Source: Stenotrophomonas sp. ZAC14D1_NAIMI4_1
GTDB taxonomy: Bacteria; Pseudomonadota; Gammaproteobacteria; Xanthomonadales; Xanthomonadaceae
DNA: 64,000 bases
NCBI RefSeq assembly: GCF_003086775.1
Contig: NZ_CP026001.1
Coordinates: forward strand, 3,188,407-3,252,406
Reading direction: 5' to 3'
Shown here: positions 1 to 64,000 of the stretch, one piece after another
Position numbering within the stretch: the stretch's first letter is position 1
How the letters are laid out: every line of letters starts with the position of its first letter
Position numbers and translations under genes: made by a program
Notes under the pieces: generated by a model
What the model was told of the DNA's origin: nothing
Databases searched by the model: none
Seen by the model: the letters and a program-made list of their open reading frames with translations, nothing else

Positions 1-486
1 GCGGCGATCTTCGAGGACGACCGCAGCGACACGGTGATGATGCGCTGGAGCGAAGCGCGCGCAGCCATCGAGGCCGGCACCTTCGAAGTGCACTGCCATA
101 CCCACACCCACACCCGCTGGCTGCGCCGTGATGACCTGGACCGCGCACAGCGCCGTGCCGGCATCAGCCAGGACCTGGCGATCTCGCGACAGGTGCTGCA
201 GGACAAGCTGGGCGAAGTGTCCGACACCCTGTGCTGGCCCTACGGCGATTTCGACCAGGATCATGTCGAGGTGGCCCGCGAGCACGGCTTCCGTTACCTG
301 CACACCACCCATCCGTTCGGCCGCAACGTGGTCGGCGGCGATCCGGAGCGGATCTACCGCTTCGCGATCCGCAACCGCCCGGCCAGCTGGCTGCGCAAGC
401 GCATCGCGCAGAGCTACAACCCGCTGATCGCGCCGTTCTTCAACGGCTTCAAGGCGCGCCAGAAGAAGATGGTGCCGGGGCCCTGA
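1..486 (+). CDS. Polysaccharide deacetylase family protein, C-terminal part (5' truncated by window)
   Basis: The frame is open from base 1 to a TGA at 484-486, so the true start lies upstream of the window. The visible 161 residues contain a His-rich stretch (VHCHTHTHTRW), which fits the metal-binding HxxxH-type strand of NodB-fold polysaccharide deacetylases. They also contain a WPYGDFD segment that matches the conserved PYG turn of the family. Enzymes of this fold remove acetyl groups from N-acetylated sugars during envelope or capsule polysaccharide work. The substrate cannot be read from this fragment, and the N-terminal catalytic Asp motif is outside the window. The gene ends 27 bp before a strong hairpin terminator shared with the convergent glmM. 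Confidence 0.75.
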   Translation, partial: AAIFEDDRSDTVMMRWSEARAAIEAGTFEVHCHTHTHTRWLRRDDLDRAQRRAGISQDLAISRQVLQDKLGEVSDTLCWPYGDFDQDHVEVAREHGFRYLHTTHPFGRNVVGGDPERIYRFAIRNRPASWLRKRIAQSYNPLIAPFFNGFKARQKKMVPGP

Positions 487-513
487 TCACGCGCCCCTCG
501 CTGCGGAAAAACA

Positions 514-541
514 AAAACGCCCCGGTCTCCCGGGGCGTTTT
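514..541. terminator. Bidirectional intrinsic terminator between deacetylase and glmM
   Basis: A perfect 12-bp stem (514-525 with 530-541) encloses a TCTC tetraloop. It starts with AAAA and ends with TTTT, so either strand yields a U-tract. It lies between two convergent genes, where one hairpin can serve both. Confidence 0.85.
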
Positions 542-565
542 CCGTCTGGGCCCAGTGCAGCCGCC

Positions 566-1930
566 TCAGGCGGAGGCTGCCGCCTTCACTGCGGCCGACA
601 GGCGATCCAGCGTGTCCTGCATCAGCACGGCCTCGTCGGCTTCGACAGTGACGCGCACCACCGGCTCGGTGCCGGACGGACGCAGGAACGCGCGACCGCG
701 CCCCGCCACTGCCTGCTGTGCTTCGGCCAGCGCCGACTGCACGCTGTCCGCCTGCACGGTGGTCTTGGCCGAGACATCACCCAAGCGCACGTTGACGGTC
801 TTCTGCGGCACCTTGGCCAGCGGCTGCAGGGCCTGGCGCAGGGTCTGGCCACTGCGGCGCAGGGCCACCAGTACCTGCAGGGCGCTGACGATGCCGTCGC
901 CGGTGGTTGCGCGGTCCAGGCACAGCAGGTGGCCGGAGGCTTCGCCGCCGAGCACGCCGCCGCCTTCCACCAGCGCCTGGTGCACGTAACGATCGCCCAC
1001 GTTGCTGCGCACGAACGGGATCTGCAGTTCGCCCAGGGCCTTTTCCAGGCCGAAGTTGCTCATCAGCGTGCCGACCACCGGACCGCGCAGGCGGCCGTCG
1101 GCCTGCCACGCACGGGCCAGGATGTAGAGCAGGTCGTCGCCGTCAACCGGGTTGCCCTGGTCGTCGGCCATCAGCACGCGGTCGCCGTCGCCATCGAAGG
1201 CAATGCCCAGGTCGGCACCGGTCTGGCGCACCTTGGCCGCCAGGTTGTCGATGTGGGTCGAACCCACGCCGTCGTTGATGTTGACGCCGTTGGGTTCGGC
1301 ACCGATGCCGATCACGTCGGCACCCAGCTCACGGAACAGCAGCGGCGCGATCTGGTAGGTCGCACCGTGGGCGCAGTCCAGCACCAGGCGCACGCCACGC
1401 AGGTCGAAGGTGCGCGGCACGCTGGCCTTGCAGAACTCGATGTAGCGGCCGACCGCTTCGCGCGCGCGCGCCGCCTTGCCCAGCTTTTCCGACTCGGCCG
1501 TGGTGAACGGCACGTCCAGCGCTGCTTCCAGCGCCAGCTCGGTGGCGTCATCAAGCTTCTCGCCCTGGGCGGAGAAGAACTTGATGCCGTTGTCGTAGTG
1601 CGGGTTGTGCGAGGCACTGATGACCACGCCGGCATCCACGCCCAGGGTGCGGGTGAGGAAGGCCACCGCCGGGGTCGGCATCGGCCCCAGCAGCTGCACG
1701 TCGGCACCGGCAGCCACCAGGCCGGCTTCCAGTGCGGCTTCGAACATGTAGCCGGAAATGCGCGTGTCCTTGCCGATCACCACGATCGGGCGGCGCCCGT
1801 CGTGGCCGCGCTGGTCGACCAGCACGCGGCCCAGCGCATTGCCCAGGCGCATCACGAAGTCGGCCGAGATCGGGCTCTGCCCGACGCGCCCGCGGATGCC
1901 GTCAGTACCGAAGTACCTGCGGCCTGCCAT
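566..1930 (-). CDS. glmM: Phosphoglucosamine mutase GlmM
   Basis: This enzyme interconverts glucosamine-6-phosphate and glucosamine-1-phosphate in the cytoplasm, on the route to UDP-GlcNAc for peptidoglycan and LPS. The 454-residue product begins with the typical FGTDGIRG motif (residues 7-14). It carries the phosphoserine loop ISASHNP with the catalytic Ser at 107, a DGDGDR metal-binding loop, and a C-terminal RPSGTEP phosphate-binding loop. Length matches the family (about 445). Its ATG overlaps the TAA of accD by one base (TAATG at 1932-1928), so translation is probably coupled to accD. Next to accD one often finds folC in relatives; here glmM takes that place. Confidence 0.97.
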
Positions 1931-2811
1931 TACGCAGCCTCCGGCGCCGGCGCCGGCTGGCGGCCGAGCATGGCCAGCAGGTCGGACAGGCGATCACGCA
2001 TTTCACGGCGGTCGCAGATCTGGTCGATGGCACCGTGTTCCAGCAGGAACTCGGAGCGCTGGAAGCCTTCAGGCAGCTTCTCGCGCACGGTCTGCTCGAT
2101 CACGCGCGGGCCGGCGAAGCCGATCAGCGCCTGCGGCTCGGCGATGTTGATGTCGCCCAGCATGGCGAAGGAGGCCGACACGCCACCGGTGGTCGGGTGG
2201 GTCAGCACCGAGATGTAGGGCAGGCCGGCTTCGCGCAGCTTGCCCAGCGCAGCGGAGGTCTTGGCCATCTGCATCAGCGAGAACAGGCCTTCCTGCATGC
2301 GCGCGCCGCCGCTGGCGGAGAAGCACACGTAGGGGGCACCGATCTCGACCGCGGTTTCAGCGGCCAGGGCGAAGCGCTCGCCGACCACCGAACCCATCGA
2401 ACCGCCCATGAAGGCGAAATCGAAGGACGACGCCACCAGCGGACGGCCCTTGAGCAGGCCGCGCATGGCGATCAGCGCGTCGTACTCGCCGGTGTTCTTC
2501 TGCGCGATCTTGATGCGCTCGCTGTACTTCTTCTGGTCCTTGAACTTGAGCAGGTCCGTCGGGCCCAGGCGCGCACCGATCTCGGTGGTGCTGTCAGCGT
2601 CGAACAGGGCCGCCAGGCGCGCGCGGGCGCGGATCGCCATGTGGTGACCGCACTTCGGGCAGACCTCCAGGTTCTCTTCCAGCTCGGGGCGGTACAGCGC
2701 GCTGCCGCAGCTGCTGCACTTTTCCCACAGGCCCTCGGGGACGCTGCGCTTCTTGCTGGGGGTGTTGTCGGTGCGGATGCCGGACGGCATCAACTTGCTG
2801 AGCCAACTCAT
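1930..2811 (-). CDS. accD: Acetyl-CoA carboxylase carboxyltransferase subunit beta
   Basis: AccD is the beta subunit of the carboxyltransferase that makes malonyl-CoA, the first committed step of fatty acid synthesis. The product opens with a four-Cys zinc ribbon (Cys32, 35, 51, 54) followed by the crotonase-like domain with [11 protein letters not shown]. The frame extends back to a GTG at 2823, but the family begins MSW, which places the start at the ATG at 2811; the protein is then 293 residues. Neither start has a strong Shine-Dalgarno. The 500 bp upstream are filled with REP repeats, so its promoter is either inside the repeats or transcription reads in from trpA. Confidence 0.96.
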
Positions 2812-2947
2812 GCGGGAGGACACTTCCGTTCAGGGCGGCCCGAGGGCCGCAAAGGCGGACAGTCTAGCTCCGCTGCCCCCGCCCGTGCACCCCTTGCGGG
2901 GCACGGGCCGGCAGGAAAAAACCATGCTGGGACGTACGTTTAGCGCC

Positions 2948-2970
2948 GGTAGCGCCGGGCCATGCCCGGC
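2948..2970. repeat. Single GTAG-type REP hairpin
   Basis: A GGTAGCGCCGGGC head leads into a short palindrome with arms 2954-2960 and 2964-2970 around CAT. It is the GTAGCGCCGGGC class of SMAG-like element. It is one of several in the roughly 500 bp between accD and trpA, which hold no gene. Confidence 0.7.
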
Positions 2971-2989
2971 GGACGCTGCTCAAACCCCG

Positions 2990-3326
2990 CGTCGCCGGGC
3001 ACGGCCCGGCGCTACCGACATCGCTCGATCCCCGCTCTGGTGGGTGTCGACCGTTGGTCGACACGCTCTTGCATGGCATGCCGGCCAGCGGCCGGCACTA
3101 CCAACGCCGGGCATGGCCCGCCGCTACCGACATCGCTCGATCCCCGCTTTGGTAGGTGTCGACCGTTGCTCGACACGCTCTTGCATGGCATGCCGGCCAG
3201 CGGCCGGCACTACCACCGCCGGGCACGGCCCGGCGCTACCGACATCGCTCGATCCCCGCTCTGGTGGGTGTCGACCGTTGGTCGACACGCTCTTGCATGG
3301 CATGCCGGCCAGCGGCCGGCACTACC
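2990..3326. repeat. Three tandem copies of a 112-bp composite REP unit
   Basis: The same landmark (TACCGACATCGCTCGATCC) recurs at 3013, 3125 and 3237, giving an exact 112-bp period. Each unit joins three different palindromes: a GTAGCGCCGGGC type, a GTCGACC/GGTCGAC type and a GTAGTGCCGGCC type. The copies differ at only a few bases (for example GGTCGAC versus GCTCGAC in copy 2). The array ends one base before the trpA stop codon. It probably grew by unequal recombination or slippage, and could act as a transcription or mRNA-decay barrier between trpA and accD. Confidence 0.9.
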
Positions 3327-3327
3327 G

Positions 3328-4137
3328 TTACGCGTCCAGCGCCTGCCGCAGCGGGGCCAGGAAGGCGCCGGCCCGCTGGGCGGCTTCGTCGGCCGAGGCG
3401 GCATCGGCCAGCGCCGCCACCAGGGCACTGCCGACCACCACGCCATCGGCCTGGCGGGCCATGGCCGCGGCACTGGCCGCATCCTTGATGCCGAAGCCAG
3501 CCACCACCGGCACGCTGGCGCGCGCGCGCAGGGCCTGCAGGCGAGCGCTGGCGGCCTCGCTGTCCAGGCGCTCGGAGGCGCCGGTGACGCCGGCGAAGCT
3601 GACGTAGTAGAGGTAGCCACGGGCCAGCGCCAGCAGCTTGTCTGCACGGGCCTCGCTGGTGGTCGGCGAGGCCAGCAGGACCAGCGCCAGGCCGGCCGCG
3701 TCGAACGCCTGCAGCGCTTCGGTGGCTTCTTCCGGCGGCAGGTCCACCAGCAGCACGCCGTCCACGCCGGCTTCGACCGCGGCCTTGGCGAACGCCGCAT
3801 AGCCGTGGATCTCCACCGGGTTGAGGTAGCCCATCAGCACTACCGGGGTCTGCGCATCGCGCTGGCGGAACTGCGCCACGGCCTGCAGCACGTAGCGGCT
3901 GCCGGCGCCACGGGCCAGCGCGCGCTCGGAGCTGCGCTGGATGGTCGGGCCATCGGCCATCGGATCGGAGAACGGCACGCCCAGTTCGATCACGTCGGCG
4001 CCGGCCTCGACCAGCGCATGCATGACCGGCACGGTGGCCTCCAGCGACGGGTCGCCGGCAGTGATGAACGGGATCAGGGCCTTGCGCTGCTGCTCGCGCA
4101 GGCGCTGGAAACAGGCATCGAGTCGGGAAACGGACAT
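3328..4137 (-). CDS. trpA: Tryptophan synthase alpha chain
   Basis: TrpA cleaves indole-3-glycerol phosphate to indole and glyceraldehyde-3-phosphate and passes indole to TrpB through the alpha2beta2 tunnel. The 269-residue TIM barrel shows the catalytic acids Glu51 in ELGVPFSDP and Asp62 in MADGPTIQ, with the same 11-residue spacing as E. coli Glu49/Asp60. The frame also opens at a TTG (4155), but the ATG at 4137 gives the usual family N-terminus. It lies one base after the TGA of the upstream lipoprotein gene, so the two are almost certainly cotranscribed and coupled. The stop abuts the 112-bp repeat array. Confidence 0.96.
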   Translation of the reverse strand: MSVSRLDACFQRLREQQRKALIPFITAGDPSLEATVPVMHALVEAGADVIELGVPFSDPMADGPTIQRSSERALARGAGSRYVLQAVAQFRQRDAQTPVVLMGYLNPVEIHGYAAFAKAAVEAGVDGVLLVDLPPEEATEALQAFDAAGLALVLLASPTTSEARADKLLALARGYLYYVSFAGVTGASERLDSEAASARLQALRARASVPVVAGFGIKDAASAAAMARQADGVVVGSALVAALADAASADEAAQRAGAFLAPLRQALDA

Positions 4138-4138
4138 T

Positions 4139-4815
4139 TCAGGCACACCCTTCAATCAGTTCAATCGCTTCACTGGTCCCCCAGTACATCTGGATGACCT
4201 TCCCTTCAAACAATTCCAGGCGGATGCCGAGTGCGGAGCCCGGATCCTGCCAGGTCAGGTACTCGCCCTGCTCGCCGTCGTAGGCATGCGGGCTGGACAC
4301 GGGCGGCTTTGGAAACCGGGCAACCGCCTGGGCACGGGTCATGCCGACGCGCAGGCCAAACGGGCCCGGCTGCTCGGCCGGCGCTCCGCTTTCCGGGTCC
4401 AGGCCGAGGTCGAAACGGACCACGCGGTCTTCGTCGGTCATCATGGACACGCCCGCCGGCAAACCCTTGCCGTCGTAGTACTCGCAACTGCCGCCGAGCG
4501 CTTCGACCGCGCCTTGCGCGGTCCACGGCCCGAGCGCGTTGAGGTCGCTCAACTGCTGGCCGATCAGCACCTCGCCGGCATGGTCCAGGGCGACCGAAAC
4601 CACTGCAGGCGCATCGTCCCCGGACTCCGTGTCGGCGGCCGGCGGATCTTCGATCGGCGTGCGCGCCAATGGGTCGGCATCATCGTTGGCAGCGGGCTGC
4701 TGTGCAGGCTGCGTGGTTGCCTTTGCCGCCGGCGCCAGCACGGGCGGCTCCGGCGGCTGGCACGCAGCCAGGCCGATTGCCAGCAGCAGTGCACTGCTGT
4801 TGCGAAGCAGCGCGC

Positions 4816-4819
<4 letters not shown>
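4139..4819 (-). CDS. Putative lipoprotein encoded inside the trpB-trpA operon
   Basis: Starting at the GTG at 4819, which forms a GTGA overlap with the trpB stop, the product is 226 residues. It begins with a short charged start, a hydrophobic stretch and a lipobox LAAC with the lipidated Cys at residue 20. A Pro/Ala-rich linker of about 60 residues follows, then a folded domain of about 140 residues. Its phrases [16 protein letters not shown] and [18 protein letters not shown] resemble small periplasmic domains that sit downstream of lipoprotein linkers. I do not recognise a named family. The longer frame upstream lies inside trpB and is not credible. Overlap with both trpB and trpA places it in one transcriptional unit with them, although an envelope lipoprotein has no obvious role in tryptophan synthesis. 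Confidence 0.8.
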
Positions 4820-6033
<1,214 letters not shown>

Positions 6034-6079
6034 GGAAGCGACCGCTGGTTCGAGACAGGTGGATACTCTAGCGCACGGA

Positions 6080-6118
6080 TCCTGACCGGAATATCGATAT
6101 TATCTGGCGCGTATTGTC
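6080..6118. promoter_or_regulatory. Candidate LysR operator between trpB and the TrpI-like gene
   Basis: The 97-bp divergent gap holds an AT-rich core in otherwise GC-rich DNA. The core includes the 10-bp palindrome ATATCGATAT at 6091-6100, and TGAC/GTCA dyads at its edges (near 6083 and 6116). A LysR regulator divergent from its target normally binds such a site. No convincing -35/-10 pair could be assigned. Confidence 0.45.
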
Positions 6119-6130
6119 AGGAAATCTCAC

Positions 6131-7015
6131 ATGAGCACCTCCCTGCTGCCGCCGCTCAATGCCCTGCGTGCCTTCGAGGCCACCGCCCGCCTGGGCGGCG
6201 TGGGCCGCGCCGCGCAGGCCCTGCACGTCACCCACGGTGCGGTGAGCCGGCAGCTGAAACTGCTGGAAGACCATTTGGGGTTGCCGCTGTTCCAGCGCGC
6301 CGGGCGCGGGCTGCGCCTGACCGAGGCCGGGCAGCGCCTGCATGCGGCCTGCGGCGAGGCCTTCGCCGGCATCGAGGCCTGTGTGCGCGAACTGCGCCAA
6401 CCGGCGCGCTCCCCGGCGCTGGTGCTGGGCTGCAGCGGCAGCGTGCTGGCGCGCTGGATGATTCCACGGCTGCCCGCGCTGCAGGCGGCCCTGCCCGGGG
6501 TGAACCTGCAATGGTCGGCCCTGGATGGCGCCTTCACCGAGGCGCAGGCGGCGCTGGACGCGGTCCTGCTGCTGGCGCAGGGGCCGTGGCCGCGCGGCTG
6601 GCAGGTGCGCGAACTGGCGCCGGAACGGGTGGGCGTGGTGGTGGCGCCCTCGCATCCCGCCGCGCAGCGGTTGCGCCATGTGCCGCCCCCGGCACTGCTG
6701 AAGGAGACGCTGCTGCACACCAGCTCGCGCCCGCAGGCATGGCCGGCCTGGGCGCAGGCGCATGGGCTGGACCCGGCGCAGTTGCAGATGGGCACCGGCT
6801 TCGAGCATCTGTACTACCTGCTGGAAGCGGCCGTGGCAGGCCTGGGGCCAGCGATCGCGCCGGAGCCGCTGGTGGCCGAGGACCTGGCCGCAGGGCGGCT
6901 GATCGCGCCCTGGGGATTCTCGGCGACAGGCGGGTTCTGGGTGCTGGCGCGGCCGGACGGCCCGGCCGACCCGCGCGTGGATGCGCTGGCCGAGTGGGCG
7001 ATGGCGCAACTGTAG
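6131..7015 (+). CDS. LysR-family transcriptional regulator, probably TrpI-like
   Basis: The 294-residue protein opens with a LysR winged-helix domain (residues about 8-67, including LNALRAFEATARLGGVGRAA and VSRQLKLLEDHLG), followed by a co-inducer-binding domain (about 90-290). The NALRAFEA-type opening is common in the GcvA/TrpI branch. It is divergent from trpB, so I infer it activates trpBA, probably with a tryptophan-pathway intermediate as signal. The stop TAG (7013-7015) is part of the GTAG head of a REP element. GcvA- or AmpR-like alternatives cannot be excluded from sequence alone, but gene position favours TrpI. Confidence 0.85.
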   Translation: MSTSLLPPLNALRAFEATARLGGVGRAAQALHVTHGAVSRQLKLLEDHLGLPLFQRAGRGLRLTEAGQRLHAACGEAFAGIEACVRELRQPARSPALVLGCSGSVLARWMIPRLPALQAALPGVNLQWSALDGAFTEAQAALDAVLLLAQGPWPRGWQVRELAPERVGVVVAPSHPAAQRLRHVPPPALLKETLLHTSSRPQAWPAWAQAHGLDPAQLQMGTGFEHLYYLLEAAVAGLGPAIAPEPLVAEDLAAGRLIAPWGFSATGGFWVLARPDGPADPRVDALAEWAMAQL

Positions 7016-7060
7016 CGTCGAGCTTGCTCGACTACCTCAGTCGAGCAAGCTCGACGCTAC
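7012..7060. repeat. GTAG REP palindrome with 21-bp perfect arms
   Basis: Arms 7012-7032 and 7040-7060 are perfectly complementary around a 7-base loop. The element begins GTAGCGTCGAGC and supplies the last codon position and stop of the LysR gene. It lies between that gene and the convergent TelA gene, where the hairpin could end or protect both transcripts. Confidence 0.85.
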
Positions 7061-7083
7061 GCCTGCGCGCTGGACCCGACCGG

Positions 7084-8193
7084 TCAGGGTGCCGTGGGTG
7101 CGGCCAGCCGCTGCTGCAGGTCTTCGCGCAGGCGCGACAGTTCGACTTCGGCCTGCTGGCGCTGCTGCATGCCTTCGCGATGGATGCTGCGCACTTCCTC
7201 CACCGTGGCGATCAGCTGGTCGTGTACGTGGCGCAGCGTGGCCACGTCGATCACGCCACGCTGGTTGCTGCGTGCGGTATCCACCGACGCCTGGCGCAGC
7301 AGATCGGCATTGCGGCGCATCAGCTCGTTGGTGGCATCGTCGATTGCGGTGGACAGCTCGACCGCGGCCTTCTGCTCGCCCAGCGAAAGCTGGATGGCAA
7401 ACTGGCGCTTCCACGACGGGATGGTGATCTCGCGCACCGTGTTGAATTTTTCGATCAGCTGCAGCGCGTTGGCCTGGATCAGGCGGATCATCGGCAGCGA
7501 CTGGTCGGCCGCGTGCTGCATCAGCTGCAGGTCGGACACGCGCTTTTCGATCAGGCGGATCGCGTTGTCGACCTCGCTCTGGCGGATGCGCTGCTGCGGG
7601 TCGTCGCTGCCCTGCCCTGCCAGCTGCTCGGCCTGCAGTTCGGCCAGGCGCTGCTTGCCGGCGGCTGCGTACAGGCCCAGCGCGTGGCGCTCCTCGCGCA
7701 CGATCTCGTGCATGCGGTCGAACTCGCCCACGCGCTTGCCCATCAGCGCCTGCTGCACGCCCACGTCGCCCAGCAGCTGCTCGATCTGTGCGTTGGTGTC
7801 GCTGAACTTCTGCACCAGTTCGCCCTTGGACACGCGCAGGCGATCAATCAGGCCGCCGATCACCGGCACCTTCGAACGCTGGGCGAAACCGTCCAGTTTC
7901 AGGCTGCGCGCGATGCGCACCACTTCGCCCAGCTTGTCGCCGCTGGCATCGAGGTCGCGGTTGCGAACCTGGTCCAGCAGCTGGCTGGAAAACGCTGCCG
8001 TGCGCGTCGCGGCCTCGCGGCCGAATACCTGCAGGTTGCCCGGGCGCAGGTCGTCCAGTTCCATGCGGATCTCGGCGATGCGCGGCAGGTCCTCGCGGAC
8101 CAGGCCCAACGCCTGCAGCGCGCCTTCGTCGAGTGCGGAAGGGGTGGCCGGGGTCGGCACGAGGGTGCCGGGGTGCTGGCTGTCCTGGGTCAT
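7084..8193 (-). CDS. TelA/KlaA-family toxic anion resistance protein
   Basis: This 369-residue, almost wholly helical protein matches the TelA family. Typical stretches are LDQVRNRDLDASGDKLGEVV near the N-terminus, a GLIDRLR segment, and a C-terminal half with ERHALGLYAAAG and NQRGVIDVATLRHV. TelA proteins were named for tellurite resistance on plasmids, but chromosomal members commonly sit with membrane-stress genes and their biochemistry is unknown. There is no signal peptide, so it is cytoplasmic or peripheral to the membrane. It is the last gene of the operon at 17.1-7.1 kb and starts 44 bp after the unknown helical protein. Confidence 0.85.
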   Translation of the reverse strand: MTQDSQHPGTLVPTPATPSALDEGALQALGLVREDLPRIAEIRMELDDLRPGNLQVFGREAATRTAAFSSQLLDQVRNRDLDASGDKLGEVVRIARSLKLDGFAQRSKVPVIGGLIDRLRVSKGELVQKFSDTNAQIEQLLGDVGVQQALMGKRVGEFDRMHEIVREERHALGLYAAAGKQRLAELQAEQLAGQGSDDPQQRIRQSEVDNAIRLIEKRVSDLQLMQHAADQSLPMIRLIQANALQLIEKFNTVREITIPSWKRQFAIQLSLGEQKAAVELSTAIDDATNELMRRNADLLRQASVDTARSNQRGVIDVATLRHVHDQLIATVEEVRSIHREGMQQRQQAEVELSRLREDLQQRLAAPTAP

Positions 8194-8237
8194 CGGGCAG
8201 TCTCCTTGCAGGTGGGTTGGCGGCAGCGGCGGCCGGC

Positions 8238-8945
8238 TCAGCGCAGTCTAGCCTGAGCCGCCGCGACCTCGTCGTCGATCTGTGCATGCAGCGTGGCCGC
8301 CTGGCCGGCACGGGCCGCGCCGGTGGCGGCCTGCGCGGCCAGTGCGGCCTGCCGCCACGCTGGCAGCAGGACATCGTGGATGCGGGCGAAGCGCTGCAGC
8401 AGCACCTCGTCCTGTTGCTGCAGCAGCTGCCACTGCCCGGCTTCGATGCGGCGCAGTGCCGCCAGCCGCTGCAGGTGGTCGATGCGCGCCGCCAGTGCTT
8501 CCTGGCCGGCGCCCTGCAGCGCTGGCACGTCCGCAGCGGCCGCATCCGCCCAGGCCTGCAGTGCTTCGGCGGCCTGGCCGGTCGCGCTGATCGCGGTGGC
8601 ACGCACGGCCATGTGCTGCTGCAGCTGCTGGGCCTGCTCGCGTGCCTGCAGGGCGAGGACCCCCAGCTGCGACTGCAGGCCGCGGCCTGCGGCCTCACGC
8701 TCGACGTCGCGGCCAAGCAGGCGGCCCCACCAGCTTTCCTGCCGGCGCAGGCGTGCCGGGTCGGCAGCCTGCAGCGCCAGTGCGATGCGTGCCAGCGCCT
8801 CGACCAGTCCATCGCCGGCGGTCGCCGGCAACGCGACGTCGCGCGCGGCCAACGCCTGCAGCAGCGGTGCGCCGTAGTCGGCCAGGCGTGCGACATCCGC
8901 CGTGTCCGGCCGCTGCGGCGTCGGCAGGGGCGCCGCGTCGGTCAT
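8238..8945 (-). CDS. Uncharacterised helical protein between the giant ATPase and TelA
   Basis: The 235-residue product is rich in Ala, Gln and Leu and is predicted by eye to be mostly helix with coiled-coil tracts (about 95-125 and 150-190). A recognisable WWGRLLGRDVERE motif lies near residue 70. It has no signal peptide and no membrane segment. I do not recognise a family. Its ATG overlaps the TGA of the giant ATPase gene (ATGA at 8945-8942), so it is translated from the same mRNA, and TelA follows directly. The position suggests a linker or adaptor between the ATPase and TelA; that is inference only. Confidence 0.8.
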   Translation of the reverse strand: MTDAAPLPTPQRPDTADVARLADYGAPLLQALAARDVALPATAGDGLVEALARIALALQAADPARLRRQESWWGRLLGRDVEREAAGRGLQSQLGVLALQAREQAQQLQQHMAVRATAISATGQAAEALQAWADAAAADVPALQGAGQEALAARIDHLQRLAALRRIEAGQWQLLQQQDEVLLQRFARIHDVLLPAWRQAALAAQAATGAARAGQAATLHAQIDDEVAAAQARLR

Positions 8946-11900
8946 GGCAACGGCGGCGGCATCGGCGCGCTTCCCGCCGGGGCGTCGTCAGTGGCTTCCG
9001 GTGGCAGCGACTCGCCGTAGAAGTGGCGCATCAGCGCCTCATCCAGTGCGCGTTCCTCCGGCGTGCTGGCCCGCCGCACGCGCGGACGACGCGCGGTGGT
9101 GGTGCTGGCGCCGGCCGCGCCTTCGACCTGCTGCCGCGCCCACCCGGCGAAGGCCGCCAGGGTCTGCGATACCTGTTCCTGCTGTGCCTGCGAGGCCACC
9201 AGCAGTTGCACCAGCGGGGCCAGCCCGGCCTGCAGATCCTCGGCCAGCGGCGTGGCCGGGGGGCTGGGCGCAGCAATCACCACCGGCTCGGCGGGCTGCA
9301 CGGCGGCCGGTGCTTCCGGGCGTGCTTCGGCCAGGCGCTGCAGCGCTTCCAGCAAGGCCGGCCACGGTGCCGGATCCGCCGCCACCTGCGGCGCAGCCGG
9401 TGGCGGCAACTGCAGTGCACTGGCGATGTCGGCCAGCTGCGCGACCACGCGACCACCGACATCGCTGTCGTCGGCACCCATGGCCTTGTTGCGCAGGAAA
9501 TCGCGCTTGATCTGCGCCCAGCGCTGCGCCTGCGCCTCGTCCAGCACGCCGCGCAGCTCGCCAAGCTTCAGCAGGTTTTCCTCGGCGCCGGTGGTCAGCA
9601 GCTGCGCCTCGCCCAGGTAATGGTCGGAGATCAACTGCTGCAGCTCGTCCTCGTTCATCACCGGCGAGATCTTCTCGGCCAGCTTGTTCATGTTGCGGTA
9701 GCTGCCCTGCAGGCGGAACGGCGGCTCGGTGCGGTAGCGGTCATCCTGCGCGGCGCTGGCGATGTACTGCTGGTTGACCCGGTAGACCACGTCGCGCACG
9801 CGCAGCATGCGCTGCAGGGTGGCGGTGATCTCGTTGATCTCGGCACCGCTGTAGGCATGGCTGAGACCGTTGGTCGACACGTCCTTGCCCATCGCACGAT
9901 CGACCAGCAGGTACAGGTCGGCCATGTCACGGGTCGCCAGCGGTGCCAGCACCGGGTTGGAGGTCAGGCTGTTCTCGATGTAGCTGAGGGTGAACGCCGC
10001 TTCCATGCCGCCCAGCACGTCGCCGAGGTTGTAGATGTCGGCGCGGTTGGCCAGCATGTCCGGAATCTTGAACACCTCGCCCGACTCGGTATACGGGTTG
10101 CCGGCCATCACCACGCAGAACTTCTTGCCGCGCATGTCGTAGGTGCGCGTGCGGCCGCGCCAGACGCCTTCGATGCGGCGGGTGCCATCGCACAGCGAAA
10201 TGAACTTCTGCAGGAACTCGGGATGGGTGTGCTGGATGTCATCCACATACAGCATGGTGTTGTTGCCCATCTCCAGGGCCAGGTTGAGCTTTTCCAGCTC
10301 CTGCCGCGAGGTGGCGTCGGGCGCCTGCTCCGGGTCCAGCGAGCGCACGTCGTGGCCCAGTGCCGGGCCGTTGATCTTCATGAAGACCAGGCCCAGCCGA
10401 TGCGCCACGTATTCCATCAGCGTGGTCTTACCGTAGCCCGGCGGCGAGATCATCATCAGCAGGCCCATCAGGTCGCTGCGCTTGTTCTCGCCCACCGTGC
10501 CCATCTGCTTGGCCAGGTTGTCGCCGATCACGCCGAGGTAGACGTCGTTGATGAGCTTGTTGCGCACGAACGAGGACAGCGGCCGCGCCTTGAACTCGGA
10601 CAGGCGCAGGGCCTGCCGCTCACGGCCGATGATGCCCTGGCGCACCGCCTGGTAGGCATGGAATGCCGGCACGAACTGCTGCAGGTGGGCGTGCAGACGG
10701 GCGAGGAAATCATCCAGCGACAGCGCCAGGGTGCCCTGCACGATGCGCGGATGCTCGCCGAGCAGGCCGTTCACTTCCACCCGCAGCGTGGCATCGCTGG
10801 CGCGCGTGCGCAGCTGCCGCTGCACCAGCAGCAGTGCGGCGGCCTCATCGGTGTAACCGGCATGGGCGGCCTGCGCCGGCAGCCGGCCCAGCGCGCGCAG
10901 CCACTGCCCGGCCAACGCCCAGCGCAGCGGCAGCGGATCCTGTCCACGCTGCAGCGCGCGTTCCAGTGCTTCGCGCTGTCCCGCCTGCTCCAACTGCTGC
11001 TGCAATGCCTCCAGCAGTGCCAGCGCATGGCGGCTGCTGGCGAATACCGGATCGCCCGCGCTCAGTTCGTCACCGAGATAGGCAGCGGCACCTTCGATCG
11101 CGGCGGCGTCGAACGGCAGGGCCTGCGCCTGCACGAACGCATCCAGCGCAGCGGCCATCTCCGCGCGCAGCGCCTGGCGTCCTTCGTCGGAACCAAACAG
11201 GCGGGCGATGGCATCGGCACCGGCCTGGCGCGCCGGCCACTGCGCCACGGCCTCGTTGCGCTGCTCGGCGGCCCAGAACAGCATGGCCAGTGCGCGGACG
11301 CGCGGTGCATGGCGCAGGCTGCCGGCGGCCTGCTGCAGCGGCAGCAGGGCGTGCAGGATCAGCGCCGCATCGTGGTCATGGATGCCGCGCTCATACCCCT
11401 CGCGGTAACGCGGCGCGGCGAACGCACGCACGCGCTGGTCCAGCGCCTCGGGGCTGGCGAGATCGTGCTTCAGCTGGGCCATGTCCAGGCCATCGCGGCC
11501 GTCCTGCGCGGCCAGCAGCAGGCTGCCGGCCAGGTACTCGCCGCGGTAGATCGCATCGGATTCCGAATCCAGGGTCACCGGCCAGAACGGCTTGAGCGCC
11601 TCCAGCTCGGGGTCGTGCAGGGTTTCCAGGAAATCGGTGCCGGTGAGGTGGATGGCCAGCGTGTCGCCGCGCGGCAGCAGGGTCAGGTCCAGCGCCTGGG
11701 TGTTCACGCTGAAACGGTGGCGCGGGCCGAGCCGGACGACGTTGCCGCCGGCTTCGTACAGGTCGCTGCGGTCACGCAGCTGGCGCACGGCCTGGTCGCG
11801 CACGCCCTTCAGGCGCGCCTCGATGTCATCGGCCTTGACGTTGTCGCGCAGCGCACGCAGTCGCTCGGCCAGTTCGCGCAGCTTGAGGATCAGCGGATCG

Positions 11901-14350
11901 CCGGCGAAGAACGCGTTGAGCTCGTCGGCGGTGGCGAAGCGCTCGGTGCGCTTGGCCAGGCCATCGAGGATGCGGTTGGCCGCGTCGAGCACCGAGCGCG
12001 CCTTGCGCTGGCGGTCGTCCAGCAACGCCTGCTTGTGCGTCTCGAAGGCTTCGACCAGTTCCTCGCGCTTGCTGAGGATGTCGCCGAGGAACTGCTCGTG
12101 CTCGCCGAACTGGCTTTCCAGTTCCTCCAGCTGCACCAGCAGGCGTGACAGCTGTTCGTCGGCCTTTTCCGGATCGTTGGCCATCGCCAGCGCACTGGTG
12201 ATGGACTGCGAGAACAACGCGAACTGTGCGGCGAACTGGGCCACGGCCTCGGCCGAGCCGAGCGTGCGGCGGCGCTGTTCGGCACGCGTGCGCGCCTGGT
12301 TCAGCCGCCCGTACAGCGCGGAAATCGACTCGACCACGCGGGTACGCGCGGTGGCATCGTCCACCTTCAGGCCGGCCATCAGTTCGGACAGCATGTCCAG
12401 GTCGGCGGCCATGCCACGCATGCCGTCCAGCTGCTCGTCCAGCTGGCGCGCACTGCTGGCCTGCTGGGCGGCTTCATCCAGTGCCTGCAGGCGGCTGCCC
12501 AGCGGTGCCAGTGCGGCATCGCCGGCCAGGAATTCGCCGGTGGCGGCGCCCACGCGATCCTGCGCCTGCACCAGTTCGGCGGCCATCGCCTCGATGCGCG
12601 CGGTGTCGATGTAGCGCAGCTCGCGGATGGTCAGCAGCCGCCCGCGCAGCGCGGTGATCTCGTTCAGGGCCTCGACGAAGGCCTGCACCTCGTTCCAGTT
12701 CTGCGGCTGCAGGCGGCCCAGCAGCGCCTTGTAGTTCGCTTCCGCCTCGACCATCGCCTGCGCCGACTGCTCGCGGATGGACTGGACCTTCTCGTACTCG
12801 TCCAGCACCGACTCGCCCGTGGCGCTGATCTGCCGCAGCAGCGCTTCGGCGCCGTCGCAGGCCTCGTCCCCCAGCCAGTGGTGGGTATCGAACAGGCGGC
12901 GGGTGTCGGCCACCAGGCGCTGGTAGCGCTGCACCGAGACATCCTGGCCGTCGATCTCGCGGGACAGGTTGAACAGGTTGGAGATGCCGCGCACCAGTTC
13001 GGCATTGCCGATGCGGCCCATGAAGGTGTTGCCGGGCGGCCGGCTGGCGGCGAACTCGTCGCTGCTGAACGGCGTCTGCCAGACCTGCATCGGATGGATG
13101 CGGGTGGGTTCGGCGCCCTCGGCATGGAACAGCACCATGCGCCCATCCTGCATGAAGGCATAGCCGTGGCCGAACACCGGGTTCTGCAGCACGCGCTGGA
13201 TGGTGTTGTAGACGAACAGCGCTGAGCGTCCGCCTTCGCGCTCGTAGAAGATGTAGAGCACGTCCTCGCCGTTGGGCGAGCGGATGCTGCGCTTGAACTG
13301 CATGCCGGCCATCGAGGCATCGAAGGCCTTGTGCTCGCCGCCCTGCAGGTAATAGCCGCCGGGGAAGATCACGCCGTGGTCTTCGGGCAGCTGCACGCAG
13401 GCCTGGACGATGGCGTCGTTGCGCACGATATCGCCGGTGAGCGTGTTGTAGATCAGCCCGCGCCAGACGGTCTCGCGGTACGGCAGCACCTTCAGCAGCA
13501 GCAGCGAACCGACGCGCGCGAATTCGAACTGGGCGTCGTCCAGCGACTGCGTGCTGTCCTCCACCGGTTCGCTGTAGATGCCCTGCCCGGTTTCGGTGTT
13601 GTTCTCGACCTTGATGGTCAGGTCGCCACCGGTGGTTTCCACGAACAGGGTGTCGAGGATGTTCAGGTGCGAGTGGCGGCCGTTGACCGCGAGGTCGCGG
13701 GTGGCCTTGGTCCATTCGAAATCGAACGGCGGCGGCAGGGCGATATCGCGTTCGCCGCGCGCATCGAGGTAGGTCAGCTCGCCTTCGCGCGACAGCGCCC
13801 AGCGGAACACGCGCACGTCGCTGCTGCGCTCGCCGATCTGGAACGATGCCAGCAGCTTGTCGCCGACCACGATCAGCTGCAGCAGGCGCGCATGCTTGTA
13901 GTAGGCGTACAGCTCGTTGAAGTCGTGCACGAAGCCGGGCTGGTCGAGGAAGCTGCCCTTCAGCTCCAGCGCGGCCACATCGTAGCCGTCCTTGCCCTGC
14001 ACCAGCCGGTACAGGCCGAACACATCCTCGATGCGGGTATGGGTCTTGAGCCCGATGTAGACGTTGTAGCCGAACAGCAGGCGGTCAGGCCCGACCTGGA
14101 CGATGTCACGGCCGACGCAGTTGTTCTCGCTGCGGATGCGGAAGCGACCGACTACCTCCAGCCGGCTGTCGCCGAACTCGGCCAGTCGCTGGCGGTTGAG
14201 GGCTTCGGCCAGCGCCTGCAGGCGCTGGCCCTGTTCGCCAAGGCGGCGGCGCAGGACTTCGTAGGCACCGCCCTGGGCAACGGCCTGGTCGACGGTGTTG
14301 CCGCCGGCCTCCGGCGCGGTGGTTTCGGCGGACGGATGGGTTTCAGACAT
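8942..14350 (-). CDS. Giant AAA ATPase of the DUF3686 'DNA repair ATPase' type, 1802 residues
   Basis: There are three zones. Residues about 1-460 are beta-rich and match what I recall of the DUF3686 family (annotated as 'ATPase involved in DNA repair'), for example VGRDIVQVGPDRLLFGYNV. Residues about 460-830 are long charged helices, probably coiled coil. The C-terminal third holds an AAA domain with Walker A PPGYGKTTL near residue 1303 and Walker B TMLYVDD near 1367, followed by VVMAGNPYTESGEVFKIPDM, a sensor-1-like segment. The tail is Ala/Pro-rich and ends in a basic patch. The 'DNA repair' label is historical and nothing in this neighbourhood supports it; flotillin and TelA neighbours point to membrane stress or integrity. 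A stable hairpin separates it from flotillin. Confidence 0.88.
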   Translation of the reverse strand: MSETHPSAETTAPEAGGNTVDQAVAQGGAYEVLRRRLGEQGQRLQALAEALNRQRLAEFGDSRLEVVGRFRIRSENNCVGRDIVQVGPDRLLFGYNVYIGLKTHTRIEDVFGLYRLVQGKDGYDVAALELKGSFLDQPGFVHDFNELYAYYKHARLLQLIVVGDKLLASFQIGERSSDVRVFRWALSREGELTYLDARGERDIALPPPFDFEWTKATRDLAVNGRHSHLNILDTLFVETTGGDLTIKVENNTETGQGIYSEPVEDSTQSLDDAQFEFARVGSLLLLKVLPYRETVWRGLIYNTLTGDIVRNDAIVQACVQLPEDHGVIFPGGYYLQGGEHKAFDASMAGMQFKRSIRSPNGEDVLYIFYEREGGRSALFVYNTIQRVLQNPVFGHGYAFMQDGRMVLFHAEGAEPTRIHPMQVWQTPFSSDEFAASRPPGNTFMGRIGNAELVRGISNLFNLSREIDGQDVSVQRYQRLVADTRRLFDTHHWLGDEACDGAEALLRQISATGESVLDEYEKVQSIREQSAQAMVEAEANYKALLGRLQPQNWNEVQAFVEALNEITALRGRLLTIRELRYIDTARIEAMAAELVQAQDRVGAATGEFLAGDAALAPLGSRLQALDEAAQQASSARQLDEQLDGMRGMAADLDMLSELMAGLKVDDATARTRVVESISALYGRLNQARTRAEQRRRTLGSAEAVAQFAAQFALFSQSITSALAMANDPEKADEQLSRLLVQLEELESQFGEHEQFLGDILSKREELVEAFETHKQALLDDRQRKARSVLDAANRILDGLAKRTERFATADELNAFFAGDPLILKLRELAERLRALRDNVKADDIEARLKGVRDQAVRQLRDRSDLYEAGGNVVRLGPRHRFSVNTQALDLTLLPRGDTLAIHLTGTDFLETLHDPELEALKPFWPVTLDSESDAIYRGEYLAGSLLLAAQDGRDGLDMAQLKHDLASPEALDQRVRAFAAPRYREGYERGIHDHDAALILHALLPLQQAAGSLRHAPRVRALAMLFWAAEQRNEAVAQWPARQAGADAIARLFGSDEGRQALRAEMAAALDAFVQAQALPFDAAAIEGAAAYLGDELSAGDPVFASSRHALALLEALQQQLEQAGQREALERALQRGQDPLPLRWALAGQWLRALGRLPAQAAHAGYTDEAAALLLVQRQLRTRASDATLRVEVNGLLGEHPRIVQGTLALSLDDFLARLHAHLQQFVPAFHAYQAVRQGIIGRERQALRLSEFKARPLSSFVRNKLINDVYLGVIGDNLAKQMGTVGENKRSDLMGLLMMISPPGYGKTTLMEYVAHRLGLVFMKINGPALGHDVRSLDPEQAPDATSRQELEKLNLALEMGNNTMLYVDDIQHTHPEFLQKFISLCDGTRRIEGVWRGRTRTYDMRGKKFCVVMAGNPYTESGEVFKIPDMLANRADIYNLGDVLGGMEAAFTLSYIENSLTSNPVLAPLATRDMADLYLLVDRAMGKDVSTNGLSHAYSGAEINEITATLQRMLRVRDVVYRVNQQYIASAAQDDRYRTEPPFRLQGSYRNMNKLAEKISPVMNEDELQQLISDHYLGEAQLLTTGAEENLLKLGELRGVLDEAQAQRWAQIKRDFLRNKAMGADDSDVGGRVVAQLADIASALQLPPPAAPQVAADPAPWPALLEALQRLAEARPEAPAAVQPAEPVVIAAPSPPATPLAEDLQAGLAPLVQLLVASQAQQEQVSQTLAAFAGWARQQVEGAAGASTTTARRPRVRRASTPEERALDEALMRHFYGESLPPEATDDAPAGSAPMPPPLP

Positions 14351-14401
14351 CAGCAGGCTTCCGGCTTACGGACGGCCGGCCGTGGTTGCGGCCGGCGCGG
14401 G

Positions 14402-14430
14402 CGGGCGGTGGCCGCAACGGCCACCGCCCG
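14402..14430. other. Stable 13-bp hairpin between flotillin and the giant ATPase genes
   Basis: The arms 14402-14414 and 14418-14430 are perfectly complementary with a CAA triloop. There is no U-tract on either side, so it is not a standard terminator. Its place 6 nt after the flotillin stop suggests an mRNA processing or stability element that makes flotillin more abundant than the ATPase. Confidence 0.6.
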
Positions 14431-14435
14431 GTGCA

Positions 14436-16454
14436 TCAACGGGCGCTGTCGACCACGGCGGCCGACACGGTCGGCGCTGCGTCGGCGTCCTCGGCGATCT
14501 GCCGCGGTGCCGGTTCGGCCACGGCCACGCCCAGGTAGCGCTGCATCAGCTCCTGCACGATCGGGCTCTTGCCGGCGAAGCCTTCGATCGACTTGCCCAG
14601 CGACACGGCCTTGACCAGGTTCTCGAACATGCCGCCGTCGCCACCGACCAGGTCGATGTCGGCATTGCGCAGCGCGCTGGCGATGACGTTGGCGTTCTCG
14701 CGCGAGACTTCCTTGCCCGCTTCGATGGAGGCCAGTGCCTGCTTCAGGCTGTTGTCCAGCATCATGCGGAACTCTTCGTGGCCACGTGCCTGGTCGCTCA
14801 GCGAGGCGATGGCTTCGAACTTGCGCACCAGGCCTTCGGCTTCGGCCAGCAGCTTCTTCTGCACCACGCCGGCTTCGGCATTGCCCAGCGATTCGGTGGC
14901 GGTGGCGCGGGCCAGGCCCATCTTCTCTTCGCCCTGGGCCTGCGCCTGCAGGGTTTCGGCCAGCACGCGGGCCTCGTTGCTGCCCTGCTTCAGGTTGGCT
15001 TCGGCCTTGGCTTCGATCACGCGGGCTTCGGCGATACCGACCTTCTCGATGGCCAGTGCGGAGGCTTCACGCACCTGCGCTTCGGCCAGGCCCGGCGCCG
15101 CCTGTTCGGCACGGAAGGCGTCGGCCAGCAGGCGCTTGGCTTCGGCCTGCTTGCCGGCCGCTTCGTGTTCGGCCTGGGCCAGGGTGGTCAGTTCCACCGC
15201 GCGGTGCTTGGAGGCGGTTTCGCGGGCCTGCGCTTCCTTCACTTCGCGCACCAGCGATTCCTGCGCCTTGGCTTCGGCTTCCAGGATCAGCACCTGCTTC
15301 TGGCGGTCGGCCTCGGAGACCTCGCGCACTTCCTTGATGCGCTCTTCTTCCTGGGCCACGGTCTTGTCGATGGAGATGCGTTCGCGGGTGATGTTGGCCA
15401 CGTCCATCTTGCCCTGCTCGACCACCTTGTCACGCTCGACGCCCTGCAGCTGCACTTCGCGGTCGGTGGTGACCTGTTCCAGCTGGCGCGCGCGCTCCAC
15501 CCGCTCGGCTTCGATGGCCACCGCACGCTGGCGGTTCTGTTCGGCCACTTCCACTTCGCGCAGGCGGTTCTGGTCACGGATGTCGATCAGCTGCTGCGCT
15601 TCGATGCGTGCGTTCTCGGACAGCTGGCGCTGTTCTTCCTGCACCTTGGCGGTCTCGGCTTCCTCGCGGGCGCGGATGGTCTCGATCTCGCGCTTCTGCC
15701 GTGCCTCGGCCTCGGCCTGCTGGCGTTCCAGGGCCAGCAGGGCTTCGCGCGCTTCCACGTTCTTCTTGGTGATGGCGAGCTTCTCGTTCTGCTCCAGCTC
15801 GTTGGTCACCACGTTCTGCGCAGCGGTCAGCTCGGTGATCTTGCGGATACCCTGCGCGTCGAGGATGTTGAACTGGTCCAGCAGCGATTTCGGGGTCTGC
15901 TCCAGGTAGTCGATGGCCACGTCTTCCAGCACATAGCCGTTCAGGTCGTTGCCGATGACCGCGATGATCTCGTCGCGGAATTCCTGGCGCTTCTCGAACA
16001 GCTCGGTGAAGTCGAACTTCTTGCCGACCGTCTTCAGCGCTTCGGAGAACTTGGCGTTGAACAGCTCATCGACGGCATGCTTGTCCGAGGCACGGTCGGC
16101 GCCGATGGCCTTGGCCACGCGCAGCACATCGGCCTGGGTCTCGTTGACCCGCAGGTAGAAGGCCACGGCGATGTCGGCGCGCATGTTGTCGCGGCAGATC
16201 AGGCCCTCCTTGCCGCGGCGGTCGATCTGCAGGGTGATCAGGCTGATCCGCATCAGCTCGGCGCGGTACAGCACCGGGATGATCAGCGCACCGGTGAAGT
16301 GCACCTTGGGCGTGGCGCTCATGTCGTTGACGATCAGGGCCACGCCCTGGTCGACCTTGCGGTAGAACGCCTTGAACAGTCCCGCCAGGCCGAGCAGCAG
16401 GCCTACGAGGACGATGATCCCGATCAGGAAGGGGGCCGCGCCAGCAAAACTCAT
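14436..16454 (-). CDS. YqiK-like flotillin (SPFH/Band 7 protein)
   Basis: Residues about 7-30 form one membrane helix, followed by an SPFH/Band 7 domain (about 30-200, with VALIVNDMSATPKVHF and a DMRADIAVAFYLRVN-like strand). Then comes a very long Glu/Ala/Gln/Arg-rich coiled coil (about 200-560) and a short helical tail. At 672 residues it is longer than E. coli YqiK (about 550). Flotillins oligomerise at the inner membrane and scaffold microdomains. Its ATG shares one base with the stop of the YqiJ-like gene (TGATG at 16456-16452). YqiJ-YqiK is a conserved pair in E. coli, so coexpression is expected. Confidence 0.93.
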   Translation of the reverse strand: MSFAGAAPFLIGIIVLVGLLLGLAGLFKAFYRKVDQGVALIVNDMSATPKVHFTGALIIPVLYRAELMRISLITLQIDRRGKEGLICRDNMRADIAVAFYLRVNETQADVLRVAKAIGADRASDKHAVDELFNAKFSEALKTVGKKFDFTELFEKRQEFRDEIIAVIGNDLNGYVLEDVAIDYLEQTPKSLLDQFNILDAQGIRKITELTAAQNVVTNELEQNEKLAITKKNVEAREALLALERQQAEAEARQKREIETIRAREEAETAKVQEEQRQLSENARIEAQQLIDIRDQNRLREVEVAEQNRQRAVAIEAERVERARQLEQVTTDREVQLQGVERDKVVEQGKMDVANITRERISIDKTVAQEEERIKEVREVSEADRQKQVLILEAEAKAQESLVREVKEAQARETASKHRAVELTTLAQAEHEAAGKQAEAKRLLADAFRAEQAAPGLAEAQVREASALAIEKVGIAEARVIEAKAEANLKQGSNEARVLAETLQAQAQGEEKMGLARATATESLGNAEAGVVQKKLLAEAEGLVRKFEAIASLSDQARGHEEFRMMLDNSLKQALASIEAGKEVSRENANVIASALRNADIDLVGGDGGMFENLVKAVSLGKSIEGFAGKSPIVQELMQRYLGVAVAEPAPRQIAEDADAAPTVSAAVVDSAR

Positions 16455-17125
16455 CAGTGATTCTCCTTGTTGCCCGGAAGCAGGTTGTCCTGGAAATCGA
16501 GGGCGACCGCATCAGCGCGGACCACCCGGTAGTAATGGTGTTCGGCCACGTGCTCGACCAGCACGATGCGCTCGCCACGCTGCAGTTCGATGTCGCTGCG
16601 CACCTGCAGCACCAGCCCGGCACCGCCGTCATCGACCGTGGCGTGGCCGCTGCGCGCATCCACCCGGGGCGAGGCGACCACGCCCACGCGCCCCAGCAGG
16701 GAGGCCTGTGCGACCGGCTGCAGGCGCTGCAGGAAGGTGCGGATGGGCCGCAGCAGCAGCGCGGTGATCGGCACCGCCGGCAGCGGCGCGAGCACGGCCA
16801 CGAGCGTGCCGAAACCCCAGCGCAGCAGGTCCGGCAGCGGCAACAGTACGAACAGATGGATGAAATAGGTCAAGGCCCAGCCGAAGAAGCCCAGCAGGGT
16901 GACCACGACCATGACCGGCACGCCACCGAGGCCGAAGCGCTGCAGCAGGGCCGAGAGGCCGCTGAGATCGGTGTCACTGTCCAGCGCACCATCGGCGCCG
17001 AGATCGCCGAACCCGTCATCGACGAGGCCAAAAGCGGCAAGCCCCCAATAGACCAGCGACACCGCCAGCAGGACGCTGTACGGCAGGGTCGGGTAGCCGA
17101 ACACGACGGTGAGGAATTCCTGCAT
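16454..17125 (-). CDS. YqiJ-like membrane protein with C-terminal OB-fold
   Basis: This 223-residue protein starts with a hydrophobic segment (about 10-32), then an acidic loop, then two further hydrophobic segments (about 68-90 and 97-118). It ends in a soluble region of about 90 residues (GRVGVVASPRVDARSG...) resembling the NfeD/YqiJ OB-fold. In NfeD-flotillin pairs the OB-fold domain binds the SPFH partner. It is the first gene of the five-gene operon and has a good ribosome binding site (GGAAGG). The only promoter space is the 187 bp up to the trpF stop. Confidence 0.85.
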   Translation of the reverse strand: MQEFLTVVFGYPTLPYSVLLAVSLVYWGLAAFGLVDDGFGDLGADGALDSDTDLSGLSALLQRFGLGGVPVMVVVTLLGFFGWALTYFIHLFVLLPLPDLLRWGFGTLVAVLAPLPAVPITALLLRPIRTFLQRLQPVAQASLLGRVGVVASPRVDARSGHATVDDGGAGLVLQVRSDIELQRGERIVLVEHVAEHHYYRVVRADAVALDFQDNLLPGNKENH

Positions 17126-17234
17126 CGCTTTGCCTTCCTGGGCTATGGGCGCGTGACGCCCCGTTCGGAATCCGCCGGGAGCGGTTCCGTCGATCCCGCC
17201 ACGGCCCTCATGGCCATGGCTTCCCCTTCATCCT

Positions 17235-17267
17235 ATGTGAAGAGGGTGTACAGGGACAAATGTGAAG
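17235..17267. promoter_or_regulatory. Direct repeats ATGTGAAG upstream of the flotillin-TelA operon
   Basis: Two identical octamers (17235-17242 and 17260-17267) are 25 bp apart, in the 187-bp gap that must hold the operon promoter. On the operon strand they read CTTCACAT. They lie about 110-140 bp before the first start codon. This could be a regulator site; no consensus -35/-10 was identified. Confidence 0.35.
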
Positions 17268-17312
17268 ACGCGCGCCGACCGCAGGCGGCGACGCGCGCGG
17301 GATCGTGCCGGG

Positions 17313-17969
17313 TCACTCCAGCACGGTGCAGTCGGCGCTGCGCACCTCTTCGACGAACGTGCGCATCTTGTAGCCGTCCTTGATGCCCGGCTCGACCTCG
17401 ATGCCGCTGGACACGTCAACGCCCCACGGCAGGGTGGCGAGGATGGCGTCCTTCACGTTCTCCGGGTTCAGCCCGCCGGCCAGCAGGAAGGGACGGTGCA
17501 GGCCGGTCGGAATGCGCGCCCAGTCGAAGGCCACGCCGGTGCCGCCACCGCCACCCGGGGCGTGGCTGTCGAACAGGAAACCGGCAGCACTGGGGTAGCG
17601 CAGCTGCAGGGTGCGCGCATTGACGTCCTCGCGACCGCCCATGGCGATCGCCTTCAGGTACGGCATGTTGAAGCTGCGGCAGAAGCTTTCGTCTTCCTCG
17701 CCATGGAACTGCAGCAGGGTCGGACGCACGGTGCGCAGCACTTCACGCACTTCTTCCTTGCTGTTGTTGCGGAACAGCGCCACCACGTCGACCATCGGTG
17801 CGATCGCCTGGCGCATCGCCCGGGCTTCGGCCGGGGCCACCCGGCGGCTGCTTTCACGGGCGAAGATGAAACCCACCGCGTCCACGCCCAGTTCGCCGGC
17901 CAGGCGCACATCGCCGGCGCGGGTCATGCCACAGAACTTGATGCGGGTACGGTAGTAGGAGCGGCTCAT
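17313..17969 (-). CDS. trpF: Phosphoribosylanthranilate isomerase
   Basis: TrpF rearranges N-(5-phosphoribosyl)anthranilate to the carboxyphenylamino-deoxyribulose phosphate used in tryptophan synthesis. From the ATG at 17969 the product is 218 residues. It has the general base Cys13 in IKFCGMTR and the catalytic Asp in GVDVSSGIE near the C-terminus. The longer frame upstream is inside truA. The start overlaps the truA stop (ATGA at 17969-17966), as in the truA-trpF pair of pseudomonads and xanthomonads. trpF and trpBA are separated here by about 11 kb of other genes. Confidence 0.96.
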
Positions 17970-18736
17970 AAGGTGACCTCGGCAGGCAGATGCCAGTTGT
18001 CGGGGTACAGCGGCCCCAGGAACACCAGCCCCTGCGGAGGTGCGGTAGGGCCGGCAACGGTTCGGTCGCGTCCGGCCAGCAGCTCGGCGATCCACTCCAC
18101 CGGTTTCTCGCCGCTGCCGACCAGGATCAGCGAACCGACGATATTGCGGACCATGTGATGAAGGAATGCATTACCGCGCACCGCCACCTCGATCACCTCG
18201 CCCTGGCGGCTGACCTGCAGGGACTGCAGCTCGCGCCGCGCATGCAGGGCCTGGCACTGCACCGAGCGGAACGCGCTGAAGTCGTTCTCGCCGAGCAGGG
18301 CCTGGCCGGCGGCATGCATGAGGGTCTCGTCCAGCGCCCGTCGTTCCCAGCTGAGGGTCTGCCGGTCCAGCGCCGGGCGCACCTCGCGGTTGAGCAGGCG
18401 GTAGCGGTAGCGGCGGGCGCGCGCCGAGAAGCGGGCGTGGAAATCGTCGGCCACCGGCACGCACCAGCGCACCGCGATGGAGCGCGGCAGGCGGGTGGTG
18501 GTGCCCAGCATCCAGGCGCGCGGATCGCGCACCACGTCGGTATCGAAATGCACGACCTGGCACTGGCCGTGCACGCCGGCATCGGTGCGGCCGGCGCAGA
18601 CCACCTGCAGCGGCGCATCGGCCACCGAGGACAGGGCTTTCTCCAGGCTCGCCTGGACGCTGGGTCCGCCCTCGCCCAGGTTCTGCCAGCCCCTGAAATC
18701 GCTGCCGTCGTATTCGACGCCGAGCGCGTAACGCAT
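17966..18736 (-). CDS. truA: tRNA pseudouridine(38-40) synthase TruA
   Basis: TruA converts uridines 38, 39 and 40 in the tRNA anticodon arm to pseudouridine. The 256-residue product shows the family opening ([15 protein letters not shown]) and the catalytic Asp52 in [11 protein letters not shown]. It stands between the VOC gene (35-bp gap) and trpF (4-nt overlap), in the fimV-truA-trpF order found in related bacteria. Confidence 0.97.
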
Positions 18737-18771
18737 GTGCTGCTACCTCGATGTTGCGGGTGGGACGGCGC

Positions 18772-19131
18772 TCAGGCCGGGTCGCGTTCGGACCAGATCG
18801 CCAATTCGTTGCCACCGGGCTCGACGAACTGGAAGCGGCTGCCACCGGGGAAAGAGAAGACGGGCCGGACGATCTGGCCGCCGGCCGCGCGCACGGCCGC
18901 TTCGACCGGTGCCAGCAGATCGGCATACAGCACCAGCAGCGGTGCGCCGGCTTCGGCCCGCTGCGGCTGGCCACGGAAGAAGCCGCCCTGCAGGCGGCCA
19001 TCGTCGAAGGCGGTGTAGTCCTCGCCGTAGTCGACGAACGACCAGCCGAACACGGCCTCGAAGAAGGCACGGCTGGCGGCCGGGTCGGCCGAGGCGAACT
19101 CAACGTAGTCGATGCGGTTTTCGCGAGTCAT
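18772..19131 (-). CDS. VOC (glyoxalase/bleomycin resistance) superfamily protein
   Basis: The 119-residue product has a single vicinal-oxygen-chelate fold. A first beta-alpha-beta module (IDYVEFASADPAASRAFFE) leads to FGWSFVDYGEDYTAF, and the second module ends with a typical GNELAIWS strand. These small proteins act as dimers on varied metal-bound substrates, and this one cannot be assigned a substrate. It sits between fimV (23-bp gap) and truA (35-bp gap), both on the same strand, so it is likely cotranscribed with them. Confidence 0.85.
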   Translation of the reverse strand: MTRENRIDYVEFASADPAASRAFFEAVFGWSFVDYGEDYTAFDDGRLQGGFFRGQPQRAEAGAPLLVLYADLLAPVEAAVRAAGGQIVRPVFSFPGGSRFQFVEPGGNELAIWSERDPA

Positions 19132-19154
19132 GGGCGGCGCCTGTGGTCCTGTGG

Positions 19155-21158
19155 TCAGTCCAGCCGGGCGAGCAGTTCGCGCGCCTGCGCCTGGCAGTGC
19201 ACGTCGCCATCGGTGGCGACTTCTTCCAGCAGCGTCCGCGCGGTCTGCGCGTCGCCCAGGTCGAGGTAGGCGATGGCCAGTTCCAGCCGCTCCTGGCCCG
19301 CGCGCGGGACCCAGTCGGGGTCGCTGGATCCATCGGCCGCCACCGCCTCGTCGAGGGGCGCGGCCGCGGGCGGCGCAGCCTCCGCCGGTTCGGCCGGCAG
19401 ATCGAACACGCCGCGGAACTCCGGCTGCTGCTCGGCCTGCAGCGCGTAATCGGGCACGCCGACCTCATCGGCCGGTTCCGGCGGAGCGGGCGTGAATTCG
19501 GGCGCGGGTTCATCCCAGCGCGGGGCGTCACTCACCGCCGGCGGCAGTTCGTCGCCCTCGTCGGTCACCAGCGCCCCCACCTGCCAGGACGTTTCGACGT
19601 CGGCAGCAGGCGGTGCCATCGGTTCTTCAACCGGCTCGGGCGGCAGCGCATCCTGGTCGGCATGCGCCTGGGCGGCACGGTCGTCTTCGAGGGCCCAGGC
19701 CGGCATCGACGGTTCCTGGCGGCCATCCTCTTCGTGGCCAGCGGCCCACGACGACTGCTCGGCCAGCGAATCCAGCGCGGCACCGGCAGGCACCGCTGCG
19801 GCCAGGGCCACGGCGTCGCCTTCCTCACGCAGCGGCGGCAACGGCGAGGGCTTGCGCCGGCGCAGCAGCCAGGCGGCACCGGCCACCAGCAGCAACAGCG
19901 GAAGGCCCAGCCAGTACCACGGCGTGCCGCCGGCGGGTGCGCCGGGCGGTTGCGCCAGGCGCTGCTGGGCAGCGGCCAGGTCGTTGTCCTTCATCGCAAT
20001 CAAGGACTGCTGCTGTTCCTTCAGCTTCTCCAGCTCGGCCACGCGCTGCTTCAGCTCACCGATCTCGGCATCGCGGGTGGCAACGTCTTCCCTGGCCTGC
20101 CGCAGTTGTTCATTGCCCAGCATGTCACCCTCGCTGCCGGCACCGGTGCCGGTGGTTGTGCCCGCGTGCGCGGCGTCGGACGCCAGCGCCGGAGCGATCT
20201 CAAGACGTGCCCCTGCGCTGGCGGCAGCAGCAGCGGGCGTCGCGGTGGCGGCCACGGGCGCGGCCGCCGGTGTACCGGCAGGCTGCGGCACCGTGCGCGC
20301 CTGGCGCCACTGCGCGGCATGCTCGCGGACCAATGCGGCGGCTTCGTTGCCGTCGATCGCGGCCAGGGCGTCGCTGCCCGGCACGCGCAGTACCGCGCCC
20401 TGCTTGAGCAGGTTGACGTTGCCGCGGATGAAGGCCTCCGGATTGGCACGCAGCAGGGCGATCATCGCCCGCTCCCGGCTGATCTGGTTGCCGCGGGCCA
20501 GCGCACCGGCAATCTGCGAAAGGGTCTGGCCCTGCTGCACGGTGATGCTGCCGTCGGCAGCGGCCCGGGCAGCGGGTGCGGCGGCACGCGGCCGCGGCTC
20601 GGCCGGTCGCGCGGCGGTGACCGGCGCGGCCGGGGCGGCGGCAGGCGCCTGCGCTGCCGGCGGCGGCGTATCGCGGGTGATGGTGTTGCCCAGCACCCCG
20701 GCCGGGGCGACGATTTCCGGCTCGGCGACGGCCAGTGCGCTGGCCGGTGCATCGACCAGGGCGGAATATTCGCGGACCAGACGGCCCTGGCCCCAGTCGG
20801 CTTCGACCAGGAAGCTCAGCGACGGGGTTTCCACCGGGGCCTGCGAGGTCACCCGCACCACCGCCCTGCCCTGGCTGTTGGTGGTCAGTTCGAACTGGAG
20901 TTCGCTGACCAGGCCGGTCGGCCGCTGCAGGCCGACCCGCTCGAAGGTGGCGGCCGAGGCCAGCGCCACGCGCAGGTTCTCGAGCTCGGAAGGATCGGCG
21001 GACACCACCGGGATCTCGGCCAGCAGGGGCTGGCCGGGGCGTGACAGCACGCGGATGTCGCCCAGGCCCAGGGCCATGGCCGAACTGCTGGCCAGTGCCA
21101 GCAGCGCGGCGGAGAGATAGAAGAGCGGGCGCGTTGCGCCCCTGGCCCGTTTATTCAT
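19155..21158 (-). CDS. fimV: FimV-family protein with LysM domain
   Basis: The 667-residue product from the ATG at 21158 begins with a signal peptide that ends near SSAMALGLGD; ALGLG is the usual start of mature FimV. The N-terminal FimV domain (about 25-135) is followed by an Ala/Pro-rich linker and a LysM peptidoglycan-binding segment (near 197-260). After a coiled coil (about 350-400) comes a single membrane helix (WYWLGLPLLLLVAGAAWLL). The acidic cytoplasmic part ends in a short TPR-like FimV C-terminal domain. FimV organises type IV pilus assembly and twitching in Pseudomonas. The frame upstream of 21158 runs into a REP element and is not used. Confidence 0.92.
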   Translation of the reverse strand: MNKRARGATRPLFYLSAALLALASSSAMALGLGDIRVLSRPGQPLLAEIPVVSADPSELENLRVALASAATFERVGLQRPTGLVSELQFELTTNSQGRAVVRVTSQAPVETPSLSFLVEADWGQGRLVREYSALVDAPASALAVAEPEIVAPAGVLGNTITRDTPPPAAQAPAAAPAAPVTAARPAEPRPRAAAPAARAAADGSITVQQGQTLSQIAGALARGNQISRERAMIALLRANPEAFIRGNVNLLKQGAVLRVPGSDALAAIDGNEAAALVREHAAQWRQARTVPQPAGTPAAAPVAATATPAAAAASAGARLEIAPALASDAAHAGTTTGTGAGSEGDMLGNEQLRQAREDVATRDAEIGELKQRVAELEKLKEQQQSLIAMKDNDLAAAQQRLAQPPGAPAGGTPWYWLGLPLLLLVAGAAWLLRRRKPSPLPPLREEGDAVALAAAVPAGAALDSLAEQSSWAAGHEEDGRQEPSMPAWALEDDRAAQAHADQDALPPEPVEEPMAPPAADVETSWQVGALVTDEGDELPPAVSDAPRWDEPAPEFTPAPPEPADEVGVPDYALQAEQQPEFRGVFDLPAEPAEAAPPAAAPLDEAVAADGSSDPDWVPRAGQERLELAIAYLDLGDAQTARTLLEEVATDGDVHCQAQARELLARLD

Positions 21159-21215
21159 GGGCGACACTATAAAGCGTGCGGACCGCGGTCCGCACCCACC
21201 TGAAACACCCTTGCG

Positions 21216-21288
21216 GTAGTGCCGGCCGCTGGCCGGCAGACAGGCAGACCCGCCCACCATGGCAATGCCGGCCAGCGGCCGGCACTAC
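21216..21288. repeat. GTAGTGCCGGCC REP palindrome, 23-bp perfect arms
   Basis: Arms 21216-21238 and 21266-21288 are exact inverse copies with a 27-base loop. It is two GTAG elements head to head, placed between asd and fimV. Confidence 0.9.
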
Positions 21289-21309
21289 CGGTGAGGCAAC
21301 AGCGGATGA

Positions 21310-22338
<1,029 letters not shown>

Positions 22339-22395
22339 GGGGGAACTCTCACGAAAACGGGAAGGGGAAAAACTCACGCACGACAGCTGGGTTCG

Positions 22396-22430
22396 GGGAA
22401 CCTCCTCAGGCGGGGCGCGCAGAGGTTCCC
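22396..22430. other. Hairpin in the asd upstream region
   Basis: A 9-bp perfect stem (22396-22404 with 22422-22430) encloses a 17-base loop. It begins at the stop codon of the dehydrogenase gene and lies about 60 bases before the asd start. No U-tract follows on the coding strand, so a weak terminator or a leader structure are both possible. Confidence 0.35.
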
Positions 22431-23467
22431 TATCGTTTCCCGGTTTTTTTGCCCAGCGCGGCACGCGCGGCGAGGGCCGCGTCGGCATTGATCGCGCTCG
22501 GCATGCGCGCTGCTTCGCCGGCCAGGCCGAGGCCGGCCAGCAGGTTGTCCACGGCCAGCTGCACCATGGCGGTACGGGTGCCCAGCGACGCGCTGCCGAT
22601 ATGCGGGGTCAGCACCACGTTGTGCAGCGCCAGCAGTTCCGGGCGTACCTTCGGTTCGCCTTCGTAGACATCCAGGCCGGCGGCGGCCAGGCGGCCATGG
22701 GCCAGCGCATCGGCCAGGGCCAGCTCGTCGACGATGCCGCCACGGGCGATGTTCACCAGGGTGGCCGACGGCTTCATCTTCGCCAGCGCGGCCGCATCGA
22801 TGATGTGGTGCGAGGCGGGGGTGTACGGCAGCACGGTGACCAGGTGGTCGGACTGCGCCAGCAGCGTGTCCAGGTCCACGTAGGTGGCACCCAGTGCGGC
22901 CTCGGTTTCGGCCGGCAGGCGCGAACGGTTGTGGTACAGCACCTTCATGCCGAACCCGTGTGCACCCCGGCGGGCAACGCCCTGGCCGATGCGGCCCATG
23001 CCGAGGATGCCCAGCGTGCTGCCATGGATATCGGCGCCGAGCATGGTCTGGAACGACCACTGGCCCCACTGTCCGTCACGCAGCCAGCGCTCGGATTCGG
23101 TGATGCGGCGCGCAGTGGCCATCAGCAGGGCGAAACCGAGGTCGGCCGTGGTCTCGGTGAGCACGTCCGGGGTGTTGCTGGCGAGGATGCCGGCCGCGCT
23201 CAGCGCGTCGACATCCAGGTTGTTGTAGCCGACGCCGACGTTGGCGATCACCTGCAGCTGCGCGGCATCGGCCACCTGGGCCGCGCCGATGCGCTCGTTG
23301 AGGGTGATGATCGCACCGTCGACCGAGGCCAGGCGCTCGGCGATCTGCTGTGGCGACCAGGCGGTGACGGTATCGGTGGCCAGCAGCTGCACGCGATCGC
23401 GCAGCGGCGCGATGGCCGCGTCGATCAGCGGCTGGCTCACCCACACCGTCGGCCGGGTATCAGCCAT
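22430..23467 (-). CDS. D-2-hydroxyacid dehydrogenase (GhrB-like hydroxypyruvate/glyoxylate reductase)
   Basis: The 345-residue product is a two-domain NAD(P)-dependent D-hydroxyacid dehydrogenase. It shows [10 protein letters not shown] in the catalytic domain, the nucleotide loop [10 protein letters not shown], and the catalytic Arg/Glu/His set (Arg in [11 protein letters not shown], Glu in VYEGEP, His in LTPHIGSA). The closest general type is GhrB/TkrA, reducing glyoxylate, hydroxypyruvate or 2-ketogluconate, but the substrate is not certain. The ATG at 23467 overlaps the end of aroC by 8 nt, which fixes the start better than the longer frame to 23506. Confidence 0.9.
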
Positions 23468-24563
23468 CGATCTGCCCGGGAATGCGCGGGGTGATGGTGC
23501 CGACATCGCCGCACTGGGCGCGGTGGCGCAGCGCCTGGTCCATCAGCACCAGGGCCATCATCGCCTCGGCGATGGGGGTGGCGCGGATGCCGACGCAGGG
23601 GTCGTGGCGGCCGGTGGTGACCACCTCGACCACGTTGCCTTCGGTATCCAGCGACGGGCCCGGCAGGCGCAGGCTGGAGGTCGGCTTGAGGACGATGGAC
23701 GCGACCACCGGCTGGCCGGTGGAAATGCCACCGAGAATGCCGCCGGCATGGTTGCTGGCAAACCCCTGCGGGGTCAGCAGGTCACGGTGTTCGGTGCCCT
23801 TCTGCGCGGCGCTGGCGAAGCCGTCGCCGATCTCCACGCCCTTCACTGCGTTGATGCTCATCAGCGCGGCGGCGAGGTCGCCGTCGAGCTTGCCGTAGAT
23901 GGGTTCGCCCCAGCCCGGCGGCACGTTGTCGGCCACCACGTCCACGCGCGCACCGACCGAATCACCGGACTTGCGCAGCGCATCCATGTACGCCTCCAGC
24001 TCGGGCACCTGCTCGGCATGCGGCCAGAAGAACGGGTTGTCTTCCACCGCCGACCAGTCGAAACCGGCCGGACGGATCTCGCCCAGCTGCGACAGGTAGC
24101 CACGCACGGTCACGCCGAAGCGTTCGGCCAGCCACTTCTTGGCGACCACGCCGGCGGCCACGCGCATGGTGGTCTCGCGCGCGGAAGAACGGCCGCCACC
24201 GCGCGGGTCGCGGATGCCGTACTTGTGCCAGTAGCTGTAGTCGGCATGGCCCGGCCGGAACTGCTGGCCGATGTTGGCGTAATCCTTGCTGCGCTGGTCG
24301 GTGTTGCGGATCAGCAGCGCGATCGGGGTGCCGGTGGTCAGGCCCTCGTACACGCCGGACAGGATCTCGACCTCGTCGGCCTCGCGGCGCGCCGAGGTGT
24401 GCCGGCTCTTGCCGGTGGCGCGGCGCTGCAGGTCGTGGGCGAATTCGGCCGCATCCAGCGCCAGCCCCGGCGGGCAACCGTCGAGCACGCAGCCGATGGC
24501 CGGCCCGTGCGACTCGCCGAACGTGGTGACGGTGAACAGCTTGCCGAACGAATTGGAACTCAC
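23460..24563 (-). CDS. aroC: Chorismate synthase
   Basis: AroC eliminates phosphate from EPSP to form chorismate, using reduced FMN. The 367-residue product begins [19 protein letters not shown], with the conserved FGESHG, and contains the [11 protein letters not shown] flavin-site motif. A GTG at 24563 overlaps the prmB stop (GTGA at 24563-24560) and gives the canonical N-terminus. The prmB-aroC order and overlap are known from Pseudomonas. Length fits the family (about 360). Confidence 0.97.
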
Positions 24564-25489
24564 GGGCGCTGCGCCGCCAGTTCGGTGATGCGGGCGCTGT
24601 GGGCGATCAGCTCGCGGCATTCGACCGCGAAGATGCCCATCTGGCCGACCTTGAATTCAACCCAGGCGAAATCGACTTCCGGCAGCAGCTTGATCAGGTG
24701 CTGTTCGGATTCACCCACTTCGCAGATCAGCAGGCCGTCCTCGCTCAGGTGCAGCGGGGCGTCGCGCAGGATCTTCAGCACCAGGTCCAGGCCGTCGTCG
24801 CCGGCACGCAGGCCCATTTCCGGCTCGTAGGAGTATTCCTGCGGCAGGGCATCGGTCTCGTCGTTGGTGACGTACGGCGGGTTGGTGACGATGAGGTCGT
24901 AGTGGCGCCCGGTCAGGCCGTTGAACAGGTCCGACTTCAGCAGGGTCACGTTGTGCGCCTGCAGGCGTTCCTTGTTCTCTTCGGCCAGCGACAGCGCGTC
25001 ATCGCTCAGGTCGACGCCGTCCACTTCCCAGTTCGGGTAGTAGTGGCCCATGGCGATGGCGATGCAGCCCGAACCGGTGCACAGGTCCAGCGCGCGGCTG
25101 ACGTCACGGCCGGCCAGCCACGGCTCGAAGCCGCACTCGATCAGCTCGGCGATCGGCGAACGCGGCACCAGGGCGCGTGAATCGCTCTTGAAGCTGAGGC
25201 CGGCGAACCAGGCTTCACCGGTCAGGTAGGCGGCCGGGACACGCTCGTCGATGCGGCGCTGGAACAGCTCCAGCACGCGCAGCTTTTCGGCCTGCAGCAG
25301 GCGGGCCTGGCCGTAGGCCGGGCCGAGGTCGTGCGGCAGGTGCAGGCTGTGCAGCACCAGCTGGGTGGCCTCGTCCAGGGCGTTGTCGTAGCTGTGCCCG
25401 AAGGTCAGCCCGGCTTCGTTGAAACGGCTGGTGCCGTAGCGGATCAGGTCGATGATCGTGTGGAGTTCGGCGGCCGTTTCAGCGGTCAT
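24560..25489 (-). CDS. prmB: 50S ribosomal protein L3 N5-glutamine methyltransferase
   Basis: PrmB methylates a glutamine of ribosomal protein L3 with S-adenosylmethionine. From the ATG at 25489 the product is 309 residues. It has the SAM-binding loop [13 protein letters not shown] and the amide-methylating NPPY signature (VTNPPYV). The N-terminal helical domain ([17 protein letters not shown]) separates PrmB from the release-factor enzyme PrmC. It is the first gene of the leftward aroC block, and the SCO gene on the other strand begins 122 bp away. Confidence 0.95.
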
Positions 25490-25611
25490 GGCGGTACTGC
25501 GGGCAAAGTGGCCCACGATTATAGGGGCTGGCGCCCGCGGCGGCATCCGTTGCGACGGAAACGATCAGGCCGCAGCCGGTATGATGGGGATTACTTCCTG
25601 CGGGGGCTCCC

Positions 25612-26262
25612 ATGTTCAATCGCAACGTCGGCATCATCCTGCTGATCGCCCTGGCGGCGGGCCTGGGCCTGCTGGCCGCGCAGCAGGTGTTCGCGCCGAA
25701 GCCGCCGGCCAACCAGCCGGCCACCGAAGCGATCACCCTGTACCCGCACACCCGCGAGCTGCCCGACTTCAATCTGGCCCAGTCCGACGGCACCCGGCTC
25801 ATCCCCGGCGAGCTGAAGGGCCACTGGACCCTGGTGTTCCTGGGCTTCACCTTCTGCCCGGACGTGTGCCCGACCACCCTGGCCGAGCTGGCCGGCGCGC
25901 AGAACCAGTGGGAGGCCCTGCCCGACACCCTGCGCCCGCGCGTGCTGTTCGTTTCGGTGGACCCGGACCGTGACAACGCCACCCGCCTGGGCGAGTACGT
26001 GCACGGCTTCCACAAGGACACCCTGGCCGCCACTGCCGACATCCCGTCGCTGGAGCGCTTCGCCACCTCGCTGGGCTTCGTGTTCCAGAAGGTGCCGGGC
26101 AAGCATTTCGACGAGAATCCCGAGGATTACACCGTCGAGCACTCGGCCAGCCTGGCCGTGCTCGACCCGCAGGGTCGGCTTGCCGGCCTGGTGCGGCCCC
26201 CGTTCAACGCGCCGGCCATCGCCCGCGACCTGCAGAAGCTGACCGAGAAATCCGCCCCATGA
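25612..26262 (+). CDS. SCO1/SenC-family copper chaperone/thioredoxin-like protein
   Basis: The 216-residue protein has an N-terminal membrane anchor (residues about 7-27) followed by a thioredoxin-like domain exposed to the periplasm. The copper ligands are Cys82 and Cys86 in FCPDVCP, and His177 in [10 protein letters not shown] proteins deliver copper to the CuA site of cytochrome c oxidase or act as thiol reductants. Its stop overlaps the psd start by 4 nt (ATGA at 26259), an operon not obviously linked by function. Confidence 0.93.
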
Positions 26263-27101
26263 GCCTGACCACCGCCCTGACGTACGCCCTGCCCCACCGC
26301 CTGCTGTCCTCGATGGCGCGCTCGCTGGCGTACTCGGACGACCCGCGCGTGTCGCGCTGGCTGATCGATACGGTCACCCGCAAGTTCAACGTCAACCTGG
26401 ACGAAGCGGCCAACCCCGATCCGCGCAGCTACCCGACCTTCAACCAGTTCTTCACCCGCGCCCTGAAGCCGGGCGCACGCGTGGCCGACGCCGATCCGCG
26501 CAGCCTGGTGATGCCGGCCGATGGCCGCATCAGCCAGCTGGGGAAGATCGAGGCCGGCCGCATCTTCCAGGCCAAGGGCCAGTCCTTCACCGCCGCCGAG
26601 CTGCTGGGCAGCGAGGAGGACGCCAAGCCGTACAACGAAGGCCTGTACGCCACGGTGTACCTGTCGCCGCGTGACTACCACCGCGTGCACATGCCCTGGG
26701 CCGGCACCCTGCGCGAGACCGTACACGTGCCCGGCCGCCTGTTCAGCGTCGGCCCGGCCGCGGTGAACGGCGTGCCGCGCCTGTTTGCCCGCAACGAGCG
26801 CCTGGTCTGCCACTTCGATACCAGCTTCGGCCCGATGGTCAGCGTGATGGTCGGTGCGCTGCTGGTGTCCGGGGTGGAAACGGTGTGGAGCGGCGAAGAG
26901 ATCCCGGCCTACGGCGACCGCATCACCCGCAAGGATTACCGTGGCCAGGGCATCCAGCTGGAGCGCTTCGCCGAAATGGCGCGCTTCAACTACGGCTCGA
27001 CCGTGATCGTGCTGCTGCCTCCGGGCGTGGCCGAGTTCGCCCCGCAGCTGGGCGCCGAAAGCCCGGTGCAGCTGGGCCAGGCGCTGGCGAAGCTGCGCTG
27101 A
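26259..27101 (+). CDS. psd: Phosphatidylserine decarboxylase proenzyme
   Basis: Psd makes phosphatidylethanolamine in the inner membrane. The 280-residue proenzyme has the [10 protein letters not shown] region of the beta chain, the HRVHMPW-type motif, and the self-cleavage site Gly246-Ser247 within [12 protein letters not shown]. Ser247 becomes the pyruvoyl cofactor. The canonical LGST is YGST here, a substitution that keeps the essential Gly-Ser. The start overlaps the SCO gene. Confidence 0.96.
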
Positions 27102-27114
27102 GGAAGCGGCAACA

Positions 27115-27245
27115 ATGCCGGCCAGCGGCCGGCACTACCGGGTCGGTAGATCCACGCCATGCGTGGATGGATTCACCACCGGGTCGGTAGATCCACGCCA
27201 TGCGTGGATGGATTCACCGCGATGCCGGCCAGCGGCCGGCACTAC
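27115..27245. repeat. REP cluster: two GTAGTGCCGGCC copies around two 41-bp tandem copies of a GTAGATCCACGC type
   Basis: Two head-facing GTAGTGCCGGCC-type elements (about 27116-27138 and 27221-27243) enclose a GGTCGGTAGATCCACGCC unit. That unit occurs at 27141 and again at 27182, a 41-bp period, and carries its own small palindrome (ATCCACGC cat GCGTGGAT). The right element supplies the TAG stop of the RraB-like gene. Confidence 0.85.
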
Positions 27246-27589
27246 TGCAGGGTCGGGGCCGGGCCGACGTCGACGCCGTCGTAGTCTTCCACGCCGGTCT
27301 GGCTGGCCAGGGCGGCCAGTTCCTGGTTCCGCAGGTCCAGCGAGGTCTCGTCGTGGATTTCCACGCGCTCCACGTGCAGCACGTGGAAGGCCGCATCGCC
27401 CTCCTCCGGCTCCTGCTCGAACAGCTCCACCACCTCATAGCCCTGGGCTTCCAGGGTGGTCGCCAGCGCCTGCAGGCGGTCCGGGGTGGAGTGCACGAAG
27501 TAATAGCCCCACAGCAGGGGCTTGGCGAGATCCCAGTCGGTGTTCTCGCGCAGGTTGGCGAACAGATCGCGGGTTGCTTCCAGGTCCAT
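27242..27589 (-). CDS. RraB-like ribonuclease E inhibitor domain protein
   Basis: The 115-residue acidic protein matches RraB-type (DUF1260) proteins: a WGYYFVHS strand is followed by a helix, GYEVVELFE, and then an acidic HVERVEIHDETSLD segment. RraB binds RNase E and modulates mRNA decay in E. coli. Xanthomonad members are usually annotated this way, but inhibition has not been shown from sequence. The stop TAG (27244-27242) lies inside the GTAG head of a REP element. The transglycosylase gene starts upstream on the same strand, 18 bp away. Confidence 0.75.
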   Translation of the reverse strand: MDLEATRDLFANLRENTDWDLAKPLLWGYYFVHSTPDRLQALATTLEAQGYEVVELFEQEPEEGDAAFHVLHVERVEIHDETSLDLRNQELAALASQTGVEDYDGVDVGPAPTLQ

Positions 27590-27607
27590 GGCTCTCTTCC
27601 GGTTCGG

Positions 27608-29215
27608 TTACTTGTCGCAGCCCTGCAGCTTCAGCACCTGGCCAGGGCGCAGGCTGTAGCTGGGGGCCTTCAGGCCGTTGGCGCGCGCCAGGGTCGGCAC
27701 TTCGCACCGGAACTTCGCCGCGATGCGGCCCAGGGTGTCGCCCTTGCCGACCTTGTAGGTCTTGGCAGGCTTGGCCTTGGGCGCAGCCGGACGCGGCGCA
27801 GCCACCGGCGCGCTCGGTGCGGTCGGCACCGTGGTACTGGCGTTCGGGTCGGCCAGCGGCACTACGCCACCCACCGCCACGCTGCCGGTGTAGCTGGCGG
27901 CGGTCGGGCGCACGATGGCCGCGTTCAGGTCGGCGGTGATGAGGGTGCGGGCAAGGTCCGCGCGCGGGCCGCTGACACAGTTGCGCTGGTACAGGCCGGC
28001 GATGCGGGTGGTGGCATTGATCAGCGTGCCGGCCGGAATCCAGCCATCGGCTTCATAGCGCGGGTTGAGGTTGCGCAGCACGCGCATGTAGCCATCACGG
28101 GTGCCGTGGCTGCCCAGGCAGATGGTCAGCTCGTAGATGGTGGTGGACTTGGCCAAGCGCAGCGTCGCCGGCTGCGCGCTGATCTTCGGGAACTCCACGC
28201 CGTACTGCTGCGGGTGCAGGAAGATCCAGGCGGCAGCGATCACCATGGGCACGTAGTCCTTGGTCTCGCCGGGGAACTGGTTGTAGACGCTGTCGGTCCA
28301 GAAGCTCTGCCCGCCGCTCTGCTTGAACACGCGCGCGGCGCGGCCTTCGCCGCCGTTGTAGGCGGCCACCGACATTTCCACGTTGTTGTTCAGTTCGCGC
28401 AGGCGCTCGTTGAGATAGCTGGCGCTGGCTTCAGCGGCGCTGCGCGCGTCAAAGCGCGTATCGAAGCCGGTGCCGTCCGGGCCCAGCCCGAAGCGGCGGC
28501 CGGTGGCGGGCATGAACTGCATCAGGCCGGCAGCGCCAGCGCGCGAGGAGGCATGCACGCGGCCATTGGATTCCTTGGCCATGATGCCGAACAGCAGCGC
28601 TTCGGGCAGGCCGCGCTTTTCCCACTCGGGCCACATCACCGCACGCAGGTTCTGGTAGTTCTCGTAGCTGGTCAGCAGCGCCGGGCGCATGTCGGTCAGC
28701 CAGCGGCGGATGCCCGCCTGCACGGCCGGGTTGTAATCGACCATGTTGTCGAAGGCATGGCGCTTGTCGTTGAGCAGGGCCGCGGCGCGGGCCGCCTCGG
28801 GTACATCGGCGGTGAGCGGGCCGACGTGGTCCGGGTCGGCTTCCAGGCGGTCGCCGCTTTCATCGGCGGTGTCATCGCTGGCAGCCGCGTCGGCATCACG
28901 CTTGAGCAGGCGCTTGTAGGTGGCCAGCATGTTGCTCATCTGGCAGCCCTTCTGCTTCACGCATTCGCTGATGACATCTTCCATGTCCTCCAGCGCGGCG
29001 TCGGCTTCGTTGCTGCCCTTCGGGTCGGAATTGGCGACCAGCAGCAGGGCATCGCTGTAGCGTTTCTCGGCGGTGGCCATGCGCTGCTGCAGCGCCTCGG
29101 CCTTCGCCTGGTCCCGCGCCGAGACACGCTGCGCATGGGCGTCGGGCGCCAGGGATACCAGGCCGGCAAGTGCCAGCAGCGGCCAACCACGGGAAATCAG
29201 GACAGGAACGGGCAT
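27608..29215 (-). CDS. MltD-like membrane-bound lytic murein transglycosylase with LysM domain
   Basis: From the ATG at 29215 the product is 535 residues. It carries a signal peptide (about 1-28, ending AHAQ), a helical region, and an SLT lysozyme-like domain. The catalytic Glu215 is in GIMAKESNGRVHASSRAGA, and the domain continues with GLMQFMP and VAAYNGGEGR. The linker holds two Cys-containing stretches, and a C-terminal LysM repeat (about 486-532) binds peptidoglycan. It cleaves murein glycan strands to anhydro sugars in the periplasm. The frame runs open far upstream, but that part is antisense to the ATPase and greB genes and is not coding. Confidence 0.92.
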   Translation of the reverse strand: MPVPVLISRGWPLLALAGLVSLAPDAHAQRVSARDQAKAEALQQRMATAEKRYSDALLLVANSDPKGSNEADAALEDMEDVISECVKQKGCQMSNMLATYKRLLKRDADAAASDDTADESGDRLEADPDHVGPLTADVPEAARAAALLNDKRHAFDNMVDYNPAVQAGIRRWLTDMRPALLTSYENYQNLRAVMWPEWEKRGLPEALLFGIMAKESNGRVHASSRAGAAGLMQFMPATGRRFGLGPDGTGFDTRFDARSAAEASASYLNERLRELNNNVEMSVAAYNGGEGRAARVFKQSGGQSFWTDSVYNQFPGETKDYVPMVIAAAWIFLHPQQYGVEFPKISAQPATLRLAKSTTIYELTICLGSHGTRDGYMRVLRNLNPRYEADGWIPAGTLINATTRIAGLYQRNCVSGPRADLARTLITADLNAAIVRPTAASYTGSVAVGGVVPLADPNASTTVPTAPSAPVAAPRPAAPKAKPAKTYKVGKGDTLGRIAAKFRCEVPTLARANGLKAPSYSLRPGQVLKLQGCDK

Positions 29216-29338
29216 TGGTGGCACTGTGTGCGAAACAGGCAGGCAGAGTAGCGGGGCCGCCAAGGTCCGGGCAACCCGGCCGTCGGCCCGCGACCGTCGC
29301 CGGTTAACATTGGGCGCATTCACCACAAGGGCTGGACC

Positions 29339-30844
29339 ATGGATCCGATTCTGCTGGGCAAAGGCATCACCGATGATGTGGCCGTCACCCTGCTGCCGAA
29401 ACTCGGCAACCGCCATGGCCTGGTTGCCGGCGCCACCGGCACCGGCAAGACCGTGACCCTGATGACCCTGGCCGAGGGTTTCTCGCGGCTGGGCGTGCCG
29501 GTATTCCTGGCCGATGTGAAGGGCGATGTGTCCGGCCTGGCCGTGCCCGGTACCGGCGCCGATGCGCTGCTGCAGCGCGCCGCCGAGATCGGGGTGGCCG
29601 ACTATGCCCCGGCCGCCAGCCCCACCGTGTTCTGGGATCTCTACGGCAAGCTCGGCCACCCGGTGCGCACCACCATCAGCGAAATGGGCCCCACCCTGCT
29701 GGCGCGCATCCTGGAGTTGAACGACACCCAGGCCGGCGTGCTCGACATCGTTTTCAAACTGGCCGACGACCGCGGCCTGCTGCTGCTGGACATGGATGAC
29801 CTGCGCGCCCTGCTCGGCCTGGTGGCCGAGGAGCGCAAGGACATCTCCACCGAGTACGGTCTGGTCAGCGCGCAGTCGATCGCCGCCATCCAGCGCGCGG
29901 TGCTGCGCCTGGCCCAGGACGGCGGCGAAGGCTTCTTCGGTGAACCGGCGCTGGAACTGGCCGACCTCATGCGGGTCAACCACGACGGCCGCGGCGTGGT
30001 CGGCATCCTCGCCGCCGACCAGCTGGTGCTCAAGCCCAAGCTCTATTCCACGTTCCTGCTGTGGCTGCTGTCGGAACTGTTCGAGCAGCTGCCCGAAGTG
30101 GGCGACCTGGACAAACCCAAGCTGGTCTTCATCTTCGACGAGGCGCACCTGCTGTTCGACGACGCGCCGGCCTCGCTGGTGCAGCGCATCGAGCAGGTGG
30201 TGCGGCTGATCCGCTCCAAGGGCGTGGGCGTGTACTTCTGCTCGCAGTTCCCCGACGACGTGCCGGGCAACATCCTCGGCCAGCTCGGCAACCGCGTGCA
30301 GCATGCGCTGCGCGCCTTCACCCCGCGCGACCAGAAGGCGGTGAAGACCGCCGCCGAGACCTTCGTACCGAACCCGAAGCTGGACGTGGCCAAGGTGCTC
30401 AGCCAGCTCGGCACCGGTGAAGCACTGGTATCCACGCTGCAGGACAAGGGCGTGCCGATGCCGGTGCAGCAGACGATGATCGCCCCGCCGCGCTGCCGGA
30501 TGGGGCCGATCACCGAGGCCGAGCGCGCGCAGGTGCGTGCCGGCAGCCCGGTCGGCACCCGTTACGACACCGCGGTGAACCGCGAATCGGCAGCCGAGCT
30601 GCTGGCCCAGCGCGCGCAGAAGGCGACCGAGAAGGCCGCAGCCCCGGCCGCCCGCAGCCGCGAACAGGATGACGCACAGGAAGGCGGCTTCGGCCAGTCG
30701 ATCAAGGATGCGATCTTCGGCACCAAGCGCCGCCAGGGCATGATCGAAACCATGGCCAAGCAGACCACGCGCACCGTCGGCACCAAGCTGGGCAACCAGA
30801 TCGTGCGTGGCATCCTCGGCGGCATCTTCGGCGGCAAGCGCTGA
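29339..30844 (+). CDS. HerA-like ATPase, DUF853/YjgR family
   Basis: The 501-residue cytoplasmic ATPase has Walker A GATGTGKT (31-38) and Walker B with an Asp-Glu pair in LVFIFDEAHLLF. Near the middle is ISTEYGLVSAQSIAA, and the C-terminus is Gly/Lys-rich. DUF853 proteins belong to the FtsK/HerA superfamily and their role is unknown; some relatives act in defence or DNA end-processing with NurA, which is absent here. It is followed, 51 bp later, by greB. Confidence 0.9.
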   Translation: MDPILLGKGITDDVAVTLLPKLGNRHGLVAGATGTGKTVTLMTLAEGFSRLGVPVFLADVKGDVSGLAVPGTGADALLQRAAEIGVADYAPAASPTVFWDLYGKLGHPVRTTISEMGPTLLARILELNDTQAGVLDIVFKLADDRGLLLLDMDDLRALLGLVAEERKDISTEYGLVSAQSIAAIQRAVLRLAQDGGEGFFGEPALELADLMRVNHDGRGVVGILAADQLVLKPKLYSTFLLWLLSELFEQLPEVGDLDKPKLVFIFDEAHLLFDDAPASLVQRIEQVVRLIRSKGVGVYFCSQFPDDVPGNILGQLGNRVQHALRAFTPRDQKAVKTAAETFVPNPKLDVAKVLSQLGTGEALVSTLQDKGVPMPVQQTMIAPPRCRMGPITEAERAQVRAGSPVGTRYDTAVNRESAAELLAQRAQKATEKAAAPAARSREQDDAQEGGFGQSIKDAIFGTKRRQGMIETMAKQTTRTVGTKLGNQIVRGILGGIFGGKR

Positions 30845-30895
30845 TCTGCTGCTGCCCCGCTCCCCATTTGTCATCCAGAAAAGAAGCCGTACCGC

Positions 30896-31402
30896 ATGTC
30901 CCGCTGGCGTCCCCCCGCAGAAAAAAGCACCGCCCTGATCACTGCCACCGGCCATGCCCGGCTGAAAGCCGAACTGGATGACCTGTGGCGCGTGCGCCGC
31001 CCGGAGGTGGTGAAGGCGCTGGCCGCTGCCGCCGCCGAGGGCGACCGCTCGGAAAATGCCGAGTACACCTACCGCAAGAAGCAGCTGGGCGAAATCGACC
31101 GCCGCGTGCGCTACCTGACCAAGCGCCTGGAATCGCTGCGCGTGGTCGACACCACGCCGACCGACCCGCAGGCGGTGTTCTTCGGGGCGTGGGTGGAGCT
31201 GGAGAACGTGGACAGTGGCGAAACCAGCCGCTATCGCATCGTCGGCCCGGACGAGACCGATGCAGGGCTGGGCTGGATCAGCATCGACTCGCCGCTGGCG
31301 CGGGCGCTGCTGAAGAAGCGCATCGATGACGAGTTCGCAGTGGAGCTGCCCGGCGGCCAGTTCACGTTCGCGGTGATCGGCGTGGAGTACGCGGCGCCGT
31401 AA
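30896..31402 (+). CDS. greB: Transcription elongation factor GreB
   Basis: GreB enters the RNA polymerase secondary channel and stimulates cleavage of backtracked transcripts. The 168-residue product has the coiled-coil tip [22 protein letters not shown], which carries the acidic tip Asp/Glu pair. The C-terminal FKBP-like domain (about 85-165) has [10 protein letters not shown] and [14 protein letters not shown]. Its length and C-terminal VEY ending fit GreB rather than GreA. Confidence 0.93.
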
Positions 31403-31429
31403 CGTCGACGGTCGGTCGACTGCGCCGCT

Positions 31430-31573
31430 GTTGGTAGAGTCGACTGTTAGTCGACTATCGCGCGCAGCGCGGGGGTTTTCATGGCCCCAAGGGCAATGTA
31501 GTCGACTAACAGTCGACTCTACCAACAGTCGACTCTACCAACAGTCGACTCTACCAACGGTCGACTCTACCGA
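31430..31573. repeat. GTAGAGTCGAC palindrome (28-bp arms) with four 16-bp tandem repeats
   Basis: Arms 31430-31457 and 31499-31526 are perfectly complementary, around a 41-base loop. The right arm then continues as a tandem array of the 16-mer AGTCGACTCTACCAAC at 31511, 31527, 31543 and a degenerate fourth copy at 31559. The last copy holds the stop codon of the DUF3025 gene. It fills the gap between greB and that convergent gene. Confidence 0.9.
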
Positions 31574-32403
31574 AGCAGAGGCAGCGGCGGCGGGTACTGG
31601 CGGCCAGCGCGCAGCGGGCGGAAATAATCGGCGTTGCCGTAGAAGGCATCATCCTGCTGCTCATGCCAGCCGGGAATACCTGCCAACGGCAGCGGCCGCA
31701 GCTGCAGCGGATCACCCAGCACCCTGCCCTCGCCGATGGCGCGCGCAACCGTGTCGATGCACGCGACCTCCTCTTCAGCCTGCACCAGCACGCACTTGCC
31801 GACCAGCAACCGGCCCGGCAGCAGCGCCTGTTCCATCAGCGCGTGGCCGAACACCGCCACGATGCCGATGCCGGCGCCCTGCCAGTGCGACGGTTCAAAC
31901 AGCGCGCGCCAGTCATGCGCATCCCACGCGGCCAGCACGGCCGGATCGCGCACCTGCACGACCACACCGGTTTCATCGAACTGGGTCAGCGCGGCCTGCG
32001 CGCGGTTGCGCTGGCCGGGCGCCATCGCCGCGATGTGCCGGCACTGCTGGGCATTGAGCGCGCGCTTGAGCGACGGCAGGCTGGCCCAGGCCAGTGCGTT
32101 GAACAGGTCGTGCCAGTTATCGGCGCGGGTGGCGATGCGGCCTTGGGCAATACGGGTTTCGTAGTGCAGGCCGTCGGCCAGCAGGGCTGCATCCTGCTCC
32201 ACCAACTGCACGCCCGGCAGCGCCAGCCGGGCATCCAGCACGGAGACGGCCGGCCACCCGGGTCCGGCCAGCAGATCGGCGAAACCGCGCACGCCGGCAA
32301 ACAGCGGATGGTCGAACACCCGCGCATCGACCGCCGCACGCAGCGGCGGGATGAAGCGACGAGGGCCGCCTGCGTCGCCGCCGGCGGCCGTCGCTGCGGT
32401 CAC
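31567..32403 (-). CDS. DUF3025 family protein
   Basis: The 278-residue protein matches DUF3025 in the conserved stretch [18 protein letters not shown], which carries the family His, Asp and Asn, followed by LKRALNAQQ. No catalytic role is established for the family and no signal peptide is present. Its start is a GTG overlapping the rimO stop (GTGA at 32403-32400), so it is cotranslated with rimO. The stop TAG (31569-31567) lies in the last copy of the 16-bp tandem repeat. A C-terminal Pro/Leu-rich tail ends just before it. Confidence 0.85.
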
Positions 32404-33761
32404 AGCACCTTGAGGTCGAACGCCGGGCGGGCAGCGCTGGGCAGCGCGTCACCGTACAGATCGTGCTCGTCGCTCTCGGTGATTTCCACGTTGACGAACT
32501 CGCCCACGCGCAGCGGCACCTGGTCGGCGTTCTGGATGTGCACCAGACCGTCGATTTCCGGGGCATCGGCCTTGGAACGGGCCACGGCGATATCGCCTTC
32601 GATGGCATCGACCAGGCACTGCTGCACGGTGCCGATCTTGGCTTCCAGGCGTGCAGCGGAAATCTGCGCCTGCTTTTCCATGAAGCGCGCCAGGCGCTCC
32701 TGCTTCACTTCTTCCGGCACCGCGTCCGGCAGGTCGTTGGCGGTGGCGCCCTCGACCGGCGAATAGGCAAACGCGCCCACGCGGTCCAGCTGCGCTTCGT
32801 CCAGGAACGACAGCAGTTCTTCGAACTCGGCCTCGGTCTCGCCCGGGAAGCCGACGATGAAGGTCGAACGCACGGTGATGTCCGGGGCGATACGGCGCCA
32901 GTTCTGCACGCGCTCGAGGGTCTTCTCGACCGCACCGGGGCGCTTCATCAGGCGCAGGATGCGCGGGCTGGCGTGCTGGAACGGAATGTCCAGGTACGGC
33001 AGGATGCGGTTTTCCGCCATCAGCGGCACCACCTCGTCCACGTGCGGGTACGGGTAGACGTAGTGCATGCGCACCCAGGCATCGAGTTCGGACAGGCCTT
33101 CGCACAGCGCCTTCAGGCGGGTCTGGTAAGCCTTGTCGCGCCACATCTTCTCGGCGTACTTCACGTCCACGCCATAGGCCGAGGTGTCCTGCGAAACCAC
33201 CAGCAGTTCGCGCACGCCGCCGCGCACCAGGCGCTCGGCTTCGCGCAGCACCTCATCCACCGGGCGCGAGACCAGCTTGCCGCGCATCGACGGGATGATG
33301 CAGAAGCTGCACTTGTGGTTGCAGCCTTCGGAAATCTTCAGGTACGCGTAGTGGCGCGGGGTCAGCTTGATGCCGTAGTCCGGCACCAGGTCCACGAACG
33401 GGTCGTGCTTGGGCGGCAGCGCTTCGTGCACCGCTTCCATCACGCTCTGGTAGTCCTGCGGGCCGGACACCGCCAGCACGTTCGGGTACGCCTCGCGGAT
33501 CTGCTCCGGGCGCTTGCCCAGGCAGCCGGTGACGATGACCTTGCCGTTCTGGTTCATCGCCTCGCCGATGGCGTCCAGCGACTCGGTCACCGCCGAATCG
33601 ATGAAGCCGCAGGTGTTGACCACCACCACGTCGGCCGAATCGTAGGACGGGACGATGTCATAACCTTCCGAGCGGAGCTGGGTGAGGATGCGCTCGGAAT
33701 CGACAAGGGCCTTCGGGCAGCCAAGGCTGACGAAGCCGACTTTGGGGTTCAGCTGGGACAT
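32400..33761 (-). CDS. rimO: Ribosomal protein uS12 methylthiotransferase RimO
   Basis: RimO is a radical-SAM enzyme that adds a methylthio group to an Asp of ribosomal protein S12. The 453-residue product has the N-terminal UPF0004 domain with [15 protein letters not shown] (Cys15 among its cluster ligands). The radical-SAM motif is in [14 protein letters not shown], and a TRAM domain lies at the C-terminus. The ATG at 33761 begins the usual [17 protein letters not shown]; the longer frame runs into the hairpin leader and is not used. Confidence 0.96.
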
Positions 33762-33789
33762 GGAAATCGCGGGACTCTGGGGGCCTGGG

Positions 33790-33846
33790 CCCCTGCCGGC
33801 ATGGCAGGGGGTCCTGGGGGCCGGGGCCTGAAAGGGCGCCAGTATA
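33790..33846 (-). promoter_or_regulatory. Candidate rimO promoter and leader hairpin
   Basis: On the minus strand a strong -10-like TATACT reads from 33846 to 33841, though no good -35 is seen 17 bp upstream. About 30 nt before the rimO start, a stem (33790-33797 with 33803-33810, loop GGCAT) could fold in the leader. Confidence 0.35.
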
Positions 33847-33906
33847 ACGGGGTTGATGCGCCACCTCTGAACGACAGATCGGCTGATCCCCTGCCCGCTC
33901 GGCACC

Positions 33907-34137
33907 CTACCGCCTGAGCGTGTACCACCCGTCGTCGGGCGGTATCGAACGACCGTCACCATCGCTTTCTTCGCGGAAGGCTTCAGGCCTCAACAGTTGC
34001 AGGAACTGTCGCCTTGCGGCCGGTATGCCCTTCAACCGCCATTGGCTGACAGAAGCGGAGCTCACCTCGCATATGCGGGCCACCCTGCCGGTCCCTCCCA
34101 TGCGATCGATGACGGTAGAAGCACTAGGATTTTTCAT
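33907..34137 (-). CDS. Small Cro/YdaS-like HTH protein
   Basis: The 76-residue product carries an HTH in [30 protein letters not shown] (residues about 10-40), with SVSQW as the likely recognition helix. A short acidic tail follows. Such proteins are prophage Cro-like regulators or YdaS-type antitoxins. It is divergent from the S24 repressor across 72 bp. Its candidate promoter (34172-34144) predicts transcription starting at or next to the ATG, and no Shine-Dalgarno is visible, so the mRNA may be leaderless. Confidence 0.75.
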
Positions 34138-34143
34138 GGCCTG

Positions 34144-34211
34144 AAATTAGACACATCTAATTCACGGGTCAATAGCCACTCCTAATTAGCTAAGAATTAG
34201 TCTTTCCTAAT
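34144..34211. promoter_or_regulatory. Operator region with repeated AATTAG half-sites and divergent promoters
   Basis: The 72-bp gap carries ATTAG-N6-CTAAT sites at 34146-34161 (extended AATTAG/CTAATT at 34145-34162) and 34196-34211, centres exactly 50 bp apart. A CTAATTAG palindrome lies between (34182-34189). For the minus strand there is a -35 TTGACC (34172-34167), 17-bp spacer and -10 TAATTT (34149-34144), so the left site covers the -10. The right site overlaps the repressor start codon. This is the layout of a CI/Cro-type switch. Confidence 0.7.
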
Positions 34212-34884
34212 GACTACTCTTTCTGAACGCTTGGCCCGTGCACTCCGACACGCCCAGATCACCAAGGCCCATCTGGCCCGAGAGGTCGGCGTTTCAGCAC
34301 CGAGCGTCCATAACTGGTTCAGCGGAAAGGCAAAATTTCTGCGTGGAGCGAACCTCTTGGCGGCGGCCAAGGTGCTCGGAGTCAGTGAATCCTGGCTCGC
34401 GACCGGTAACGGCACGATGCTGCCCCCAGGCGCCATCGCAGATGGCAAGCCGGCGGTCGAGGAGATGGGACCGCCTCCGGGATACGTTCGCTTCAACGTC
34501 CTGGAAGCAGACACGGGTGTCACCTACGACACACCCGAGGTGATGAGAACGATCGAGGTTGCCGAATGGGAGGTGCGACGGAAGCTCGGCTTCCTGCCGC
34601 AGCCCGGACGCATCCAGATCATCACCGGTCGCGGGCCCTCGATGCGGCCCAAGCTGGAAGATGGCGACATCGTCTGGATCGATACCAACTTCGATCACTT
34701 TGACGGTGACGACTACTACCTCATCACCCTTGGCGGCGAAACCCAGATCAAGATGCTGCAGAAGCGGGGCGATGGCCTGTACGTGGTGAGCGTGAACACG
34801 GACTTCCCGCCCTATCGCCCCGAGCCCGGCAACGTCAGCATCCTTGGCAAGGCGCTGGTCCATGCGGGGCTGCGCAAGTTCTGA
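34210..34884 (+). CDS. XRE-family repressor with S24 (LexA/CI-like) peptidase domain
   Basis: The 224-residue protein has an XRE HTH (about 8-60, with LAREVGVSAPSVHNWFSG) and a C-terminal S24 domain (about 110-224). The dyad is Ser144 in GRGPSMRP and Lys181 in TQIKML, 37 residues apart as in LexA. No Ala-Gly or Cys-Gly pair occurs between the two domains; the only Ala-Gly is at the C-terminus. Self-cleavage at a usual site is therefore uncertain. No Shine-Dalgarno precedes the ATG. It probably controls itself and the Cro-like gene through the AATTAG operators. Confidence 0.85.
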   Translation: MTTLSERLARALRHAQITKAHLAREVGVSAPSVHNWFSGKAKFLRGANLLAAAKVLGVSESWLATGNGTMLPPGAIADGKPAVEEMGPPPGYVRFNVLEADTGVTYDTPEVMRTIEVAEWEVRRKLGFLPQPGRIQIITGRGPSMRPKLEDGDIVWIDTNFDHFDGDDYYLITLGGETQIKMLQKRGDGLYVVSVNTDFPPYRPEPGNVSILGKALVHAGLRKF

Positions 34885-35046
34885 GAGGAGCCCCGTTGCT
34901 ACAGGACTTCTTCACTATTTTTGGATTCTGCAGATGGAAGGCAGGCAAATTGTAAAAACGTGTTGATCTCAATAATGCGAATAGAAGTCGGCATCCAGAT
35001 TGACTTCACCGCCACCAACGCGCGTTTACAGTCTGGCTCCAGAAAA

Positions 35047-37287
35047 TCATTCATCTTTTTCTTTGACCATGGCCGCAAGCAAGTTACGAGCGCGCGAATC
35101 CGGCCTGGTCTTCGTTAAATTTGTGAGCTTCCGCTTCACCAACTCTAGGTCCATGAACCTTTCCACATGCTCCTCATATAGCGGCCGAGTCACAACGCCA
35201 TTGGAACTACGCCATCCCCTCATTCGTTCCAGAACATGTAAGAGACCGTAATCGGAGTCAACCCATTCTTTCAGCTTTTCGCGAACCTCGTTTGTCACAC
35301 CCGGATCGAACTGCACCAGCGCGTAAAGGAAAGGAAGCAGGCGATCAATGGTTTCAATTTCGGAAACCCCCATCCCCCGGAATCTCGAAATCAATTCAGA
35401 ACCCGCACAATCAAGCTCCGCCGCGGAAAAAATCCAATTCTCCTCACTCTCTGAACGGTCGCCATAGATCCCATGCGCAAAAACCTCTCGCCTGAAGATA
35501 TTAACCAGCCACTCAATGGATGATACCCCTCCAAAAATTTGAGTTACCAAAACTGCTCTAGCTGCCGGCGTTGCTCGACCCCAGAGAGTAGCGAAAAGCA
35601 TCTCACCATCGTGCCAAACGGAATTAATCCCAAAGCCACTCTCATGTTCAGGTCCGGAAAAGACATGCATCACGTCAGCCAAGGCATATATCAAGCCCGA
35701 AAGTGCATCGTCAGGCAGTGATTCGACAGCACCCTCAATCCGGTCAATAAGCATACTTATGCCGAGCCCCCCACCCGAGTCCTTTCGAGTTGCCAGCGAA
35801 AGCATCTTTTGCACCCCACCCTTAAGGTTAAGACGAGAACTTTCAATCAACCCCTCAAGCTCATAGTCACTGATTGCCCCGTGGGGCGCAGAAAAAGCAA
35901 AGTACAAACGGTGATGGTGCAGACTGGAAAGCCTTCCATTGCGACCAGATACCACACCATCGGTCTCGTAAAGACTCAATACCATCTCGCCGGGCCGGCC
36001 GTTCACATTACTGCGCGCCTTAACTCCAGGAAGAATTTCGGCAAGCATACTGAGTCGCCCAGCCACCGAAGCACCCGGCTGCATAGAATTGAGAATTGCT
36101 CTCAACGCATCTTCATCCGCTTGCTTTTGAGCATCTTGGATTCCAGCCCCAGCATTGAGCGCCGAGAACTCCACCAAGTAATACTCCACCCACTTGAATA
36201 AATCGTGGCTTTGCAATCGAATCAACTGCAGCCAAACCAAATCCGCAATATCGACCTGCCCTGCAATGTGCCCACCGTAGAACCTGAGAGCATTTATCGC
36301 CCGGACTACGTGTCTCGGAGTCGAAAGGCCAAGACCTCCTTCAAAATCTATTACCCGCTCCAGCCTATCGTGGACACCCATACCACCAACATCACTCACC
36401 GCTAGAACTTCAGAAAAATAATTCATAATCTCCGCACGCAGCATCCTGCGAAGATCAAACGACTGCGGACGTGGAATAGGATAGGAGACCTGGACGATCT
36501 TACCCAAGAAATCGTCACCATCCGCCAACTGCAGAGCAGACTCAAGACTCTTTGCAACCACGGCGCGCGAATAGCAAAGAACAAACACAATGTTTGGGAA
36601 ATCAACAACCGCGCGGACCAATCGCAAAACCTCCACAACCTCTTGCGGTTCCAAACGATCTAGATCATCGATTAGTACAACGATCTTCCTATCCAGATTT
36701 GCAAGCTCTCTACTGAGCTTCGCCTTTTCGTCCGCCAGTGAATCCGTGTCAAGCCATGAGTCCACAAATTCTTTCCCCACGTGCACTGCTGCTCCGGCCG
36801 CGCCTCCCGAAAAACCAATGTCCGCCAGACGAGCAGCCTGCACTACCCTTCCCGAAAATTTAGAGTAAAGACGCTTGATCCGGCTAGCACGCCGCCATCG
36901 CGCGAGGTAGCCGGGCCTCGACAACACCTGCAAGACTCTCCCCAGAACGGTAGATGCCCGAGACGGGGTAACAATATTAATCGATGCATTGAGAATCTCT
37001 GAAAACAGCTCATGCAGCAACCCTTCTCTGGAGCTGATCAACCAAGGGAGAAATGAGATAACCTCAGCAGGCGAGTCCTCTTCACTAATGGCGGCGACCA
37101 CCAGATTAATGAAGCTGGATTTCCCCGCCCCCCAATCTCCCTCAATACCTATGACAAAACCATCGGGAGACGACATTGAATGAATTGATCGCGCTACCAG
37201 CCTTGCAGCATCTCCAAATCCGAGCAAATCCTCACCAAAACTACCAATCGGCTTATCTCCGTGATAGCTGAAATTTCGCCTATCCAT
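35047..37287 (-). CDS. KAP-family P-loop NTPase, low-GC
   Basis: From the ATG at 37287 (AGGAAG spaced 7 nt) the product is 746 residues; ATG 37293 and a TTG at 37314 are alternatives with poorer spacing. Walker A is GDWGAGKS (50-57). Walker B is VVLIDDLDR (203-211), the DDLDR form typical of KAP NTPases, and between them lies a Gly/Ala-rich segment that may be the membrane-associated insert. The C-terminal 480 residues are unassigned and helical. KAP proteins include F-plasmid PifA, a phage-exclusion factor. The gene is clearly less GC-rich (26 of 60 at 36181-36240, against 44 of 60 at 37861-37920) and lacks codon bias of neighbours, so it was probably acquired. Confidence 0.88.
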   Translation of the reverse strand: MDRRNFSYHGDKPIGSFGEDLLGFGDAARLVARSIHSMSSPDGFVIGIEGDWGAGKSSFINLVVAAISEEDSPAEVISFLPWLISSREGLLHELFSEILNASINIVTPSRASTVLGRVLQVLSRPGYLARWRRASRIKRLYSKFSGRVVQAARLADIGFSGGAAGAAVHVGKEFVDSWLDTDSLADEKAKLSRELANLDRKIVVLIDDLDRLEPQEVVEVLRLVRAVVDFPNIVFVLCYSRAVVAKSLESALQLADGDDFLGKIVQVSYPIPRPQSFDLRRMLRAEIMNYFSEVLAVSDVGGMGVHDRLERVIDFEGGLGLSTPRHVVRAINALRFYGGHIAGQVDIADLVWLQLIRLQSHDLFKWVEYYLVEFSALNAGAGIQDAQKQADEDALRAILNSMQPGASVAGRLSMLAEILPGVKARSNVNGRPGEMVLSLYETDGVVSGRNGRLSSLHHHRLYFAFSAPHGAISDYELEGLIESSRLNLKGGVQKMLSLATRKDSGGGLGISMLIDRIEGAVESLPDDALSGLIYALADVMHVFSGPEHESGFGINSVWHDGEMLFATLWGRATPAARAVLVTQIFGGVSSIEWLVNIFRREVFAHGIYGDRSESEENWIFSAAELDCAGSELISRFRGMGVSEIETIDRLLPFLYALVQFDPGVTNEVREKLKEWVDSDYGLLHVLERMRGWRSSNGVVTRPLYEEHVERFMDLELVKRKLTNLTKTRPDSRARNLLAAMVKEKDE

Positions 37288-37524
37288 AGCCATTCTTCCT
37301 GATGAATTTTCCAACGATGAGAACCGAGATCGCCGAAGGCATCCTGGTCCGGAATTTTTGCGCGTCTAGAGAAATCTAGCGGGCACGATACGGTGCATCA
37401 GTGTAGCGGGCTTAGGAGCGCCCTCTGAATGGCCAGCCGCCTGATCGGGCACAGCCGCTGACACGCCGCTAACCCGGCCAGCGTCGACAATGCAGGCCTG
37501 TCCCCTGCAACGAGGTACCCGACG

Positions 37525-38196
37525 ATGTCCGAATGGATCACCCTGGATACGCATCATGGCCCGGTCCGCGCCTGGCAGGTCCTGCCCGAGGGCAAGCCGC
37601 GCGCGGCGCTGGTGGTCATACAGGAAATCTTCGGGGTCAATGCGCACATGCGCGGGGTCGCCGAGCGCTTCGCCGCCGAAGGCTACGCCGTGCTGGCGCC
37701 GTCGTTCTTCGATCTGGTCGATGGCCCGGAGTCCGACCCCGACGCCCTGCCCTACAGCCCGGAAGGCGTGAAGGACGGCCTGGAACGGGTCAACACCCTG
37801 GGCATGGAAAAGGCGCTCGAAGTGGTGCGCGCGGCGGCGACGCGCCTGGCCCCCTACGGCAAGGTCGGCACCGTCGGCTACTGCTGGGGCGGCAGCGTGG
37901 CCCTGTTGGCGGCGATGCGCCTGGGCCTGCCGTCGGCCAGCTACTACGGCGGCCGCAACGTCAATTTCCTCGACGAAACGCCGAAGGCGCCGGTGATCTT
38001 CCACTTCGGCGCCCAGGACAAGAGCATCCCGCCGGAGGCCGTGCAGGCCCACCGCGAAAAGCTGCCGCAGATGGCCACCTACGTCTATCCGGCCGACCAC
38101 GCCTTCAACCGGGAGGTCGGACATGCGTATGATCCAGACAGCGCCGCCCTGGCGCTGCAACGCACCCTCGATTTCTTCACGGAGCATCTTGGATGA
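37525..38196 (+). CDS. Dienelactone hydrolase family protein
   Basis: The 223-residue alpha/beta hydrolase shows the DLH triad: Cys120 in VGYCWGGS, Asp165 in FGAQD and His192 in ADHAFN. The N-terminal part has QEIFGVNAHMRG, also typical. The family hydrolyses dienelactone and other small esters or lactones, and the natural substrate here is unknown. Its stop overlaps the HIT gene start by 4 nt (ATGA at 38193). Confidence 0.93.
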   Translation: MSEWITLDTHHGPVRAWQVLPEGKPRAALVVIQEIFGVNAHMRGVAERFAAEGYAVLAPSFFDLVDGPESDPDALPYSPEGVKDGLERVNTLGMEKALEVVRAAATRLAPYGKVGTVGYCWGGSVALLAAMRLGLPSASYYGGRNVNFLDETPKAPVIFHFGAQDKSIPPEAVQAHREKLPQMATYVYPADHAFNREVGHAYDPDSAALALQRTLDFFTEHLG

Positions 38197-38615
38197 GCGA
38201 TTTCGAACTGGATTCACGCCTGGCCACCGACAGCGTGCTGGTTGCTGAAGGACCGTTGTCGCAAGTGCGGTTGATGAACGACGAACGATTCCCCTGGCTG
38301 GTCCTGGTGCCGCGCCTGGCCGGGATCACAGAGTGGATCGAGCTGGACGGCGAGCAGCAGGACAAGCTGCGCACCGAACTCAACCGCGCCTGCAAGGCCC
38401 TGCATGGCTCGGACGGGGTGGAGAAGATCAACATCGGGGCGCTGGGCAACATCGTGCGCCAGCTGCATTTCCACGTGATCGGCCGCCATGACGGCGATCC
38501 TGCATGGCCCGGCCCGGTCTGGGGCAGCGGGCCAGCGCACCGTTACGAGCCGGCCGCGCTGGACCAGCATGTCGCCTACTGGAAGGAACGGCTAGGATAT
38601 CCGGCCCACCCCTGA
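38193..38615 (+). CDS. HIT-domain protein
   Basis: The 140-residue HIT-family protein has the family strand QLHFHVIGRH, where HxHxH-type His residues serve as nucleophile and ligands. IGALGNIV lies in the preceding helix. HIT proteins are nucleotide hydrolases or transferases; the exact substrate is unknown. It is translationally coupled to the dienelactone hydrolase and followed, 15 bp later, by a tiny membrane protein gene. Confidence 0.88.
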   Translation: MSDFELDSRLATDSVLVAEGPLSQVRLMNDERFPWLVLVPRLAGITEWIELDGEQQDKLRTELNRACKALHGSDGVEKINIGALGNIVRQLHFHVIGRHDGDPAWPGPVWGSGPAHRYEPAALDQHVAYWKERLGYPAHP

Positions 38616-38630
38616 GCCTTTGACGACCCG

Positions 38631-38798
38631 ATGCGATTCAATCTTGTCGCCGCCATCCTGCTGATCCTGATCGGCTTGTTCATGCTCGCCAGCAACCTGG
38701 GCTGGACGCACCTGAATGTTTCCAAGCTGTTCCTGACCTGGTGGCCGGTCGGCCTGGTCGGCGTCGGCATCGCGATGCTGTTCGGACGCGGCAAATAA
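38631..38798 (+). CDS. Small LiaI/LiaF-like membrane protein (55 residues)
   Basis: The ORF starts ATG at 38631 and stops at TAA 38796-38798. The product has two hydrophobic segments: LVAAILLILIGLFMLASNL (about 5-23) and LFLTWWPVGLVGVGIAMLF (about 33-51). The WWP turn and pattern resemble the LiaI/LiaF-like TM region found in envelope-stress proteins. It follows the HIT gene by 15 bp and is closed by a perfect terminator, which supports its being a real last gene of the operon. Function unknown. Confidence 0.7.
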   Translation: MRFNLVAAILLILIGLFMLASNLGWTHLNVSKLFLTWWPVGLVGVGIAMLFGRGK

Positions 38799-38800
38799 AC

Positions 38801-38824
38801 AAAGGCGGCGCAAGCGCCGCCTTT
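38801..38824 (+). terminator. Intrinsic terminator after the DLH-HIT-membrane protein operon
   Basis: A perfect 10-bp stem (38801-38810 with 38815-38824) encloses a CAAG loop. It starts AAA and ends TTT, so it can act on both strands, although the U-tract is short. Confidence 0.8.
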
Positions 38825-38835
38825 GTCCATGTGCA

Positions 38836-38857
38836 GCCGGGCATGGCCCGGCGCTAC
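38836..38857. repeat. GTAGCGCCGGGC REP element
   Basis: A single element reading GTAGCGCCGGGC on the minus strand from 38857, with a 7-bp palindrome (38836-38842 and 38846-38852). It lies just beyond the dcd stop. Confidence 0.75.
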
Positions 38858-38868
38858 CGACAGGTTGC

Positions 38869-39441
38869 TCAGGTACGCGGCAGGGTCACGCCGGTCTGGC
38901 CCTGGTACTTGCCACCGCGGTCCTTGTACGAGGTTTCGCAGACATCGTCGGCCGCCGCCTGGAAGAACAGCATCTGGGCCACGCCTTCGTTGGCGTAGAT
39001 GCGCGCCGGCAGCGGCGTGGTATTGCTGAATTCCAGGGTCACGTGGCCTTCCCACTCCGGTTCCAGCGGGGTCACGTTGACGATGATGCCGCAGCGGGCA
39101 TAGGTACTCTTGCCCAGGCACACCACCAGGGTGTCGCGCGGGATGCGGAAGTATTCCACCGTGCGGGCCAGCGCGAAGCTGTTGGGCGGGATGATGCACT
39201 CATCACCGACGATGTCCACGAAGCTGCCCGGATCGAAGTGCTTGGGGTCGACGATCGTGGAGTTGATGTTGGTGAACACCTTGAACTCGCGCGAGCAGCG
39301 CACGTCGTAACCATAGCTGGAGGTGCCGTAGCTGACGATGCGCTCACCGTTGGCATGCTTCACCTGCCCGGCCTCGAACGGCTCGATCATGCCGTGCTGC
39401 TCGGACATACGGCGGATCCAACGGTCACTCTTGATGCTCAT
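38869..39441 (-). CDS. dcd: dCTP deaminase
   Basis: Dcd deaminates dCTP to dUTP, the main source of dUMP for thymidylate in enteric and related bacteria. The 190-residue product shows DRWIRRM near the N-terminus, [10 protein letters not shown], a [13 protein letters not shown] strand and the [23 protein letters not shown] segment with the catalytic Glu. Length and order match the homotrimeric Dcd family. The ATG at 39441 is the family start. It lies 78 bp downstream of mrp on the same strand and may be cotranscribed. Confidence 0.96.
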
Positions 39442-39519
39442 GCTTTGTCCTGGGTGCGAGGGGCGCGTGGATTCTAGCAGGGGGCCGGGCAGCCACGCCG
39501 CAGCCCCGCGGTTGCTGCC

Positions 39520-40374
39520 TCAGAGCAGCGAGGACAGGATCTGGATCGACGCCCGCGGGCGCTTGCCCACTTCGTCCACCAGGCGCTCGGCGGCCCGGCG
39601 ATACGCCTGGGCGGCGGCCGAATCGGGCTGGGCGACGGTGATCGGGCTGCCGGCGTCGCCCTGCTCGCGGATATCGATCTGCAGCGGCAGCGACCCCAGC
39701 AGCGGCACGCCGTACTGCGCGGCCATGCGCTCGCCACCGCCCTCGCCGAACAGGTGCTCGACGTGGCCACAGTTGCTGCAGGTGTGCACGGCCATGTTCT
39801 CGACGATGCCCAGCACCGGCACCTCCACCTTCTCGAACATCTTCAGCGCCTTCTTCGCATCCAGCGTGGCGATGTCCTGCGGCGTGGTGACGATGACCGC
39901 ACCGGCCAGCGGGATCTTCTGCACCAGGGTCAGCTGGATGTCACCGGTGCCCGGCGGCAGGTCGATCAGCAGGTAGTCCAGGTCGTCCCACAGCGTGTCT
40001 TCGAACAGCTGGGTCAGCGCAGCGGTCGCCCGCGGCGCGCGCATGATCAGCGGCGTCTCGTCTTCCACCAGGTAGCCGATGGACATGGTGTCCACGCCGA
40101 ACGCACGCATCGGTTCGATGCTCTTGTTGTCCGGGCTTTCCGGGCGGCCGGACAGGCCGAGCATGGCCGGCACGCTGGGGCCGTAGATGTCCGCGTCCAG
40201 CACGCCCACGCGGGCACCGAGCTGTTGCAGGGCCACCGCCAGGTTCACCGAGGTGGTGGACTTGCCGACGCCCCCTTTGCCCGAACCCACCGCGATCACG
40301 TTGCGGATGCGCGCATGGGGCGACAGGCCCTTCTGTACCTGGCTGGCGTGGGGACGACGGGCGGGGCTGTTCAC
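39520..40374 (-). CDS. Mrp/ApbC-family iron-sulfur carrier ATPase
   Basis: The 284-residue protein is a deviant-Walker P-loop ATPase with KGGVGKSTT (33-41) and DADIYGPSVP. The CxxC in HTCSNCGH probably bridges a labile 4Fe-4S cluster at the dimer interface. Mrp/ApbC proteins carry and insert Fe-S clusters. There is no N-terminal DUF59 domain of the longer Mrp forms, so this is the short form. The gene diverges from the S9 peptidase. Confidence 0.92.
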   Translation of the reverse strand: MNSPARRPHASQVQKGLSPHARIRNVIAVGSGKGGVGKSTTSVNLAVALQQLGARVGVLDADIYGPSVPAMLGLSGRPESPDNKSIEPMRAFGVDTMSIGYLVEDETPLIMRAPRATAALTQLFEDTLWDDLDYLLIDLPPGTGDIQLTLVQKIPLAGAVIVTTPQDIATLDAKKALKMFEKVEVPVLGIVENMAVHTCSNCGHVEHLFGEGGGERMAAQYGVPLLGSLPLQIDIREQGDAGSPITVAQPDSAAAQAYRRAAERLVDEVGKRPRASIQILSSLL

Positions 40375-40560
40375 TGCGGACTCCGGAAGCGGTTCGTGGG
40401 GACTGGCAACCTCCCATCATACAAGTTGGACCCGCCGGGCCAGGCGATCAGCGCGCTCCGGTTGGCACTGACGCGCCTACCGAACATCTGCTACCGTCCG
40501 AATCCGTTCACCAATCAGTCAGCTTTCGACCTCGATCAACGCGCAGCCCAAGGACAAGAA

Positions 40561-42582
40561 ATGCACGTGATTCCCCGCTTCCGCCTGGGTACCGCCCTGG
40601 CCCTGGCCCTGGCCGGCACCTCTGGCCACGCCGCCCCCGTCCCCATTGAAGACCTGGCGCGCCTGCCGGCGCTGCAGTCGGTTTCGATGAGCCCTGACGG
40701 CAAGCACCTGGTCGCACTGATCCCGTCCCCGGCCAACCCGGAAGAAACCGCGCTGGCCAGCTGGGACACCGACAGCCTGTCCGGCGGCCCGAAGGTGGTC
40801 ACGCCGTCCGGTGACCGCATGAAGTTCATCGCCGCCGCGGCGCTGAAATCCGACCGCATCCTCGCTGTCGGCCGCCAGGAATGGACCGGCCAGCTGGGCG
40901 GCTGTGGCGAAGGCAGTGTTTCCGGCGCGACCAAGACCTTCGTGGTCAAGACCTACCTGACCGACACGACCCAGAAGGACTTCGGCGAAGCCTTCGCCGA
41001 CAACACCCGCAAGCTGGGTGTCAGCGAGCAGACCCAGCGCTGCCTTGAACTGGGTGGCACCGCGTCGCTGGTCAACATGCTGCCGCTGGATCCTGACCGG
41101 GTGATCATCCGCCAGCTGAGCGAAATCTCGCTGACCGCCAACTACTATCTGTACAACCTCAAGACCAAGGAAACCGAGCTGCTGTTCCGCGGCGGCACGC
41201 GCGCCCAGCCCGCGCTGTTCGACGCGCGCACCGGCAAGGTGCTGGCCAAGGCCCAGATCGAACCGGTCAGCGGCGACTACGAGCAGCAGGTGCTGATCCT
41301 GGACCCGTCGTCCGGCCAGTTCGTGCTGCAGAAGCCCCTGCTGTCCAAGCTGTCCAACCGGCACTCGGTGGAGCTGGCCGGCGTGGATGACGCCACCGGC
41401 AAGTACTACATCCTGACCGACCTGTTCTCGGACAAGGTCCAGGTCCATCTCTACGACGCAAAGCTGCAGAAGTTCGACCCCGAGCCTGTCCTGGCCAACC
41501 CGAACTTCTCCATCGCCAGCCTGGTGTTCAGCACGCAGCCGAAGACCTTCAACCAGGTCGTGGGCTTCACCATCGATGGCCCCAGCGCGCAGACGGTGTA
41601 CGTGGACCCGACCCTGAAGTCGATCCAGGACACGCTGAAGCAGGCCGCCGGCGGCCGCCAGGTGGAAATCGCCCGCTACAACGATGATTTCTCGCGCATC
41701 CTGTTCCGCGCCGTCGGCCCTGATGCGCCCACCAGCTACTTCCTGCTGCTGGACCGCAAGAATGTGGTCAGCCTGGGCAGCGAGCGCCCATGGATCGCCA
41801 AGGGCGCCACCGGCGAAGAGCGCTGGGTCACCTACAAGGCCCGTGACGGGCGCGAGATTCCCGCCATCCTCGACCTGCCGCAGGGCTGGAAGGACGGCGA
41901 CCCGGCACCGCCGGCCATCGTCAACCCGCATGGCGGCCCCTGGGCGCGCGACTACGTGCAGTGGGACGCCTCGGGCTGGATCGCACTGCTGACCTCGCGC
42001 GGCTACGCGGTGCTTCGCCCGCAGTACCGCGGTTCGTCGGGCCTGGGTCGCGAGCTGTGGATCGCCGGCGACCGCGAATGGGGCCAGAAGATGTCCGACG
42101 ACAATGACGACGGTGCTGCCTGGCTGGTGTCGCAGGGCTTCGCTGCCAAGGACCGCATCGCGATCTTCGGCTACTCCTACGGTGGTTTCGCCGCTGCTGC
42201 GGCGACGGTGCGACCGAAATCGCCGTACCAGTGCGCCATCGCAGGTGCGCCGGTGACCGACCTGGCCCGTCTGGGCACGTCGTGGAGCGACAACCGCCTG
42301 CAGCGCATCCTGCAGGGGCAGACCGTCAAGGGCATGGATCCGATGCGCAACACCGCGTCGGCCAACATCCCGGTCATGCTCTTCGTCGGTGACCGCGACG
42401 TGCGCACGCCCTCGTTCCACGCACAGGGCTTCTACGACGCGGTCAAAGGCAAGGTGCCGGCGAAGTTCCACCTGATCGCCGACCAGCAGCACAGCATGCC
42501 GTGGTACCCGCGCCAGCAGCGCGAGACGCTGGGCCTGATCGAATCGTTCCTGAAGAACGACTGCGGCCCCGGCGGCCTCTGA
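40561..42582 (+). CDS. S9 family prolyl oligopeptidase-like peptidase, exported
   Basis: From the ATG at 40561, with AAGGA 7 nt upstream, the product is 673 residues. It has a signal peptide (about 1-24, ending SGHAA), a beta-propeller region and a C-terminal alpha/beta hydrolase domain. The triad is the Ser in FGYSYGGF, the Asp in VGDRDVRTPS and the His in DQQHSM. S9 peptidases of this type cut short peptides, often after Ala or Pro. A strong terminator follows. The genes after it are receptors and metallopeptidases, so it fits a peptide-use region. Confidence 0.93.
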   Translation: MHVIPRFRLGTALALALAGTSGHAAPVPIEDLARLPALQSVSMSPDGKHLVALIPSPANPEETALASWDTDSLSGGPKVVTPSGDRMKFIAAAALKSDRILAVGRQEWTGQLGGCGEGSVSGATKTFVVKTYLTDTTQKDFGEAFADNTRKLGVSEQTQRCLELGGTASLVNMLPLDPDRVIIRQLSEISLTANYYLYNLKTKETELLFRGGTRAQPALFDARTGKVLAKAQIEPVSGDYEQQVLILDPSSGQFVLQKPLLSKLSNRHSVELAGVDDATGKYYILTDLFSDKVQVHLYDAKLQKFDPEPVLANPNFSIASLVFSTQPKTFNQVVGFTIDGPSAQTVYVDPTLKSIQDTLKQAAGGRQVEIARYNDDFSRILFRAVGPDAPTSYFLLLDRKNVVSLGSERPWIAKGATGEERWVTYKARDGREIPAILDLPQGWKDGDPAPPAIVNPHGGPWARDYVQWDASGWIALLTSRGYAVLRPQYRGSSGLGRELWIAGDREWGQKMSDDNDDGAAWLVSQGFAAKDRIAIFGYSYGGFAAAAATVRPKSPYQCAIAGAPVTDLARLGTSWSDNRLQRILQGQTVKGMDPMRNTASANIPVMLFVGDRDVRTPSFHAQGFYDAVKGKVPAKFHLIADQQHSMPWYPRQQRETLGLIESFLKNDCGPGGL

Positions 42583-42610
42583 TTTCACCTTTAACACAAA
42601 GATGTGAAGA

Positions 42611-42646
42611 AAAACCCTCTCGAGCCTGAACCGAGAGGGTTTTTTT
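42611..42646 (+). terminator. Intrinsic terminator of the S9 peptidase gene
   Basis: A 12-bp perfect stem (42611-42622 with 42632-42643) has a 9-base loop and is followed by a T-run to 42646. Confidence 0.92.
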
Positions 42647-42704
42647 GCTTCAAAAGCCCCAGATGTCTTTTAAAAACAACGCGTTATAAATTTTCATATT
42701 CATA

Positions 42705-42733
42705 TTGCATTTAGCTAACGCCCTACTTACACT
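42705..42733 (+). promoter_or_regulatory. Candidate promoter of the first TonB-dependent receptor
   Basis: A -35 TTGCAT (42705-42710), 17-bp spacer and -10 TACACT (42728-42733) lie in AT-rich DNA, 39 bp before the start codon. The GTGGGG ahead of ATG is a weak ribosome site. Confidence 0.5.
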
Positions 42734-42771
42734 CGCTTAACCGAAGCATAACAAGTGGGGATCCAACCGAA

Positions 42772-45651
42772 ATGCGCACCGCCAATCGCCAGATCAAGCC
42801 AAGCCGCGTCCCATTGACCCTCGCCGTCCTCGCATGCCTGCAGGCCGCGCCCGTCTTTGCCCAGGAAGCGGAACCGCAGCAGCCGACGACCACGTCGAGC
42901 AGCGCGTCCAAGAACGCCACCAACCTGGATGCCATCAGCGTCACCGGTTCGCTCATCAAGCGCCCGGAGTACGAAACCACCTCGCCGGTGCAGGTCATCT
43001 CGATCGACAAGAGCATCGCCTCCGGTCAGTTCGACACCGCTGACTTCCTGCAGACCTCGGCGATCGCCGCTGGCTCGACCCAGATGAACAACCAGTTCGG
43101 CGGCTTCGTCGTCGAAGGCGGCACCGGCGTGCAGACCGTCTCGCTGCGTGGCCTGGGCGCCAACCGCACCCTGGTCCTGCTCGACGGCCAGCGCCCCGGC
43201 CCGGCCGGTACCCGCGGCCAGGTCGGCTCATTCGACCTGAACGTCATTCCGCAGGCCATCCTGCAGCGCATTGAAATCGTGAAGGACGGCTCGTCCTCCA
43301 TCTACGGCTCGGACGCTCTGGCCGGCGTGGTCAACCTGATCACCAAGAAGAGCATCGACCGCCCGGAGATGACCTACTCGATGAGCGTTCCGCAGCACGG
43401 CGGCGGCGAGCAGTTCTCTGCCTCGATCGCCAACGGCTGGAACTTCGAGAAGGGCAGCATCGTTGCTGCGGCCCAGTGGGACCGCCTGAACGCCCTGACC
43501 GTCGGCGACCGTGACTTCTTCTCCTGCGCCCAGGACATGGTGTGGGGCACTGACGGCAAGCGTATCGACCGCGAGGATCGTTCGATCCTGGCCGGCACCG
43601 ACCTGGCAGGCTGCAGCACCGGCAACCTGTACGCCAATACCATCATCAACTACAACAACTCGGCGATCCGCTACGTGCCCTCGCCCGATGGCAGCACTGT
43701 CGGTCCGTTCCCGGGCTACCGCCCGCGCCCGCGCCCGACCCCCACCTACGCCAACGGTGGTACGGCCTATTACGAGGACGTGCTGAACTACCCGTTCTAC
43801 CATGACCAGGAAGTGATCAACCAGCGCGAACGCGCCACGCTGTACGCCGCCACCGATTTCAGCTTCGACAGCTTCAACTGGAAGACGCAGTTCCTGTACA
43901 ACCGCCGCGAGACCAAGGCGCACTCCTGGCGCCAGTTCTTCCCGATCGTGTACAGCGAAGCGGCCGATGACCTCTTCCAGGTCATCATGCCGTTCCCGAG
44001 CGACCAGAAGATCACCGTCGACTACTTCTACGGCACCACCAAGTTCGACGGCCAGTTCAAGTCCACCGAGAGCTGGGCCTGGGAAATCAACGCCGGCTAC
44101 AGCCGCTCGAGCGGCGATTACGGTGCGCTGGCCATCGATGCGACCCGTACGGGTGATCTGTCCTACGACAACAGCGGCGACATGCCGGTCGACTACTTCA
44201 ACGCCGGCTTCCTGAGTGGCCAGCGCATGGACGAGCTGGTGAACGCGATCGGCCGGTACCACACTGGCAACACCGTGTACGAACAGACCAGTGCGAACGC
44301 CATCCTCAGCGGCAACCTGTTCACGCTGCCGGCCGGCGACGTCGCCTCGGCCTTCGGCGTCGAGTTCCGCAAGTACAAGATCAACGACACCCCGTCGGAG
44401 TTCTCGCGCTCGGGCAACATCTGGGGTTCCAGCACCGCCGACATCACCAAGGGTACCGACAAGGTGAAGGAAGCCTTCGCCGAAGTGGACGTGCCGCTGC
44501 TGAAGGGCATTCCGGGCATCGAATCGCTGTCGGTCAACCTGTCCGGCCGCGTGTTCGAATATGACTCCGTGTCGGGTTCGGACAAGGTCTGGAAGACCGG
44601 CGTGAACTGGCAGATCGTCCCCTCGCTGCGCGTCCGCGGCACCATGGGCACCTCCTACCGTGCGCCGGGCCTGTATGAGCTGTACCTGGGCAACCAGACC
44701 GGCTTCCTGGCCCAGAACCAGATCGACCCCTGCATCCTGTGGGGCGACAGCAACAACGACTTCCTGCGCGCCAACTGCGGTGCGGCTGGCATTCCGGAAA
44801 CCTACGCCGGCGGCGGTGGCAGTGCCACCATCTATTCCGGTGGCGGCGCTGGCCAGCTGAAGCCGGAAACCTCCAAGGCCAAGACCCTGGGCCTGGTGTG
44901 GACCCCGACCTTCGCCAACCTGAACATCGCGCTGGACTACTTCGACTACGACGTGCGCGGCGAAATCACCCAGCTTGACGAATACGACATCGTGTTCGGC
45001 TGCTACGGTTCGGCCGTGTACCCGAACTCGTTCTGCAACAACCTGGTGCGCAACAGCCCGACCGATCCGGCCAACCCGAACCAGATCACCACCATCTACA
45101 ACCAGTACGTGAACATCAACCGCGAGCGTACCCGCGGCTACGACCTGCAGATCAACTACGACAACGACTTCGCCTTCGGCAAGTTGTCCGCCGAAGCGCA
45201 GGTCACCTACACGCTGGAAGACACCTACCAGCTGTTCGACTCGGCAGCTGACAGCGGCTTCACCACCTCCGACCAGGTGGGCTACATCGGCCGTCCGAAG
45301 ACCGTCGGCCTGGCCAGCGTGAGCCTGGAGCGCGGTGACTGGGCCTTCAACTGGCAGGGTGTCTACAACAGCAGCACGCAGAACAAGGATCTGGACCGGA
45401 CCTTCACCTACTCCGGCTACCAGAACGCAACGCGCGACATCAAGGCCGGCTGGCAGTTCCGCCACAACGTCTCGGTGGCCTACAACATGGACGACTGGAG
45501 CCTGATGGTCGGCGTGCGCAACCTGTTCGACAAGGCACCGGACCTGATTTCCAACACCGCCGGTACCCGCTACGGCAACACCCCGCTGTACGCATCGCAG
45601 TACGACTGGTACGGTCGTACGTTCTTCGCCCGGGTTTCCTACAAGTTCTGA
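42772..45651 (+). CDS. TonB-dependent outer membrane receptor 1
   Basis: The 959-residue protein has a signal peptide (about 1-31, ending PVFAQ) and a TonB-box-like LDAISVTGSLI at the mature N-terminus. The plug domain (about 55-170) has GLGANRTLVLLDGQRPG and IVKDGSSSIYGSDALAGVVN. A 22-strand barrel then ends with the aromatic FFARVSYKF required for assembly. There is no N-terminal STN signalling domain, so no sigma/anti-sigma partner is expected. Substrate is unknown; this xanthomonad group often imports peptides or sugars, and adjacent peptidases favour peptides. Confidence 0.93.
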   Translation: MRTANRQIKPSRVPLTLAVLACLQAAPVFAQEAEPQQPTTTSSSASKNATNLDAISVTGSLIKRPEYETTSPVQVISIDKSIASGQFDTADFLQTSAIAAGSTQMNNQFGGFVVEGGTGVQTVSLRGLGANRTLVLLDGQRPGPAGTRGQVGSFDLNVIPQAILQRIEIVKDGSSSIYGSDALAGVVNLITKKSIDRPEMTYSMSVPQHGGGEQFSASIANGWNFEKGSIVAAAQWDRLNALTVGDRDFFSCAQDMVWGTDGKRIDREDRSILAGTDLAGCSTGNLYANTIINYNNSAIRYVPSPDGSTVGPFPGYRPRPRPTPTYANGGTAYYEDVLNYPFYHDQEVINQRERATLYAATDFSFDSFNWKTQFLYNRRETKAHSWRQFFPIVYSEAADDLFQVIMPFPSDQKITVDYFYGTTKFDGQFKSTESWAWEINAGYSRSSGDYGALAIDATRTGDLSYDNSGDMPVDYFNAGFLSGQRMDELVNAIGRYHTGNTVYEQTSANAILSGNLFTLPAGDVASAFGVEFRKYKINDTPSEFSRSGNIWGSSTADITKGTDKVKEAFAEVDVPLLKGIPGIESLSVNLSGRVFEYDSVSGSDKVWKTGVNWQIVPSLRVRGTMGTSYRAPGLYELYLGNQTGFLAQNQIDPCILWGDSNNDFLRANCGAAGIPETYAGGGGSATIYSGGGAGQLKPETSKAKTLGLVWTPTFANLNIALDYFDYDVRGEITQLDEYDIVFGCYGSAVYPNSFCNNLVRNSPTDPANPNQITTIYNQYVNINRERTRGYDLQINYDNDFAFGKLSAEAQVTYTLEDTYQLFDSAADSGFTTSDQVGYIGRPKTVGLASVSLERGDWAFNWQGVYNSSTQNKDLDRTFTYSGYQNATRDIKAGWQFRHNVSVAYNMDDWSLMVGVRNLFDKAPDLISNTAGTRYGNTPLYASQYDWYGRTFFARVSYKF

Positions 45652-45671
45652 CCGGCGACAACGTCAACATG

Positions 45672-45697
45672 AAAAGGGCGGCTTCGGCCGCCCTTTT
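45672..45697 (+). terminator. Intrinsic terminator of receptor 1
   Basis: A perfect 11-bp stem (45672-45682 with 45687-45697) has an extra-stable TTCG loop and lies 21 bp after the stop codon. Confidence 0.9.
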
Positions 45698-46027
45698 CTT
45701 TTGTCTTCAGCCCGGCAGCCGGCACGCGGACAGACGCGCGAGACGCCAGCTTGTGCAAAGCCCACGCCACTTCTGCGCAAAGCTTCGCTTAATCCCCTAT
45801 TCATCTCTATTGTTAGCTTACATACGCAACCATCACAAGTGAGACTAAGCCACTGTATTTGTTGCAATTTGATGAACAACTGGGACACGAAACGCGTCAA
45901 TGCGTGATGAAAACATGCATTTCTCGTTAAGGCCGTGTTAGGTTCGAGGCGAGTCAGGACGACACATGAACGCACACAGAACTACGGCACGGAAGCCAGC
46001 ATTCACATCCATTAGGGGGTTTCACGC
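45698..46027. other. Gene-free, relatively AT-rich leader of receptor 2
   Basis: About 330 bp without a credible gene. It is AT-richer than its surroundings and must contain the promoter of receptor 2 and a long leader; no single -35/-10 pair stands out. Minor dyads such as GTTAAGGCCGTGTTAGG (near 45925) may be regulatory. Confidence 0.5.
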
Positions 46028-49000
<2,973 letters not shown>

Positions 49001-49024
49001 TCCCGTCAGGACCGCAATACCCCG

Positions 49025-49056
49025 ACAGGCCCGGCTTTTGCCGGGTCTGTCTTTTT
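49025..49056 (+). terminator. Intrinsic terminator of receptor 2
   Basis: An 11-bp stem (49025-49035 with 49040-49050) has one G-T wobble and a TTTT loop. A CTTTTT run follows. Confidence 0.9.
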
Positions 49057-49189
49057 ATGGGCCCCGCCCGGCCCTTGCGCCCGGCCATGACCTTCGACAC
49101 CCTTGCAGGGCGGGCCAGCGGCGTATCGTTCGGCCCACAGCCGCCCCAAACGGCCCTTCCCTGAATCACTCGGCCTGGAGGCCATTCAA

Positions 49190-51295
49190 GTGACCCGTAC
49201 TCCCAAGATCGTGCTGCTGACCCTGGCCGTTTCGGCCGCGCTGGTCGGCTGCGGCAAGACCGACACCCCGGCAAAGGACGCCACCGCCTCCACGCCGGCC
49301 GCCACTGACCAGGCCACCACCTACAAGCTGGACGAGGCCAAGCTGCCGGCCTACAACGCCTTCCAGGCCAGTGACCTGGACAGCGCGATGGACGCCTGCG
49401 GCGCCTTTGGCGACTACGTCAACAGCAAGTGGCTGGCCGCCAATGAGATTCCGGGCGACCGCACCAGCTGGGGCGCCTTCACCATCCTCGACGAGCGTTC
49501 GGTGGCCGTGCAGCACCAGCTGGCCGAGCAGCTTGCCCAGGTCAAGAACCCGAACCACATCGAGAAGATCGTCGGCGACCTGTGGGCCACCGGCATGGAC
49601 GAAGCCAAGATCAACGCCCAGGGCATCGAGCCGCTGAAGGCTGACCTGGCCGCCATCGACGGCCTGCAGGACAAGGCCGCCATCGCCGATTACCTGCGCA
49701 CCAGCGCAGCCAAGGGCGACAACGTCCTGTTCGGCTTCGGCGCCGAAGCGGACTTCAAGAACTCGGCCATGAACATGGCCTACGCCAGCCAGGGCGGCCT
49801 GGGCCTGCCGGACACCACCTATTACACCGACACCAAGAACGCCGACAAGCTGAAGGCCTACCAGGCGCACGTCGCCAAGGTGCTGGAACTGTCGGGCGTG
49901 GCCGCTGCCGATGCCGCCAAGCAGGCCGAGGACGTGGTCAAGTTCGAGACCCGCCTGGCCAAGGCCTCCAAGTCGCGCGTCGACCTGTCGCGCAACGTCG
50001 AGCTGTTCTACAACCCGGTCACCCTGGCCGACGCCGACAAGCTGACCCCGAACTTCAGCTGGACCGAGTTCTTCAAGTCGCAGGGCGTTGCCGCACCGGA
50101 GAAGTTCTCGCTGGCCATGCCGGCCTTCCACGAGGAAGTGAGCAAGGCACTGGGCGACACCGATCCGTCGGTCTGGCGCGCCTACCTGCGCTTCCACACC
50201 GTTGATGGCGCCTCGCCGTACCTGGCCGACGCCTTCGTGCAGGAGAACTACGAGTTCTACGGCAAGACCCTCAATGGCCAGAAGGAACAGAAGCCGCGCT
50301 GGAAGCGCGTGCTGGGCACCATCGAGAACGATGCCGGCGAAGCCTTTGGCCAGCTGTACGTGAAGGTCGCCTTCTCGCCGGAAGCCAAGGCGAAGATGGA
50401 AGAACTGGTGAAGAACCTGGCCGCGTCGCTGAAGGAACGCATCCAGGGCCTGAGCTGGATGAGCGACGAGACCAAGGCCAAGGCCATCGCCAAGTGGGAA
50501 ACCTTCACCCCGAAGATCGGTTACCCGGACAAGTGGCGTGACTGGGCCGGCCTGCAGACCCAGCGCGACAGCTACCTGGGCAACGTGCGCGCCGCCAACG
50601 AGTTCAACTACAAGTTCAACCTGTCCAAGGTCGGCAAGCCGGTGGACAAGACCGAGTGGGGCATGACTCCGCAGACGGTCAACGCCTACTACAACCCGCT
50701 GCAGAACGAGATCGTGTTCCCGGCCGCCATCCTGCAGCCGCCGTTCTTCGACCCGAAGGCCGACGACGCCCTGAACTACGGCGGCATCGGCGCAGTGATC
50801 GGCCACGAAATGACCCACGGTTACGACGACCAGGGCGCACGTTTCGGGCCGACCGGCAACCTGGAAGACTGGTGGACCCCGGCTGACAAGAAGAACTTCG
50901 AAGGCCTGACCGGCAAGCTGGTCAAGCAGTTCGACCAGTACAAGGTCGACGGCCAGGCCGTGAACGGCCACCTGACCCTGGGCGAGAACATCGCCGACCT
51001 GGGTGGCCTGGCCACCGCCTACGACGCCCTGCAGAAGGCCACCGCCGGCAAGGAAGATCCGAAGGTCGACGGCTTCACCCGCGACCAGCGCTTCTTCTTC
51101 AACTGGGCCACCGTGTGGCGCACCAAGTACACCGCTGAAAACGCCAAGGTCCGCCTGGCGACCGACCCGCACGCCCCGGCGCAGTTCCGCGCCATGGGTG
51201 CGCCGTCGAACCTGCCGACCTTCGCCGCTGCATTCCAGTGCAAGGCCGGCTCGCCGATGGCCCGCACCGGCGACCAGCAGGTGGTGATCTGGTAA
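49190..51295 (+). CDS. M13 (neprilysin-like) metallopeptidase lipoprotein, active
   Basis: The GTG at 49190, behind GGAGG, gives a 701-residue lipoprotein with lipobox LVGC. It is an M13 zinc endopeptidase with the helix H539-E540-M-T-H543 in VIGHEMTHGYDDQG, the third ligand region GENIADLGG, and the substrate-binding NAYYNP. The peptidase probably acts on peptides in the periplasm or at the cell surface. It is a tandem paralogue of the following gene, which lacks an intact zinc site. The longer frame upstream (from 49103) adds no family sequence. Confidence 0.94.
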   Translation: MTRTPKIVLLTLAVSAALVGCGKTDTPAKDATASTPAATDQATTYKLDEAKLPAYNAFQASDLDSAMDACGAFGDYVNSKWLAANEIPGDRTSWGAFTILDERSVAVQHQLAEQLAQVKNPNHIEKIVGDLWATGMDEAKINAQGIEPLKADLAAIDGLQDKAAIADYLRTSAAKGDNVLFGFGAEADFKNSAMNMAYASQGGLGLPDTTYYTDTKNADKLKAYQAHVAKVLELSGVAAADAAKQAEDVVKFETRLAKASKSRVDLSRNVELFYNPVTLADADKLTPNFSWTEFFKSQGVAAPEKFSLAMPAFHEEVSKALGDTDPSVWRAYLRFHTVDGASPYLADAFVQENYEFYGKTLNGQKEQKPRWKRVLGTIENDAGEAFGQLYVKVAFSPEAKAKMEELVKNLAASLKERIQGLSWMSDETKAKAIAKWETFTPKIGYPDKWRDWAGLQTQRDSYLGNVRAANEFNYKFNLSKVGKPVDKTEWGMTPQTVNAYYNPLQNEIVFPAAILQPPFFDPKADDALNYGGIGAVIGHEMTHGYDDQGARFGPTGNLEDWWTPADKKNFEGLTGKLVKQFDQYKVDGQAVNGHLTLGENIADLGGLATAYDALQKATAGKEDPKVDGFTRDQRFFFNWATVWRTKYTAENAKVRLATDPHAPAQFRAMGAPSNLPTFAAAFQCKAGSPMARTGDQQVVIW

Positions 51296-51324
51296 GCCGC
51301 GGCTGACGCCAAGGCAGACCCTTG

Positions 51325-51352
51325 AAGGCCCGGGATTTCCCGGGCCTTTTTT
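51325..51352 (+). terminator. Intrinsic terminator of M13 peptidase 1
   Basis: An 11-bp perfect stem (51325-51335 with 51338-51348) with a two-base loop and a T-run to 51352. Confidence 0.9.
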
Positions 51353-51364
51353 CGTGCAGCACCC

Positions 51365-51472
51365 GCCCGGCGGATGCGACGTGACGCATGCATCCCGTGC
51401 CCATACCACACCCTCCGGTAGCGCCGGGCCATGCCCGGCGGATGCGACGTGACGCATGCATCCCGTGCCCAT
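51365..51472. repeat. Two direct copies of a 40-bp repeat with GTAG REP element
   Basis: A 40-base sequence (GCCCGGCGGATGCGACGTGA and onwards) occurs at 51365-51404 and 51433-51472, a 68-bp period. It ends next to a small GTAGCGCCGGGC palindrome. A -10-like TATAGT (51484) follows and could start M13 gene 2 mRNA. Confidence 0.8.
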
Positions 51473-51524
51473 GCACGGCTTGCTATAGTTCGCCCGCCCT
51501 CAATCCATCACGGATTCGTTCTAC

Positions 51525-53531
51525 ATGCCCAATTTCCGTCCGCTTGCCGTCGCCCTGGGTATCAGCCTGGCGACCCTGGTCCCGACCCACGATGCGTTCG
51601 CCGCCAAGAAGAAGGCCGTGCGCGCCCCGGCCGTCAGCGCCCAGTGCAGCGATTTCTACGATGCCACCAACGCGGACTGGCTGAAGGCCAACCCGGTGCC
51701 GCAGTCCGGTGCCGCCACCGCGCTGGGCCAGCTGGTCGACCGCAGCCGCCAGCAGCAGCGTGAACTGCTGGACGCCTCGATGAAGGTGCCGCAGGGCAAC
51801 GTGCAGAAGCTGCTGGGCGACTTCTGGGCCAGCGGCCTGGACGAAGCCGCGGTGGAAGCCGATGGCTCCAACCCGATCGCCCCGCTGCTGACCCGCATCA
51901 ACGCGATCAAGAAGGCCAAGGACGTGCCGGCCTCGATTGCCGCGCTGCACCAGGTCGGCATCCCGGTGGCCTTCAACTTCGGCCCGGACGTGGACCTGAA
52001 GGCGCTGGACCGCCACATCGGCTACTTCATGCAGGGCGGCATGGGCCTGCCCGATCCGGCGTTCTACACCCGTACCGACGCCGACACCGTGGCCCTGATG
52101 GGCCGCTACCGCAACTACGTCAAGCAGATCCTGGCCCTGACCGGCACCCCGGCAGCCAAGCTGGATGCCGAATCGCAGTCGGTGATCGAACTGGAAACCG
52201 AACTGGCCCGCAACGCGCAGTCGCTGGCCGGCATCAACAACCCGTTCAACAACTACGCGCCGATCTCGACCAAGGATCTCAACAGCCGCTACCGCAACCT
52301 GCAGCTGGATGCCTTCCTGAAGGCGCAGGGCGTGAACGACGACCTGGTCTCGCTGGCGGACCCGGGCCTGTTCAAGCAGCTCGACACCATGGTCACCAAG
52401 CTCAAGCCGGAACAGTGGAAGGCTTACCTGCGCTGGCGCGTGGGCGACTCGATGGCGCCGTACCTGTCCAAGGCCTACCGCGACGCCGAATTCGAGTTCC
52501 GCGGCCGCGTACTGCGTGGCCAGACCCTGCCCGCGCAGCGCTGGGAAAGCGTCCTGGATGCCATCAACGTGGCCGCCGGCCCGATGGTCGGCCGCGAGTA
52601 CGCCGCCCGCTACCTGTCCGCCGAAGACCGTCGCCAGGCGGCGTGGATCGTCGACAAGGTGCGTGAAGTGCAGATCGAGGCGGTCAAGAACAGCACCTGG
52701 ATGAGCGCCGAGGCCAAGACCGAGGCACAAGCCAAGCTGGGCGCGCTGAAGATCGAGATCGGCACCCCGCTGCGCGACCTGGACTACACCGTGCAGCCGA
52801 TGGGCCGTGGCTCGTTCGGCAGCAACATGCTGATCGCTTCGACCTGGCGCCACCGCGAGGAAATGAAGCGCATCGGCAAGGGCAACGCCGACCGCCGCTG
52901 GGACGTGCTGCCGCAGCAGCCGTCGCTGGCCTACGACCTGGCGCAGAACCGCCTGATCGTCACTGCCGCCATCCTGCAGGGCCCGGTGTTCAACGCCAAG
53001 GCCGATGCCGCCGACAAGTTCGGCAGCTTCGGTGGCCTGGTCGGCCACGAACTGAACCGCGCCATCGACGCCAAGGGCGCCCTGGTCGATGCCAAGGGTG
53101 AACTGCGCAGCTGGTGGACCCCGGCCGACAAGACCGCCTGGACCCTGCTGGGCAGCCGCGTGGCCGCGCAGTACGGCGCCTACGAATTCCCCGGCGTGAA
53201 GGGTGCCAAGGTCAACGGCACGCTGACCCAGGAAGAGAACCTGGCCGACATCGCCGGCCTGGAACTGGCCTGGGCGGCCTACACCGCGCAGGAGCCGAAG
53301 GCCAAGCCGGCGCAGCAGCAGGGCTTCTTCCGCGCCTGGGCTGCACTGTGGCCGCAGCAGCTGTCGCCGAACGAAGCCGCTCGCCGCCTGACCGCCGACA
53401 TCCGTGCACCGGGCCGCTGGCGCACCAACGGCCCGCTGTCGAACCTGCCGGCGTTCGGCGCGACCTTCAGCTGCAAGGCCGGCCAGCCGATGCAGCGCAC
53501 CGACGCCGAGCAGATCAAGGTCTGGCGCTGA
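51525..53531 (+). CDS. M13-family metallopeptidase homologue with degraded zinc site (probable pseudoenzyme)
   Basis: The 668-residue product has a signal peptide (about 1-26, ending DAFA) and full-length homology to M13 peptidases. It keeps the flanking regions, for example LAYDLAQNRLIVTAAILQ and ELRSWWTPADK. However, the zinc motif reads H508-E509-L-N-R512 in GLVGHELNRAID, so the second His of HExxH is replaced by Arg. The NAYY substrate strand is SLAYD. The EENLADIAG region is only partly like the third-ligand motif. It is probably inactive or has changed function, such as a partner of the upstream paralogue. The ORF itself is intact. Confidence 0.9.
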   Translation: MPNFRPLAVALGISLATLVPTHDAFAAKKKAVRAPAVSAQCSDFYDATNADWLKANPVPQSGAATALGQLVDRSRQQQRELLDASMKVPQGNVQKLLGDFWASGLDEAAVEADGSNPIAPLLTRINAIKKAKDVPASIAALHQVGIPVAFNFGPDVDLKALDRHIGYFMQGGMGLPDPAFYTRTDADTVALMGRYRNYVKQILALTGTPAAKLDAESQSVIELETELARNAQSLAGINNPFNNYAPISTKDLNSRYRNLQLDAFLKAQGVNDDLVSLADPGLFKQLDTMVTKLKPEQWKAYLRWRVGDSMAPYLSKAYRDAEFEFRGRVLRGQTLPAQRWESVLDAINVAAGPMVGREYAARYLSAEDRRQAAWIVDKVREVQIEAVKNSTWMSAEAKTEAQAKLGALKIEIGTPLRDLDYTVQPMGRGSFGSNMLIASTWRHREEMKRIGKGNADRRWDVLPQQPSLAYDLAQNRLIVTAAILQGPVFNAKADAADKFGSFGGLVGHELNRAIDAKGALVDAKGELRSWWTPADKTAWTLLGSRVAAQYGAYEFPGVKGAKVNGTLTQEENLADIAGLELAWAAYTAQEPKAKPAQQQGFFRAWAALWPQQLSPNEAARRLTADIRAPGRWRTNGPLSNLPAFGATFSCKAGQPMQRTDAEQIKVWR

Positions 53532-53556
53532 GCACGAGCGTGGTGCAGTAACGAAG

Positions 53557-53579
53557 AAGGCGCCGCAGGGCGCCTTTTT
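53557..53579 (+). terminator. Intrinsic terminator of the M13 homologue
   Basis: An 8-bp stem (53557-53564 with 53569-53576) with a GCAG loop and a T-run to 53579. Confidence 0.85.
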
Positions 53580-53600
53580 CGTGGGCGGTGGCCGCACATA

Positions 53601-53626
53601 AAAAGACCCCGGCAGATGCCGGGGTC
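53601..53626 (-). terminator. Intrinsic terminator of the Oar-like receptor
   Basis: A stem of about 10 bp (53605-53614 with 53617-53626). Read on the minus strand it is followed by a TTTTT run (53605-53601 side), so it ends the leftward receptor transcript. Confidence 0.85.
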
Positions 53627-53658
53627 AAACGTCCTACTGAAAGAGAGCGGGTTTTACA

Positions 53659-56600
53659 TCAGAAATCGTAGGACGCACTCAGGCGCACCGAACGCGGTGC
53701 GGTGTAGAAGGTGCCGATACCGTAGGTATTGGAGACCGTGTGCTGGCCCGATTCATACGTCGGATCGGACTGGACCGCGCGGCGCTGGTTGAGCACGTTG
53801 AACACGTCCAGGCCGAACGCCAGCTTGTGGTCGGCAAAGGCCGGGCGGTACATCACGCCCAGGTCCAAGCGGTAGGTCCACGGCTGGCGGCCGGCATCAC
53901 CCGGGCGCGACGGCTCGCCGTTGCAGTAGTGGTACGACGACCGATAGCCGATCGGATCGCTGCCATCTGCGCCGTAATAGCCGAGGCAGCTCTTCGGCAT
54001 GCCCGAGGTGACGCGCAGGGTGGCCGACGCCGTCCACTCATCGTTGAACTGGTACGCGCCGTAGCCCTTCAGCTGGTGGCGACGGTCGTTGGCGAGGTAG
54101 CCACCGGCGTACTCCATCAGGTAGTAGGAATCCCAGTCCTGGGTCTTGGCCGCTTCATCCTGGCCGATGTCCGACTTGACCTGGCCTTCGGTGTTGCCGT
54201 AGCTGCGCGACCAGGTGTAATCCAGGCGGCCGTACCACTTGTCACTCAGCGGATGCTCGATGAACAGATCGACTGCAACGTAGCTGCGCTTGGCCTTGTT
54301 GCCGTTGTAGCCCCAGTCCGACGAGCTCATCTGCACCGGCGTGTAACCCGAGCCATCGCTGTGCTTGACCATGAAGGTATTGGTCTTGCCCGGGTTGAAG
54401 ATCACGCAGCCCGGCACTTCCAGGCCGTCCGTATCAACGCCCATCGCATCGAGCTTTGCGTAGATCTGGTCGGAGTCGCAGGTATCGTCGATGGCGGTCT
54501 GCAGGCGACGGTAGGTGAACTTCGCACCCGTGTTCCAGGACGAACCCAGGGTCTTTTCGAAGCCCATGATGAACTCATCCTGGTACTGCGACTTCAGGTC
54601 GGTCGGCGCAACCGACAACGGATCGGGCGCAACGCCGTACTCGTTGTTGGTCGATACCGGGCCCGGGCCCAGTGCGGTCAGGTCGGTCGGGTTGCCGTTG
54701 GCATCGATGCCACCGTAGGTGAAGTACTCACTGGTATAGGTCGACGCCGATGCGCCACGGATGGCCACGCTGTTGGGCAGGGCCAGATAGTACCGGCCGA
54801 GGTTGGCGAACACCTTCAACGACGAATCGCCAAAGACATCCCAGCTGGCGCCCAGGCGCGGGGCCCACTGGTCACCACTTTCAACGTAGGCAATGGCCGA
54901 GCTGTTGTAGTTGGTGAACTTGTCGTTGCGCAGGCCCAGGGTCAGCAGCCAGTTCGGGCTGACCTGCCAGCGGTCTTCCAGGTAGTAGGCCTTCTGTTCC
55001 ACCGACATGCTGGTGGTGGTGGAGAAGATGTACTTGTAGACGTAGTAGCCATCACCACCCGGCGCGGCAACGTCGAACGCCGGCGCCGGCGACGAACCCG
55101 GTGCGATGCGCGAATAGATCCAGGCGTAACCCGGGCCGGTCATCGCCTGCCCTTCGTTGTGGGCCTGGTAGGTCATGTTGTCGATACCGGCGGTCAGCTC
55201 ATGGCTGCCGATGCGGTACTGCAGGTCCACGCGCAGGCCGCGGGTCTTGCTGCCGGCATCCAGCGACTTGGTGTACAGCGCGGTCTGGTCGTTGCGGATC
55301 GGCGTACCACCGGTGATCGACGGATCCTGGCTGGTCGGGCCGCTGATGTAGGGGTTGGCCGAATCCTTCGGATTGGATTCCAGGTTGGTTTCCTTGCTGC
55401 GGCCCCACACCGCGCTCAGGGTCAGGTCATCGGTCAGGTACCCGGTGTACTTGAAGATGTCGAACTCGTCCTTGAGCTTGGTCGTGTTGGCGAAGGTACC
55501 GGTGCGCTCGCCCTCGCTCATCGTGTCGTAGTCGAAATCACGGTAGTAGCTGCCGTAGCGGTCCGTGTTCTGCAGCCGGGTGTATTCCAGCGTGTTGTTG
55601 TCGTTGATGTTCCAGTCGATCTTGCCGTAGAACTTCGGCGTGTCGGTGGTGTAGTGGCTGCGGATCTGCTGTGCGGCTTCGGCAGCACTGGTGGACACGC
55701 CCTCGTTGCGATCCTTCTCGGCGGCGAGGTGGATGAACAGGCGATCCTCGATCAGCGGGCCGCTGACATAGCCGCTGTAGGTGGTGCGGGTCGCCGTGTC
55801 GCCCTTGCGCGAACGGTACAGGGAGCCGGCGACCGTGCCGGTAGGATCTTCGAGTTCGAGACCCGGCGGCGCGGTGTGGTTGGGGTAGTAGATGTCGCGC
55901 GGCGATTCGGCCAGCGAATCGGGCGACCAGGTGGTCTGGAAGCCGAACTTCCATTCATTGGTACCGCGCTTGCCGAGCTGGTTGATCACGCCGCCGGTGG
56001 AACGGCCGTAGCCGGCGCCGTAGCCACCCATGAAGGTTTCCTGCTGGTCGATCGAGCCATACGGCAGGCTGACACCGCCCATTGCATTGAGCGGATTGGT
56101 CGCGTTGAAGCCGTTCAGGTAGTACGCGTTCTCGGTGACACTGGAGCCGCCGAACGACAGCACCGAGCGCGAACCATTGGAGAACTCGCCACTGCCGGCG
56201 ACGACGCCTGGCGCGAGCAGGGCGATCGCTTCGGCGCTGCGGCCCAGCGGCAGGACATCGAGCTGTTCGGAGGTGATGACCGACTTGGAGACAGTGTTGG
56301 TCACGTCGATCTTCGGGATGTTGGCGGCAGTGACGTTCACTGCGTCGAGGTTGGTGGCACCGCCGCTGGCGGACTGGCCAAAGGAGACTTCCGTGCCTAC
56401 GCCGACCTTCAGCAGCACGTTGTCGCGTTGCTCTACCACCTGCCCGTCACGCTCGAGGGTGATGGAGTACCGGCCCACCGGCAGTGAACCCAGGTTGTAG
56501 CGGCCGTTTGCATCGACGTTCGCGCTGCGCTTGAGGCCCGAGTCGCTCTGTACGACGACCGTGGCGCCTGCGGCGGCCGGGGCGTTGCCATACAGGGAAC

Positions 56601-56697
56601 CGGTGGTGCTCTGCGCCGCGGCGGCGCCGATGAAGGAGGTCAGGACAGCGGCAAGTGCCGTGCGCTTCAGCCGGATGGCCGTCTTGCTATAGGTCAT
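53659..56697 (-). CDS. Oar-like TonB-dependent receptor with N-terminal carboxypeptidase-regulatory domain
   Basis: From the ATG at 56697 (AAGGAA 7 nt upstream) the product is 1012 residues. It has a signal peptide (ending AAAAQ) and a CarboxypepD_reg-like beta domain (about 30-110, with GATVVVQSDSGLKRSANVD and YNLGSLPVGRYSITLERDG). A divergent plug and a barrel ending VRLSASYDF follow. This is the Oar-type architecture, abundant in xanthomonads. Cargo is unknown. Its promoter appears to lie in an AT-rich stretch upstream. Confidence 0.92.
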   Translation of the reverse strand: MTYSKTAIRLKRTALAAVLTSFIGAAAAQSTTGSLYGNAPAAAGATVVVQSDSGLKRSANVDANGRYNLGSLPVGRYSITLERDGQVVEQRDNVLLKVGVGTEVSFGQSASGGATNLDAVNVTAANIPKIDVTNTVSKSVITSEQLDVLPLGRSAEAIALLAPGVVAGSGEFSNGSRSVLSFGGSSVTENAYYLNGFNATNPLNAMGGVSLPYGSIDQQETFMGGYGAGYGRSTGGVINQLGKRGTNEWKFGFQTTWSPDSLAESPRDIYYPNHTAPPGLELEDPTGTVAGSLYRSRKGDTATRTTYSGYVSGPLIEDRLFIHLAAEKDRNEGVSTSAAEAAQQIRSHYTTDTPKFYGKIDWNINDNNTLEYTRLQNTDRYGSYYRDFDYDTMSEGERTGTFANTTKLKDEFDIFKYTGYLTDDLTLSAVWGRSKETNLESNPKDSANPYISGPTSQDPSITGGTPIRNDQTALYTKSLDAGSKTRGLRVDLQYRIGSHELTAGIDNMTYQAHNEGQAMTGPGYAWIYSRIAPGSSPAPAFDVAAPGGDGYYVYKYIFSTTTSMSVEQKAYYLEDRWQVSPNWLLTLGLRNDKFTNYNSSAIAYVESGDQWAPRLGASWDVFGDSSLKVFANLGRYYLALPNSVAIRGASASTYTSEYFTYGGIDANGNPTDLTALGPGPVSTNNEYGVAPDPLSVAPTDLKSQYQDEFIMGFEKTLGSSWNTGAKFTYRRLQTAIDDTCDSDQIYAKLDAMGVDTDGLEVPGCVIFNPGKTNTFMVKHSDGSGYTPVQMSSSDWGYNGNKAKRSYVAVDLFIEHPLSDKWYGRLDYTWSRSYGNTEGQVKSDIGQDEAAKTQDWDSYYLMEYAGGYLANDRRHQLKGYGAYQFNDEWTASATLRVTSGMPKSCLGYYGADGSDPIGYRSSYHYCNGEPSRPGDAGRQPWTYRLDLGVMYRPAFADHKLAFGLDVFNVLNQRRAVQSDPTYESGQHTVSNTYGIGTFYTAPRSVRLSASYDF

Positions 56698-56781
56698 GAA
56701 AATTCCTTGTTCCGTGAAAAGACACACTCGTTTTTCAGACTCGCTGCATCAGTGCTTCACCTTCGTAGCAGCTGAATAGAA

Positions 56782-56810
56782 TATTAATTTCATAAAAGTT
56801 TAACTTGCAA
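56782..56810 (-). promoter_or_regulatory. Candidate promoter of the Oar-like receptor
   Basis: On the minus strand, -35 TTGCAA (56810-56805), 17-bp spacer and -10 TTAATA (56787-56782) predict a leader of about 75 nt. The surrounding 56.73-56.90 kb is strongly AT-rich, unlike the rest of the window. Confidence 0.5.
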
Positions 56811-57246
56811 GGGTTGATAGCAAATATTTTATCTTGTTGATTTAATTGATTTTTTCTTGATACAAAAGAAAACAATTGTTTACATTCCATTCAACTGAGA
56901 CTTTTGCGGGCATATTTGCCCGCTTATCGACGGCGATATTCGAGAGGATCCGTGCCGCGAATCCGGGATATTCGAAAGATTTACTGAGTTAATGCTTTCG
57001 GTTTCATCGCTGTTTCGGGGAAGAAATACAGCGACAAGAAGGGCGCCGTAGCCCCATACAGGCGGGACTGCGAAAAAACGGCCCGACAGCGATCAGGGCC
57101 AGGCCACCACCGTGCGGAGGGAGAGCCGCTGTTCGCGGGGAACGAAGGGGAGATATACGCACAGCGAAACCCTGCGAGTCAGTGCCTCGCCCCTCGGTAA
57201 ACCGGGTTGGATGCGCCACACCGCATGCCCCCGCGCGCACCGGAGC
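56811..57246. other. Gene-free interval, partly AT-rich
   Basis: About 430 bp without a credible gene. It contains a 7-bp hairpin (56906-56912 with 56917-56923, loop TATT). The short open frames here have no family resemblance or ribosome site. The rest of this interval shows nothing further to me. Confidence 0.55.
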
Positions 57247-57438
57247 TCACGCCATGCGATTGAAAACCCTGGAGAAACAGCGAACCGTGGACACGATCAG
57301 GGCCATGCCCAAACCGATCCATGACGGGCGGCATGCGTCACGCCAGCACAGCACAAGCGCGACGGCCAAAGCAGGAAGCGACAGCGCTTGGTTCCGATTG
57401 CGACACGCCCGATGCAGGCCTGCATCAGTGCCCATCAC
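57247..57438 (-). CDS. Possible small membrane protein after the DUF4166 gene
   Basis: A GTG (57438) overlaps the stop of the upstream gene (GTGA at 57438-57435) and is followed at once by an ATG at 57435. The product is about 62-63 residues. It has two short hydrophobic segments (ALSLPALAVALVLCW and WIGLGMALIVSTV) separated by a charged loop. The overlap and hydrophobic pattern suggest a real coupled gene, but there is no family match I can name and no other evidence. Confidence 0.3.
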   Translation of the reverse strand: MMGTDAGLHRACRNRNQALSLPALAVALVLCWRDACRPSWIGLGMALIVSTVRCFSRVFNRMA

Positions 57439-59090
57439 CCTGGTTCCAGCGTTCCCCGGTAGTGCACGATGCGTCCGACCAGCGGCGCACCGATCTCGAC
57501 ATCGAACACGAAACGCCCGTCCACTTCCGACTCGAAGCTGTTCTCACCCGGCAGCAGCGCGCGTGGCAGCGGAATGCCGAGCAGCGACCAGCGGCGCGGT
57601 ACCAGTTGCAGCTGGCCGCCCTCGACCACGACGGCCAGGGCCACCGACACCGCACCGAAACGCTCGACCAGCAGCGCATCGTTGCGGCCGCGCCCTTCGG
57701 TCTGCAGCGAGGAAAAACGGCGGCCGGCAAACGTACGCGTCCAGCGCTCGCCACCGGCTTCCGGCGTGAACTCAACGCTGACCGGCACCTGCTCGCCCGC
57801 CGCCGGAAAACCAAACAGCGTGCCCAGCAGACGCGACAGCAGGCCTCGGCCGCGCTGCACCTGCGCCCTGCCCTGCCAGCGCCGCGCCGCACCCGGCGCA
57901 TGCAGCGCCTGCACGGCCGCTGGCAGCCGCGCATAGGCGTCCCCCAGCACGCGCTGGTACAGGCTGGCGCCGGGCATGTCGTGGCGGAAGCCGGTATGGA
58001 TGGTGCGGCCGGCAAACAATCGATCGTAGTCGGCCAGCTCCAGCGCGTGCGTCGCGGGGCGCGCACCGGGCGCTGGCCGCTCGCCGAGGAGCTGCTTGCG
58101 GATCAGCGCTTCGATGACCATCGATGGAATGTAGGGACCATCATCGGCCTCGGCCAGCAGGTGCCAGCTCTGGCGTACCGGCGCACCATCACGCACACCG
58201 ACCGCGCGCACGATCATGCCGCCGCGATGCTCGCCGAACTTCATCAGGTTCAGCACGGTGTAGAACAGCTGCGAGCACGGTTCCAGCGATGGCAGGCGCA
58301 GGTGCTGGCGGGCCTTGGCCAACACGTTGAGGATGCGGTGCAGGACTTCCGGCACCGGGCCGGCGCCGATCCAGATATCGGTGAGCGTCGGGTGTTCCGG
58401 CGGCAGCACCTGCAGGTCGGGCACGTCCACCAGCGAGAAATGCAGGTTGCGCAGCGGTATCCGGCCCGGCACCGCGACGGTGAAGCGGCGGCTCTCGGCC
58501 AGGCCCACGCCGTGGCTGTCGCGCCCACCACGGCGCAGCTTCACCGGCGCGCCGGCATAGCCCACCACCGCGCGCATCACGTTCAGGCCGATGCCCGCAT
58601 ACGGTGACGGCGCGATGCCGCCTTCCACGCTGAGGATGTCCATGCGCGTGGCCATCACCCGCAGCACCGCAGCGGTCAGCACCGGGAAGCTGCTGACCCC
58701 GGACAGCACGTAGACGCCGGCCGCCCGCGCCTGCGCGTCGAACTGCGGGACACCCGAAACGAAATCTGCCGCGTCGGCAAAGTCCAGGTAATCGATGCCG
58801 GCGGCGATGCAGGCTTCGATGGCCGCATAGCGCTGGCGGCCGTAATCCTGGAAGGGGCCGGATGCATCGACCACCAGGTCGGGCCGTTCGGCCTGCAACG
58901 TCGGCACCAGCTGCTGCCGGTCCACCCGCAAGGGCCGCAGCGTGGATTGGCCGCGGTACGCCAGGCAGAACGCCTCGGCCGCCGCCAGGGTGCGCCCGGC
59001 CACCAGCAGCTCCAGTTGCGGCAGATCCGCCAGCAACTGCACCAGGCGCCCTCCAAATACACCATATCCGCCCAGGATCAGGATCTTCAC
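57435..59090 (-). CDS. Saccharopine-dehydrogenase-like protein with C-terminal DUF4166
   Basis: From a GTG at 59090 with AAGGA upstream, the product is 551 residues. The N-terminal half is a Rossmann domain of the saccharopine dehydrogenase type (ILGGYGVFGGRLV at the N-terminus, then VDASGPFQDYG and YLDFADAADF). The C-terminal ~180 residues match DUF4166 (SLYQRVLGDAYARLPAAVQALH). Family members are oxidoreductase-like, some linked to lipid or polyketide chemistry, but no substrate is known. The antisense of the region contains no competing gene. Confidence 0.85.
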   Translation of the reverse strand: MKILILGGYGVFGGRLVQLLADLPQLELLVAGRTLAAAEAFCLAYRGQSTLRPLRVDRQQLVPTLQAERPDLVVDASGPFQDYGRQRYAAIEACIAAGIDYLDFADAADFVSGVPQFDAQARAAGVYVLSGVSSFPVLTAAVLRVMATRMDILSVEGGIAPSPYAGIGLNVMRAVVGYAGAPVKLRRGGRDSHGVGLAESRRFTVAVPGRIPLRNLHFSLVDVPDLQVLPPEHPTLTDIWIGAGPVPEVLHRILNVLAKARQHLRLPSLEPCSQLFYTVLNLMKFGEHRGGMIVRAVGVRDGAPVRQSWHLLAEADDGPYIPSMVIEALIRKQLLGERPAPGARPATHALELADYDRLFAGRTIHTGFRHDMPGASLYQRVLGDAYARLPAAVQALHAPGAARRWQGRAQVQRGRGLLSRLLGTLFGFPAAGEQVPVSVEFTPEAGGERWTRTFAGRRFSSLQTEGRGRNDALLVERFGAVSVALAVVVEGGQLQLVPRRWSLLGIPLPRALLPGENSFESEVDGRFVFDVEIGAPLVGRIVHYRGTLEPG

Positions 59091-59224
59091 GCATCGTCCT
59101 TGTCGTGCTGCCATGGAGGGAACTGCTCTCCCGCAGGATGGTAGCGCGGTCCTGCAGTGCAGCACGATCCGGCATTAACACCGCCCGTGCTATCGCTGCG
59201 CCTTCGCCCGGTGCGGAGCCGCTC

Positions 59225-59707
59225 ATGGCCATCAGGAACATCATCTGCGTGTGGTACGACAAGGACGCGCTGGAGGCCGCCACCTTCTACGCCAACACCT
59301 TCCCCGACAGCGCGGTGACCGCCGTCCACCACGCCCCCGGGGACTACCCGGCCGGCCAGGAAGGCGCCGTGCTCACCGTCGAGTTCACCGTCTGTGGCGT
59401 GGCCTGCGTCGGCCTCAATGGCGGGCCGACCTTCAAGCACAACGAAGCGTTCTCGTTCCAGATCCAGACCACCGACCAGGCCGAAACCGATCGCCTGTGG
59501 AATGCCATCGTCGGCAACGGCGGCCAGGAAAGCGACTGCGGCTGGTGCAAGGATCGCTGGGGCGTGTCCTGGCAGATCAGCCCGCGCATGCTGATCGAGG
59601 CGGTGACCAGCACGGACAAGGCGCTGGCCAAGCGCGCCTTCAACGCGATGATGCCGATGAAGAAGATCGACATCGCCACCATCGAAGCGGCGATCGCCCA
59701 GGCATGA
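59225..59707 (+). CDS. PhnB/3-demethylubiquinone methyltransferase-like VOC protein
   Basis: The 160-residue protein has the paired VOC modules of the PF06983 type, with ICVWYDKDALEAATFYANTF, FTVCGVACVGLNGGP and a conserved NGGQESDCGWCKDRWGVSW. It belongs to a group of unknown function that resembles PhnB, often misnamed as a methyltransferase. It overlaps the following oxidoreductase by 4 nt (ATGA at 59704), so the two are cotranslated. Confidence 0.85.
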   Translation: MAIRNIICVWYDKDALEAATFYANTFPDSAVTAVHHAPGDYPAGQEGAVLTVEFTVCGVACVGLNGGPTFKHNEAFSFQIQTTDQAETDRLWNAIVGNGGQESDCGWCKDRWGVSWQISPRMLIEAVTSTDKALAKRAFNAMMPMKKIDIATIEAAIAQA

Positions 59708-61290
59708 GCCAGTGGGATGCCATCATCGTCGGCGGCGGCCACAACGGGCTGGTGTGTGCGGCCTATCTGGCGCGAGCGGGAAAGAAGGTGCTGGTGCTGG
59801 AGCGCCGCAACGTACTGGGCGGAGCGGCGGTTACCGAGGAGTTCCATCCCGGCTTCCGCAATTCGGTGGCGTCCTACACCGTGTCGCTGCTGCAGCCGAA
59901 GGTGATCGATGACCTGCAGCTGCATGCCCATGGCCTGCGCATCATCAACCGGCCGGCCAACAACTTCCTGCCGCTGGACGATGGCCGCTACCTGCTGTCC
60001 GCACCGGGCCGCACCCAGGCAGAGGTCGCGAAGTTCTCCGCGCGCGATGCACAGCGGCTTCCCGAGTACGAAGCGCGGCTGGAGATCTTCGCCGACGTGC
60101 TGCGCGCATGGGCACTGCGTGCGCCACCCGACCTGGGCGTGGCCGGCGGATGGCGCGCCCTGCCCGCGCTCTGGCAGATGGGGCGCCTCGGCCGCGAACT
60201 GGCCACGCTGGACGCCTCGCTGCGGCAGGAGCTGCTGGACCTGTTCACGCTGTCGGCCGCCGAGTATCTGGACCGCTGGTTCGAGAGCGAACCGATCAAG
60301 GCGCTGTTTGGCTTCGATGGCATCGTCGGCAATTTCGCCAGCCCGTACACGCCGGGCAGTGCGTATGTGCTGCTGCACCACGTGTTCGGCCAGTGCAATG
60401 GCGTGAAAGGTGCCTGGGGCCACGCGATCGGTGGCATGGGCGCGATCAGCCAGGCCATTGCCGCCTCGGCGCGCGACGCCGGCGCCGAACTGCGCGTGGA
60501 TGCCGGTGTGCGGCGCGTTCTGGTCGAGCAGGGCCGTGCGGCCGGCGTGGAACTGGACAACGGCGAAAGCCTGCGCGCACGCACGGTGATCGCCAACGTC
60601 AATCCCAAGCTGCTCTACGAGCGGTTGCTGGAACCGGCAGAGGTACCGCAGGCGACGCGCGAGCGGATGGCGCAGTGGCGCTGCGGCTCGGGCACGTTCC
60701 GGATGAACGTCGCACTGTCGCGGCTGCCGGATTTCCGCGCCCTGCCCGGCCACGGCGATCACCTCAGCGCCGGCATCATCATGGCGCCCAGCCTGGAGTA
60801 CATGGACCGCGCCTGGCTGGATGCACGCCGCGACGGTTGGTCGCGCGAACCGATCGTGGAGATGCTGATTCCCAGCACGCTGGACGATTCGCTGGCGCCG
60901 CCCGGGCAGCATGTGGCCAGCCTGTTCTGCCAGCACGTCGCGCCGGTGCTGCCCGGCGGGCGGCACTGGGATGATCATCGCGACGAAGTGGCCGACCTGG
61001 TGATCGCCACGGTCGAGCAGCACGCGCCGGGCTTCGCGGCCAGCGTGCTCGGCCGGCAGGTGCTGTCACCGCTGGACCTGGAACGCACCTTCGGCCTGAT
61101 CGGCGGCGACATCTTCCACGGTGCGCTCAGCGCCAACCAGCTGTTCTCAGCGCGGCCGATGGTCGGCCAGGCGGGCTATCGCGGAGCGCTGCCGGGGCTG
61201 TACCTGTGTGGCTCGGGCACCCATCCCGGCGGCGGCGTGACCGGAGCACCGGGGCACAATGCGGCGCAGGTGGTGTTGCAGGATTTGTGA
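59704..61290 (+). CDS. Phytoene-desaturase/PYROXD2-like FAD oxidoreductase
   Basis: The 528-residue flavoprotein opens with the FAD motif AIIVGGGHNGLVCAAYLARAG. It has the NAD/FAD-dependent isomerase/desaturase region (LGGAAVTEEFHPGFRNS), and the C-terminal motif LYLCGSGTHPGGGVTGAPGHNA. These proteins act on large hydrophobic substrates such as carotenoids, or are of unknown role (PYROXD2). No carotenoid partner genes lie nearby, so phytoene is unlikely to be proven substrate. A REP pair follows. Confidence 0.9.
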   Translation: MSQWDAIIVGGGHNGLVCAAYLARAGKKVLVLERRNVLGGAAVTEEFHPGFRNSVASYTVSLLQPKVIDDLQLHAHGLRIINRPANNFLPLDDGRYLLSAPGRTQAEVAKFSARDAQRLPEYEARLEIFADVLRAWALRAPPDLGVAGGWRALPALWQMGRLGRELATLDASLRQELLDLFTLSAAEYLDRWFESEPIKALFGFDGIVGNFASPYTPGSAYVLLHHVFGQCNGVKGAWGHAIGGMGAISQAIAASARDAGAELRVDAGVRRVLVEQGRAAGVELDNGESLRARTVIANVNPKLLYERLLEPAEVPQATRERMAQWRCGSGTFRMNVALSRLPDFRALPGHGDHLSAGIIMAPSLEYMDRAWLDARRDGWSREPIVEMLIPSTLDDSLAPPGQHVASLFCQHVAPVLPGGRHWDDHRDEVADLVIATVEQHAPGFAASVLGRQVLSPLDLERTFGLIGGDIFHGALSANQLFSARPMVGQAGYRGALPGLYLCGSGTHPGGGVTGAPGHNAAQVVLQDL

Positions 61291-61292
61291 AG

Positions 61293-61379
61293 GCGTGCCG
61301 ACCAACGGTCGGCACCCACAAACACCTACAGCGTCAAATGATCCGATCCAGAGCGTGCCGACCAACGGTCGGCACCTAC
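61293..61379. repeat. Two GTGCCGACC REP palindromes
   Basis: The 18-nt-type element GCGTGCCGACCAACGGTCGG occurs twice (about 61293-61319 and 61352-61378), each a palindrome of GTGCCGACC around AAC. They lie between the oxidoreductase and the convergent rhomboid gene, and could end both transcripts. Confidence 0.8.
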
Positions 61380-61405
61380 CCGCGTGAAGCGAGGCGCGCT
61401 GCGCC

Positions 61406-62080
61406 TCACTTCACGCTGCGCAGATGGTTCGGGCGCTTCGGTGGGCCGGGCGGGCGGCGCTTGTTGAACGGCGACTGCCCGCGCCAGTAACGGATCAGCA
61501 ACCAGCCGAACAGCATGCCGCCCAGATGTGCGAAATGCGCGACGCCCGGCTGCCAGCCGGTCATGCCCAGCACCAGTTCACCCACGCCGAACAGGATCAC
61601 GAACGTGCGTGCCTTCATCGGAATGGGCGGGAACAGCAGCATCACGCGCTGGTTCGGGAACAGCATGCCGTAGGCCAGCAGCAGGCCGAACACACCGCCG
61701 GATGCGCCCAGCACCGTGGCCGGGTTCTCCAGCAGCGTACCCACCAGCAACTGGCAGACACCAGCACCGGCCACGCACACCAGGTAGTACAGCAGGAAGC
61801 GCTTCTCGCCCCAGGTCTGCTCCAGCGGCGCGCCGAACATGAACACCGCCAGCATGTTGAAGAACAGGTGGCCGAAGCTGCCGTGCAGGAAACCGTAGGT
61901 CAGCAGCTGCCAGGGCTGGAAGTTGCCGCCCGGGGAAAACGCATCGAAGCCCTGCTGCCAGGGCTGCAGCATGAAGGGCTCGAAGGTCTGCATGCCGAGC
62001 AGGAACGGCTGCTGCAGCAGGAACAGGATCGCGTTGGCGATCAGCAGGGCCTTGGTGACGGTGGGCAGTCGCGGGAACAT
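61406..62080 (-). CDS. Rhomboid-family intramembrane serine protease
   Basis: The 224-residue integral membrane protein has about six hydrophobic segments. The catalytic Ser is in GASGGVFGLL and the partner His in VAHFAHLGG. There is also a conserved HGSFGHLFFNML motif in the second helix. Rhomboids cut single-pass membrane substrates inside the bilayer; the target here is unknown. A Lys/Arg/Pro-rich cytoplasmic tail ends the protein. Confidence 0.93.
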   Translation of the reverse strand: MFPRLPTVTKALLIANAILFLLQQPFLLGMQTFEPFMLQPWQQGFDAFSPGGNFQPWQLLTYGFLHGSFGHLFFNMLAVFMFGAPLEQTWGEKRFLLYYLVCVAGAGVCQLLVGTLLENPATVLGASGGVFGLLLAYGMLFPNQRVMLLFPPIPMKARTFVILFGVGELVLGMTGWQPGVAHFAHLGGMLFGWLLIRYWRGQSPFNKRRPPGPPKRPNHLRSVK

Positions 62081-62173
62081 GGGAATACCGGCATGGAACG
62101 GCCTCCATCATAGCCGCAGCATCACGACAGCGTGGCGACTGCCCCGCCCGCTCCGTTCAGTGGCCGGCAGCGA

Positions 62174-62512
62174 TCAGCCCGGGCCCCAGATCGCGGCATC
62201 CAGCGCCGCAGCCGGGTCGATGGCCGGCATCCGCACCCGGCCGTTCTCGACCACCACGCCTTCGGCACGCAGGCGCTGCGACTGCTCGCGCCAGCCCGCC
62301 GAGCCTTCGGCCATGGCAATGCGCCCGTCCGAGCGCAGCACGCGGTGCCACGGCAGGCCGGGGTCTTCGTTCTGGCCCAGGATGCGCGCGGTGAGCCGTG
62401 CGCGGCCGGGCAGCCCCGCGCGCATGGCCACCTGGCCGTAGCCCAGCACCTGCCCTGGCGGGATCGCGCGGATCACCGCCAGGATGCGGTCACGCGCCTG
62501 TTCCGGCGTCAG
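62174..62512 (-). CDS. Alkyltransferase-like (ATL) protein, probable CTG start
   Basis: The 112-residue product is a small DNA-binding ATL protein, homologous to O6-methylguanine methyltransferase. The active-site PCHR is replaced by PWHR in LPWHRVLRSDG, so it can recognise but not repair alkylated bases, and flags them for excision repair. In this frame no ATG, GTG or TTG lies near; the family N-terminus (TPEQARDRILAVI) begins at a CTG. That CTG overlaps the TGA of the EamA gene (CTGA at 62512-62509). An upstream ATG is possible but would add about 35 odd residues. Confidence 0.75.
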   Translation of the reverse strand: MTPEQARDRILAVIRAIPPGQVLGYGQVAMRAGLPGRARLTARILGQNEDPGLPWHRVLRSDGRIAMAEGSAGWREQSQRLRAEGVVVENGRVRMPAIDPAAALDAAIWGPG

Positions 62513-63429
62513 CGCCGCAGGCGGGTCACCAGCAGTACGCCGATCAGCACCAGCACGGTGCCGGCGATCTGCGCCGGCCCCATCGGCTCGTCGAGCAGCC
62601 ATAGACTCATCACGATGGTGGAAACCGGGCCCAGCATACCCACCTGCGCGGCCAGCGACGAGCCGACGCGCTGCACGGCCAGCATGATGGCCAGCACCGG
62701 CAGCACGGTGCATACCGTAGCGTTGACCAGCGACAGCCATTGCACCGCCGCAGGTGCCTGCCACAGCAGCGGCAGCGGATGGGTGATGGCGAAATGCAGC
62801 AGCACCAGCACGCTGGCCACGCAGCTGGCATAGGCGGTCAGCCGCACCGCACCGATGCGCGCGACCACCTGGCCACTGCCGAACAGGTACAGCGCGTAGC
62901 TGAGCGCGCTGCCCAGCACCAGCAGGCTGCCAACGATGATCTGCCCGCCCTCGCGCTGCAGGTCATGGCCGAAGGCCAGCAGCACGCCCAGGTAGCTCAG
63001 CGCCAGCGCTGCCACCTGCCAGCGGCCCGGACGCTGCCGCGCCAGCAGGACGTTGATCAGCAGCACCAGGGTCGGGTTCAAGTACAGGATCAGCCGTTCC
63101 AGGGTCACGCTGATGTACTGCAGGCCCTGGAAATCGAGCAGGCTGGACAGGTAGTAGCCGGTGAAGCCCAGCCACAGCACGCGCGCCCGGTCGGCCCAGG
63201 ACAGCGGTTCGGTACGGCGTGCCGACCACAGGGCCATCAGCACGAACAGCGGCAGCGCCATCAGCATGCGCAGGGCCAGCAGCGTGGTGGCATCCACGCC
63301 ATGGCGCAGGCCGAGCTTGACGATGATGGCCTTGCCGGACGCCGCGATGGCACCGACCGCAGCCAGGCCGATGCCACCCAGGGCAATGCGCGGGGAAGCA
63401 GTGGCGATGCGGGGGGAAGGACTGGACAT
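62509..63429 (-). CDS. EamA/DMT-superfamily transporter
   Basis: The 306-residue protein has ten hydrophobic segments in two EamA repeats (about 20-140 and 170-300). The first repeat contains GFTGYYLSSLLDFQGLQYIS, and the second ends with a GPAQIAGTVLVLIGVLLVTRL helix. These carry small metabolites, often amino acids or nucleosides, out of the cell. The start is taken at the ATG at 63429 since the extra residues to 63501 are non-membrane and the family begins there. The stop overlaps the ATL start. Confidence 0.9.
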   Translation of the reverse strand: MSSPSPRIATASPRIALGGIGLAAVGAIAASGKAIIVKLGLRHGVDATTLLALRMLMALPLFVLMALWSARRTEPLSWADRARVLWLGFTGYYLSSLLDFQGLQYISVTLERLILYLNPTLVLLINVLLARQRPGRWQVAALALSYLGVLLAFGHDLQREGGQIIVGSLLVLGSALSYALYLFGSGQVVARIGAVRLTAYASCVASVLVLLHFAITHPLPLLWQAPAAVQWLSLVNATVCTVLPVLAIMLAVQRVGSSLAAQVGMLGPVSTIVMSLWLLDEPMGPAQIAGTVLVLIGVLLVTRLRR

Positions 63430-63511
63430 CAGGACGGCGGCAGGCCGCACGGGGTGCGGCCACGGAGGTATGTGGGGACGCGCATTGTCGCATGCACGCA
63501 TCTGATGCCCT

Positions 63512-63580
63512 GTAGAGCCGAGCCGATGCTCGGCTTCGCGGTGCCAAGGTGCAGAAAGCCGAGCATGGGCTCGGCTCTAC
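63512..63580. repeat. GTAGAGCCGAGC REP palindrome with 25-bp arms
   Basis: The arms 63512-63536 and 63556-63580 pair with one mismatch. It lies between the transporter promoter region and the end of the glutathione reductase gene. Confidence 0.85.
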
Positions 63581-63592
63581 AACAACCGCGGG

Positions 63593-64000
63593 TCAGCGCA
63601 TCAGCACGACTTCCTCGGCCGAGGTCGGGTGGATGGCCACGGTGTCGTCGAACTGGGCCTTGGTTGCGCCCATCTTCACCGCCACCGCGAAGCCCTGCAG
63701 GATCTCGTCGGCCGCTTCACCCAGCAGGTGGATGCCCACCACGCGTTCGTCGGCACCGGCGCAGACCATCTTGAACAGGCTGCGCTGGGTACCGTTGGCC
63801 AGCGCCTGCAGCATCGGCCGGAATCGGCTGTGGTAGACCGTCACCTGGTCGAAACAGGCGCGCGCCTGTTCCTCGCTCATGCCTACCGCGCCCAGCGGCG
63901 GGTGCGAGAACACCACGCTGGCCACGTTGCTGTAATCCATCTTCGCGCTCGGGCGACCACCGAACAGGCGGTCCATCAGGCGCCTTGCCGCAGCCACCGC
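63593..64000 (-). CDS. gor: Glutathione-disulfide reductase, C-terminal part (5' cut by window)
   Basis: The 135 visible residues are the dimerisation domain of a pyridine nucleotide-disulfide reductase. They include VFSHPPLGAVGMSEEQA, the GTQRSLFKMVCAG strand, and the catalytic His-Glu pair in IHPTSAEE near the C-terminus. VGIHLLGEAADEILQGFAVAVKMGATKAQFD is the standard glutathione reductase pattern. The frame is open at base 64000; the FAD and NADPH domains lie beyond the window. Glutathione reductase is preferred over trypanothione or mercuric reductase by the HPTSAEE form. Confidence 0.9.
   Translation of the reverse strand, partial: AVAAARRLMDRLFGGRPSAKMDYSNVASVVFSHPPLGAVGMSEEQARACFDQVTVYHSRFRPMLQALANGTQRSLFKMVCAGADERVVGIHLLGEAADEILQGFAVAVKMGATKAQFDDTVAIHPTSAEEVVLMR

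Follow-up and report, generated by a model that had tools for sequence, protein, structure and literature searches.

The 64,000-nt window analyzed here, a stretch of the chromosome of Stenotrophomonas sp. ZAC14D1_NAIMI4_1, carries a five-gene operon in which genes for a YqiJ-like membrane protein, a flotillin and a giant DUF3686 AAA+ ATPase are followed by two TelA-family genes. Sequence comparisons show that this TelA pair was gained once and that PspA, the membrane-repair protein normally found with such a gene set, was lost or weakened in the genomes that carry it, and the replacement of PspA by the TelA pair is well supported at that level. We hold, with about as much confidence as doubt, that the operon codes for a derived, PspA-free envelope-maintenance machine, in which the TelA pair would act where PspA worked, under an AAA+ motor.

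Layout of the operon and its ATPase core

The five close-packed leftward genes of the initial annotation were borne out. All are on the minus strand, with overlaps of 1 nt (YqiJ-like/flotillin) and 4 nt (ATPase/paralogue), and the remaining intergenic gaps are of 85 nt (flotillin-ATPase) and 44 nt (paralogue-TelA). The features are as follows.

16454-17125, minus strand: gene for the YqiJ-like membrane protein, first of the operon (ORF, 223 aa)
14436-16454, minus strand: gene for the flotillin/SPFH-type putative scaffold (ORF, 672 aa)
8942-14350, minus strand: gene for the DUF3686 giant AAA+ ATPase (ORF, 1802 aa)
12878-14221, minus strand: DUF3686 domain of the ATPase, residues 44-491 (PF12458 match)
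10076-10459, minus strand: AAA domain of the ATPase, residues 1298-1425 (AAA_5, 30.6 bits, cut-off 22)
8238-8945, minus strand: gene for the diverged, shortened TelA paralogue, formerly "unknown" (ORF, 235 aa)
7084-8193, minus strand: gene for TelA, last of the operon (ORF, 369 aa; PF05816)
7012-7060, no strand assigned: perfect inverted repeat of 21 bp, in the gap where the TelA and LysR genes converge

The same five genes were recovered by a codon-usage gene caller, and dN/dS values of 0.02 to 0.44 in 33 gene comparisons involving seven related loci indicate purifying selection on all of them. The inverted repeat, found as two exact copies on opposite strands where 0 were expected, is the probable end of the operon; the terminator scan did not score it as a T-tailed terminator. 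A scan for sigma-70-type promoters found none. A sigma-54 site like that proposed for the bac operon (see below) occurred in 4 of 73 upstream stretches versus 2 of 73 on the control strand, and a promoter of this kind was dropped as showing no excess over the other strand.

The ATPase matched PF12458 (DUF3686) with 640 bits, as well as PF25472, AAA_5 and AAA. Ravi et al. 2024 (PMC11237479) describe its DUF3686 domain as a beta-propeller. The GYGKTT, DD and NRAD residues did not vary in any of the 102 relatives aligned, and a sequence search of solved structures returned AAA-type stretches only. Distant relatives lack the C-terminal part of the protein, residues 1644-1802. Gene order and homology, the latter weak at the Pfam level, place the flotillin and YqiJ-like genes directly upstream. 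Neither product had a Pfam match at E 0.01, four relatives likewise had no SPFH match in Pfam, and the flotillin had no match in the solved-structure search. Its name is based on a weak collinear match to FloT (E 0.0086), on E. coli plasmid genes that carry the annotation "flotillin family protein" and share 29% identity with it (E about 1e-18), and on the annotations of closer relatives, while the YqiJ name follows the initial annotation, Ravi et al. and gene position. The flotillin cluster was present in 77 of 81 loci and the YqiJ-like cluster in 73, mostly directly upstream of the flotillin.

A YqiJ-flotillin-DUF3686 ATPase core with a DUF2170-PspA pair has already been described by Ravi et al. 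(PMC11237479), who also mention abbreviated operons without PspA. The passages concerned present the operon as DUF2170(CesT/Tir)-PspA, band-7-flotillin, beta-propeller-AAA+ and YqiJ-YuaF. The operon of the window shares with it the YqiJ-like gene, the flotillin and the same giant AAA+ ATPase in the same order, but it lacks DUF2170, PspA and PLD and ends in the TelA pair. The six co-transcribed genes bacABCDEF of Pseudomonas aeruginosa (PMC10948618), where BacA is DUF2170 and BacB is PspA, match the ancestral layout in gene number and start; unlike the window operon, they are described in passages that mention no TelA. The initial proposal of an AAA machine at the membrane that serves in envelope stress fits the passages on these published relatives, but its core was already on record as a PSP-associated operon, and the new part looks to be the TelA-pair tail. 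Neither "TelA" nor "toxic anion" occurs in the main text of Ravi et al., and among the matches listed from the open-licence literature no paper dealt with a TelA-flotillin-DUF3686 operon.

Kinship of the short protein with TelA

TelA matched PF05816 with 241 bits (cut-off 30) and is the sole TelA match in the genome; the only match that it gave in the solved-structure sequence search had an E value of 0.24. The 235-aa protein encoded between the ATPase and TelA had been described as an unknown helical protein. It had no Pfam match at E 0.01, and a tblastn search of plasmids returned none. In its cluster, PF05816 was the most-matched family (9 of 41 members, best E 3.2e-7), and one member aligned to positions 8-250 of the 332 of the profile; individual scans of members gave 24.8 and 18.8 bits, below the cut-off of 30. 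Alignment of its profile with that of canonical TelA using hhalign gave a score of 49.9 (P 2.7e-6), which none of 100 column-shuffled profiles reached (best, 23.7). Profile homology places the protein with TelA, as a diverged and shortened relative, and the tail of the operon is therefore a TelA pair.

Against the PspA profile, the paralogue profile gave P 0.0024; the TelA and PspA profiles gave no alignment (P 0.38). Foldseek and VIA-align comparisons of the paralogue and TelA models (the latter of only moderate quality, pLDDT 71.7) yielded no significant match, and the ClyA-type and BAR-type helical bundles present in both fold-match lists were set aside as too generic. In Bacillus and Listeria, TelA likewise has a partner gene, in the xpaC-yaaN pair of an envelope-stress regulon, YaaN being identified as TelA in the relevant part of PMC12791056. 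The difference is that the partner in the window is a TelA relative; XpaC (PF10112) had no match in this genome.

Distribution of the TelA pair and of PspA

The linkage of the ATPase, the short protein and TelA, as initially proposed, is conserved and does not vary freely: their order was the same in 48 of 48 TelA-bearing loci (47 of the 80 fetched, and the window), with a median ATPase-paralogue overlap of 4 nt across loci, and flanking genes that vary between genera. TelA was never found behind the ATPase without the short paralogue in the 80 fetched loci and the window.

The DUF2170-PspA pair was present in 36 of the 80 fetched loci and absent at the window locus, which is thus a derived variant of the PspA-associated YqiJ-flotillin-AAA operon; no PspA was found in this genome. 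At sister loci, DUF2170 and PspA persist, along with a phospholipase-D gene. The ATPase tree shows a single gain of the TelA pair, after which PspA-DUF2170 disappeared from one large subclade. Of the 49 TelA rows, 12 still have PspA at the locus, and the subclade without it comprises 36 TelA rows and a locus whose contig starts at YqiJ (L035). Loss of the TelA pair inside the clade was seen only where a contig ends. PspA was undetected in 19 and weak (39-75 bits) in 10 of the 29 genomes with the TelA pair, and strong in 0, whereas it was strong (136-181 bits) in 18 and weak in 2 of the 20 genomes without the pair; as the TelA loci form one clade, this contrast amounts to about one event plus the case of group f94.

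That group holds Marinicella. A TelA-family match lies upstream on the same contig in 8 of 10 DUF3686 genomes of its genus g240, exceeding the cut-off in 6 of the 8, and PspA there reaches 60-69 bits among the matches listed. Three g228 genomes without an upstream TelA-family gene have PspA at 122-125 bits. By their sequences, the Marinicella relatives are a parallel case, their operon carrying a different TelA-family gene and their PspA being weak. The assignment of their upstream protein to TelA is based on PF05816: hhalign detected no direct kinship with the short paralogue (P 0.44), and P values against the other TelA profiles built were 0.066-0.31.

Lineage f97 runs against the exchange pattern. 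In f97 and genome G154, the gene that occupies the place of PspA was either a weak PspA match (3 of 8 loci; none over 1e-3 in 5) or went unrecognized, and TelA is absent from the locus; divergence of PspA thus does not need TelA. Other, stronger PspA copies occur elsewhere in these genomes, among the matches listed. At a further locus, L064, PspA is missing, the genome having a weak PspA and TelA elsewhere.

Proposed working, alternatives and genomic setting

An ancestor in the Lysobacter/Stenotrophomonas group gained the TelA-family gene pair behind the ATPase, and the later loss of DUF2170-PspA left that pair as the only cytoplasmic helical partner in the window operon. We infer complex formation, membrane binding, the roles of motor and substrate, and the stress signal as follows. 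YqiJ and flotillin may form a scaffold in the inner membrane, at which TelA and the short paralogue, two proteins made largely of long helices, would gather on the membrane under envelope stress in a PspA-like manner. The ATPase would then use the energy of ATP for remodeling or recycling the two, as Vps4 acts on ESCRT-III. The logic proposed to be shared is only that of a motor recycling helical membrane-bound polymers; TelA gave no sequence or significant fold match to ESCRT-III, and the comparison is an analogy. We tentatively raise the further possibility that TelA is a functional counterpart of PspA/ESCRT-III, forming a two-subunit inner-membrane coat driven by the DUF3686 AAA+ protein and anchored by flotillin-YqiJ. 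This would be a PspA-free system of the phage-shock type, at which the Lysobacter/Stenotrophomonas group and the Marinicella relatives would have arrived separately.

Published work speaks for the envelope-maintenance reading: an SPFH protein serves as the membrane anchor of PspA, and the sigma-W regulon of B. subtilis unites pspA-ydjGHI, yuaFG(floT), yqfA, xpaC-yaaN and yceC-H. In the pspA-ydjGHI system (PMC8581546), an ESCRT-III-type protein is brought to the membrane by an SPFH protein together with integral membrane proteins, as proposed here, but, unlike the window operon, that operon has neither an AAA motor nor TelA. TelA is widespread and tied to resistance against membrane-active peptides. 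The arrival of a TelA pair in an operon lineage where PspA weakens and then vanishes is a direct test bed for PspA-like work of TelA; the operon names an AAA motor as the candidate to act on it, and the swap suggests a testable job for this poorly understood family.

The same gene content could serve membrane-protein quality control, flotillin and YqiJ collecting misfolded membrane proteins, the ATPase unfolding or extracting them, and the TelA pair being an adaptor, not a remodeling coat. SPFH proteins and AAA motors are described as cooperating elsewhere (HflKC with FtsH), and the large non-ATPase front part of the ATPase suits recognition. We nevertheless consider this rather unlikely, as the unit contains no protease gene and quality control does not predict the exchange of PspA for TelA.

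The toxic anion response suggested by the initial annotation gained no support, and a tellurite or metal-ion resistance module seems improbable: the genome has 0 TerD matches, the unit has no metal transporter, and the Listeria telA disruption mutant that is 2-fold more sensitive to tellurite, which along with the family name speaks for such a role, is 4-fold more sensitive to nisin, so that the larger effect concerns a membrane-active peptide (work cited in PMC12791056). We also give little credence to the TelA pair being merely co-transcribed with the membrane core while working elsewhere. Many genomes do have TelA without DUF3686 (of 200 genomes in the order, 39 have TelA and 26 have DUF3686), but the 4-nt coupling to the ATPase, the retention of the pair in its clade and the second TelA-family association in f94 speak against it. 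Anti-phage defense, also suggested initially, would suit the patchy occurrence in the genus, the variable insertion site and the pairing of an AAA ATPase with a membrane partner, but it is highly improbable, given that the five proteins had one weak partial match in PADLOC-DB (the ATPase coiled coil, residues 513-859, with LmuB, E 4e-4), that the ATPase had none in a phage collection, that the neighbors are trp, truA and LysR genes, and that no toxic effector domain was recognized.

Against the envelope-maintenance machine that we favor, the operon is present in 2 of 13 genomes of this genus, and the other 11 have neither it nor PspA, so that neither is essential. The operon interrupts the trpF-trpBA neighborhood, as first noted, with the added detail that an opposite-strand LysR gene sits between it and trpB. 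Two of the 11 operon-less genomes showed no trpF in the stretch examined; in three, LysR and trpF are about 2.8-3.0 kb apart with other DNA between them, and in six their matches lie 33-554 bp apart.

The five-gene unit and its modular layout

All five leftward ORFs of the initial annotation, with their overlaps, lie where it had placed them, and the same five were recovered independently by a codon-usage gene caller.

16454-17125, minus strand, YqiJ-like gene
14436-16454, minus strand, flotillin-like gene
8942-14350, minus strand, DUF3686 ATPase gene
8238-8945, minus strand, gene of a 235-aa protein
7084-8193, minus strand, TelA gene, the last of the operon
7012-7060, perfect 21-bp inverted repeat in the gap where LysR and TelA converge, at the end of the five-gene unit

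The inverted repeat has what we take to be the look of a repetitive extragenic palindrome or a terminator. Purifying selection on the five genes was found in 33 gene comparisons. Three genomes of the genus without the operon (L168, L171 and L172) carry some 3 kb of other DNA at the LysR-trpF junction, which thus may be a variable site; in L171 this DNA includes a 618-aa ORF with a lysozyme/peptidoglycan-binding look and a lipoprotein-like ORF.

DUF3686 is rare, with matches in 8 of 398 genomes of the phylum and 2 of 13 of the genus (own genome included in both), and in 26 of 200 of the order. Within the window's family, TelA and DUF3686 match exactly the same set of genomes (G000, G484, G524). 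Gene calling and clustering of the best 80 of 146 relatives from a scan of named genomes, plus the window, with families named by Pfam, revealed a modular layout: DUF2170 - PspA - YqiJ - flotillin - (83-aa gene) - ATPase - (235-aa gene - TelA) - (phospholipase-D gene). YqiJ, flotillin and ATPase remain linked almost throughout (clusters in 73, 77 and 81 of the 81 loci, the missing ones partly reflecting short contigs and split gene calls), and operon flanks vary from genus to genus. The linkage of the 235-aa gene with TelA, raised in the initial annotation, held in 48/48 TelA-bearing loci of this sample.

Several Lysobacter and Pseudomonas loci have the small acidic 83-aa gene (L029:9587-9847 and relatives), either in the flotillin-ATPase gap or close to DUF2170; it resembles TerB by eye only, with no convincing Pfam match. 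ATPase and flotillin occur together on 12 plasmid records (Proteobacteria, Deinococcus, actinobacteria, Hymenobacter); no TelA adjoined the ATPase by product name in the 4 usably annotated records, where several products are unnamed. On plasmid pQBR103 (L148), one gene run comprises DUF2170-PspA, rhomboid, DUF2491, DUF350, DUF1190, glutathionylspermidine synthase, a YqiJ-position gene, SPFH and the DUF3686 ATPase, so that two PspA operon types known from the literature stand next to each other. The locus in a record titled Bacillus subtilis SK7B5 (L017) is of the Stenotrophomonas type, with 83% identity and the same trp flanks; contamination or mislabelling is the probable cause.

Identity of the 235-aa protein

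The window protein itself had no Pfam match. TelA was the family most often matched by its relatives (9/41 at E 1 or better, best 3.2e-7); among ten scanned singly, two matched TelA, both under the cut-off, one of them over TelA profile positions 8-250 of 332 (E 1.4e-5). The family profile aligned with canonical TelA profiles at P 2.7e-6 to 4e-6 (probability 87-89%), the match being centred on the conserved region that surrounds 'P-W-(K/R)-Q'. None of 100 column-shuffled versions of each TelA profile scored that high, and the profiles of the other operon families did no better than P 0.0024; the widest TelA set gave P 5.6e-5 and the operon's own TelA alone a weaker P 3e-4. The predicted structure consists of long helices (confident, pLDDT 89.3). 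From the Pfam matches, the controlled profile alignments and these helices, we conclude that the protein is a shortened TelA paralogue: the earlier description of an unknown helical protein stands as to helices, but 'unknown' gives way to a TelA relative. TelA is better conserved than the paralogue (mean column identity 71% versus 37%).

Lysobacter xinjiangensis (L033:4623-5378) has a second short paralogue copy upstream of DUF2170, where Marinicella has its TelA-family gene. TelA relatives also occur in 88 phage records (phage-collection hits H44-H58), including those of large-phage hosts such as Caulobacter, Klebsiella and Erwinia.

Exchange of PspA for the TelA pair

A FastTree phylogeny of 100 ATPases places the TelA-bearing loci in a single group, whose local support is full; the sole exception inside it is L021, a contig that breaks off within the ATPase. 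Of the 49 rows of this group, 12 have PspA at the locus; 36 of the 37 PspA-less rows belong to a single subclade (Stenotrophomonas, Xanthomonas, Luteimonas and others), and the remaining one, L035, starts at YqiJ. The paralogue-TelA pair was thus gained once, and DUF2170-PspA was then lost once.

We searched 49 of these genomes whole with PF04012, which copies too diverged would escape: PspA was absent from 19 and weak (39-75 bits) in 10 of the 29 genomes with the pair, whereas it was strong (136-181 bits) in 18 and weak in 2 of the 20 without. One of these two, Marinicella (L079), carries a TelA-family gene of its own within the operon. The group that contains the L079 contig, f94, includes 10 g240 genomes with DUF3686; in 8 of them a TelA-family match lies upstream on the same contig (above the cut-off in 6), and the other two carry DUF3686 on fragments. 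PspA scores 60-69 bits in the four g240 genomes listed, versus 122-125 bits in three g228 genomes whose locus has no TelA-family gene. TelA and a weakened PspA are here paired for a second time, separately from the first. A 113-aa protein without Pfam match (L139:14975-15316) lies between PspA and YqiJ in Marinicella relatives; f97 loci have a gene of similar size there.

The main PspA contrast comes from a single clade, whose many genomes therefore do not count as independent. The gene between DUF2170 and YqiJ in the f97 group and G154 can barely, or not at all, be recognised as PspA, and TelA is absent from these loci, indicating that PspA can drift for other reasons. PspA is also absent from all 13 genomes of the genus, 11 of which lack the operon, so its loss there is independent of having the operon today.

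The ATPase and a possible membrane role

The ATPase comprises DUF3686, DUF7902 and AAA domains. The invariance of the Walker-type residues GYGKTT, DD and NRAD in 102/102 aligned ATPases suggests an active motor. PMC11237479 (Ravi et al.) proposes that AAA, band-7 and CesT/Tir partners assemble sub-membrane complexes and compares PspA plus AAA to ESCRT-III plus Vps4; PMC8581546 has B. subtilis PspA needing an SPFH protein to reach the membrane; PMC3498285 has operons for PspA, flotillin and TelA together in the B. subtilis sigma-W regulon; and PMC12791056 describes a Listeria XpaC-TelA pair induced together with the PSP response, citing raised nisin sensitivity of a telA mutant. Given these publications and the PspA exchange, the best-supported reading is that the TelA pair would do membrane work under the operon ATPase. 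The operon core is already described; the literature searched yielded no mention of the TelA pair, the paralogue's identity or the exchange of PspA.

The ATPase tail (window 8942-9421, residues about 1644-1802) is missing from matches in distant relatives, and in members of the TelA clade its end is often an E..LD.AL-like helix; it is possibly a partner-binding tail.
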